Shown here: positions 1 to 30,984 of the stretch, one piece after another
How the letters are laid out: each line of letters opens with the position of its first letter
Position numbering within the stretch: the first letter of the stretch is position 1
Source: a virus
Virus record (IMG/VR): IMGVR_UViG_3300043775_000300
Location: 1 to 30,984 of that record
DNA: 30,984 nucleotides
Direction: 5' to 3' (one strand)
Notes under the pieces: generated by a model
What the model saw: only the letters and a program-made list of their open reading frames with translations
Told to the model about the DNA's origin: nothing
The model's database searches: none
Program-made: the position numbers and the translations under genes

Positions 1-80
1 CTACATTTGAACTTCCTGTTGTTGCAGCACCTAAGGCTTCTGAACCAATTGCCACATTGCTTTGAGCAGTTGTTGAAGCA
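1..80. repeat. Terminal direct repeat (left copy), circular-contig overlap
   Basis: These 80 bases are identical to 30905-30984. Joining the two copies restores one open frame across the junction (the fibre gene). The repeat therefore most likely marks a circular assembly or a circularly permuted genome, not a biological long terminal repeat. Confidence 0.93.
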
Positions 81-361
81 TCCGAAGCATTACGTCCTAC
101 TATTGTATTGTTTGCTCCCGAAGTATTGCTCTTTAAAGCACCATCTCCAAATGAAGTATTTGTTGCAATGTTACCTTTTCCGTTATTCCAAAGCGTTAAA
201 TCCGTTGCGTTTGTTTCAATCCAAGCAGGCAAACTTCCACCGCCTCCTAAATTGGAAACTGCTACTTTTTTAGTTACTCCTCCCTGTACAATTGGAACTG
301 TTTCTGTACCTGCAAGGGGAGTAGTTGCAGATGTTAGTTCGCTTATTTTTACTTCAGCCAT
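1..361 (-). CDS. Tail fibre / adhesin-like protein, N-terminal part (gene crosses contig junction)
   Basis: The ATG is at 361 and the frame is open to the window edge. It continues in the same frame at 30984 down to a stop at 30477, giving about 262 residues in all. The N-terminus (MAEVKISELT followed by a Thr/Pro-rich stretch and VPIVQGG) resembles the virion-attachment start of many tail-fibre and tail-spike proteins. A Gly/Asn/Ala-rich region follows and leads into YadA/Hia-like head repeats in the other part. Its role is probably host recognition at the tail tip. It lies downstream of the connector and small structural genes and upstream of the lysis genes. Family recognition is from motif style only, so the receptor and the exact virion position are inferred. 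Confidence 0.75.
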   Translation of the reverse strand, partial: MAEVKISELTSATTPLAGTETVPIVQGGVTKKVAVSNLGGGGSLPAWIETNATDLTLWNNGKGNIATNTSFGDGALKSNTSGANNTIVGRNASDASTTAQSNVAIGSEALGAATTGSSNV

Positions 362-372
362 AATTTATTTAT

Positions 373-597
373 TTATCTTTCTAATAATGTTTCACCACTC
401 CAAGAGTTGTCGTATATACTTCCAAATCCACCTGCATCAAATGTAGTTTCAGTTACTAATAGATTGTCGTTCTCAGTTGACATAAACGCACCATTCTCAG
501 CAAGTATGTTTGTTACTTCTAATCCGTTTATTTGTCCATCAGCACCCCAACTTATTGTGTTAAGAACGCCTTCACCCCATCCAATGTTATTTGCCAT
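373..597 (-). CDS. Small Gly/Trp-rich structural protein (putative)
   Basis: This 74-residue protein begins MANNIGWGEG and soon has TISWGADG, a short repeated GWG/SWG pattern that I associate with small virion or tail-tip proteins in Bacteroidota phages. The rest is rich in Asn, Thr and Gly, with no membrane segment or Cys. The start ATG (597) overlaps the stop of the 28-codon gene upstream by 11 bases, and the fibre gene follows 11 bases downstream, so it is probably translated with both. The function is not established; a minor tail or fibre-associated role is inferred from position. Confidence 0.6.
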   Translation of the reverse strand: MANNIGWGEGVLNTISWGADGQINGLEVTNILAENGAFMSTENDNLLVTETTFDAGGFGSIYDNSWSGETLLER

Positions 598-673
598 CTT
601 TCTTTATCTTATTAAGAAACGTCTTTAATTTGTTTATGTTTTCTTTCTTAGGTGTGTAGATTCGTTTTTTCAT
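587..673 (-). CDS. 28-residue Lys-rich small protein
   Basis: A short open frame that reads MKKRIYTPKK and ends IKKDGK. Its ATG (673-671) shares ATGA with the stop of the connector gene, and its stop (589-587) lies inside the first codons of the following gene (11-base overlap). This double coupling matches how other genes in this genome are packed and is the main evidence that it is translated. It is very basic (about a third Lys/Arg) with no recognisable domain. The function is unknown. It could alternatively be only a bridging frame that keeps ribosomes moving between neighbours. Confidence 0.5.
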   Translation of the reverse strand: MKKRIYTPKKENINKLKTFLNKIKKDGK

Positions 674-1167
674 AGATACCATCCTATGTTAATTGTGTTA
701 CTATCAGGGAAGATGTCATTGTTTACGTTTGCTCTGTATTCAGGAAAAAGGTTATCGTTAAAACTCATGTAATCAATGAATCGTTGCGTGTAGTTCTGAG
801 CAATTGAACGTTCTTTTTCTAATAGATAATCTACTTCGTTTTTATCTACGTTCTCAGAGTTCTCAGATGAATGCTTATAAACACCTTTGTTAGCGATTGT
901 GTAAGCAGCAAAAGGAAGATATTCCACCATACCCCAATGGCAAAGCATTGGCTTAACGTATGTTTCCACTAACATCTCATAGTTACCTGAAAGAGTTCCT
1001 GCGATGATATCTGCTTGTAGCTTTTGGAATAGTTTAGAACCTAAGTAATTCTGAATGTGAATGTCCTGTGCAATCTTGACAAACTGAATGAATTTGTCTA
1101 CATCAACGTTACCATTCAATGCTGTGAATTTAACGATGTCGTTGCGTGTTATGAATAGTGCTTCCAT
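670..1167 (-). CDS. Head-tail connector / head completion protein (DUF6712-like)
   Basis: This 165-residue protein has an all-alpha-looking N-terminal half with the pattern LFITRNDIVKFTALNGNVDV, then a helix containing IQFVKIAQD and a segment YLGSKLFQKL. I recognise this layout from the DUF6712 family of Bacteroidota phage connectors (gp6-like adaptor fold), whose known or presumed role is to extend the portal ring before tail joining. It would follow portal directly in the ancestral order; a GIY-YIG endonuclease gene now lies between them. Its stop codon overlaps the start of a 28-codon gene (ATGA). The family assignment is from memory of pattern, so moderately sure. Confidence 0.68.
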   Translation of the reverse strand: MEALFITRNDIVKFTALNGNVDVDKFIQFVKIAQDIHIQNYLGSKLFQKLQADIIAGTLSGNYEMLVETYVKPMLCHWGMVEYLPFAAYTIANKGVYKHSSENSENVDKNEVDYLLEKERSIAQNYTQRFIDYMSFNDNLFPEYRANVNNDIFPDSNTINIGWYL

Positions 1168-1168
1168 A

Positions 1169-1687
1169 TTATCTTATCCCAAATTTATTATTTCGTTTTC
1201 CACTATATTGCATAGAAGCACTTGCTTGAGAAATATTTAAATCTTTAGCACATTCACTAATGCTATCATATGATTTATTTGTGTGCTCACAAAATACTGA
1301 TTTTTTTACTTTATCAATTGCCCATGTTGGAGTTACTCCATTCATTCTTTCTCTGATTTTATTTACATTTTCAATCGAATGTTTTTTACCTAAAAATCCA
1401 TTTAAATTTGCATCCTCATTAATGTGATTTAAACCATCATTTATTGTGTTGTAATACCTAATGTAGATACTTTCCATTTTATTCTTTTCATACAAATTGT
1501 CTGAAATAAATAATGTTTCAATATTATGATTGTCAAATCCATGTTTTCTTATTGACGCATATAGTTTACAGTTCTTGTTCTTAGCACGATATTTATGTTC
1601 AATCATACGTCTGTCGATATTGTTAGATTGACCAATATAGATTTTACCTGATGGACTTGTTATTTTATATATTCCTGATACTGCCAT
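1169..1687 (-). CDS. GIY-YIG homing endonuclease with NUMOD DNA-binding modules
   Basis: This 172-residue protein starts with the GIY-YIG nuclease core: SGIYKITSPSGKIYIGQS (residues 4-21) with the catalytic-type Arg in NIDRRMIEHK (about 23-32) and a Glu in KNKMESIYI (about 68-76). The C-terminal half has a NUMOD3-like segment, LGKKHSIENVNKIRERMNG, and a NUMOD1/IENR1-like helix-turn-helix, YDSISECAKDLNISQASASM. Free-standing genes of this type spread by cutting allelic sites. Its ATG overlaps the portal stop (TAATG) and its stop lies one base before the connector ATG, so it is inserted cleanly between two essential genes without obvious disruption. It is more A/T-rich than its neighbours, consistent with transfer. 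Confidence 0.9.
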   Translation of the reverse strand: MAVSGIYKITSPSGKIYIGQSNNIDRRMIEHKYRAKNKNCKLYASIRKHGFDNHNIETLFISDNLYEKNKMESIYIRYYNTINDGLNHINEDANLNGFLGKKHSIENVNKIRERMNGVTPTWAIDKVKKSVFCEHTNKSYDSISECAKDLNISQASASMQYSGKRNNKFGIR

Positions 1688-3579
1688 TATTTAACGTCTG
1701 ATGGTAAGTTTTTATTTTTTGGGCTAAATCCCTTTAAAGGTAGGTTGTTAGGATAGATTGAAACTTGATATGGATTAGTTACTTTAAATCCTTTAACTGA
1801 AGCTGCACTTGTTCCTATTTGAGAATAACCATCTTCAATTTTATCTAAATCAAGCATGAATGTTACACGTTCCCATTTGTGGTGGCATCTTGCTCCTCCC
1901 TTGAATTTAAAGATGTCGTAAGTATTTTTACCACCTTCACCGAAGCCAGGATTTACTGCACGTTTACTCATTTCCTCAATATCCTCTTTTCTAAACAACC
2001 GTGATTGTTTGCTCATCATTGCTGAACAAAAATCTCTATCAGGTGCTTTGTTACCTGTATATCTATAGCGAACTTTGAAGTATTTTAAATCACCTACTTT
2101 TTTGTCTTGTGAACTCTTTTGATTTGGTTTTGGATTACCTGTACTGATGAAATTATAAAGTTTAGATAACAAAGATTTGCTTGGTTCTAATTCCAATTCA
2201 GCATTCAATAAAGCATTATCTAATTCATCTTCATCATCTGCAACTTCTCTTGAATCTACCTCAACCCATTCTTCAGATAGTTCATCAGAATCAACCTTGT
2301 TTAAGATTTCTTCTAAATCCGTGTTTACTTTGCTTAACAATTCAGGATTCAAATCACTTCCACCTGATTCAGGTTCTAATCCAACGATGCTTCTGATTTC
2401 ATTTGGAGTCAATGTTTCAATTACTTTGTTAGCTACTAATGGAGATAAGTTTGTAATTGCATCAATCAATCCTTTGTTGATTCCTTGTAGTGTTAAGTCA
2501 CCTGCTGAATCTAATGGATTTAATTTAACAAACTGAAGTCGTAAAGTGATACCATTGAAGTTAATTATCTTATCAATTGCTGCAATGATTTCATCCTGCA
2601 ATGGACGAATAACCATGTTTTCATATAAGATAGTAGAGTTTCTTAGTTCATCTGCGTTACTTGAGAATCCGTTTGTGGATGCAACTCCAAATAATAGCGG
2701 AGATGTTACGTTATGACCTAACATAATCTTTCTCATGCACTCCTCTGAAAGATATGTGTAGTGTTCAGGTGCATCATTTAGTGGAATATCTTCAACGGTT
2801 GTCTTAGCTTCAGCATTATCATTGAATGCAACGATTACTTTTTTACCTAAACTTCCCGTGAGTTGGTTCATCACCTTGGAAGTAATCACGCTTTGTTGCT
2901 CTTCAGTTGGAACACCGTTATTGAAGTTAACTACTTTCGTTCCTGAGAATCCGTTTTGTACTTCGTTGATTAAATAATCTGCAATCTCCTCTTCCAATAG
3001 TGCATAAGGTAAAGCTCCTTGATAGTCTGGATAAGCATAATACTTCATCCCAACCGCATAAGGCTTAGAATATAGAATCTCAACCTTTTCTTTTGAAGTA
3101 CCAAATGCAGGGAATCTTACAGGTGCATAGCTTTTAGTATCACTCCAATCATCTGAATAGTAATATCCTGTAATTTCACCATCCTTATTGCATTTCTCAG
3201 CACGAAGTAAGTTAACAGGCATATGATAAGCCTTAATTATTCTATCGTGTTTATCGTTGTAGTGTACCTGGAATGCAAATTGACCTAACATTTTACGGTC
3301 AAAGATTACTTTCTTTAAATCTTCATTGTCAATTGTAGCACACAAAGATGCCCATTCATTAGGTTTCTTAGCGGAATCCAATGCACTTAATCCACGTCCG
3401 TAAACTAAACGTGCAACGTTGTTAATGATTGCCGAGTTCGTTGTGGAGTTCGTGTGTCTATCTATCAAGAATTGAAAGAAATCATTGTTCTCGCCAAAAT
3501 CCACCCAATTCTCACGTTTCGATTCCTGAATTACAGGTGTCGTGTAAGCACTTAGGTTTAATATGTGTAGGTTATTCAT
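1687..3579 (-). CDS. Portal protein with a C-terminal Cys/His-containing extension
   Basis: About 630 residues from the ATG at 3579, which overlaps the upstream stop by 8 bases. An earlier in-frame start at 3624 would overlap the upstream gene by 53 bases and is less likely. The N-terminal region resembles Bacteroidota phage portal proteins: the early segment ENWVDFGENNDFFQFLIDRH, then INNVARLVYGRGL, and a middle with LLFGVASTNGFSSNADELRN. A long acidic stretch (roughly residues 430-460) separates this from a distinct C-terminal domain with FCSAMMSKQSRLFRKEDI and GGARCHHKWERV. Its role is to form the head vertex ring through which DNA is packaged. The C-terminal domain could be a head-morphogenesis module or a metal-binding fold. 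Confidence 0.82.
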   Translation of the reverse strand: MNNLHILNLSAYTTPVIQESKRENWVDFGENNDFFQFLIDRHTNSTTNSAIINNVARLVYGRGLSALDSAKKPNEWASLCATIDNEDLKKVIFDRKMLGQFAFQVHYNDKHDRIIKAYHMPVNLLRAEKCNKDGEITGYYYSDDWSDTKSYAPVRFPAFGTSKEKVEILYSKPYAVGMKYYAYPDYQGALPYALLEEEIADYLINEVQNGFSGTKVVNFNNGVPTEEQQSVITSKVMNQLTGSLGKKVIVAFNDNAEAKTTVEDIPLNDAPEHYTYLSEECMRKIMLGHNVTSPLLFGVASTNGFSSNADELRNSTILYENMVIRPLQDEIIAAIDKIINFNGITLRLQFVKLNPLDSAGDLTLQGINKGLIDAITNLSPLVANKVIETLTPNEIRSIVGLEPESGGSDLNPELLSKVNTDLEEILNKVDSDELSEEWVEVDSREVADDEDELDNALLNAELELEPSKSLLSKLYNFISTGNPKPNQKSSQDKKVGDLKYFKVRYRYTGNKAPDRDFCSAMMSKQSRLFRKEDIEEMSKRAVNPGFGEGGKNTYDIFKFKGGARCHHKWERVTFMLDLDKIEDGYSQIGTSAASVKGFKVTNPYQVSIYPNNLPLKGFSPKNKNLPSDVK

Positions 3580-3904
3580 ATACGATAAATTCGTTTGTTG
3601 TTTGATTCGAAATGTATTGACCATCGTTTACAGTATATGCACTGATGGTTTGGTCTGTGCAGAATACTTTGTCTTTATGGCAGATAGTTGCACCGTTGTT
3701 TAGTAGTAATGTGTATGTATGTCCTTCAACAAGTGCAAATGTTGCAGTAACCGTGTTTACATAGCCTCCCTGAGTTGAACTTGTAATGCTTATTGAAGTA
3801 GTCTTATTTGTTTGTTCATCAGTAATTGACATCGTTGTGTAATTCTCGAATCTCGGAATGAAACTAAATGTCTGAGCTGAAGTTGATGTTGTTAATACTA
3901 TCAT
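3572..3904 (-). CDS. Small beta-rich virion protein (putative)
   Basis: About 110 residues from the ATG at 3904 (MIVLTTSTSAQTFSFIPRF). A GTG at 3973 would extend it, but that codon lies inside a terminator-like hairpin. The body alternates Thr/Ser/Val strands, with VTATFALVEGHTYTLLL and a CHKDKVFCTD segment containing two Cys, and looks beta-sheet rich. I recall similar small proteins next to portal in Bacteroidota phages, usually without assigned function. It lies between the putative tail-tube gene and portal, and its stop overlaps portal's ATG. A head-decoration or head-completion role is possible but not shown. Confidence 0.6.
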   Translation of the reverse strand: MIVLTTSTSAQTFSFIPRFENYTTMSITDEQTNKTTSISITSSTQGGYVNTVTATFALVEGHTYTLLLNNGATICHKDKVFCTDQTISAYTVNDGQYISNQTTNEFIVYE

Positions 3905-3944
3905 ACCTATTAAACGACAAAAGAAAGAAAACGTTTTAAAATAG

Positions 3945-3966
3945 AAAAGGGAGACCGAAGCCTCCC
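3945..3966 (-). terminator. Intrinsic terminator/attenuator with UUCG tetraloop
   Basis: Read on the minus strand, 3966-3949 folds as GGGAGGC-TTCG-GTCTCCC: seven pairs with one G-U, closed by a cUUCGg tetraloop and followed by TTTT. It lies directly after the putative tail-tube gene and before the next structural gene, so partial read-through would be expected. Confidence 0.7.
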
Positions 3967-3991
3967 CAATCACGCTATGAAAAGAAAAGTA

Positions 3992-4537
3992 TTATGCAGT
4001 TACAATTGTAGCAGCTCCAAACACAGTAGTTGCCAAAGCAGTTTCTGTTGAACAATCAATTAGATTAGCCATCAGTTTCTCTGTGCCGACCATAGTCAAA
4101 GTGTAACCATTTAGGTCACCCATCGCACTACCGTTCATTACGTTTGCAGTAGTTAATTCCATTCCATGCTCTAAACCAGCAAGGAAGAATTGATTGTTTC
4201 TGTTTTTAATTACAACGTAAGGACGTCCGTAAGCTAACAATTTAACATTTTTGTGAGTAACAGCATCTTGTTTTTTAAGAGTAACTGTCAAAGTTTGCTC
4301 AACAAAAGTTGTTCCGTTCTCACGAGATGAAGTAATCACTTGGTCAAAAGTGTTTGCTCCTTTTAATTCATATTTGTACAAGTTAGAAACACCTGCAATA
4401 GTATCAATCACATCTGTGTTTGTACCATCATAAGTAATACTTGTATAGTCTCCGAAGTTAATGAAGTAGATAGCATCAATTCCACCTACTGCATCTTTAC
4501 ATACTTCTAATCTACCGTTTGCGATATCACAAGCCAT
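3992..4537 (-). CDS. Putative major tail (tube) protein
   Basis: A 181-residue protein starting MACDIANGRLEVCKDAVGG, with FINFGDYTSITYDGT, EQTLTVTLKKQD, KNVKLLAYGRPYVVI and a central FLAGLEHGMELT segment. It looks mainly beta-stranded, without membrane segments. It lies directly downstream of the major capsid gene, with a strong terminator on each side, which suggests an abundant virion protein expressed as its own unit. The genome has a tape measure and tail genes but no other obvious tube subunit, so the tail-tube call is by elimination and position; a head-decoration protein is the main alternative. Two Cys near the N-terminus could form a pair. Confidence 0.55.
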   Translation of the reverse strand: MACDIANGRLEVCKDAVGGIDAIYFINFGDYTSITYDGTNTDVIDTIAGVSNLYKYELKGANTFDQVITSSRENGTTFVEQTLTVTLKKQDAVTHKNVKLLAYGRPYVVIKNRNNQFFLAGLEHGMELTTANVMNGSAMGDLNGYTLTMVGTEKLMANLIDCSTETALATTVFGAATIVTA

Positions 4538-4561
4538 TTTTTTATATTTTATAAGTTAAAC

Positions 4562-4591
4562 AAAAAAGGGAAGGCATTTGACCTCCCCTTT
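4562..4591 (-). terminator. Intrinsic terminator after major capsid gene
   Basis: On the minus strand, AAAGGGGAGG pairs with CCTTCCCTTT (ten pairs, one G-U) around a 7-base loop (TCAAATG), followed by a T run. It lies 19 bases after the capsid stop codon and 24 bases before the next gene start. Confidence 0.85.
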
Positions 4592-4610
4592 AAATTAGTG
4601 TCTGTTAAGA

Positions 4611-5564
4611 TTAGTTAGCAGAGTTTGTGATTCCGTAAGTAACCATATCCTCAGCAAATCCGTATTTCGCATCTGCAGTAAATCGCATGATAACACGAAC
4701 GTTCTCAGAACCGTCAAGGTCAGCCATGTCTAAAACTTTAACTTGGTTCATGTCATTCAACAAACCTGTAGCGAAGTGTAAGTTAGAAGTTGTAGTTGCG
4801 ATACCTGTGTTAGCAGCCAAACCGTTTGCCATAAAGATTGGAAGACCATCAAAAGACAAAGAACCGTTTGTGTACCATTGTGTACCTTGGTTGTTAGTAC
4901 CGTTAGCACCTAAACCTGATGCACCAAATCCACCCAAAGCACGGATATATGCTTTAACGATGTTTTGAGATAAGTATAATTTCAAGTCTGGTTGTCCGTA
5001 CATACGAGCAGGAATAGCATCAACCAATTTACCGATTTCAGCAACAACGTTTGCAGCAGTAACAGTTGTACCAGCAACCTCTTGTGCAGATGGTAAAGCA
5101 GCATCAGCAGCGATTTGTACAGCAATACCGTCAAATTGACCAGCAGTTGCGTTAGCACCTGTCCAGATTGTCGTTTCCATAGAAGAAGCAACTTTGTCAG
5201 CAACGTATCCGATTAAGTAATCAGCGAAAGATTTAGGTAAAACATCAAATGCAGAGTAACCCATCTCAGCTGCTTGCCATGTAGAATGGAAATCTTTTTT
5301 ACACAATTGTAAATTCACTTGGAACTCTTCAGGTTGAAGAACTCTTTCAGTTAATGTTACTGTAGATGTAGCGGAAAAATCGCATGATGCATTAGCAATC
5401 ACAGAATCTGTACCGACTTTCTGAATTACTTGTTTGTATTTTACATTTGGGTGAATAGTCATTCCACCTTGCTCTAATGTTGGAGCAGATAATAGGGCAG
5501 CAGCGATGTATTTTCCGCTAAACTCGCCACTATAACTTGTAGTGATGCTTGTTGTTGTAGGCAT
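4611..5564 (-). CDS. Major capsid protein
   Basis: This 317-residue protein has the features of an HK97-fold capsid subunit: a Thr/Ser-rich N-arm (MPTTTSITTSYSGE), a spine-helix-like region around FADYLIGYVADKVASSMETT (about residues 110-135), an A-domain region with LYLSQNIVKAYIRAL, and a C-terminal strand segment DGSENVRVIMRFTADAKYG. Length and composition (Ala/Thr/Gly rich, one conserved-looking Cys in SCDF) fit. It follows a scaffold-like gene by 26 bases and an XkdF-like protease gene further upstream, and is followed by a strong terminator, as expected for the most abundant virion protein. The family is inferred from layout and context, not from a search. Confidence 0.8.
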   Translation of the reverse strand: MPTTTSITTSYSGEFSGKYIAAALLSAPTLEQGGMTIHPNVKYKQVIQKVGTDSVIANASCDFSATSTVTLTERVLQPEEFQVNLQLCKKDFHSTWQAAEMGYSAFDVLPKSFADYLIGYVADKVASSMETTIWTGANATAGQFDGIAVQIAADAALPSAQEVAGTTVTAANVVAEIGKLVDAIPARMYGQPDLKLYLSQNIVKAYIRALGGFGASGLGANGTNNQGTQWYTNGSLSFDGLPIFMANGLAANTGIATTTSNLHFATGLLNDMNQVKVLDMADLDGSENVRVIMRFTADAKYGFAEDMVTYGITNSAN

Positions 5565-5590
5565 TGTTTAAAATTTAATTAGTTAATAAA

Positions 5591-6187
5591 TTATTTGTTT
5601 AATTTTTCAAAGATTGAATCCAATGTTGTTCTTGCTTTTTTGTTTGAGAACTTCATCATTTCAACTGGATTCGTGTTTTCTGGATTAAAAGAGATTGGTT
5701 TAGGCTCTTCTGAAAGTTCGGTTGCTTCAACTGCAACTTCGTTAACTTTAGAAAGCAATTCCAATTTAGCTTTCAATTCAATATTTTCGTTTTTAAGTGC
5801 TTCGATTTCTGAGAAGAATGTTTCTTTTACGATTGATTCAACTGTTTTCTTAGGAGCAGTTTTTACTTCTGATGCTTCAACAGGAGCTTCCTCTTCAACT
5901 TCAACTTCCGCTTCAGGTGCTTCAGGCATTTCTTCCTCTTCTTTTTCTTCTTTGATTTCAGCAATTACTCCTTCTTCAATAACTACTAAAATACGCCCAT
6001 CTTCCAATTCGTATTCTCCTACTGGAACAGGAATCTTTTGCTCGTCCTCTGTTACGATGAATACAGGTGCATCCATTTCAAACGCATCAGCTTCAAAGAT
6101 GGTAACTCCATCTACTAATTTCATTTGCTCTAAGCTAACTTCCATTCCTAAAAGTGCTTTGATTTTGTTAATTGTGTTATTTTTCAT
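5591..6187 (-). CDS. Capsid assembly / scaffold-like protein
   Basis: A 198-residue, strongly acidic protein. A beta-like N-terminal part (EADAFEMDAPVFIVTEDEQK, about 32-51) is followed by a long Glu/Ala/Pro tract (about 80-110), then a coiled-coil helix (KETFFSEIEALKNENIELKA, about 120-150) and a basic tail, KFSNKKARTTLDSIFEKL. The combination of acidic linker, coiled coil and positively charged C-terminus directly upstream of the capsid gene is typical of phage scaffolds, which nucleate prohead assembly and are then removed by the protease. The opposite strand is also open here for 219 codons, but that frame is a Ser-rich shadow of this gene. Confidence 0.68.
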   Translation of the reverse strand: MKNNTINKIKALLGMEVSLEQMKLVDGVTIFEADAFEMDAPVFIVTEDEQKIPVPVGEYELEDGRILVVIEEGVIAEIKEEKEEEEMPEAPEAEVEVEEEAPVEASEVKTAPKKTVESIVKETFFSEIEALKNENIELKAKLELLSKVNEVAVEATELSEEPKPISFNPENTNPVEMMKFSNKKARTTLDSIFEKLNK

Positions 6188-6196
6188 TTTTCGTTT

Positions 6197-6748
6197 TTAT
6201 TTAATTAAAGATTTTGCCGAATTTAATTCTCTTTCATATGATACAATTGCTTGAGCAGAATCTTCTAATAACATATCTAAATTGTCAATCGTTTGAATTA
6301 AATCAGAATATTGTTTACTACTTTTTGCATCAATACCTAATTCTTTTGATGTCTGTTCTATATCAAATTTTATTGCCTTTGCTTTTGCAATAATATTTTT
6401 TATAGAGGTTTGTCCTGCTTTAACATTTTTTATTTTTGCATCTGAATTAGAGATGTTATTTTTTAAATCATTAGAAGATTGATTAAATTTACCAGTGATA
6501 AAGTCATATTGTTTTTTAACTTCAACAAATTGTTTTTTATCTGATTCAAATAGTCTTGTATTCTTAATTAATACATCATAAGATTTATCAATATCTACAA
6601 TAGCACCACCAACAGATTTAATTACTTTAGATGATTCTTGATTTAATTTAGAAACATCTTCTTTAATACCAAGTTCTACTTCGTGTTTTGCTAACTCAGT
6701 AACATCATTGATTGCTGATACTTTCTTAAATACTTCATTTAAACCCAT
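6197..6748 (-). CDS. Coiled-coil virion-associated protein (putative)
   Basis: A 183-residue, almost entirely helical protein with heptad-like spacing (KSVGGAIVDIDKSYDVLIKN, KQYDFITGKFNQSSNDLKNN, QTIDNLDMLLEDSAQAIVSY). The start, MGLNEVFKKVSAINDVTELA, is of a type I recall among small structural proteins of Bacteroidota phages. It lies between the Cys-rich gene (beyond the HNH insertion) and the scaffold-like gene, inside the head-assembly cluster. It contains a KHEVEL peptide that is also present in the XkdF-like protein. The function is unknown; an inner-head or assembly role is inferred from neighbours. Confidence 0.6.
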   Translation of the reverse strand: MGLNEVFKKVSAINDVTELAKHEVELGIKEDVSKLNQESSKVIKSVGGAIVDIDKSYDVLIKNTRLFESDKKQFVEVKKQYDFITGKFNQSSNDLKNNISNSDAKIKNVKAGQTSIKNIIAKAKAIKFDIEQTSKELGIDAKSSKQYSDLIQTIDNLDMLLEDSAQAIVSYERELNSAKSLIK

Positions 6749-6797
6749 TGTTCTTTTTTTATTACAATATTAGAACGAATACAATTAAATTTTGTTG

Positions 6798-6805
6798 TAT
6801 ATTTG
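6798..6805 (+). promoter_or_regulatory. Likely promoter -7 box for HNH gene
   Basis: TATATTTG on the plus strand matches the Bacteroidota TAnnTTTG -7 box. It lies 24 bases before the GTG at 6829, on the strand opposite to all other genes. I do not see a TTG at the usual 17-23-base spacing upstream, so it may be weak. Confidence 0.45.
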
Positions 6806-6828
6806 ATGTGCAACTAACTGTAATTAAA

Positions 6829-7581
6829 GTGAATAAAATTAAAATACAACGAAAGAAATGTGGTACTTATTTACCTAAAGAAGATGCAATTAATAAATTA
6901 AAACAATATCTTAAATCACAGAAAACAATATTGATTAAAACCTATACAGAAATAATTTCTTTTAATGAAAATATAAGTTTTGATGATGATTTGGATTTTA
7001 ATGAAATATCAAAATCAGAAATATTAAATAGATATTTTAAATATGTTAAAATGTATGAGGAACTTGAAATGTATGATATTAAAACAATACATAAAGCATC
7101 TTTAAACTCTACAAAAAGAATGTTTCCATTTTACTATTGTAGAAAGTGTGATGATTTATCCAAGTATAATATTTTGTATAATAATATTATTTGTAATAAA
7201 TGCGAACAAAAAAAATATTTAAAGTGGCAAAAAGAAAAGAAAAAAACAAACGATTCTTATAGATTTATTTGCAATACAAGGGCATTAATTCACATAACTA
7301 TAAAAAATCAAGGATATAAAAAAAACACCAAAGCATCTAAAATATTAGGGTGCGATTGGGAAGTTTTCAAGACATATATTGAACGTAAATTCACTGAAGG
7401 TATGTCTTGGACTAATTATGGCAAATGGCATCTTGACCATATATACCCAATAAGTAAAGCCACCTCGTATGAAATGGCTTTAGAATTAAATCACTATACT
7501 AATTTTCAGCCTTTATGGGCATTTGATAATTATAGTAAAAATAATAAGATTGTAGAACATCAAAGAATGCTGCCTTTTTAA
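6829..7581 (+). CDS. HNH homing endonuclease on the antisense strand
   Basis: About 250 residues from the GTG at 6829. An upstream TTG at 6748 overlaps the opposite gene's start and the intervening frame has no convincing start. A zinc-ribbon-like CRKC...CNKC pair lies mid-protein. Near the C-terminus is the HNH core: WHLDHIYPISKATSYEMALE, then LNHYTNFQPLWAFDNYSKNN, with His-Asp-His, the central Asn and the final Asn/Lys in place. The gene is the only one on the plus strand, is markedly AT-rich, and ends with no gap against the Cys-rich gene's stop, so it reads as a mobile endonuclease inserted between two late genes. It has its own likely promoter. Confidence 0.85.
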   Translation: MNKIKIQRKKCGTYLPKEDAINKLKQYLKSQKTILIKTYTEIISFNENISFDDDLDFNEISKSEILNRYFKYVKMYEELEMYDIKTIHKASLNSTKRMFPFYYCRKCDDLSKYNILYNNIICNKCEQKKYLKWQKEKKKTNDSYRFICNTRALIHITIKNQGYKKNTKASKILGCDWEVFKTYIERKFTEGMSWTNYGKWHLDHIYPISKATSYEMALELNHYTNFQPLWAFDNYSKNNKIVEHQRMLPF

Positions 7582-7782
7582 TTATCCGTTCTGACGTACG
7601 ATAGTTCGTGTTCCGCCATTGACTGTTACCGTAACATTTTCAGTTCCTGTAATCGAACCTATGCCTTGTGCCTGTAAACTTCCATCGCAACATTTCTTGG
7701 AGTATTTACCATCTTCACAAAGGCATCCTCTTCTGCTTCCTGCTTTAGGTGAAGAGTAACTTGGTGTTTTAAATTTTGCCAT
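7582..7782 (-). CDS. Small Cys-rich phage protein
   Basis: This 66-residue protein begins MAKFKTPSYSSPKAGSRRGC and then has CLCEDGKYSKKCCDGSLQAQ, with five Cys in about 14 residues, suggesting metal binding or disulfides. The C-terminal part, GSITGTENVTVTVNGGTRTI, is beta-like. I recall this pattern as a recurrent small gene beside the protease in Bacteroidota phages, function unassigned. Its ATG lies within the end of the XkdF-like gene (14-base overlap). Downstream, the HNH gene converges on it with no gap. Confidence 0.6.
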   Translation of the reverse strand: MAKFKTPSYSSPKAGSRRGCLCEDGKYSKKCCDGSLQAQGIGSITGTENVTVTVNGGTRTIVRQNG

Positions 7783-8356
7783 CTTCTAATATTATTTGTT
7801 TGATTTTTTCTAATATGATATCCTCTTCAGACATCTGAGACATTTCTAACTTGTCAGCAAAGTAACCTTCAATTGAGAATCCTTTTACTTTACCTTCCTT
7901 AACGTCTTTCCATACTTCATCATTATTTACCTTCATTGAAATCATCCAAGTTCCTTTTGGTAAACTGAATCCGTATTTTACTGATTTGTCGTGCTTCTCG
8001 GATTCAATAATCCAAGATTCAACTACTGACATTCCTTTCAGTTTTTTGTCGTGTTCATAGGTAGCATTGTTCTGATTTGCGTTCATTAAGAAAAGCTCTG
8101 ATGCTTTGCGTACCGTGTCCTCTGAAAAATAGATATAGTATTCTTCTTTCTTTTCGTTTACTCGGTAGATGTTTTTGTTTGGAATCAAAGCAGCACCCAT
8201 TAAGATACGTTTCTCTTGGTCAATCTCTTTTAACTCTACCTCGTGTTTTGATAGATGAATAAAGTTTTCCTCAATGGCAGGAGAATGTACCACGGACACC
8301 GCGTCAATTCCGCTAAGTGAATCTTTTTCGTCAATTATTAATTCTATAATTTTCAT
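7769..8356 (-). CDS. XkdF-like putative prohead serine protease
   Basis: A 195-residue protein. The N-terminus, IIDEKDSLSGIDAVSVVHSP, leads to a body with RILMGAALIPNKNIYR, a beta-strand YYIYFSEDTVRKA, and the segment EHDKKLKGMSVVESWIIESE. Near residues 140-172 is GTWMISMKVNNDEVWKDVKE followed by GKVKGFSIEGYF. This series is characteristic of the XkdF family, proposed phage serine proteases related to prohead proteases; His in EHDKK and Ser in VVESW or GFSIE are candidate active-site residues. Its place between tape measure and scaffold/capsid genes fits head maturation. Confidence 0.75.
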   Translation of the reverse strand: MKIIELIIDEKDSLSGIDAVSVVHSPAIEENFIHLSKHEVELKEIDQEKRILMGAALIPNKNIYRVNEKKEEYYIYFSEDTVRKASELFLMNANQNNATYEHDKKLKGMSVVESWIIESEKHDKSVKYGFSLPKGTWMISMKVNNDEVWKDVKEGKVKGFSIEGYFADKLEMSQMSEEDIILEKIKQIILEDGKI

Positions 8357-8370
8357 AATATAAAAACGAT

Positions 8371-10536
8371 TTATTGTACTAATGTTGCATTTTCAATTCT
8401 GTTTCGGTCTAAGCTCTGAGCAGATGTAACTTCACCTGACACTACATAAGCCCTACTTGGTTGTTGTTGTAGTTGTGCTAATTGGTTGATTCCAGAATTA
8501 CCTACAACGTTAAAGGATGGTGACATCACAGAACCTGCTGCTCCTGTTTCTCCTCCTGTAGATGATGGCACAGTATTACTTCCTCCATCATATTTTGCTT
8601 TATTGATAGTTGCGATTTGCAATGCTCCCATAGCACCTGCCGCAATACCGAATGGAATACCTGTTGGAATACCTCCACCATTACGAACCGAGTTAACTAC
8701 GTTTGATGCAGTATCAATTATCGTTTGTACAATTCTGAGTTTCTTATCACGGTCAAACATTTTGCGTTTGATTGCATCCTCTTCCTTGCTGCCTTTCTCA
8801 ACATTCTTTAAGCGTTCGTTATCTTGAGCATTCAATAAGCCATTAAGTGAACCCATTGCCTGAGTAAATGTTTGAGCATATTTGAAAATCAAATCAACTT
8901 TTTCTTTCTGAGTTGCCTGTGCTTTTTCAAGTTGTTTTTTTTCAATTGCATCAATCTCATCTGCTTTTGCTTGTTCGATGATTGCTAATTGTTCTGCATT
9001 TCCTTCTGCTAATGTTTCAAGAGTAAAGTATTTTTGGCGTACTAATTCAAGTTGATACTCCTCCTCTGTCATTGATTTCTTCAGCCTGTTTTGGAAGTTC
9101 TGTTCATCAATTTCAAGTATCTTATCCTCCATCTCTTGGATAGATGCCAATCTTAATTTCTCTGCTTCTTTGTTTGCTTCAGCAAGTTTATCTGCTGCAA
9201 TCTTTGCATACTTATCTCTGATTGCATTAATCTCTTCCTGATGAGCAATTAGTAAGTCTTTGTCACTTTGATTTGCTGCATCTGCTTGTGCATAAAGTGC
9301 TTCATACTTATTATCTAAATCTTGTAATTCTTTTTCTTGAGCATCCGTTATTTTGGATTGACGTTCTTTTTCTTTGGAATCTAAATAAGCAATTAAATCT
9401 TCATTATACTTTTTGTTTAATTCCTTAATAATTGATTTATTATCTTTTGTTTCTTGAACTGCTTTATCGTGAGCATCCTGCTGTTGCTCTTTTATCTTAT
9501 CATTCTTTTCTTTCTCTGCCTCTAATTCTTTTTTCTTAGCATCAGTTATTTCTTGTTGAATCTCAACTTGATTTTGATGGATTACATTTCTCTTATTTTG
9601 ATATGCTGCTTTTAAGTCAGCGTATTCTTCCTTAAGTGCCTCTCGTGTTTTGGTAACTAATTCTCTTTGTTTTTCAATTACCTCATCACTCATACCTGCC
9701 ATCTTATATGATTCAAGTATGTTTCGTTGCTTTTCGTAAGTATTTCGTGCAGTTGCAACAGATGCTTCCTCCAATGCAATCTGTTCATCAGCGTGTTTTA
9801 AAGCTAACTTCCTTAATGCCTCAGCACTTGCACCTGCTGCCTTAGCCATGTTATACTCATGACCATTCTTTTCCTTTAATGCATCGCCTGCTTTATCTGC
9901 TGATGCCTTTTGTCTATTTAGTGCATCCGTGTTTTTCTTGATAGATGCCGCTGCTTCCTCATTAGCCTCAGACGATTCCATTAACCATGAAATCAATTTA
10001 TATCCAACTGCCACAACTGCGATAATAGCAGCAGCAATTGCAACCAAAGGATTTGCGTTCATTGCAGTATTCCACAACCATTGCAACGCAGTAGATATCT
10101 TTTGAATTAGAGTAAAGGATTTGACCTGTGTAATCAAAGTTTTAAATGAATCAACAGATTCCATCACTCCCTGAACTCCTTGTGCCATCGCCATTGCTGA
10201 CTGTACCTTCAACAATGCTTTTTCAACATCTGCTGATTCTGTACCAAACAATCCCATCGCACCCTGTACTGCTTGGAATCCATCCATAGCACCGCCTAAG
10301 GATTTAGTTAACGCACCAAACTTGGCATCAGGATTAAATGCATCAGTTAAGTCCTTTGCGTCTCCAATAGCATCTTTTAATTTCGCTGCTTTCTTTGCTG
10401 CCTCAGTAGCTTCCTTTGATGTAGCACCAAACTTATCTGCCATTGCAGCTACTTCCGCCTGTGCTTCCCTTAATTGGCTTCGTAAACTACCTAAATTACT
10501 CTGTATGTCTAACTCAATCGTCTTTTTCTCAGCCAT
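8371..10536 (-). CDS. Tail tape measure protein
   Basis: This 721-residue protein has a long helical N-terminus (SLRSQLREAQAEVAAMADKF), a hydrophobic transmembrane-like block (PLVAIAAAIIAVVAVGYKLI, about residues 160-182), then several hundred residues of charged coiled coil rich in Lys, Glu and Gln (KDNKSIIKELNKKYNEDLIA and similar). The Gly/Ser/Thr-rich C-terminus includes a small hydrophobic stretch, GIPFGIAAGAMGALQIAT. This is the standard make-up of a tape measure, which sets tail length and takes part in DNA delivery; at about 0.15 nm per residue the tail would be roughly 100 nm. Its ATG overlaps the 53-codon gene upstream. Confidence 0.88.
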   Translation of the reverse strand: MAEKKTIELDIQSNLGSLRSQLREAQAEVAAMADKFGATSKEATEAAKKAAKLKDAIGDAKDLTDAFNPDAKFGALTKSLGGAMDGFQAVQGAMGLFGTESADVEKALLKVQSAMAMAQGVQGVMESVDSFKTLITQVKSFTLIQKISTALQWLWNTAMNANPLVAIAAAIIAVVAVGYKLISWLMESSEANEEAAASIKKNTDALNRQKASADKAGDALKEKNGHEYNMAKAAGASAEALRKLALKHADEQIALEEASVATARNTYEKQRNILESYKMAGMSDEVIEKQRELVTKTREALKEEYADLKAAYQNKRNVIHQNQVEIQQEITDAKKKELEAEKEKNDKIKEQQQDAHDKAVQETKDNKSIIKELNKKYNEDLIAYLDSKEKERQSKITDAQEKELQDLDNKYEALYAQADAANQSDKDLLIAHQEEINAIRDKYAKIAADKLAEANKEAEKLRLASIQEMEDKILEIDEQNFQNRLKKSMTEEEYQLELVRQKYFTLETLAEGNAEQLAIIEQAKADEIDAIEKKQLEKAQATQKEKVDLIFKYAQTFTQAMGSLNGLLNAQDNERLKNVEKGSKEEDAIKRKMFDRDKKLRIVQTIIDTASNVVNSVRNGGGIPTGIPFGIAAGAMGALQIATINKAKYDGGSNTVPSSTGGETGAAGSVMSPSFNVVGNSGINQLAQLQQQPSRAYVVSGEVTSAQSLDRNRIENATLVQ

Positions 10537-10690
10537 TTTTTCGTTTGTTTAGTGCTATTTTTCTTCTTTCTTGACGTGTCATTTTTCTAAAGGATGTTGT
10601 GTAAGCGTATTTTCCTTTTGCGATGTCTATGTTTTCCGAGATTCCGTAGAAATTATCTACTGATAGCATTGAGATTATGTTCTTTATCAT
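10529..10690 (-). CDS. 53-residue basic protein between tail genes
   Basis: The frame opens with MIKNIISMLSVDNFYGISEN and ends in a very basic tail, MTRQERRKIALNKRKNG. The ATG (10690-10688) shares ATGA with the stop of the large tail gene, and its TGA lies within the second and third codons of the tape measure gene (8-base overlap). Coupling on both sides is strong evidence that it is real. The position just before tape measure is where phages often keep tail-assembly factors, but nothing in the sequence proves that role. Confidence 0.6.
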   Translation of the reverse strand: MIKNIISMLSVDNFYGISENIDIAKGKYAYTTSFRKMTRQERRKIALNKRKNG

Positions 10691-12957
10691 TTCTGTATAA
10701 TATTAATATTGGTTAATTCCGTGATTCCTGTGTTCAGTGTGTAGGTAACATCCACTGGGTAGACTGTTCCTGCTGTATTTGGAGGTAAAGTGATGTCAAC
10801 ATACTGAGGAGCATCGATTGTTGTAGGTGCAATTAATATGTCAGGTACAGTTGTGCTTACCTCTGCACTGATTGCTCCGTTAACAAAGTCAATCGGAACT
10901 GCAATTGTACCTCCATCAACTCCAACATATGGTTGATAAGTAGAATTTACCATCGGTCTGAAGTCTAATATTAATTCAAAGTTTACTTCGCCTGTTGTTA
11001 GGTTGGATTGCATTGAGTTAATGATGTATCTTTTATCTCTAATGATTAATCTATCGTTTAATTGTAAACCAGTAAGCAAGCTAATAGGCAACATCGTTTT
11101 TACCTTCACAATTCTTTGCTTCAGATTGTATAAGTTATACAAATAACTAAAATAATAAGTCCCAAATAACGTTTGTTGTACAGGCACATTTAACATCGTT
11201 GAAATGTCAGGAGCAAAGTTTAACGTGTAGTCAGTTAAGTTCGTGTATAAGTCTTGCCCAAATGGCGTGTAATTTAAAATAAGACCTGTTGAACTGCCAT
11301 CATTAAAATGGAAAGAAACATCTTTGTTATCGTATTGATACAATAAAACAGGTTTAGGAATGTATGGTGCAAACTCATTGTTTAGTGAGTATCCTACTTG
11401 TAAGTCGGTACCTGTAAATTTGTTTTGCAATAGATTCTCAAAAGGAACTTGTAAAGTAAACTCATCACCATCATAATTGTACTGATATGATGTATCTCCA
11501 TAGTTACGATTGAAGAGCTGAGTAAATTGCTTATTTAGAAAACAGTCAGATTGCTGATATTGCATTGAAATCTTTTTATAGAGTTTCATTCTATCAATGT
11601 CAATAGTATCTACGTCCGTGTATTCAGAGATATCAACAATAGCACCTTGGGAATACCAATCATCTAAAGGTTCTACCTGGAAGTTGTTTTCCGTGATTCC
11701 GTAGCAAGTCATATTGAACATCTTTAAAATACCTCCAAAGAAATCACTAACTTTCATTGATGGTGCTAATGCAGATAAATCAATATTAGGTACCATTACA
11801 TTATTTGCACAGGTAGCATTACAAGTAGCAATTGGAACAAAGAATCCTGTTAGAACTGCACTGATTGTGTAACTAACTGAAACGCTAACAGTAACTGCTG
11901 TGTGTGTTCTAATTTTAAATTGGTATATTGAATCTAAACCTACAACATTTGGAATGGAGATAGTAGTTAATAAACCTGCTGCACTAAAAGGTAAGCTCTG
12001 AATAAAGTTTCCATTTTGATACACATCTATTGTAGCTCCTGTTGGTGATGAGATTGAATTGACGTTAATACTGATGTCGTGTGAACCATTGTATAAACCT
12101 GCTAATTCTTGAATGTGTAGAGTATCGTTTGTTAAATCAAATGAATTACTTGCTTCATTCCCTGAAGTAGAAAGACTTGTAAAATTAATTAGTTGTGGTT
12201 CTGAATAGAATACAAACTCATTCTTGTTTTTGTACCATAGGAACAATTTACTAAATCGTTCATTGCTTAGGAAGTTACCTGAAAATGTAATTCCGTATTT
12301 TGTTTGAATCGCATCAAATATTCTTTGCACTCTTAATGCAGGAAATAACTCTTGATAGTGCATATGACCTGATGTGTGATGAAGGTCATGTGAAGAGTTA
12401 GTTGGAATAGTATAATATGCAGGTGAAATTGTTGTTGGTGCTTGACCTGAATAAGTCCATACACGATTTGAAGTAATTAAAGGATACTTAACATCATATG
12501 TATTAGCGTTATCTTCAATGCGATTCTTAACTTCCGTTCCTGTGTATTCGTGATTGTAAGGTATGTAATCTAAATCAGAAAGTAAATCTTCCCCAAAGTA
12601 ATCTAACAAGGTTCTGCCTTCACCATAGAATGTTAACGTGTAACTTTCCGCTTTTCCATCCTTTAGTTTGCTTCCCTCAATCTGAATCTTTCCACGTCTG
12701 AAGAAAGTTAAATCAATTTCAATGAATGCATTTCGTCTGATGTTGTGGTCAATAGTTGCATTTACATCTGTCTGATAAAAGTGCTGAAAGATTTGGTTAT
12801 TAAGTTCTGAAGCAGGTACGGTAAAACTCTGAGAAAAGTCCGTGTACGTTTTGGAGATATCTGCAATGTTCTGCTGAGTAGAGTTTACCTGAATCTGCTC
12901 ATCGTTAAACAGTTCGATTCTTTGCCCTTCAATATATACTTGTACTTTCCTATTCAT
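10687..12957 (-). CDS. Large tail/baseplate-like protein
   Basis: This 756-residue, largely beta-structured protein has the N-terminus RKVQVYIEGQRIELFNDEQI, then a segment SQSFTVPASELNNQIFQHFY and FIEIDLTFFRRGKIQIEGSK. Later parts include a domain ending GGILKMFNMTCYGITENNFQ, a receptor-binding-like middle, and a C-terminal Ig-like stretch of Val/Thr/Pro. I recall this N-terminal layout from distal-tail proteins of Bacteroidota phages. It overlaps the preceding 348-residue gene (TAATG) and the following 53-codon gene (ATGA), all upstream of tape measure. A hub or tail-tip role is inferred. Confidence 0.65.
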   Translation of the reverse strand: MNRKVQVYIEGQRIELFNDEQIQVNSTQQNIADISKTYTDFSQSFTVPASELNNQIFQHFYQTDVNATIDHNIRRNAFIEIDLTFFRRGKIQIEGSKLKDGKAESYTLTFYGEGRTLLDYFGEDLLSDLDYIPYNHEYTGTEVKNRIEDNANTYDVKYPLITSNRVWTYSGQAPTTISPAYYTIPTNSSHDLHHTSGHMHYQELFPALRVQRIFDAIQTKYGITFSGNFLSNERFSKLFLWYKNKNEFVFYSEPQLINFTSLSTSGNEASNSFDLTNDTLHIQELAGLYNGSHDISINVNSISSPTGATIDVYQNGNFIQSLPFSAAGLLTTISIPNVVGLDSIYQFKIRTHTAVTVSVSVSYTISAVLTGFFVPIATCNATCANNVMVPNIDLSALAPSMKVSDFFGGILKMFNMTCYGITENNFQVEPLDDWYSQGAIVDISEYTDVDTIDIDRMKLYKKISMQYQQSDCFLNKQFTQLFNRNYGDTSYQYNYDGDEFTLQVPFENLLQNKFTGTDLQVGYSLNNEFAPYIPKPVLLYQYDNKDVSFHFNDGSSTGLILNYTPFGQDLYTNLTDYTLNFAPDISTMLNVPVQQTLFGTYYFSYLYNLYNLKQRIVKVKTMLPISLLTGLQLNDRLIIRDKRYIINSMQSNLTTGEVNFELILDFRPMVNSTYQPYVGVDGGTIAVPIDFVNGAISAEVSTTVPDILIAPTTIDAPQYVDITLPPNTAGTVYPVDVTYTLNTGITELTNINIIQK

Positions 12958-14003
12958 TAGACAACAGAGTTAATTAAGTCGTAAGCGTATTCAAATTCCA
13001 ATTGATAGTTTATCATATGGTTGTTGATGCTTTTGAATAGTTCAGTTGATTTCGTGTTTATCTTGACAGGGGATTTATCTAATAAGATTCTTTCGCTTGC
13101 CATTAGTTGTTTAATCGTTTCTGAGAACGTTTCATCTACCCAGTCAGTGTTCACCTTGATTTGTTGTTTAAGGTTCGTGTTGAACATTTTTCTTTGTCCT
13201 TCCTGTATTGAATAGTTCGGATAGGTAGATTGCATTAAATTGTACTCCGTGTTTTCCATTGATATTGCTGTGCTTGATGCTTTGTAAAACCATTCAGTTT
13301 GCCAAGCTCCAAAACGATTTACAAAATCACATCTAACAGGTGTGTACTTGCACTCCTCTTTAGGTCTGAAAGTCGCACTCCAAATCACGCCACTTCCATT
13401 TGATATCTCTACTAAGTTACCATCATTCAAATATGTTGGATATACCTTTGCCCAATCATTAACGTTTGACGTGTTCAAAGTAGAGAACTGAGTTGCACCT
13501 GTGCTTAAGTTTGTGTATGTAATTGAGTGACCAAATGCACCTTCAATTGTAATGTGTCCTGTGTTACCTGAACCATCCAAATAATATGTTGAATCAACAG
13601 GCGATAAATGAACGTAACCTAAATCAGCATTGTATCCATCAGTGTAATATCCGAAACCATCGAATGCCCTGCGTGTCTGAGTTAATCCAACTTGAATAAA
13701 GATTGTGCTTACTTTCTTGTAAATCTTTAAACCTACCCAGCACCATTGAGCAGCAGGAGTTACAGGATTCCCTGTTGTAACTGATTGCAATTGATTGTGG
13801 TCAATGTACTCTTTTATGTATGGAGAAATGTCATAGTAAGTTGCAGGTGCATTTGATGAAGGTATCTTCTTGCTTAATGTATAAGCAGGTGAAGCAGGCA
13901 TTGGAGTAGTGTTACCATTCCAAAGAAAGATTTCAATTTTCGTTTCAATCTGAGCAGTCTCATTGATTGTTACGATGTAAGGTGAGCGTGCAAAAATTGC
14001 CAT
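12957..14003 (-). CDS. Tail structural protein (putative distal tail)
   Basis: A 348-residue protein with a beta-rich start, MAIFARSPYIVTINETAQIE, which I associate with a Bacteroidota phage structural family. Segments such as YYDISPYIKEYIDHNQLQSV, TRRAFDGFGYYTDGYNADLG and EECKYTPVRCDFVNRFGAWQ, with two Cys near CKYTPVRC, are followed by a helical C-terminus ending NYQLEFEYAYDLINSVV. No enzyme motif is seen. It lies one base from the gp10-like gene and overlaps the large tail gene, so it belongs to the tail block. Exact position in the virion is unknown. Confidence 0.6.
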   Translation of the reverse strand: MAIFARSPYIVTINETAQIETKIEIFLWNGNTTPMPASPAYTLSKKIPSSNAPATYYDISPYIKEYIDHNQLQSVTTGNPVTPAAQWCWVGLKIYKKVSTIFIQVGLTQTRRAFDGFGYYTDGYNADLGYVHLSPVDSTYYLDGSGNTGHITIEGAFGHSITYTNLSTGATQFSTLNTSNVNDWAKVYPTYLNDGNLVEISNGSGVIWSATFRPKEECKYTPVRCDFVNRFGAWQTEWFYKASSTAISMENTEYNLMQSTYPNYSIQEGQRKMFNTNLKQQIKVNTDWVDETFSETIKQLMASERILLDKSPVKINTKSTELFKSINNHMINYQLEFEYAYDLINSVV

Positions 14004-14510
14004 TTATTTTTGTGTTAAGTATATTGATTCGTCAAATAATTTTACTGCATCTAATCCAAATGCTTCAACCAAAGTATCAGGTAATTTCTTAAATGCTTTT
14101 TCAAATGGTTTAGTAAAGAATAAACTCGGTTTAATTCCGTTCATATAAACGCCACGTGCAATCATAAACTGAAGTGATTTCCTTGATGCAAACTTTCCTT
14201 TATTTCTTGGAGCAATTCCTTTTCTTACAATCCATTTATCAAATGCTCTTGGAGGAGGCATCTTATCTTTGTAGGTAAACTCAGTGTTGTACTTTTTTCT
14301 TTTACCTGAAACTCCTTTATCCTGAAAGATACCGTAATCTTCCATTGAGAACTCCATCTCAAAAGAGTTTTCGTTTGCCTGTACTCTGCCCTCAATTGAA
14401 TCAATAAGTTTCCCCCCATCCTTTCCAAGTCGTCTCAGGTTTTCCTTAGCTTCTTCAATTACTTGGTCACGGAATTTTTCTAATTCTATTTGAAGTTCTG
14501 ATTTGGTCAT
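14004..14510 (-). CDS. HK97 gp10-like neck / head-tail joining protein
   Basis: The 168 residues start with a helix (TKSELQIELEKFRDQVIEEA), followed by GKLIDSIEGRVQANENSFEM with alternating strands and FSMEDYGIFQDKGVSGKRKK. The helix-then-beta layout, with a 'YGIFQDKGV' turn and a late RPxxFFTKPFEKAF-like segment (SLFFTKPFEKAFKKL), is that of the HK97 gp10 / neck-protein group. These proteins link the head connector to the tail. The ATG shares ATGA with the upstream 75-codon gene. The family call is from pattern. Confidence 0.6.
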   Translation of the reverse strand: MTKSELQIELEKFRDQVIEEAKENLRRLGKDGGKLIDSIEGRVQANENSFEMEFSMEDYGIFQDKGVSGKRKKYNTEFTYKDKMPPPRAFDKWIVRKGIAPRNKGKFASRKSLQFMIARGVYMNGIKPSLFFTKPFEKAFKKLPDTLVEAFGLDAVKLFDESIYLTQK

Positions 14511-14734
14511 TCCACTACTAAATAAGTTGGTTCGGTTGGTTCAGGAGCTTGACTAATAGAACCCCAAGATGAAGCATATTTTTTATCTACAATAACATAA
14601 GATGAATTCGTCCACGTGTACAATTTACCTGTATTAATTGCAACGTACAAAATAGAGCTATCACCCCTCTGAGGAAATGAAGCAAGGTTATTATATCTTG
14701 CGTGTTTTTGTGGTAGGTTAATATTAAAAGCCAT
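14507..14734 (-). CDS. Small tail-associated protein
   Basis: A 75-residue protein with FPQRGDSSILYVAINTGKLY followed by TWTNSSYVIVDKKY. This 'FPxxG...LYV...TGKLYTW...Y' element is a short beta module that recurs in phage fibre and tail-tip proteins. It lies between the 151-residue tail gene (shared base) and the gp10-like gene (ATGA overlap). A tail-tip or fibre-attachment role is an inference; no catalytic motif is visible. Confidence 0.58.
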   Translation of the reverse strand: MAFNINLPQKHARYNNLASFPQRGDSSILYVAINTGKLYTWTNSSYVIVDKKYASSWGSISQAPEPTEPTYLVVE

Positions 14735-15189
14735 TAGCAGATAGTCATATCGTTTGGTACTGTGATATCAAATGTCATTGTCCATCCTGCAAGATAGTTC
14801 TCAAATCTTTCAGTGAATGGTTCTAAGTTTGGTTGCCCTTCAATCACAAACAAATCATCCCATAAATTACCGTGCATCATTTGCTGATAAGCACGATTTA
14901 AAACAGAGTGCTGAGTGTTTAGTACATCCAACTCATTGTTGTTCTCTTGGAATGTATCAGTTACCTCAGCTTTGGAAATGTCTACAATATCCATCGCAAG
15001 AATAGATACGTTGAATGTTTGTGTGTTTGGAGTAAGCGTTGAACTGTTGACCATTATATGAGTTAATGGAAAGATAGTCTGCTTATTCAAGTCTACCTGA
15101 AAGATGTCACCTTGAGTAACCGTGTTCACGATAGGGTCACCATCAAAGTGTCCTTTTAGTTTGTCTAAAATTGTGTAGTATCCTGTCAT
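14734..15189 (-). CDS. Tail completion/terminator-like protein (putative)
   Basis: A 151-residue protein beginning MTGYYTILDKLKGHFDGDPI, with VTQGDIFQVDLNKQTIFPLT, a central VSILAMDIVDI strand and a C-terminal AGWTMTFDITVPNDMTIC. A helix, then mixed strands, then a strand ending in 'W-x-M-x-F-x-I-x-V' is what I recall from small tail-completion proteins in Bacteroidota phages. Its ATG shares ATGA with the stop of the -1 frame of the upstream gene, not with the zero-frame stop. It precedes the fibre-module and gp10-like genes. Confidence 0.55.
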   Translation of the reverse strand: MTGYYTILDKLKGHFDGDPIVNTVTQGDIFQVDLNKQTIFPLTHIMVNSSTLTPNTQTFNVSILAMDIVDISKAEVTDTFQENNNELDVLNTQHSVLNRAYQQMMHGNLWDDLFVIEGQPNLEPFTERFENYLAGWTMTFDITVPNDMTIC

Positions 15190-15461
15190 CGTTTTAAATT
15201 ACGGTTAAATTGTCTGTGTTCGATTTCGTTTTTTTGTTTTTCGAAAACGAGATAGGTGAGACATTTAGTAAGTCTGAGTTCGGTAACTTCGTCAAATCTG
15301 GTAATGTCTCCCTTAGCAAGTCCATATATTGATTGATACCATCCCCATCGCTTGGCAAATTGAGTTGTTTCTGAAAAGTCATTTGCAATTCCTTGTTCTT
15401 CTCCATCTCCTTCTCCAAATAATTCAGGGTAGCCTGCAATAACTCGTTTCCTAAACTCCAA
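15186..15461 (-). CDS. -1 frame extension of tail-chaperone-like gene (frameshift product)
   Basis: An open -1 frame of 91 codons lying inside the 255-residue gene. Its upstream stop (TAG at 15473-15471) sits just before the T9 run, so the frame is open exactly from the slippery site onward. The translation looks like a genuine protein: EFRKRVIAGYPELFGEGDGE, then a Trp/Tyr-rich motif KRWGWYQSIYGLAKGDITRF and CLTYLVFEKQKNEIEHRQ. I recall similar 'GWYQSIY-LAxGDITxF' proteins in Bacteroidota phages. The stop shares ATGA with the next tail gene. It has no convincing start of its own, so entry by -1 slippage (product about 258 residues) is the favoured reading. Confidence 0.72.
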   Translation of the reverse strand: MEFRKRVIAGYPELFGEGDGEEQGIANDFSETTQFAKRWGWYQSIYGLAKGDITRFDEVTELRLTKCLTYLVFEKQKNEIEHRQFNRNLKR

Positions 15462-15961
15462 AAAAAAACACTACTTGCAATCACTACATCCAAAGGTGCA
15501 AACTTCATCATTTCCTGAAAGTCAACATTTGGTTCGTATTGCATAATATCGTACTTGTCCTTATGTCTTTTAACAATTGGTCTGTACATTACTGCCATTG
15601 CTTTGTGATAGTCTTCCCATTTAGTAAGGTGATTTTCTAAGTCAACGTATTCACCAAATGATATTGATTCCAATTCAGGAATGAACCCAAACTCAATTTC
15701 AGTTTCGTTAGCTTTAATCGTGAATTTGTTCTTGAATGCTGGCTTCTCAGAGAATAACTTTGTGAAGTGAACTATCAACTCATTCAAAGATGTTAGCTTC
15801 ATTTTAACAACGTCTTTTAGTTGAAGTCCGCAGAATATCTCAATCATCTTTTGAGCTACAAATTCCTCATCATTGGATTCTGCCTGAACTTTCAGGAACT
15901 CCTGATAATTCTTTAATGGAATTTCACTTAGGCTTGATGGAACGTTAATTTCTAACTTCAT
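15194..15961 (-). CDS. Tail assembly chaperone-like protein, zero frame
   Basis: A 255-residue protein opening MKLEINVPSSLSEIPLKNYQ, with an acidic helical body, a segment ISFGEYVDLENHLTKWEDYH, AMAVMYRPIVKRHKDKYDIM and PLDVVIASSVFFWSLGNELL. Codons 165-167 (GTT TTT TTT) carry a slippery T run. The zero frame then continues 88 residues (GDGINQYMDLLRETLPDL...) while the -1 frame continues 91. In many tailed phages a frameshifting gene upstream of the tape measure makes two tail chaperones (G/GT-like), and position and slippage fit that role. The unusual point is that both downstream frames are long and protein-like. Confidence 0.65.
   Translation of the reverse strand: MKLEINVPSSLSEIPLKNYQEFLKVQAESNDEEFVAQKMIEIFCGLQLKDVVKMKLTSLNELIVHFTKLFSEKPAFKNKFTIKANETEIEFGFIPELESISFGEYVDLENHLTKWEDYHKAMAVMYRPIVKRHKDKYDIMQYEPNVDFQEMMKFAPLDVVIASSVFFWSLGNELLQATLNYLEKEMEKNKELQMTFQKQLNLPSDGDGINQYMDLLRETLPDLTKLPNSDLLNVSPISFSKNKKTKSNTDNLTVI
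15460..15469 (-). promoter_or_regulatory. Slippery site G-T9 for -1 frameshifting
   Basis: On the minus strand the sequence is G followed by nine T, then GG. Zero-frame codons are GTT TTT TTT TGG, so the heptamer T TTT TTT is in the correct register for a -1 slip (to TTG GAG). Polymerase slippage on T9 is an alternative mechanism. Confidence 0.7.
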
Positions 15962-15975
15962 AATATTAAAACGAT

Positions 15976-16155
15976 TTATTTAGTGTTTTGTTGTACCTGT
16001 ACTATATCATATGCTGCACATAACATTTGAAAGTGCAATCTCATTTTCATTGGTTCATCAAAGATAATCTTTATTCGTTTTCCTGTACGTTGGTAAATGT
16101 AATCTTCCACCACTGCTTTCAGCATAGGTAAATCATCTGATGAAGTATTTTCCAT
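15976..16155 (-). CDS. 59-residue small protein after terminase
   Basis: An open frame from the ATG at 16155 to TAA at 15976, reading MENTSSDDLPMLKAVVEDYI and then YQRTGKRIKIIFDEPMKMRL with an amphipathic C-terminal helix. It overlaps the end of the terminase large subunit gene by 23 bases and ends 14 bases before the tail-chaperone-like gene. It fills an otherwise unexplained gap and looks protein-like (charged, no stops, no repeats). No family is recognised; the function is unknown. Confidence 0.62.
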   Translation of the reverse strand: MENTSSDDLPMLKAVVEDYIYQRTGKRIKIIFDEPMKMRLHFQMLCAAYDIVQVQQNTK

Positions 16156-17293
16156 AGTTACTTTTTAATCCTAATGATTCCATCTCATGATATCGTAATG
16201 CATCAATAGCGTGATTGAAATGGTCAATAGGTACGTTTGTTTTGTCACCGTCTTTCTTTAGTGACCAGCAATAACTCCTCAGCTCTTTGATTAGGTTCGT
16301 GCTTTGGGAGGTAACTAAATACTCCTGTCGTTGCATGATGTCAATTCCAAACCTGATTGAATCAGTTCCTTTTGTTACGCCCTTAATCATTTTGCCGAAC
16401 CTTCGAATCTCTTCAATTGATTTCGGTTCTGAACTATCAGCATAAATAGTAACGTGATTAGGTAACACCTTAGCGATGTCAGAGTTTACCATTCCTGTTC
16501 GATAACAGATTTCGTTTACTATCCGTTTACCATTCCAATTGTAGACTTCAATTGCTGAGGTAGGGTCATTCGTGTATCCAAAGTCAAGTCCGATTCCAAT
16601 CAACTTAGCTTCGGTTGGTATTGTGTCGATTGTTTTCCAGTTGTTGAAGATTACTCCCTCAAGGCTTCCGATTTCTCCAAGTCCATATACCCGCCACCAA
16701 TTCGCCCAATAAGAACTCGTTGCTGCTTTCTCACGGTTCTTTTCTATTTGGCTTACTATGGATTCATCAAGTGCTTCGTTATCCTTGTAGGTTAAAATAA
16801 TGAAATCTGAATCAGGTTCGTCTTTCAGTTCAGTGTGTACCCAAAACTCATTTGCTGGGTTGAAGTCTAAGAATATCTCTTTCTTTGTACGGATGGAAAG
16901 CTCATTGTAAGATTCGAAGCTCACGTTGTTGCACTCGTTAATGTAGAGAACGTCACGCCTTGCTCCTCTGAGTTTAGATGAATCATCTGCCGAGAAGAAC
17001 TCCATTACACTTCCATTGCCAAACTCGTATCTTAGAAGTGACTTATTGAATCGGTCTTCAATATACCGTCCTGTCCACCTCATGACTTTTGTGAAATCTT
17101 TTAATGCACCGCGTCGTAAATGTGGGATTGATTCAGCTACAACCGAAACTTCTAAGTTAGGATAGCGAGTACATCGGTCAATCAATACAGGGAGAATACC
17201 AAAGGTCTTACCTGCTGATGTTCCACCTTGAATTATCTTGATTCGTTTTTTTAACGCTAAGATTTTATTTATTGCTGTCGTTCTCTTGAACAT
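16133..17293 (-). CDS. terL: Terminase large subunit
   Basis: A 386-residue ATPase-nuclease that packages DNA into proheads. Walker A is IQGGTSAGKT (residues 21-30), Walker B is VLYINECN (about 135-142), and a coupling-type motif follows (FLDFNPANEFWVHTE). The C-terminal nuclease has GIGLDFGYTNDPTSA, IYADSSEP and DHFNHAIDALRYH, giving the expected acidic metal ligands. It resembles the PBSX-like terminase group. Its start overlaps the small-subunit gene by 29 bases. Together with the circular assembly this suggests headful packaging, but the packaging type cannot be decided from sequence alone. Confidence 0.93.
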   Translation of the reverse strand: MFKRTTAINKILALKKRIKIIQGGTSAGKTFGILPVLIDRCTRYPNLEVSVVAESIPHLRRGALKDFTKVMRWTGRYIEDRFNKSLLRYEFGNGSVMEFFSADDSSKLRGARRDVLYINECNNVSFESYNELSIRTKKEIFLDFNPANEFWVHTELKDEPDSDFIILTYKDNEALDESIVSQIEKNREKAATSSYWANWWRVYGLGEIGSLEGVIFNNWKTIDTIPTEAKLIGIGLDFGYTNDPTSAIEVYNWNGKRIVNEICYRTGMVNSDIAKVLPNHVTIYADSSEPKSIEEIRRFGKMIKGVTKGTDSIRFGIDIMQRQEYLVTSQSTNLIKELRSYCWSLKKDGDKTNVPIDHFNHAIDALRYHEMESLGLKSNYGKYFIR

Positions 17294-17699
17294 CTGGGAA
17301 CAATGGTTGTTCTGTTACAATTGTGTTTTCTACTTTCTCAGTTAATCCGTTTAAACGCTGTGTGATGGATGCGTTGTATTGTCCAACCATTCCTCCTTCG
17401 ATTTGGTCTCTGCGGATTTCCTTACGTATGTGTGTACAGATGGGGACAAATTCTTCATATCTTTTTTCCACATTCTTAAAATACTGCTCAATGTGAAAGC
17501 CAAATTTATTCAAAGTCCATATCTCAAACCCTTCCAAAGTCAATGGAACTTCAAGTGGTTCTGCAACCATGTCACCGCTTCTTTGGTTCATTACGTATTT
17601 GTATCTTGGATTTTCTTTTACGTATGTCTTATATGCTTTGAACATGTCTAACATATCATCAGGTTTTTCAACCTTTCTTGGTCTTCCTACTTTTGCCAT
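17265..17699 (-). CDS. terS: Terminase small subunit / DNA-packaging protein
   Basis: A 144-residue protein beginning MAKVGRPRKVEKPDDMLDMF. A basic N-terminus with a GRPRK AT-hook-like motif is followed by helices including EGFEIWTLNKFGFHIEQYFK (about 62-81) and IRKEIRRDQIEGGMVGQYNA, with an N-terminal YKTYVKENPRYKYV segment. This is the pattern of small terminase proteins that bind the packaging start site and recruit TerL, which is the next gene and overlaps it. The family is recognised from layout. Confidence 0.85.
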   Translation of the reverse strand: MAKVGRPRKVEKPDDMLDMFKAYKTYVKENPRYKYVMNQRSGDMVAEPLEVPLTLEGFEIWTLNKFGFHIEQYFKNVEKRYEEFVPICTHIRKEIRRDQIEGGMVGQYNASITQRLNGLTEKVENTIVTEQPLFPDVQENDSNK

Positions 17700-17702
17700 T
17701 TT

Positions 17703-17891
17703 TTATTTCGTGTTTTGGTGGTATTTAAAGTGGTCTAAAAATTCATTCTCATCTATCTCTTCAACGCACATTAATCCATCTGCGTCTGTTAAGTAAACCA
17801 CATAGTGAAATCCTTGCTTTGATAGATACTCTGTTACTTTGTTAGCAGCTTCTATCATTTCCTTACCGTGGTCAACTAAATAGTATCTCAT
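17703..17891 (-). CDS. Small hypothetical protein upstream of terS
   Basis: A 62-residue protein beginning MRYYLVDHGKEMIEAANKVT, with a helix (VTEYLSKQGFHYVVYLTDAD) and an acidic end (EEIDENEFLDHFKYHQNTK). No Cys pairs, membrane segment or catalytic motif are seen. It lies between the 128-residue Cys-containing gene and terS, 3 bases before the latter. No family is recognised. Confidence 0.6.
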   Translation of the reverse strand: MRYYLVDHGKEMIEAANKVTEYLSKQGFHYVVYLTDADGLMCVEEIDENEFLDHFKYHQNTK

Positions 17892-17898
17892 TTCGTGT

Positions 17899-18285
17899 TT
17901 ATGCAGTTTCCTCTTCTTTGTACTCCTCCATCACTCTTTGCATCTTCACTACAATCTCTCTTAAGCAACTTGCACAAGATGTTGGTTCTTGTCGCACTTT
18001 GAAAATACGGTTGTATATCTTTAGGATTTCATCTTGCTCACTTGGACGTATTGAGTTTTTGTACAATACCTGAGTTTCATTTAAGTAATTGTATTCAACT
18101 TCAGTCAAGCACTCTGGTTTGTTGTATGGGAACATCGCATTGAGCTTTGCTTTGCGTGCATCACATCCACAGTCATCTCCTGCAATGAACTTAACGAGTT
18201 TCTTAATTCCTGTTGCCTCTGTGATTTGTTCTATTGTATCTCCTAATCCTTCAGCTTTCTTTCTTGGTGTTCGTGTTTTTGTCAT
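17899..18285 (-). CDS. Conserved-looking phage protein with two Cys pairs
   Basis: A 128-residue protein whose start, MTKTRTPRKKAEGLGDTIEQ, is basic. ATGIKKLVKFIAGDDCGCDA contains a Cys-x-Cys pair and TSCASCLREIVVKMQRVMEE a Cys-x-x-Cys pair, suggesting zinc binding. I recall this protein upstream of terminase genes in Bacteroidota phages without an assigned function. It follows the sigma factor by 3 bases and precedes the small gene and terS. DNA binding in packaging or late regulation is possible but unproven. Confidence 0.6.
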   Translation of the reverse strand: MTKTRTPRKKAEGLGDTIEQITEATGIKKLVKFIAGDDCGCDARKAKLNAMFPYNKPECLTEVEYNYLNETQVLYKNSIRPSEQDEILKIYNRIFKVRQEPTSCASCLREIVVKMQRVMEEYKEEETA

Positions 18286-18288
18286 TTG

Positions 18289-18816
18289 TTATTTTATTAA
18301 TTCAAAATCTTCATTTAAATAATCCTCAAATTCTTCTCCAATTGCTTCTCGAAGTCTTTCCTTGCAGTTTTTAAGCGTGTTGAAGATAGATGTCAAACTT
18401 ATATCTGTCTCCTCTGCTATTTCACGCATTGACAAGTTGGTGTCTCGGTACAAATTGAATAGCTTTATATCATACCAATGCCATGTCTCCACCTCTTCCT
18501 GTATTTTCTGCTCAATTAGATTGAATGCTTCGTGTTTTTCTAAGTTGGTTTCATCATAACTTAGTTTTATGCATTCGTCAATTGATACGCTTTCAATCTT
18601 CTTTGCTCGCAAATGGTCAATGTAAACGCTTCTCAGAATAAGCCACATTATATTTTTGTTTACCGAATCAGTTACAATCTTATCTATATGATTTAAACGT
18701 ATAATTTTGATATATGTTTCTTGAACTATATCTTCTGCAAGGAAGTATTCACCAAAGCTGTTGACTATTCTCAGCCAATCTTTATGGTGTTTTGCAAGTG
18801 TTGAAAGTTTATCCAT
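18289..18816 (-). CDS. Phage sigma-70-family factor
   Basis: A 175-residue protein with a sigma region-2-like segment, EYFLAEDIVQETYIKIIRLN (about residues 23-42) continuing into MWLILRSVYIDHLRAKKIES (about 57-76). A region-4-like C-terminus, SMREIAEETDISLTSIFNTL then KNCKERLREAIG, carries the helix-turn-helix for the -35 element. The short ECF-like size is usual for phage sigma factors. It is the first gene of the late unit, behind its own TATGTTTG box, and would direct host RNA polymerase to late genes. It might act on its own promoter too; no late consensus can be drawn by eye. Confidence 0.82.
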   Translation of the reverse strand: MDKLSTLAKHHKDWLRIVNSFGEYFLAEDIVQETYIKIIRLNHIDKIVTDSVNKNIMWLILRSVYIDHLRAKKIESVSIDECIKLSYDETNLEKHEAFNLIEQKIQEEVETWHWYDIKLFNLYRDTNLSMREIAEETDISLTSIFNTLKNCKERLREAIGEEFEDYLNEDFELIK

Positions 18817-18831
18817 TGATTAAAATCTAAT

Positions 18832-18839
18832 CAAACATA
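18832..18839 (-). promoter_or_regulatory. Likely promoter of the late unit
   Basis: TATGTTTG on the minus strand fits TAnnTTTG and lies 16 bases before the sigma-factor ATG. A TTG at normal spacing upstream is absent (only a CTG at about 15 bases), so it may need an activator or another factor. It sits between the early-unit terminator and the first late gene. Confidence 0.5.
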
Positions 18840-18881
18840 CGATGAAAATCTAAACAGGTAGTAAAAAAGTTTTCAACAATT

Positions 18882-18906
18882 AAAAAAGCCAGTGGTTAAA
18901 CTGGCT
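18882..18906 (-). terminator. Intrinsic terminator of the early/middle unit
   Basis: On the minus strand AGCCAGT-TTAACC-ACTGGCT (7-bp stem) is followed by a T run (+ strand A run 18882-18887). The stop codon of the Cro/XRE-like gene is in the loop. It separates the early unit from the sigma-factor promoter. Confidence 0.88.
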
Positions 18907-19117
18907 CTAAATTGTTTAAGTAAATCTCCCTTGAGATGTAGTTGTCTAACTTTACCACAGTACAGAGTGTTACGTCTTTACCTTGTAGGAATTTGTCTAT
19001 CTGATATTGATGGAACTTTCCTGTGTTAGATTTTATCTCTTGAACGATTTGATTCCGTGTTTTGGTACGAAGCAACATCACTAATTGCTTTCGCAATCCT
19101 CCCTCATCAATGTACAT
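18896..19117 (-). CDS. Small Cro/XRE-like regulator (putative)
   Basis: A 73-residue protein beginning MYIDEGGLRKQLVMLLRTKT, with a helix-turn-helix arrangement: TRNQIVQEIKSNTG as first helix and QYQIDKFLQGKDVTLCTVVK as recognition and following helices, ending in LDNYISREIYL. The spacing is like small XRE/Cro repressors ('...QIA...GISQSTISRFLNGK...LS...'). As the last gene of the early unit it could act on the tandem palindromes at 27461-27519. The link to an operator is inference only. Confidence 0.55.
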   Translation of the reverse strand: MYIDEGGLRKQLVMLLRTKTRNQIVQEIKSNTGKFHQYQIDKFLQGKDVTLCTVVKLDNYISREIYLNNLEPV

Positions 19118-19353
19118 TAGAACGGAAAATCATCTACATCATTTGATACAGGAACTCTTTCCATTGTTTCAGGTGCAACATAAGGTTCTGAGAATGATAA
19201 ACTTAAAAAGCTACCATTTTTACCTTGCTTAATCCATGCTGCAATGTCTATTTCTTTTCCAAATGAGTTTCCTTTACCTCTGTAATCAGGCTGATTTGGA
19301 CTTGTCTTTTTATCATTTTTAAAAAGCACTCCTGAATTGATTTTGTTTTCCAT
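19117..19353 (-). CDS. SSB-like small protein with acidic C-terminal tip
   Basis: This 78-residue protein starts MENKINSGVLFKNDKKTSPN, has a beta-like core (GKEIDIAAWIKQGKNGSFLS, LSFSEPY) and ends SNDVDDFPF, matching the acid-Pro-Phe tip by which bacterial SSB binds partner proteins. The core is shorter than a full OB fold (about 100 residues), but I recall this short type in Bacteroidota phage recombination regions, resembling DUF736-type proteins. Its ATG lies after the 34-residue membrane protein; the regulator gene follows with a shared base. A ssDNA-binding role is inferred from the tip and context. Confidence 0.55.
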   Translation of the reverse strand: MENKINSGVLFKNDKKTSPNQPDYRGKGNSFGKEIDIAAWIKQGKNGSFLSLSFSEPYVAPETMERVPVSNDVDDFPF

Positions 19354-19374
19354 TGTATATTTATTTAATTGTTA

Positions 19375-19479
19375 CTAAAATACGCCTCGCCATAACCACG
19401 CGACAAGGTTAAAAAATCCGTACAATGCCAATGCTAATACTGACAATGTAATAATAATAGCTAAGTTTTTCTCTTTCAT
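19375..19479 (-). CDS. 34-residue single-span membrane miniprotein
   Basis: The ATG at 19479 opens MKEKNLAIIITLSVLALALY, followed by a Trp-containing end (GFFNLVAWLWRGVF). A basic N-terminus and one hydrophobic helix indicate an inner-membrane peptide. It lies in the gap between the 91-codon gene and the SSB-like gene. Size and composition fit a small phage membrane protein, but expression is not supported by overlap with neighbours, so this is tentative. Confidence 0.45.
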   Translation of the reverse strand: MKEKNLAIIITLSVLALALYGFFNLVAWLWRGVF

Positions 19480-19497
19480 TGTTCTTGTTGTTTAAAT

Positions 19498-19773
19498 TTA
19501 TAAATGCTTTGTAAGCCTATCAATTTGTTCATTTTCTTTCTTAATCATTTCTTCCATTAATCTGTCTACAAATGGCTTATTGTATTCATCTTTTAATCTT
19601 TCTAAGTACAGACAAAAGTCCATAGCCTCTTCCTGAGCATGATTAAGCCATTCTAACGCATCTAAATCAGTTCGTGTTAACATAGTTCCATATTTATCTA
19701 TTCCACGCTGTGAACGTTCGTAAAACTTACTCATTACTTTTAATACAATCGGGTCTTCTACTTTCTGATTCAT
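19498..19773 (-). CDS. Hypothetical all-helical protein, MazG/NTP-pyrophosphohydrolase-like pattern
   Basis: A 91-residue protein beginning MNQKVEDPIVLKVMSKFYER, with SQRGIDKYGTMLTRTDLDAL and NHAQEEAMDFCLYLERLKDE. The 'EEAxDxxxYL' helix with a preceding KYG(T) motif is like short all-alpha NTP-pyrophosphohydrolase proteins of phages, where the acidic residues bind metal. It shares ATGA with the 57-codon gene upstream. A role in cleaning nucleotide pools is only a suggestion; the fold call is from pattern. Confidence 0.6.
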   Translation of the reverse strand: MNQKVEDPIVLKVMSKFYERSQRGIDKYGTMLTRTDLDALEWLNHAQEEAMDFCLYLERLKDEYNKPFVDRLMEEMIKKENEQIDRLTKHL

Positions 19774-19943
19774 GGTTCAAATGTTATTGTGTTTTTCATA
19801 AATTTTATTTCCCTATTCAAATTAAAGTTAGCTTCTTTCAATTCAGCGATTTCTTCGTAAAGTTTGTTAATTTTTAAATGTTGCTCTGAATTTTTATCGA
19901 TTAATTCAACTATCATTTCTTTTATCAATTCTCTTGCTTTCAT
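19770..19943 (-). CDS. 57-residue coiled-coil small protein
   Basis: The frame reads MKARELIKEMIVELIDKNSE, continues with a heptad-rich segment (KINKLYEEIAELKEANFNLN) and ends FMKNTITFEP. Both ends share ATGA with neighbours (start with the exonuclease stop, stop with the next start), which strongly supports translation. It is helical throughout. The function is unknown; a small oligomerising partner of the recombination proteins is possible. Confidence 0.6.
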   Translation of the reverse strand: MKARELIKEMIVELIDKNSEQHLKINKLYEEIAELKEANFNLNREIKFMKNTITFEP

Positions 19944-20611
19944 AAGAAATTTATTAAGGTGTTGTAATACTCACGACAAAGCTCTACCTGTTCTTTGATT
20001 CGTTCAATAACTGCTTCGTCTTTCTGTACATAAAAGACCTTAACTCTGCGATTCTTTGGAATGTGGCTAAAGATATGTTTTGATTCAATCTCTCTTGTTA
20101 GTTCTAAATCCTCTTCTATTTTATTTAAAATGTAATGTTGTCTTTTAACTTCAGAAGCTACCATATCAGCAGGTGTATCAATAAGGCAGTAACAAAGCAT
20201 TGACTGTTGTTTACCTGTTAGCCACATATAACCCTGTAATTGATAGAAGTAATCCTTTGTGGGTATCTCAGTCTCAAAGAATGGAAACGTTGTACCATCC
20301 CAAGAGCTTTTGACATCTAACAATACTTCATCCGTGTTTACATCGGGAGTACCTGTAATCCAATCATTCTCGAAAAACTCCTCATTCTTGTAGATGAATC
20401 CAACATCTAAAACTTCGTTGACTAAGTTGATTGATTCGTTTTCAACTTCGTTTCCTTTATCTGTGTAACGTGAGCTGAACTCTTTTCTGATTCCGTATTT
20501 ATCTTGCAATACTAACTCGTGAATGTAAGTCTTTGCAGTCTGTGAAAGCACCTCACTCTTATTGCGAGGTGCTGACATAATTTTTCCTATAGCAGAGCAT
20601 CTAACTTTCAT
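19940..20611 (-). CDS. YqaJ-type PD-(D/E)XK exonuclease
   Basis: A 223-residue protein with the nuclease core: DKGNEVENESINLVNEVL carrying the first acidic helix (about residues 51-68), WITGTPDVNTDEVLLDVKSS giving the Asp and Asp-x-Lys catalytic pattern (about 84-103), and FYQLQGYMWLTGKQQSMLCY, the Gln-x-x-x-Tyr helix of lambda-exonuclease/YqaJ proteins. Such enzymes resect 5' ends so that the annealing protein can load. Its ATG shares ATGA with the Erf-like gene directly upstream, giving the usual exonuclease-annealase pair. Confidence 0.85.
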   Translation of the reverse strand: MKVRCSAIGKIMSAPRNKSEVLSQTAKTYIHELVLQDKYGIRKEFSSRYTDKGNEVENESINLVNEVLDVGFIYKNEEFFENDWITGTPDVNTDEVLLDVKSSWDGTTFPFFETEIPTKDYFYQLQGYMWLTGKQQSMLCYCLIDTPADMVASEVKRQHYILNKIEEDLELTREIESKHIFSHIPKNRRVKVFYVQKDEAVIERIKEQVELCREYYNTLINFL

Positions 20612-21132
20612 AACGTGTTCAGTATATCAATTTGACCATCTGTTAAAGCAAACTTATCTTCTAATGATTGACGTGTTATCTTTCCATCATTTAATGCTTT
20701 GACTGCATCTTGGAATCTTTTAGCATCTAAAGTTTGTTTCTTTGGTTGTACTGGAGTGTTATCTTTTGAGTCGGGGTCTGATTCCGTTTCGTCAATTAAG
20801 AACAATCCGTTTAAAGCATATTTGCGTGCGTAACTTGATGCAGTTCCTGTACATTGCTCAGAGGACATTCCTTTGTGTTCTCCAAGCTCTGCGAATCCGT
20901 TTGAATGAATTACACTATCAGCATCGGAAAGTGAAGCAGTCGCCTTTAAAAACAGCTTATTGCCTACTTGAATAATCTCATCAGTTAATACTAATAGTGA
21001 TTCGTGTTTTTTTAGCAATGGTTTTAATGATTCAAGAATTTGCTCCGCACTTCTGTATTTGTATTTACCGAATGAGTTGAAGCTACCTTTTGGACATTTT
21101 AATTCTGACTGAATTTTTAATAGATTTTTCAT
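20608..21132 (-). CDS. Erf-family single-strand annealing protein
   Basis: A 174-residue protein beginning MKNLLKIQSELKCPKGSFNS. The mid region, FAELGEHKGMSSEQCTGTAS, is followed by the Erf hallmark SYARKYALNGLFLIDETESD (about residues 99-118). The N-terminus has the typical FGKYKYRSAEQILESLKPLL. Erf proteins anneal complementary single strands during phage recombination and genome circularisation. It is paired with the YqaJ-type exonuclease downstream (ATGA overlap) and lies about 190-280 bases after the promoter at 21358-21389. Its start context is TCGCTATG, a form shared with other early genes. Confidence 0.85.
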   Translation of the reverse strand: MKNLLKIQSELKCPKGSFNSFGKYKYRSAEQILESLKPLLKKHESLLVLTDEIIQVGNKLFLKATASLSDADSVIHSNGFAELGEHKGMSSEQCTGTASSYARKYALNGLFLIDETESDPDSKDNTPVQPKKQTLDAKRFQDAVKALNDGKITRQSLEDKFALTDGQIDILNTL

Positions 21133-21183
21133 AGCGATTTGTTTTAAATATGTGCGTTAACTGAGCCGCACCCCTCATTTTAT

Positions 21184-21336
21184 TTAAATTACTTTGTATT
21201 GTTGCTTCAATCTACTTCTAATACTTGAGCAAAGCTCGTTTAATTGTGATTCATTCATTGCTCTCATAATCCAATCATATTTTGAATATTCCTGGCTTAA
21301 GATTAAATACCATTCTGTTTTGTTAATCGTTTTCAT
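21184..21336 (-). CDS. 50-residue small protein, first gene after internal promoter
   Basis: The ATG at 21336 opens MKTINKTEWYLILSQEYSKY, continues DWIMRAMNESQLNELCSSIR and ends SRLKQQYKVI. A single Trp-rich N-terminus and a helical end; no motif is recognised. A matching promoter (TTG-N21-TATCTTTG) ends 21 bases upstream, and its start context AAAGCTATG resembles other early genes, which is the main evidence it is used. The Erf-like gene follows 51 bases downstream. Confidence 0.58.
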   Translation of the reverse strand: MKTINKTEWYLILSQEYSKYDWIMRAMNESQLNELCSSIRSRLKQQYKVI

Positions 21337-21357
21337 AGCTTTTCGTTTTTGTTTCTA

Positions 21358-21389
21358 CAAAGATATGTATTATATTTCTATATAAACAA
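21358..21389 (-). promoter_or_regulatory. Promoter of the recombination gene block
   Basis: On the minus strand TTG (21389-21387), 21 bases, TATCTTTG (21365-21358). This matches the Bacteroidota -33/-7 pattern (TTG, 17-23 bases, TAnnTTTG). It lies after the nuclease gene and before the 50-codon gene. Confidence 0.7.
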
Positions 21390-21407
21390 GCGTTTGGTAA
21401 AAAAAAG

Positions 21408-21761
21408 TTAAATTATTTTTAAGAAATCTTTCATTGGAAGCAGGATTCCCTTACTGGTATTAGAGTCTCCTCCTTTTTTATCTCTATCAGTTCCTAAATA
21501 TTTCCTGCACATTTCTTTTAATCTCTCAGTTTTTATCAAAACGCAATGCTCTTCACTCAACCAATAGCACCAATAATTAGCCTGTGTTGTACTTAATCCA
21601 CTTAGTTTGCCTCTGCTTTCATATTCAACATAGATATTTCCTGTTTCTAAGCATTTGTAATCACGCTTCACTTCTATCTTTTGATTGAGTAGTTCGCCTA
21701 ATTGTTGCTCATAGATTTGTCCGAGCATTAAATCAAATCTAAAATCATTATTGTATTCCAT
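21408..21761 (-). CDS. PD-(D/E)XK nuclease-like protein (possible resolvase)
   Basis: A 117-residue protein beginning MEYNNDFRFDLMLGQIYEQQ. It has a nuclease-like core: FDLMLGQIYEQQLGELLNQK (first helix), IEVKRDYKCLETGNIYVEYE with Glu-x-Lys, and STTQANYWCYWLS. This short layout is like Holliday-junction-resolvase or restriction-type endonuclease folds. It sits beside NinG (TAATG overlap), which points to junction processing in recombination or DNA maturation. The substrate is inferred; it is not seen in the sequence. Confidence 0.65.
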   Translation of the reverse strand: MEYNNDFRFDLMLGQIYEQQLGELLNQKIEVKRDYKCLETGNIYVEYESRGKLSGLSTTQANYWCYWLSEEHCVLIKTERLKEMCRKYLGTDRDKKGGDSNTSKGILLPMKDFLKII

Positions 21762-22279
21762 TATTGCAACTGTCTAACTTTTGTTTTGTATTCTTTTATT
21801 AATTGTTGCAGCTCATCAGCAGTCCATTTTTTTGTAACGTGTCTTTTTGCTTCCAGTTCATCAAATCTTTTTTGTCCGATTTTAGAACATAGCCTTATTC
21901 GATATTCCAACAAGTTACCTGATAAGAATTGATTACAGGTAATGCAACTTGAATGTACATTATCTTCATCGAATCTTACGTTATGGTGATTGTTTGCGTT
22001 CCAAAAGTGAGAAGCATTTACTCTACCTTTGATTGGTTTACCACAAGAAGCGCAAGGAAGTCCTTTATCTCGTAAATTTATATACTTATTAAAGATGGTT
22101 TGTGCTTCCTTTAACCAATCCTGAGTTGTTTTTAAATCTTGTTTCATTCGTGTTTTCGTTTCCTTCCACATCTTTTCTTTTGTTTCCGCTACAAAAGCAC
22201 GGATACATTCGTCTTTTAAACAGTATTTATGATTGAATCTAATCGGTTCAAACTTATCTTTGCAGTTTTTACATCTCAT
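21761..22279 (-). CDS. ninG: NinG/Rap-like recombination protein
   Basis: A 172-residue protein with an N-terminal zinc motif (MRCKNCKDKFEPIRFNHKYC), a charged helical middle (TQDWLKEAQTIFNKYINLRD), then CASCGKPIKGRVNASHFWNA, NNHHNVRFDEDNVHSSCITC and NQFLSGNLLEYRIRL. These Cys and His blocks are the signature of the NinG family, whose lambda member (Rap) is a Holliday-junction endonuclease. It shares ATGA with the methyltransferase gene upstream. The zinc finger and HNH-like core are complete. Confidence 0.9.
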   Translation of the reverse strand: MRCKNCKDKFEPIRFNHKYCLKDECIRAFVAETKEKMWKETKTRMKQDLKTTQDWLKEAQTIFNKYINLRDKGLPCASCGKPIKGRVNASHFWNANNHHNVRFDEDNVHSSCITCNQFLSGNLLEYRIRLCSKIGQKRFDELEAKRHVTKKWTADELQQLIKEYKTKVRQLQ

Positions 22280-23454
22280 AATGGCAATTGTTTTAGTATT
22301 TTATAAAGGACATTAACAACGATTGAATTACCTGCTTGTTTATAAGCTTGTGAGTCACTTACATTCCAAGTAAATGTGTCAGGAAAGTCCATCAATCTAA
22401 AGCATTCCCTTGGCGTAAGTCTGCGAATTTTATAATCTTTTAAAATGTTGTGATTTCTATCACCTCCTAAATTAGCACACAAAGTAGGGCAAATTCCATT
22501 TTCGTCATAAACACGATTTTGTTGATATGGTTGAACCCCTCCGCTTTCTTTGCTTTGGTTTAATTGCATTACGACAGGTTGACCACTTCCATCTTCTCTT
22601 GCTCTTGCAGGTATAGTAGGACAGTTTCCATCTTCAACTTCTCTAAATCCTCTTCCGTCAATATGTGTTCTCCAAGTTCCGATTTTTAAATAGTTATTAG
22701 AATTAACAACTTTACCACAATTTGATGTGATGCAACTTGATTCAGTTTCCGTGTTTTCAATTGGTTCATATTTATTAAATCTTTGATTATTAATCAATGT
22801 ATTTATAGTATTATCACTCAAAAAATACTTATCATCCACATCATTTTCAAGCACATCTTTCAATCGTTTAGTCAAATGTTCTTCTCGTGGAAATTGAAAT
22901 TGATTATCTACATCATCACGAATACCAATCAAAAAAACTCTTTCTCGATTTTGAGGAACTCCGTGATGTTTAGCATTTAGAACTTGCCAATATAAATGAT
23001 AAGGAACTGCATCATCATGAGCAAACAATACAGGTAATCCATTAACTGATTTTCCTCCTAACATATTAATCCACTCTTGGAATGTTCTTCCTCCATCATC
23101 TGAAAGCAATCCTTTAACGTTCTCAAATATAAAAAAGCGAGGTTTGTTTACCTGAATAAATTCGTGTGAGTTAAAGAATAAAACGCCTCGTTTGTCATCC
23201 TTACCAAGTCGCTTACCAGCAAGTGAGAATGCTTGGCATGGAGGAGAAGTCATATAAATGTCAAGTGATTCGGATGGAATCTCTCTATCATAAACATTAG
23301 TTGGATAGTATTTTGGTTCTCCGTAATTATGAATGAATGTATCTCTTGCATATTTATCCATATCACAGGCAAAAATAGTTTCATAGTTTACGCCTAAACG
23401 CTTCAGAGCTTGGTCAAATGCACCTACTCCTGAGAAGTCTGAACCTACTTTCAT
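22276..23454 (-). CDS. C5 cytosine DNA methyltransferase
   Basis: A 392-residue enzyme. SAM motif I is DFSGVGAFDQALKRLG (residues 6-21), catalytic motif IV is TSPPCQAFS (69-77, Cys73), motif VI ENV is at 111-113 and motif VIII QNRERV at 168-173. The C-terminal RLTPRECFRLMDFPDTF and QAGNSIVVNVL motifs (IX-X) close the fold, with a variable target-recognition region between. It transfers methyl to C5 of cytosine in a sequence not readable from this gene. No restriction partner lies nearby, so protection from host enzymes is the likely role. It overlaps NinG by ATGA. Confidence 0.92.
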   Translation of the reverse strand: MKVGSDFSGVGAFDQALKRLGVNYETIFACDMDKYARDTFIHNYGEPKYYPTNVYDREIPSESLDIYMTSPPCQAFSLAGKRLGKDDKRGVLFFNSHEFIQVNKPRFFIFENVKGLLSDDGGRTFQEWINMLGGKSVNGLPVLFAHDDAVPYHLYWQVLNAKHHGVPQNRERVFLIGIRDDVDNQFQFPREEHLTKRLKDVLENDVDDKYFLSDNTINTLINNQRFNKYEPIENTETESSCITSNCGKVVNSNNYLKIGTWRTHIDGRGFREVEDGNCPTIPARAREDGSGQPVVMQLNQSKESGGVQPYQQNRVYDENGICPTLCANLGGDRNHNILKDYKIRRLTPRECFRLMDFPDTFTWNVSDSQAYKQAGNSIVVNVLYKILKQLPL

Positions 23455-23711
23455 CAGTCTAAGTTTATTGTTTCGTCAATCCATTGTCTAAATAGCAACT
23501 GCAACTGTACTTGTTGCTCGTATATTTCATTTCGTTTTTCTCCATATACCTGTAAAACTTTGTAATCTACTTTGCGAATCTCGTCTGCAAGAATGTTTGC
23601 TTTACGTTTTAAGTCCTGCTTGAATACAAATTGGTCATTTAAGTCCTCAATGAAGTCTGCTAATACTGGAAGCACTGCTGATAGTGCTACTAACTTTTTC
23701 TCTTTAATCAT
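23454..23711 (-). CDS. Small helical hypothetical protein
   Basis: An 85-residue protein beginning MIKEKKLVALSAVLPVLADF, continuing with a helix-rich segment (KRKANILADEIRKVDYKVLQ) and ending YEQQVQLQLLFRQWIDETIN. No membrane or catalytic motif is seen. It lies between the coiled-coil gene (ATGA overlap) and the methyltransferase (shared base). The function is unknown. Confidence 0.6.
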   Translation of the reverse strand: MIKEKKLVALSAVLPVLADFIEDLNDQFVFKQDLKRKANILADEIRKVDYKVLQVYGEKRNEIYEQQVQLQLLFRQWIDETINLD

Positions 23712-24004
23712 AGTTCTACGTTTTTGTATTTTAATTCATGTTCTAATTCTTCAATTCGTTTCTTTAATTCTCCGTTTATATGCAAACATCGGTTGATTTC
23801 TCTTCCTTGCAATCGAAGCTCTGTTTCCAATTCTTTAATAGCTAACTGAACCTGCTTTAAATCATTCTCTGTGTCTTTTGCTCCGTTGATGAATGCAACT
23901 GCATCAGGCTTTCTTTCTTCTAAATCTTCACGAGTTAGTTTCACTTTCCAAATGTTCTTTTGAATAAGTGATTTTATGTGTAGTAGTTTTAATCCGATGT
24001 CCAT
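23708..24004 (-). CDS. Coiled-coil hypothetical protein after the helicase
   Basis: A 98-residue protein beginning MDIGLKLLHIKSLIQKNIWK, with a coiled coil from about residue 50 (LKQVQLAIKELETELRLQGR, ELKKRIEELEHELKY). Its ATG shares a base with the helicase stop and its stop shares ATGA with the next gene. It could be a helicase loader or accessory protein by position, but no family motif supports this. Confidence 0.58.
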   Translation of the reverse strand: MDIGLKLLHIKSLIQKNIWKVKLTREDLEERKPDAVAFINGAKDTENDLKQVQLAIKELETELRLQGREINRCLHINGELKKRIEELEHELKYKNVEL

Positions 24005-24984
24005 TAGAAATTCGTGTTTTGTTTAATACTGTTTAACTTTTGTTCTATCATAGTTAATTGCTTTGATTCGTCTTTTTGTGGAGCTGCAAATATCTTTTGG
24101 TATACATTAGGAGCAGTAATTTCCTGTTCAAAGTAACTCAATCTTTCTTTATCAAACCATATTTCAATTTTACCGATGTTTCCATTTGAACGTGGCTTAA
24201 TCTTATTGAAGTATATTTCTGCAAGATTGTATGTTGGGTCTTCCCTGTGTACTGTAATCATGCATTTCCCACTATTAAACCACTCAGAACCACCTTTTAA
24301 ATCATATGGATTAGGAGGATTTCTTTTTCCGTTTTCCTTTTCAGTTAGTTTTGGGTGAATAATTGTATGCAAATGTAAACCATTATCCTCAGCAATTTGA
24401 TTTCTGTATGGCAAAACATACTCTAAGTATTGTGCATATCCTCCGTATTCATTGTATGGATGGTTTAAATCTTTCCAACTATCAATTGAAGCAGTGTGCA
24501 AATCATCTTTCTTTTTTATTTCAACTGCCATATCCCAAAATTGAATAGGAGTTAACTTAGCTTTAATGTCTGCTCTTGTTAAAACTTTAAAGTGTTGAAT
24601 AACCCAGTCAATGGCTTGTGTAATTTCTGAATCTTGTATTACATTTCTATCATCAGGATTAAAACTTTTACCTGTCTTTTTGTGGATTAAATCTGCTATG
24701 ATTTCAACATTGCTTCCAACATCAGGAAAATAAACTAAATGCTTCCATCCGTAAAACTTAGATGTGTTCATTAAGCATTCCATTAAAACCTGTGTTTTAC
24801 CACTCATTGGAAAACCTGTCCAATCTGTACAGTTACCTAATGACATTGAGTAATGTTCATGCAAACTTTTAAATCCTAAATACTTCCCTTTTTGATGGTA
24901 ATTATCTCGGTGTTTAAATAAGTCAGTTATTACATCTCCTGCTTGTGTTATTTTAAATCCGTTTAGCTCCATGGTGCTTTCCAT
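24004..24984 (-). CDS. DnaB/RecA-type replicative helicase-like ATPase
   Basis: A 326-residue protein with Walker A, TGFPMSGKTQVLMECLMNTS (from residue 56). A strand with acidic residue, DLHTASIDSWKDL, is in the Walker B region. Later segments include HTIIHPKLTEKENGKRNPPN and GGSEWFNSGKCMITVHREDP, where helicases of this group carry a catalytic and arginine-finger-like part. It lacks a DnaB N-terminal domain, so it is the short helicase-core form. The ATG at 24984 overlaps the initiator gene; a start at 24972 is also possible. It follows the initiator in the same unit, as in lambda O-P-like arrangements. Confidence 0.78.
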   Translation of the reverse strand: MESTMELNGFKITQAGDVITDLFKHRDNYHQKGKYLGFKSLHEHYSMSLGNCTDWTGFPMSGKTQVLMECLMNTSKFYGWKHLVYFPDVGSNVEIIADLIHKKTGKSFNPDDRNVIQDSEITQAIDWVIQHFKVLTRADIKAKLTPIQFWDMAVEIKKKDDLHTASIDSWKDLNHPYNEYGGYAQYLEYVLPYRNQIAEDNGLHLHTIIHPKLTEKENGKRNPPNPYDLKGGSEWFNSGKCMITVHREDPTYNLAEIYFNKIKPRSNGNIGKIEIWFDKERLSYFEQEITAPNVYQKIFAAPQKDESKQLTMIEQKLNSIKQNTNF

Positions 24985-25607
24985 TTATTAGGTTCGTTTA
25001 TTTCTTCTATTGTTTGTATCTTATCCCAAAACAAACCCTGCCATCCCATTTCAATAGATTTGTTTATTACAAACTTACATTGTTCATTTGTATAACTTTC
25101 CATTTTCTTTAAAATAGTATTTATCGTTGCCTGACTTAACGCCTTACGAATAGACTTTCTGTAATCAATCCAAGCATCTAAAATGATTTCTTTTTCATTC
25201 TTTTCTTTCTTATCATTCTTGTTTGGTGTCATTTGCGTTTCATCTGCGTTTCGTTTGCGTTTCATCTGCGTTTCATCTGCGTTTCTTTCACCTTGATAAG
25301 TATCATAGTTACAGATAGTTAAGCGTGTCGTTAAGTGTTCCGATTTTAATACAATCATTGAATCAGCTTCGAGCAACTTCAGAAAACGTCTTACCTTAGA
25401 CTTATCACAATTCCAACGCCTCGAAAACGTATCTAAACTGCATAGTGTTTCACCCCTATGACACGTCAAAACAGTACCTTTAATGTTTATTTTTTGCTCT
25501 GAGTGATTAACCAACGTAAGTAAGTCAATCCAATTTCTGAATTTCCAAGCATCTTCAAAAATCCAATGAGAAGTAATTTCTCTGTCTAATTTAATCCACG
25601 ACTTCAT
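24963..25607 (-). CDS. Replication initiator, winged-helix plus DnaD-like C-terminus
   Basis: A 214-residue protein with an N-terminal winged-helix-like domain (about residues 1-105; TFSRRWNCDKSKVRRFLKLL is the recognition-helix region). A linker (about 106-145) contains the repeated 11-residue unit RNADETQMKRK, and the C-terminal domain (about 145-214) includes YRKSIRKALSQATINTILKK and INKSIEMGWQGLFWDK, which resembles phage replication-initiator and DnaD-like tails. It should bind the origin and load the helicase, encoded next. The linker coding sequence carries 11-bp iterons with AT-rich DNA beside them. A structured leader precedes the start codon. Confidence 0.78.
   Translation of the reverse strand: MKSWIKLDREITSHWIFEDAWKFRNWIDLLTLVNHSEQKINIKGTVLTCHRGETLCSLDTFSRRWNCDKSKVRRFLKLLEADSMIVLKSEHLTTRLTICNYDTYQGERNADETQMKRKRNADETQMTPNKNDKKEKNEKEIILDAWIDYRKSIRKALSQATINTILKKMESYTNEQCKFVINKSIEMGWQGLFWDKIQTIEEINEPNKWKAPWS
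25185..25285. other. Predicted replication origin inside initiator gene
   Basis: Four full and one partial 11-bp iterons (25235-25285) adjoin an AT-rich, strand-asymmetric stretch (25185-25225; pyrimidine-rich on plus, purine-rich on minus). Lambda-like phages place iterons and an adjacent AT-rich unwinding region in the linker of the initiator gene in the same way. There is no functional proof in the sequence. Confidence 0.68.
25235..25285. repeat. 11-bp tandem iterons
   Basis: Units GCGTTTCATCT (25235-25245), GCGTTTCGTTT (25246-25256), GCGTTTCATCT (25257-25267), GCGTTTCATCT (25268-25278) and GCGTTTC (25279-25285). Since 11 is not a multiple of 3, the same DNA unit is read in all three frames, producing an 11-residue protein repeat. 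Confidence 0.93.
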
Positions 25608-25610
25608 TTA

Positions 25611-25706
25611 ACTGCCTTTAAATAGTAAAACCCTATCAGCGTTCGCAAGGCAGTGCTACTAACCAATAGGGTTTCTAATAATGTTTTCTTTACGGTCTGC
25701 CTACCG
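25611..25706 (-). promoter_or_regulatory. Structured leader before the replication initiator (pseudoknot-like)
   Basis: On the minus strand, going 5' to 3', a small hairpin CGGT-AGGCAG-ACCG (25706-25693) comes first. Then AAACCCTAT (25674-25666) can pair with ATAGGGTTT (25636-25628), and ACTGCCTT (25654-25647) with AAGGCAGT (25618-25611). The two long pairings interleave (a-b-a'-b'), which is an H-type pseudoknot. The last strand ends 3 bases before the initiator ATG. AGGCAG in the first hairpin loop could compete for the same CTGCCT. Confidence 0.62.
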
Positions 25707-25725
25707 ATACACAAATATAACGTAA

Positions 25726-26124
25726 TTATTCAATTATTGTTTTGTAATCATCATAATAATTTTCTTTAATTCGTCTTTTTATTATTCTCAAATCGTATAA
25801 CTTATTACAATACATAATATCTTCAACTAAATTACGCTTTGGAGGCTCAAATTTCAATCCCGTTAATTCAGCAACGTAATCACTAATTTCAGTTGAATAA
25901 ATGTCCGCATATAACTCAGACATTATTTTGTGAGTCTTTATGTTGTGAATAACTGAAGCATGGTGTTGATTAAACATTTCACCTATTTGCCTGAAATTCA
26001 TCCCTAATTCTCTTAGCTTACTTTGTAAATAACATTTACGATAAATTATTTCTCGTTTTCTGTTGCGTGCATTTAAACCATCTCGTTCAATTAGATAGTT
26101 TATTTTATCTATAAATTCGCTCAT
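25726..26124 (-). CDS. DnaA domain IV-like DNA-binding protein
   Basis: A 132-residue protein beginning MSEFIDKINYLIERDGLNAR. Residues about 20-65 (KREIIYRKCYLQSKLRELGM, FRQIGEMFNQHHASVIHNIK) match the C-terminal DnaA DNA-binding domain: a basic helix, then the signature where DnaA has 'GRDHTTVIH' and this protein has 'NQHHASVIH'. The ATPase domain of DnaA is absent. It precedes the initiator gene by about 118 bases. It might bind DnaA-box-like sites, act as a competitor of host DnaA or recruit the origin complex; the domain similarity is the only support. Confidence 0.72.
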   Translation of the reverse strand: MSEFIDKINYLIERDGLNARNRKREIIYRKCYLQSKLRELGMNFRQIGEMFNQHHASVIHNIKTHKIMSELYADIYSTEISDYVAELTGLKFEPPKRNLVEDIMYCNKLYDLRIIKRRIKENYYDDYKTIIE

Positions 26125-26288
26125 TTGTTTGAATTTAGAACATCAAATTGTTCGATTTTAAAACTACCCATATTAAAACGTCCTGTTTCAATTAAGTCCA
26201 TTTTCTTCCAGTACGCTAAACTTTCGGATGTAAATATCCATTCTTGCACTGTTGCCATTCCTATTTTATAAATTAGTTTGTATCTCAT
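26121..26288 (-). CDS. 55-residue small early protein
   Basis: The frame reads MRYKLIYKIGMATVQEWIFT, then SESLAYWKKMDLIETGRFNM, ending KIEQFDVLNSNK. Both ends share ATGA with neighbours, which supports translation. The start context is AAAGCTATG, as for several early genes. Trp- and Tyr-rich beta/helix pattern; no recognised family. The function is unknown. Confidence 0.65.
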   Translation of the reverse strand: MRYKLIYKIGMATVQEWIFTSESLAYWKKMDLIETGRFNMGSFKIEQFDVLNSNK

Positions 26289-26533
26289 AGCTTTTCTATT
26301 TCTTGTTTAACTTGTTTCCAATAGTTAAGACCTATTTTATTTGGACTCCAACAATTAATCAATATTGAATCCATGTATTCCCATTGTTTAATTATCTCAT
26401 CAACTGCAATTAATGCTGAACGTTTTGCATGGAGCATTAACTTTAACTTTATGCTATCATAATCTTCATCAATAATAAAAGAAGTAAAAATATATTTATC
26501 TCTTAATTCAATAGCTTTTTCTTTAGGTGTCAT
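26285..26533 (-). CDS. Small early hypothetical protein (MTPKEKA type)
   Basis: An 82-residue protein beginning MTPKEKAIELRDKYIFTSFI and ending NYWKQVKQEIEKL, with a central AKRSALIAVDEIIKQWEYMD helix. Proteins with the MTPKEKAxEL...A-x-x-AVDEII pattern recur in Bacteroidota phages, but no function is known to me. It shares ATGA with both neighbours. Confidence 0.7.
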   Translation of the reverse strand: MTPKEKAIELRDKYIFTSFIIDEDYDSIKLKLMLHAKRSALIAVDEIIKQWEYMDSILINCWSPNKIGLNYWKQVKQEIEKL

Positions 26534-26658
26534 AACTTCTCATTGAATTTTATCTCACATATTCTCTTGTACAGTTCCTCATTAAATGTACCTCTAATTG
26601 TTTCGTGTGATGATTTACCCGTCCAGAATCGAATCATCCTTTGTAGTTTAAATACCAT
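26530..26658 (-). CDS. 42-residue small early protein
   Basis: The frame opens MVFKLQRMIRFWTGKSSHET and ends NEELYKRICEIKFNEKL. It overlaps the preceding gene by 11 bases and shares ATGA with the following one, as other genes of this unit do. It is basic and otherwise featureless; no family is recognised. Confidence 0.6.
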   Translation of the reverse strand: MVFKLQRMIRFWTGKSSHETIRGTFNEELYKRICEIKFNEKL

Positions 26659-26977
26659 ATTCATAAAAATTATTGTGTATAATCTTATCTATAAGCTCAA
26701 TCATTTCATCAAACAGGAATCCTTCCTCTCTTCTCATATGTTCGATTTGTGATAATAGCCATTGTTCATACTGTTTCGTTGTTTCCATTTGATGAATGCC
26801 ATCCTTTCCTTCAATCCACCATTCTGCTTTTTTAATATTGATATCCAACTCAAGCCATTCGAAATCGTGTTTCCCTGCAGTTTCAGTCCAGAACCACCAA
26901 TCACAAATAACATGAAAAACAACATCTCCTCGTTCGTAATATATCCACATTTCATTTTTGCTGTATTCGATTTCCAT
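26648..26977 (-). CDS. Early hypothetical protein, Trp-rich
   Basis: A 109-residue protein beginning MEIEYSKNEMWIYYERGDVV, with a cluster of Trp (ICDWWFWTETAGKHDFEWLE) and an acidic helical end (EMIELIDKIIHNNF). No motif or membrane segment is clear. The start context ACGCTATG matches that of other early genes. The function is unknown; an early host-takeover role would be typical for this position, but this is a guess. Confidence 0.62.
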   Translation of the reverse strand: MEIEYSKNEMWIYYERGDVVFHVICDWWFWTETAGKHDFEWLELDINIKKAEWWIEGKDGIHQMETTKQYEQWLLSQIEHMRREEGFLFDEMIELIDKIIHNNFYEYGI

Positions 26978-26982
26978 AGCGT

Positions 26983-27177
26983 TTAGTTTTTAGTGAATAG
27001 TTTTCCGTATTTCTCTAATACAGGCGATTGAACGTGCTTAGCTTCGATTACAGGCTCTTCATTTGTTTTAACATAGTTTGGTTGCGTAACGGTAAAATAA
27101 CCCACTACAGTGAACACTAATGATAATGCTATCAATGTTCCTAAAATGTCCTTTTGTGTTTCGTTTAAATTTTTCAT
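26983..27177 (-). CDS. Single-span membrane protein, early
   Basis: A 64-residue protein beginning MKNLNETQKDILGTLIALSL, with one hydrophobic helix (ILGTLIALSLVFTVVGYF, about residues 11-28) and a charged outer tail (KYGKLFTKN). It is probably anchored in the inner membrane. It shares ATGA with the first early gene upstream. The function is unknown. Confidence 0.62.
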   Translation of the reverse strand: MKNLNETQKDILGTLIALSLVFTVVGYFTVTQPNYVKTNEEPVIEAKHVQSPVLEKYGKLFTKN

Positions 27178-27338
27178 AGTCCTAAAGATTTTACTAATTT
27201 ATTAACTGTACTCCATCGTGTAATTGCAGATTGAGTTATTTCATTGTCTAACCCTAATAATGCAATAGCTTGCTGAACTGCTTCGTATAATGCTTTTTCT
27301 TCAAGCATAATTACGTTAATCATTTCTTGTTTTTTCAT
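27174..27338 (-). CDS. 54-residue small protein, first gene of the early unit
   Basis: The ATG at 27338 opens MKKQEMINVIMLEEKALYEA, continues VQQAIALLGLDNEITQSAIT and ends RWSTVNKLVKSLGL. It starts about 35 bases after the early promoter -7 box and shares ATGA with the membrane-protein gene. All helical, with no recognised family. The leader context is AAACGCTATG. Confidence 0.65.
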   Translation of the reverse strand: MKKQEMINVIMLEEKALYEAVQQAIALLGLDNEITQSAITRWSTVNKLVKSLGL

Positions 27339-27372
27339 AGCGTTTAATTTTTGTTTGTGAACTAATTATATG

Positions 27373-27402
27373 CAAATATAGAAATAAGGTTTCAATTATC
27401 AA
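27373..27402 (-). promoter_or_regulatory. Early promoter
   Basis: On the minus strand TTG (27402-27400), 19 bases, TATATTTG (27380-27373). This is a full match to the Bacteroidota pattern of TTG, 17-23 bases, TAnnTTTG. The first early ATG is 34 bases beyond the -7 box. Confidence 0.85.
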
Positions 27403-27460
27403 CAAATATTTTTCACATTTTAACAAATTATTTTTAAAAGGCTTGATTTTATAGGGAAAA

Positions 27461-27519
27461 TTTATACCCGATAAGGTATTAATGTAAAGAAATATAGGTT
27501 ATTTATACCCGAATGGGTA
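27461..27519. promoter_or_regulatory. Two tandem palindromic operator-like sites
   Basis: TACCCGATAAGGTA (27465-27478) and TACCCGAATGGGTA (27506-27519) are 14-base palindromes (4- and 5-base arms), each preceded by TTTA. They start 41 bases apart, about four helical turns, so a dimeric regulator could bind both on one face. They lie between the late terminator and the early promoter. The protein that binds is unknown; the small Cro/XRE-like product is one candidate. Confidence 0.6.
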
Positions 27520-27520
27520 C

Positions 27521-27556
27521 AAAAAAAGGGTTAACGCTTTCAACTGTCAACCCTTT
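27521..27556 (-). terminator. Strong intrinsic terminator of the late unit
   Basis: On the minus strand AAAGGGTTGAC pairs with GTTAACCCTTT (eleven pairs including one G-U) around a 10-base loop and is followed by a run of T. It follows the metallophosphoesterase stop by 36 bases and ends the unit that begins at the sigma factor. Confidence 0.9.
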
Positions 27557-27591
27557 CTTAAAACCTAATTAGCTATAAAAGCACAAATATA

Positions 27592-28629
27592 CTAAAATAT
27601 GTGAGTAATTCGGCAGACCTGCCCAAAATCTTTATGATGAAGGAATCCTTCAACTGCTTTGGGTGAATGTTGGTATCCATTTCTGTGATGCCAGGAATCA
27701 GTTCCTGATGGTGAACGTAGTGATTCAACCGTGCATCCAACGTAGTCTTTGCTTGTTTTATGGTGAACGTGATGGGTGTAAACATACCTGTGCTTAGATA
27801 AGCTCCACTCGTGTGAAAACTCGGTTGCCATCAATAAAGGTAGGTCTGCGTTCTTTGCTCCATCTCCGTGAGTAGTTCCAATTAGATTCTTTCCGTACAA
27901 GAACCCTTTCCGATGAGCAATAGAGCAATCAAAAGTAATGTTATCACAATCTTTAAACCATGTCTGGATAACATCTGCCAAAAAGAATCCGTGTGTGTAA
28001 TCGTGATTGGAAGGATTAAAAGTAAAGTGAACATCAGCAACTGCCAAAAGTGTTTCAAGGATGTCAACATATAATTGTTTTGCGATTAGAAAATTAGAAT
28101 ACCACATTCCATCTGTGTCTTGTGGAGTGCCTGAAGTAGTTTGACGTTTAGGAGTATCAATGTGAAGGATGTCGTTACCTCCAATGAACAGAATTTTATC
28201 AATGTTAAACCCTGAGCTTTTATCTAAGATGCCTTGAACGCCTTCTTTAACACGTTGAACTGCAATCTGATTGTTGTAGTCTTCACCTGTTTCAAATGCT
28301 TCACATAGTTTTCCGATATGGATGTCAGCAGGGTCTATCACTAACAAGTGACCATCCGTTGAAGGATTACGAAAGATTGTTGGATATTCAGGTTTAAATT
28401 CTCGAATGTCATTTAAGATTGCTTCCTGTAATTCCTTGTAGTTTGTTTCCTCCGATTCCCTAAAGTTTGGATTCTTAAAAAATAAAGATGCATTTTTAGA
28501 TTTTAACCATCCGTGTTTTACATCCTTATCATCTAATCCAAGTCCATTGGATTCTAATTTGATTGCCCTATATGAATTTAAGATTTCTATCTCATCTTCC
28601 TGCAATCTAAAGCGTGTCTGTTTATTCAT
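27592..28629 (-). CDS. Calcineurin-like metallophosphoesterase
   Basis: A 345-residue protein with metal-binding motifs in order: DPADIHIGKL (about residues 98-107), FIGGNDILHIDTPKR (about 148-162), NPSNHDYTHG (about 208-217), GTTHGDGAK and YTHHVHHKTS. These are the D-x-H, G-D/N, N-H-D/E and H-x-H elements of calcineurin-like phosphoesterases, with Gly-Gly-Asn replacing the usual Gly-Asp. The N-terminal 90 residues are helical and of unknown role. It is the last late gene, beside the lysis genes, and overlaps the spanin by ATGA. The substrate (DNA end, nucleotide or other phosphodiester) cannot be told from sequence. Confidence 0.82.
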   Translation of the reverse strand: MNKQTRFRLQEDEIEILNSYRAIKLESNGLGLDDKDVKHGWLKSKNASLFFKNPNFRESEETNYKELQEAILNDIREFKPEYPTIFRNPSTDGHLLVIDPADIHIGKLCEAFETGEDYNNQIAVQRVKEGVQGILDKSSGFNIDKILFIGGNDILHIDTPKRQTTSGTPQDTDGMWYSNFLIAKQLYVDILETLLAVADVHFTFNPSNHDYTHGFFLADVIQTWFKDCDNITFDCSIAHRKGFLYGKNLIGTTHGDGAKNADLPLLMATEFSHEWSLSKHRYVYTHHVHHKTSKDYVGCTVESLRSPSGTDSWHHRNGYQHSPKAVEGFLHHKDFGQVCRITHIF

Positions 28630-29078
28630 TTGAATAGTTTAGGCAGAAGTTTTAACCTACTTCTAAAGGTTTCACTCAAAGATAACCGTAAAAGGAATCC
28701 AAGAATAAATGCAATAATAACAAAAATCCAACGAGTTTTGTATTTTGTGATGTATTTGTTTTGAAACTTTACCTTTTGAACCTCAGCATTAACTACTTTC
28801 ACTCTTTCTTTATATTCAATCTTTGTTTCAAATCGTGTTTTAGGCACATAAGATGTCTTATAACGAACTATCGTATCTTTCTGAACAATTACCTTCTCCC
28901 AAAAAATAGAGTCCCTTAAAACGTACGGAATTGAGTCAATAGATGAAATAGTAATTGTGTCTCCTGTTTCATCACAACGATAACCCTTGCTGATTGCTTT
29001 ACGCAAATGGTATTTCACAGAGCAACTTGTCGCAAATATAGTAGAAATTAGCGACAGAATAATTATCGAAACTCTCAT
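28626..29078 (-). CDS. Probable unimolecular spanin (u-spanin)
   Basis: A 150-residue protein. The N-terminus is a lipoprotein signal (MRVSIIILSLISTIFATSCS; lipobox Cys at residue 19). A periplasmic stretch with beta-like DTITISSIDS and IVQKDTIVRYKTSYVP follows. Residues 117-132 (WIFVIIAFILGFLLRL) form a C-terminal transmembrane helix, then a basic tail. An outer-membrane lipid anchor plus a C-terminal inner-membrane span in one chain is the layout of u-spanins such as T1 gp11, which join the two membranes at the end of lysis. It sits directly after holin and amidase, which supports the call. Confidence 0.75.
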   Translation of the reverse strand: MRVSIIILSLISTIFATSCSVKYHLRKAISKGYRCDETGDTITISSIDSIPYVLRDSIFWEKVIVQKDTIVRYKTSYVPKTRFETKIEYKERVKVVNAEVQKVKFQNKYITKYKTRWIFVIIAFILGFLLRLSLSETFRSRLKLLPKLFK

Positions 29079-29081
29079 CTG

Positions 29082-29732
29082 TTATAGGTTTTCGAGCATT
29101 TCAATCACTCGGGGGCATGGGTACATATCACTCTTGTCTTTACGCACTGAGTTATGTGTAAAGATTCCCTTGCTTCCTTTGAATGCTTCCTTATCAATTG
29201 CCCATATTTCGCTTCTGTATTCCTTAGGTATGTCGTATGTATCACAAAGATATTCTACTAATTGACGAAGTGATTCAATTTGAGCATCAGAGTATTTGTA
29301 CCAATACTTATATCCTTTGTAGGGAGTTTCTAATTCAGTAACGTAAGATGGATTCACAACGCCACCTGCATAGTTATAATATTTATCACCTTTCTTTTTA
29401 AGATAACCCCAGTTGCAGACTTCAATTCCAACAGATAGTTTGTTTAGGTTTGAATACTTCGCACCATTACGTGCAAAATCCTCTTGGTCAATCCCTAAAT
29501 GCCACGCCCAATGTTTAGATGAAAAGCACTGTACAATAGTTCCGTTTTCACCAATTATAAATGCAGTTGCAATTCGTGAATCGTTGCCGTTCCAATAACG
29601 AGAAACCCCTTCAGCATTTCCATTTCCTGCAGTATGGTGAAGATAGATTTGTGTTTTAGGTGATTCTTCCGCAAAGTATTGATTGTCTTTTAAACGTACT
29701 TGCTTGATTGCTTGAATGTCTAACTTTTTCAT
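29082..29732 (-). CDS. N-acetylmuramoyl-L-alanine amidase (endolysin)
   Basis: A 216-residue amidase_2-type lysin. Residues 28-36 carry the zinc motif (IYLHHTAGN), with ATAFIIGENGTIVQCFSSKH and WAWHLGIDQ in the core, and FTHNSVRKDKSDMYPCPRVI near the C-terminus supplying the late His and the Cys of the T7-lysozyme-like zinc site. It cleaves the amide bond between MurNAc and L-Ala in peptidoglycan. No signal peptide is visible, so export through the holin lesion is expected; the holin gene overlaps by ATGA. Confidence 0.92.
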   Translation of the reverse strand: MKKLDIQAIKQVRLKDNQYFAEESPKTQIYLHHTAGNGNAEGVSRYWNGNDSRIATAFIIGENGTIVQCFSSKHWAWHLGIDQEDFARNGAKYSNLNKLSVGIEVCNWGYLKKKGDKYYNYAGGVVNPSYVTELETPYKGYKYWYKYSDAQIESLRQLVEYLCDTYDIPKEYRSEIWAIDKEAFKGSKGIFTHNSVRKDKSDMYPCPRVIEMLENL

Positions 29733-30154
29733 TTTAAATCCTCCATTTGTTCCTTAGAACGTTTTAAAAACTTTACAAATCTATCCCAAACATTAACACC
29801 TGTAACAGAATGATAACTTTCATTGATGCTTTTAATCTCAGTAAATACACAAAACGTTGTGAATGCTTTGGTCAACACTAAATCAATTGCAATAAAATGC
29901 CCTAATAAATCCGCTACAACGTACTTTTCGAGTAAAAAGATAAATACTATTGCACCGCTATATAAAAGGCTCTTAGAAATCGTGTGTGAAAGTCTGCGTG
30001 AACGTATTGATGTCCATCCGTTTTTCTTTACACTTCTCCATATTCCAAAAGCAGTATCCAAAATGATAAACATAATAGCAATAATTACCAAAGGTTTTAT
30101 AGGTGCTAAAATAGTTAGCACAGAGAAAGCAAATATTGACAATTTAGTTTTCAT
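29729..30154 (-). CDS. Phage holin
   Basis: A 141-residue membrane protein. The N-terminus has hydrophobic helices (SIFAFSVLTILAPIKPLVII, AIMFIILDTAFGIW, about residues 6-40), then a basic loop (RSVKKNGWTSIRSRRLSHTI) and a second hydrophobic stretch (LLYSGAIVFIFLLEKYVVAD, about 64-83), with a charged C-terminus. This resembles toxin-secretion/phage-lysis holins of Bacteroidota. It shares ATGA with the amidase downstream and is followed by the spanin, making a complete lysis cassette. The family is assigned on topology and context. Confidence 0.82.
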   Translation of the reverse strand: MKTKLSIFAFSVLTILAPIKPLVIIAIMFIILDTAFGIWRSVKKNGWTSIRSRRLSHTISKSLLYSGAIVFIFLLEKYVVADLLGHFIAIDLVLTKAFTTFCVFTEIKSINESYHSVTGVNVWDRFVKFLKRSKEQMEDLK

Positions 30155-30272
30155 TTTTAATTGAGTTTAAAGCATCTAAAATAAATACCATATCCTTCAA
30201 AGAATAGATACCTTTTTGAACTGCTACGTCAATAGCTTGTTCAATTACCTCAATTGCTTGATTCTTATCCAT
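30144..30272 (-). CDS. 42-residue small protein before holin
   Basis: The frame opens MDKNQAIEVIEQAIDVAVQK and ends GIYSLKDMVFILDALNSIKN-EN. It overlaps the upstream gene by 8 bases and the holin by 11. Short, acidic and helical. The coupling supports translation; the function is unknown. A small partner of the fibre or the lysis genes is possible. Confidence 0.62.
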   Translation of the reverse strand: MDKNQAIEVIEQAIDVAVQKGIYSLKDMVFILDALNSIKNEN

Positions 30273-30477
30273 TGATTATTGCATTGATTGCAGATGTTTG
30301 CTCAGTTGTTAAAGCATTTACAAACCATTCTTTACTCATCATTATAATAAGGTGTTCAACGTTTCTTGAAATCGTATCTAAGTCGTCTTGTGTTTTATCC
30401 GTTTTTGCGTTTAATTCGTTAATCAAATTCACGCTATCAAATGCAGCGTTTACGCTTTGTAGTATTTCGTTTTCCAT
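30265..30477 (-). CDS. Small helical late protein
   Basis: A 70-residue protein beginning MENEILQSVNAAFDSVNLIN, with a helical middle (KTDKTQDDLDTISRNVEHLI) and an end TTEQTSAINAIING. It shares its start base with the fibre stop and overlaps the 42-codon gene. I recall similar short genes after fibre genes in Bacteroidota phages, with unknown role; a fibre-assembly chaperone is possible but unsupported. Confidence 0.62.
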   Translation of the reverse strand: MENEILQSVNAAFDSVNLINELNAKTDKTQDDLDTISRNVEHLIIMMSKEWFVNALTTEQTSAINAIING

Positions 30478-30984
30478 TATGCTAAAAGTATTTTTTGAAC
30501 TGTTCCGTTAATTGTTACTTGCCAATATTTTGTAGATGTGTTTACTTGTGAAGCTACTGTTCCTGCAGGATACAATGAACTTCCAATACCAATCTCTCCT
30601 GCTCCTACAACTGTACTTACTCCAATAGCAATTCCACCATCTGCTGCGGTAGAAAACCCGCCAAGAACAATAGCTCCTTCCCCTACTTGAGTGTTGAAAC
30701 CTACTGCTGTTCCAAACATTGTAGAACTTGTTCCAACATTACCACCAATACAAACATTCAATTGACCACTTACATTTGTATTGCCAGCACCATTACCAAT
30801 CATTATATTGCTGGCAGCAGTTGTTGCAAATTTATGTGCAGTTGCTCCAATGGCTACATTATTGCTTCCTGTTGTAAGTGAAGATTGTGCATCATACCCG
30901 ATTGCTACATTTGAACTTCCTGTTGTTGCAGCACCTAAGGCTTCTGAACCAATTGCCACATTGCTTTGAGCAGTTGTTGAAGCA
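30477..30984 (-). CDS. Tail fibre / adhesin-like protein, C-terminal part (crosses contig junction)
   Basis: This is the remainder of the gene whose start lies at 361. The frame matches exactly across the 80-base overlap: 361 and 30959 differ by a multiple of 3 once the 30,904-base circle is applied. It contains serial YadA/Hia-head-like repeats (SNVAIG, NNVAIG, SNIMIG, FGTAVG, GIAIG, GEIGIG), each giving a short left-handed beta turn, then a compact end (STKYWQVTINGTVQKILLA). In trimeric adhesins such repeats build a rigid surface-exposed stalk. The host receptor is unknown. Confidence 0.8.
   Translation of the reverse strand, partial: ASTTAQSNVAIGSEALGAATTGSSNVAIGYDAQSSLTTGSNNVAIGATAHKFATTAASNIMIGNGAGNTNVSGQLNVCIGGNVGTSSTMFGTAVGFNTQVGEGAIVLGGFSTAADGGIAIGVSTVVGAGEIGIGSSLYPAGTVASQVNTSTKYWQVTINGTVQKILLA
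30905..30984. repeat. Terminal direct repeat (right copy), circular-contig overlap
   Basis: Identical to 1-80 over all 80 bases. The unique genome is therefore about 30,904 bases if the contig is a circle. Confidence 0.93.

Follow-up and report, generated by a model that had tools for sequence, protein, structure and literature searches.

Two long overlapping reading frames under selection downstream of a conserved T9 run in a putative tail assembly gene of phages of flavobacteria and their kin

The window studied here is an entire virus record of 30,984 bases, and on its minus strand lies a gene, referred to below as the slip gene, in which two long reading frames overlap downstream of a run of nine T's. 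The anatomy of this gene, its conservation in relatives and purifying selection on both frames are established by sequence comparison alone. With moderate confidence, and without expression data, we interpret it as a tail assembly gene of the G/GT type whose two alternative C-termini are dual-coded. Production of both proteins, the polymerase as the route between the frames, the chaperone role, the division of labour between the two forms and their binding to tape measure and tube proteins are all inferences. Translation of both frames is an inference about which we have little doubt, a chaperone-type function is likely, and slippage of the polymerase as the main route is a somewhat weaker preference.

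Anatomy of the slip locus

The slip gene contains a zero-frame open reading frame of 255 aa (15961..15194, minus strand), conserved in relatives, that is interrupted neither at nor after the motif G-T9-GG. The T run occupies positions 15460-15468, and the heptamer T TTT TTT at 15467-15461 lies in zero-frame register. The -1 frame is closed just upstream of the run by a TAG (15473-15471) and then stays open for 91 codons, up to a TGA at 15188-15186 that overlaps the ATG of the next gene as ATGA. This -1 domain (15186..15461, minus strand) carries a WGWY motif, has no start codon of its own and, in the window, contains no Met at all. The zero frame remains open for 88 codons past the run and ends at a TAA (15196-15194) a few bases ahead of the start of the next gene, so that 88 zero-frame codons (15197..15459) are also read in the -1 frame. 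The predicted products are the 255-aa protein, in which a shared N-terminal domain (approximately residues 1-167) is followed by the zero-frame tail, and a fusion of 167 + 91 = 258 aa. The next gene (14734..15189, minus strand, 151 aa, of unknown function) is probably translationally coupled to the slip gene. An earlier note, made from the letters of the window, had described the register of the heptamer, the TAG, the 91-codon frame with its ATGA junction, the 88 open zero-frame codons and products of about 255 and 258 residues, and all of these features and sizes were reproduced. No other A/T run in the 31-kb record reaches nine bases. A separate internal start for the -1 frame could be ruled out, as 131 of 132 relatives have no ATG within its first 30 codons.

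Conservation of the run and of both frames

A scan with the zero-frame protein identified 260 relatives. The best 80 of these 260 all have the T9 run in the same position, and each of the two open frames has nearly the same length from one locus to the next wherever the contig reaches its end. Scans with divergent members returned at least 582, at least 547 and at least 561 matches, and the best 80 loci were kept from each. The family comprises hundreds of phages from flavobacteria and related hosts; the only isolated phages among the relatives found are the Nonlabens phages P12024S and P12024L. Seven loci stem from genome contigs, mostly of Bacteroidota. The strain genome of Flagellimonas onchidii XY-359 has a T9 run, a zero-frame tail of 70 codons and a -1 frame of 88 codons. 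Its gene sits on a 320-kb scaffold (NZ_SRXX01000003.1), and prophages are therefore probably part of the family.

Among 276 distinct loci, 226 have T9, 48 have T10 and 2 have T12, and a run of 7 or 8 was never seen. Every one of them keeps the -1 domain in -1 register to the N-domain; this domain is 80-91 codons long, and the zero-frame tail reaches at least 46 codons in 274 of the 276, the exceptions being P12024S and P12024L with 24. A register was computed for 275 loci; the first T of the run falls on codon position 2 in 257 of them, on position 1 in 13 and on position 3 in 5, and the length of the run is thus kept although the register changes. The surveyed loci share kinship, and they were found through the N-domain or the -1 domain, not through the run. 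Away from the slip site such runs are uncommon: 1.57 Mb of family loci contain 70 runs of T8, and 299 of T9 and 60 of T10 when the slip sites are counted in. Phe at the slip site is always spelled TTT TTT, while 35% of the Phe codons of the N-domain are TTC. One locus (L127) has the T9 run together with a single in-frame stop early in the N-domain. An assembly error or a phase-variable run could be excluded, since 276 loci share one frame relation, which is preserved in the T10 and T12 cases.

The lengths of the zero-frame tails were placed on a tree of 68 proteins, in which tails of 53-67 codons are the widespread state and tails of 77-88 codons occur in the clade of the window and in a second group. 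The midpoint root served only for drawing, and the direction of these changes is therefore only inferred. As the zero-frame stop of the other relatives falls earlier, the full 88-codon overlap is special to the clade of the window. The earlier note had held that a stop in either downstream frame of related phages would refute its reading. Such a stop does occur in the zero frame, usually 53-67 codons after the run, which meets this test in part; an overlap of at least 46 codons is still nearly universal in the family, the 24 codons of P12024S and P12024L apart. The Trp/Tyr-rich motif that the note ascribed to related phages proved to be real, with W39, W41 and Y42 nearly invariant across the family.

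Predicted structures and family matches

An AlphaFold2 model of the zero-frame form has a mean pLDDT of 81 and places the slip site within a long helix. The zero-frame tail is predicted to add two further helices, with the last 16 residues disordered. The model of the -1 domain is all-helical with a mean pLDDT of 86, and this domain is the more conserved protein of the two. Searches of solved structures (PDB) by sequence and by fold returned no relatives. Most matches in BFVD are uncharacterised phage proteins; one weak match (E 0.19) is named a tail assembly chaperone. The 'tail protein' family phrog_166 was matched in 18 of 66 relatives, reaching only E 8.5e-5, and no significant match to a named chaperone family was found. 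The gene satisfies one criterion for chaperone-type genes with a programmed frameshift, namely a slippery site that joins an upstream open reading frame to a -1 frame without a start of its own.

A protein of Flavobacterium phage 6H was recovered as a weak fold match and was dropped despite a T TTT TTC sequence, because the -1 frame closes at once there. Behind this weak relative (L165, 10048-10927) lies an unannotated gap of ~305 bases with an open frame inside, which may encode a C-terminus of chaperone type that is entered through a different, likewise unannotated kind of frameshift.

Selection on both reading frames

Third codon positions of the -1 frame coincide with second positions of the zero frame, and synonymous change in the -1 frame thus gauges the conservation of the zero frame. 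When independent pairs of sister sequences were compared, four-fold sites of the -1 frame were found to differ in 0.8% of comparisons in codons 1-22 of the overlap, 5.5% in codons 23-58 and 8.4% from codon 59 onward, against 17.7% in the N-domain. Relative to the upstream domain, variation is thus reduced 22-fold in codons 1-22 and 2- to 3-fold thereafter, and the drop persists at sites where no stop can arise. We also sorted changes into four classes and counted them, with a sham frame placed in the N-domain serving as control. Those that are silent in the -1 frame but alter the zero frame amount to 0.064, 0.115 and 0.169 per site in the three intervals (codons 1-22, 23-58 and 59+), compared to 0.284 in the control. 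For changes that are silent in both frames there is no reduction in codons 1-22, at ~0.76 per site versus ~0.06 for the zero-frame-altering class, and the constraint there consequently acts on protein and not on RNA. RNA structure as the cause of the low synonymous change was ruled out for these codons, given that both-synonymous changes are frequent and structure prediction found none. This class of changes is small, and the result for codons 59+ rests on few such sites.

The clade of the window has virtually no zero-frame stops of the kind that would leave the -1 protein unaltered, and at codons 59+ no stop-creating change was counted at 65 weighted sites, compared to 0.51 per site in the sham control. 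Leu is spelled CTC or CTT where TTA or TTG would create a zero-frame stop; CTC accounts for 12/606 codons elsewhere in the window versus about 177/489 in the -1 frame of the clade. Beyond the point at which short-tail relatives stop the zero frame, the constraint at two-fold sites relaxes (p=5.5e-4), four-fold sites being too few for the comparison. When synonymous codons of the -1 frame were shuffled, weighted by the phage's own codon use, the zero frame was open to the observed length in 0/2000 shuffles for the window, and the median for the long-tail clade was 0. Together with the recurrence in 276 distinct loci, this places the overlap, as judged from sequence, beyond chance.

It is scarcely credible, then, that the -1 frame is the sole real product and the zero-frame tail a product of chance, or that T9 is an assembly error. 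The greater conservation of the -1 domain as a protein would suit such an explanation, but the run and the fixed frame relation are retained in 276 loci, isolates included, and the openness of the zero frame has a P below 1/2000 in the window. We regard it as already refuted by the comparative data, barring like read errors across many sequencing projects.

A second possibility, which appears unlikely, is that the zero-frame tail has no function as a protein and is kept open only for translational coupling or against early termination and polarity. The zero-frame stop does lie a few bases before the next ATG, at an equal offset, in 61 of 64 long-tail relatives, and codons 59+ purge stops more strictly than residue changes. 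However, change is reduced even where stops cannot arise, most strongly in codons 1-22; in most relatives the zero frame stops ~60-90 bases earlier with the ATGA junction unchanged; and helices are predicted in the zero-frame tail. Past codon 59 the residues of the tail are only moderately constrained. The comparative data show purifying selection in both frames, strong for codons 1-22 and moderate after them, and support the claim of the earlier note that two long functional frames overlap at a programmed slip site. Its proposed search for codon-level constraint gave a graded answer for the residues of the zero-frame tail, clear in the first 22 codons and weaker further on.

Genomic context

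On the minus strand the genes follow the order TerS, TerL, a 59-aa open reading frame, the slip gene, five further genes, of which one resembles a neck protein, and a probable tape measure gene, after which come a head protease, a capsid-type virion protein and the portal. The slip gene forms the upstream end of the tail block, past TerL, and is not adjacent to the tape measure gene. Chaperone genes of the lambda G/GT type sit between the tube and tape measure genes; no tube gene was identified in the window. The 59-aa frame (15976-16155, minus strand) overlaps the end of TerL and has no family match. A 22-base leader, TAAATCGTTTTAATATTATGAA, occurs at 15957-15978 and, with one mismatch, at 8352-8373 (minus strand), with zero copies expected by chance, and covers the start codon of each of two genes, the slip gene and the head protease gene. 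It may represent a promoter or translation start element shared by two late units. A lone plus-strand frame with a TTG start (6748-7581) lies inside the head gene block and resembles endonuclease VII (phrog_1035, 8e-10). Upstream of the packaging genes, 18289-18816 (minus strand) encodes a protein similar to RNA polymerase sigma factors (phrog_1740, 5e-12), and a sigma-70 region 2 protein is encoded at a comparable position in P12024S. Should the protein of the window drive late transcription, it could matter for slippage on T9. A search of the window for Rfam families and tRNA returned none.

Route to the second frame

In the mechanism that we propose, the majority of messages and ribosomes would keep the zero frame and yield the 255-aa form. 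In a minority, one U would be added while T9 is transcribed, and the product would be the 258-aa fusion that ends in the conserved WGWY domain. As inferred from lambda, coating the tape measure protein would be the task of the common form, and recruiting the tube protein that of the rarer one. In contrast to lambda, the zero-frame tail is itself a long protein segment under selection.

The same two proteins could also arise by a -1 shift of the ribosome on U UUU UUU during translation, the run being nine or longer only on account of the residues that flank it. We consider this a real possibility, albeit not the preferred one. The heptamer is always in register, and this is the established route for lambda and P2 and for known tail chaperones (PMC5009743). 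The run is flanked by hydrophobic residues encoded by NTT and TGG/TAY/TTN, which could keep it long for protein reasons. However, the heptamer needs only seven T's, yet lengths of 7 or 8 were never seen in 276 loci and three registers, and no stimulatory structure was found; a search for stable or covarying RNA downstream of the run gave a z-score of +0.97 and no covarying pairs. The lack of a stimulator lowers the case for a ribosomal shift without excluding it, because such stimulators are not obligatory, and any T9 also contains an in-register T TTT TTT.

Slippage of the polymerase is favoured, albeit unproven, because the run length is kept at nine or more and conserved RNA structure is absent. 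Transcriptional slip sites are described as eight or longer, while ribosomal sites involve seven (PMC3711429), and nine A/T is the length from which many bacteria avoid runs owing to slippage (PMC1088944). The family meets the corresponding criterion for transcriptional slippage, a homopolymer of about nine A/T conserved by length beyond codon register. Both routes named in the earlier note thus remain, with the order changed: polymerase slippage, which it had offered as a mere alternative, is the one supported by a run that is always nine or longer.

A more speculative possibility is that polymerase slippage on a T9 run selected for its length sets the ratio of three products, a zero-frame long form, a -1 long form and a short form, and that the zero-frame tail is an overprinted segment which grew longer on two or more occasions and on which tail assembly depends. 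The short form, a prediction only, would arise from the +1 frame, which closes within four codons in nearly all loci.

Comparison with known systems

Few cases of recoding have been studied as well as frameshifted tail genes, and the slip-gene family provides a large natural data set on the evolution of dual coding. It suggests that polymerase slippage can replace ribosomal frameshifting in tail assembly, and it corrects an annotation, since half of a real protein has been missed or misjoined in the genomes of the family, published isolates included. A full-text literature search, in which subscription papers were mostly out of reach, returned no frameshifted tail gene with two long conserved C-termini and no report of transcriptional slippage in a frameshifted tail gene.

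In the potyvirus P3N-PIPO system, the slipping enzyme is the polymerase of a plant RNA virus, and the slip motif is a different one. The likeness to the slip gene is that slippage leads to a pair of proteins that share their N-terminus and whose C-terminal parts are dual-coded (PMC5009743, PMC4552492); the proteins are unrelated and no phage tail is involved. Among bacteria, conserved runs of about nine A/T reach another frame in Thermus dnaX, in Shigella mxiE and spa13, and in IS transposases; unlike the slip gene, these 9A/9T genes are not described as having a long conserved dual-coding stretch, at least in the available parts of the sources (PMC1088944, PMC5009743).

The Nonlabens phages P12024S and P12024L (Inhavirus) have a homologous gene right after TerL (P12024S_38, P12024L_40) with T9 and a homologous -1 frame. 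They differ in that the zero-frame tail is only 24-25 codons long, depending on the counting method, and that the N-domain is 26% identical; in their annotation the frameshift is unmarked and the parts are called hypothetical protein.

Lambda G/GT and P2 E/E+E' resemble the slip gene in their shared N-terminal domain, their -1 extension without a start of its own, their place in the tail module and their slippery heptamer in register. In contrast to the slip gene, which lies just downstream of the terminase genes, the lambda and P2 genes stand directly upstream of the tape measure gene. Past the slip site their zero frame continues for only 5 codons in lambda and 6 in P2, compared to 46-88 in the slip-gene family, and the run of the slip gene, unlike theirs, always consists of nine or more T's.

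Follow-up and report, generated by a model that had tools for sequence, protein, structure and literature searches.

A covarying leader RNA ahead of viral replication genes and a candidate loop-swapping switch at the start codon

The leader and its genomic setting

The window analysed here is the complete IMG/VR record IMGVR_UViG_3300043775_000300 (positions 1-30,984), which derives from a virus that infects Bacteroidota-type bacteria, and the leader under study occupies positions 25607-25719 of its minus strand. It separates a gene for a DnaD-like helicase loader, which also matches phage replication proteins in tblastn, from an upstream gene with a DnaA C-terminal-like domain, whose stop codon lies 6 nt ahead of the promoter box (Table 1). 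An earlier note, made from this sequence alone, had placed the leader right beside the ATG of a replication gene and a promoter box just upstream of it, and both placements hold, the latter through a box that fits the Bacteroidota -7 consensus TAnnTTTG (PMC9723704). The 9-bp complementary pair and the small upstream hairpin exposing AGGCAG, which the same note had pointed out, were likewise found at the positions given in Table 1, and the 9-bp helix is indeed interleaved with an 8-bp pair of the minus strand formed by ACTGCCTT (25654-25647) and AAGGCAGT (25618-25611). The internal loop of hairpin 2 is, as judged from its sequence, putatively of the loop-E type.

Table 1. Features of the leader and its flanking genes, in transcript order (positions in the window)
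Feature	Position	Strand	Sequence	Remark
Upstream gene, DnaA C-terminal (HTH)-like domain	25726-26124	-		Pfam Bac_DnaA_C, E 9.5e-6, under the curated cut-off
Promoter -7 box	25712-25719	-	TATATTTG	fits Bacteroidota TAnnTTTG; box present in nearly every relative
Hairpin 1	25693-25706	-	stem CGGT/ACCG (25706-25703 with 25696-25693)	stem covaries in group B
K1, hexaloop of hairpin 1	25702-25697	-	AGGCAG	complementary to K2 in group A
Single-stranded A/U spacer	25675-25683	-	CATTATTAG; family consensus ATTATTGA	kept in groups A and B
Hairpin 2	25628-25674	-		terminator-like; stems 100% paired in group B
Hairpin 2, lower stem, 9 bp	25674-25666 with 25636-25628	-	AAACCCTAT with ATAGGGTTT	
Hairpin 2, internal loop	25660-25657 with 25644-25642	-	AGUA/GAA	
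Hairpin 2, upper stem	25656-25654 with 25647-25645	-	GCA/TGC	
K2, hexaloop of hairpin 2	25648-25653	-	CTGCCT	complementary to K1 and K3 alike
U-tract, shortened	25627-25630	-	UUUU then ACUAUUU	U6-U7 in most relatives
Hairpin 3	25605-25624	-	UAUUUAA[AGGCAG]UUAAAUG	3' arm holds the start codon AUG (25607-25605)
K3, loop of hairpin 3	25612-25617	-	AGGCAG, same as K1	matches K2 in six alleles
Downstream gene, DnaD-like helicase loader (replication initiation)	24963-25607	-		PHROG 2514, E 7e-29

Folding energy alone does not establish the structure of the leader, which folds at -25.3 kcal/mol with a z-score of -1.53 and is equalled by 12 of 200 shuffles; comparison with relatives does establish it. 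A chance fold, against which the energy is unconvincing on its own, is ruled out by these comparative data. The string AAGGCAG is commoner in the window than expected (7 versus 2.75 copies), and those surplus copies that were checked do not lie at gene starts.

The genes behind the leader differ among relatives and include DnaD-like, DUF6291, NUMOD4/HNH and DUF6378 genes as well as small ORFs; such a variety of unrelated genes behind one leader counts against autoregulation by the initiator, which the earlier note had raised. Whichever gene comes next, the U-tract and the ATG are 16-22 nt apart in nearly all members. The upstream gene of the window (compared over 25598-26124) recurs at 98-100% identity beside other leader versions and genes (L112/L130 and L129), which places the leader at a module boundary and indicates that modules are exchanged there. 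NUMOD4/HNH-type endonuclease genes, so called from a Pfam run on the L178 gene only, lie directly behind the leader in L178, L138, L107, L189, L071, L073 and L205, a pattern that looks as if homing genes had been inserted at the leader boundary. Within the window itself, the ORFs at 1169-1687 (minus strand) and 6748-7581 (plus strand) resemble, by eye, GIY-YIG and HNH endonucleases.

A family of viral leaders with a kissing core

On comparative grounds the leader belongs to one large family of ~110-nt leaders, gathered by a protein search that yielded 80 viral loci and by DNA pattern scans that added many more, the counts from the scans being lower bounds. More than 100 distinct copies are found in viral contigs, in addition to one in Tenacibaculum phage Gundel_1, and the core of TAnnTTTG box, hairpin 1, A/U spacer, terminator-like hairpin 2 and U6-7 tract is common to the family, with the same anatomy in near-identical leaders (L002, L003) and in diverged ones (L005, L006, L012, L016, L033). 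Two covariance models were built, for a group A that includes the window and for a group B, and since each model finds the other group's members, the two groups form a single family. The group B model matches 34 and the group A model 33 of a set of 40 records that consists almost entirely of IMG/VR contigs 17-38 kb long. A contig of ~30 kb nearly always holds a single copy, and a few contigs hold two (L153, L167, L205, L073, L220).

The stems and the loop-loop pairing are maintained through compensatory change. In an alignment of 70 distinct leaders of group B, pairing is kept in 99.7% of 1888 cells, compared with 73.6% in shuffles, both sides have changed at 23 of the 27 pairs, and the covariation score reaches 0.727 against 0.20 when shuffled and at most 0.077 when slid. 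By helix, the proportion of pairs kept is 99.7% in hairpin 1, 99.3% in K1-K2 and 100% in both the lower and the upper stem of hairpin 2. The K1-K2 helix is Watson-Crick at 8 of 8 positions in 66 of the 70 leaders, through 20 alleles and with no G-U pair, and compensatory changes occur at 6 of its 8 positions; the group B alignment was fitted to a model lacking the K1-K2 pairs, so that the fit does not favour them, and some members had been gathered with a K1-K2 complementarity filter (at least 5), whereas the pattern scans made no such demand. In group A, the loops of hairpins 1 and 2 are each 6 or 7 nt long and complementary to one another, and K1 is fully complementary to K2 in nearly all of the 42 distinct leaders, which were filtered for this complementarity but not for K3. 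The internal loop of hairpin 2 reads AGUA/GAA in group A versus UGAA/GGAU in group B. The K loops of group B vary no more than its stems, which makes it less likely that they determine specificity and are under diversifying selection. Overall, the comparisons point to the K1:K2 kissing pair, rather than K2:K3, as the invariant core of what is almost certainly a real structured RNA family and, in view of the matching changes in more than 100 related viral leaders, very probably an undescribed gene-control element.

Outside metagenomic contigs the family is scarce. The one isolate found to carry it is Gundel_1 (L246), where the leader stands ahead of a gene annotated as an antirepressor; Gundel_1 was also the sole match of the group B consensus among phages, and searches against phages with the group A consensus and, by BLASTN, with the whole region gave no match. 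A second, weak covariance-model match of 32 bits lies at 16794-16919 of the same phage (MT732474.1). The RNA is carried by 1 of 397 Flavobacteriaceae genomes, and a search for a tyrosine integrase (PF00589) in 23 records found none; on both counts most carriers are probably virulent phages. In the bacterial genome scan, all 8 matches look like chance.

Searches against described RNA families were also negative. At the gathering threshold, cmscan against Rfam 15 gave no match in the window, and at E values of up to 1 it gave none in the leaders of three relatives' loci. RT-14 RNA (RF02921), reportedly from Weinberg 2017, scores a sub-threshold 28 bits on the window and at best 25.1 bits in the records of 22 relatives, none of them above the cut-off, and membership was rejected against its curated gathering threshold of 48.1 bits; the 3' hairpin of RT-14 and hairpin 2 of the leader share an UUAGUAGC...GCGAA internal-loop motif. 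A literature search found no paper on the leader RNA, and by these comparisons it is a new RNA family, reaching no Rfam threshold.

Other promoter-terminator stretches were also noticed. A second TATATTTG box lies within window positions 27520-27591 (minus strand), followed after ~45 nt by a terminator-like hairpin and a T7 run at the 3' end of an exonuclease gene; similar stretches with CCTAACCACTACNCATAGCG conserved lie at L134:7035-7121 and L155:3189-3279, and the one in the window may be another short RNA. A further conserved promoter, short leader and terminator, marked by CATAATTNATAGGTT..AACGAGAACCCTTACTTCGGTAGGGGTTTTTTAG, is found at L146:4058-4158, L166:4445-4544 and L180:5942-6042, as a weak covariance-model match in contigs that also carry the main leader.

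A third strand at the start codon and how it might be used

In 35 of the 42 distinct group A leaders, a strand 0-6 nt ahead of the ATG, K3, is identical to the complement of K2. It does so through six alleles (AGGCAG, AAGCAG, GAGCAG, GTGCAG, GTCGCAG and GTTGCAG), and support was counted by alleles rather than by sequences, since the members are related. Control regions yield the K3 strings 0 times out of 504, and 0 of the 72 group B leaders checked carry their own K1 hexamer at the K3 position. Where the loops are hexamers, K3 forms the loop of an A/U start-codon hairpin, and the mean probability of a paired AUG is 0.81 (n=11) versus 0.42 in group B (n=62); heptaloop K3 alleles form no such hairpin. 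We consider it highly likely from these patterns that K2 has two alternative partners. Because K3 is missing from group B and from some group A members, a switch at the start codon is unlikely to be the family-wide function.

These results bear directly on the pseudoknot with a competing third strand that the earlier note had read from the window. Compensatory changes among related leaders, which it had named as a check, proved strongly positive, in the 70 group B leaders as in the six K3 alleles, and its proposal of a competing strand with which CTGCCT could switch partners is supported by the three-way covariation in which K3 tracks K2. The 8-bp pair exists, but only its hexamer CTGCCT/AGGCAG is conserved; the strand nearest the ATG is a competing partner, but it belongs to one subgroup and forms the loop of an A/U hairpin in which the ATG lies; and the helices do interleave, but the 9-bp stem belongs to a terminator-like hairpin rather than to half of a T4 gene-32-type pseudoknot. 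The constant pairing is the kiss between hairpins 1 and 2 rather than K2:K3.

As the best overall explanation we favour, with reasonable though limited confidence, a structured 5' leader acting in cis on the replication operon and combining attenuation with switching of K2 between K1 and the start-codon hairpin. Transcription would start just past the TATATTTG box, hairpin 1 would fold first, and its loop K1 would then kiss K2 in the loop of hairpin 2, in the fold evidenced by covariation. In most relatives, hairpin 2 and the U6-7 tract resemble an intrinsic terminator 16-22 nt ahead of the start codon, and part of the transcripts should stop there as a ~100-nt RNA; that hairpin 2 attenuates transcription in the relatives is an evenly balanced proposition, and a less probable one in the window. 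In the window's subgroup, a read-through transcript would carry K3 at the start codon, and K2 may bind either K1 or K3 because K3 is a second copy of the K1 sequence. Pairing of K2 with K3 should make hairpin 3, a weak hairpin around the start codon, more stable and impede ribosomes, and K1 should compete for K2 and leave K3 free, the opposite sign being possible. An effect of K2:K3 on translation initiation is likely, and it could fall either way whether the K3-paired state is the OFF state. Since the order of synthesis probably favours kissing by K1, a further putative factor may be required for the K3 state, and the switch would be thrown by a putative factor that opens hairpin 1 or binds to it. 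Flavobacterium mRNAs lack Shine-Dalgarno sequences and start-proximal structure tunes their translation (PMC6847099), which makes it plausible that a hairpin at the start codon, strengthened by loop kissing, serves as a gate. We propose, with slightly less than even confidence, that the leader represents a widespread and so far undescribed class of three-hairpin RNA switch in phages, in which loop 2 chooses between the identical loops 1 and 3 and the swap of partners gates translation of the replication gene without a Shine-Dalgarno sequence.

A simpler promoter-plus-terminator unit, serving as an attenuator and/or a stand-alone ~100-nt small RNA with a functional kissing fold and K3 as a minor refinement, has not quite an even chance of being the better description. 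It would account for the promoter box at the 5' end and the U6-7 tract at the 3' end of nearly all members, for the lack of K3 in group B and for the several unrelated genes downstream, but it sits poorly with a next start codon constantly 16-22 nt away, where another promoter would not fit, with a K3 that follows K2 across six alleles, and with the UUUU of the window, which has lost most of the tract that nearly all relatives keep.

A trans-acting role for the terminated leader, as an antisense or immunity RNA like the CI RNA of satellite phage P4, is unlikely. The leader does share with CI RNA an A-B-C order before replication genes, in which the middle strand is complementary to a copy upstream of it and to another downstream (PMC4825925). 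Superinfection immunity of this kind was suggested by the variation of the K loops and is weakened by the equal variation of the stems, which gives no sign of diversifying specificity, by the lack of a tyrosine integrase in the 23 contigs together with the near-absence of the RNA from Flavobacteriaceae genomes, and by the lack of further targets, K1 octamers elsewhere in the available group B loci numbering 0 against 2.4 expected. Still less probable is a ligand-sensing riboswitch with the kissing fold as aptamer and hairpin 2 as expression platform: the compact fold, the conserved single-stranded spacer and the non-canonical internal loops would suit one, but groups A and B have different internal loops, so that no invariant pocket is apparent, and the downstream genes share no metabolic theme. 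Finally, three copies of a protein-binding DNA repeat (iterons) at a replication origin, as the adjoining replication genes and the two direct and one inverted copies of the hexamer might suggest, are very improbable, as compensatory changes preserve the pairing of the stems that flank the loops, and the copies fall exactly in hairpin loops behind a promoter.

The leader adds a clearly covarying RNA family, placed before replication genes, to apparently virulent phages of Bacteroidota-type hosts, where RNA-based control is little known. Its three complementary loops make the mechanism directly testable through compensatory mutation; if true, the mechanism would show how an exchange of loop partners can gate a start codon in bacteria that make no use of Shine-Dalgarno sequences, and the interchangeable loop sequences would be of value as building blocks in RNA design.

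Comparison with known systems

The T4 gene 32 leader offers a comparable phage pseudoknot controlling a replication gene. The T4 pseudoknot sits 67 nt ahead of the start, where the SSB encoded by the gene binds it (PMC3014915); in the present leader the third strand overlaps the region of the start, and the gene codes for a DnaD-like loader. CI RNA of P4 belongs to a lysogenic satellite, is processed, acts in trans and causes premature termination before the replication genes (PMC4825925). The leader resembles it in having one strand that can pair with a copy on either side, and in the premature termination predicted ahead of replication genes; in contrast to P4, searches among the leader's carriers found no tyrosine integrase (23 records) and no further K1 targets (group B loci).

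The closer parallel is the IncI/IncB-type rep leader of ColIb-P9 repZ, in which, according to work cited in PMC10724649, one loop is contested by a pseudoknot strand near the rep start and by a kissing loop. Both elements have counterparts in the leader, where, judged by comparison, K2 can pair with K3, the strand beside the start of the initiator gene (in six alleles), as well as with the competing kissing loop K1. In ColIb-P9 repZ the competing loop belongs to a separate antisense RNA, and translation is turned on by the pseudoknot, whereas here the rival loop would be hairpin 1 of the same RNA, acting in cis; a search near the leader for the TATATTTG form of the box on the plus strand found none. 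The leader also differs in having no AUG-started leader peptide, a search for ATG starts between the promoter box and the gene's ATG having found none, and no sequence relation between the two is known. By analogy, ColIb-P9 repZ is nonetheless the nearest known logic to that of the leader, which on this comparison works like a known kind of loop-competition switch.
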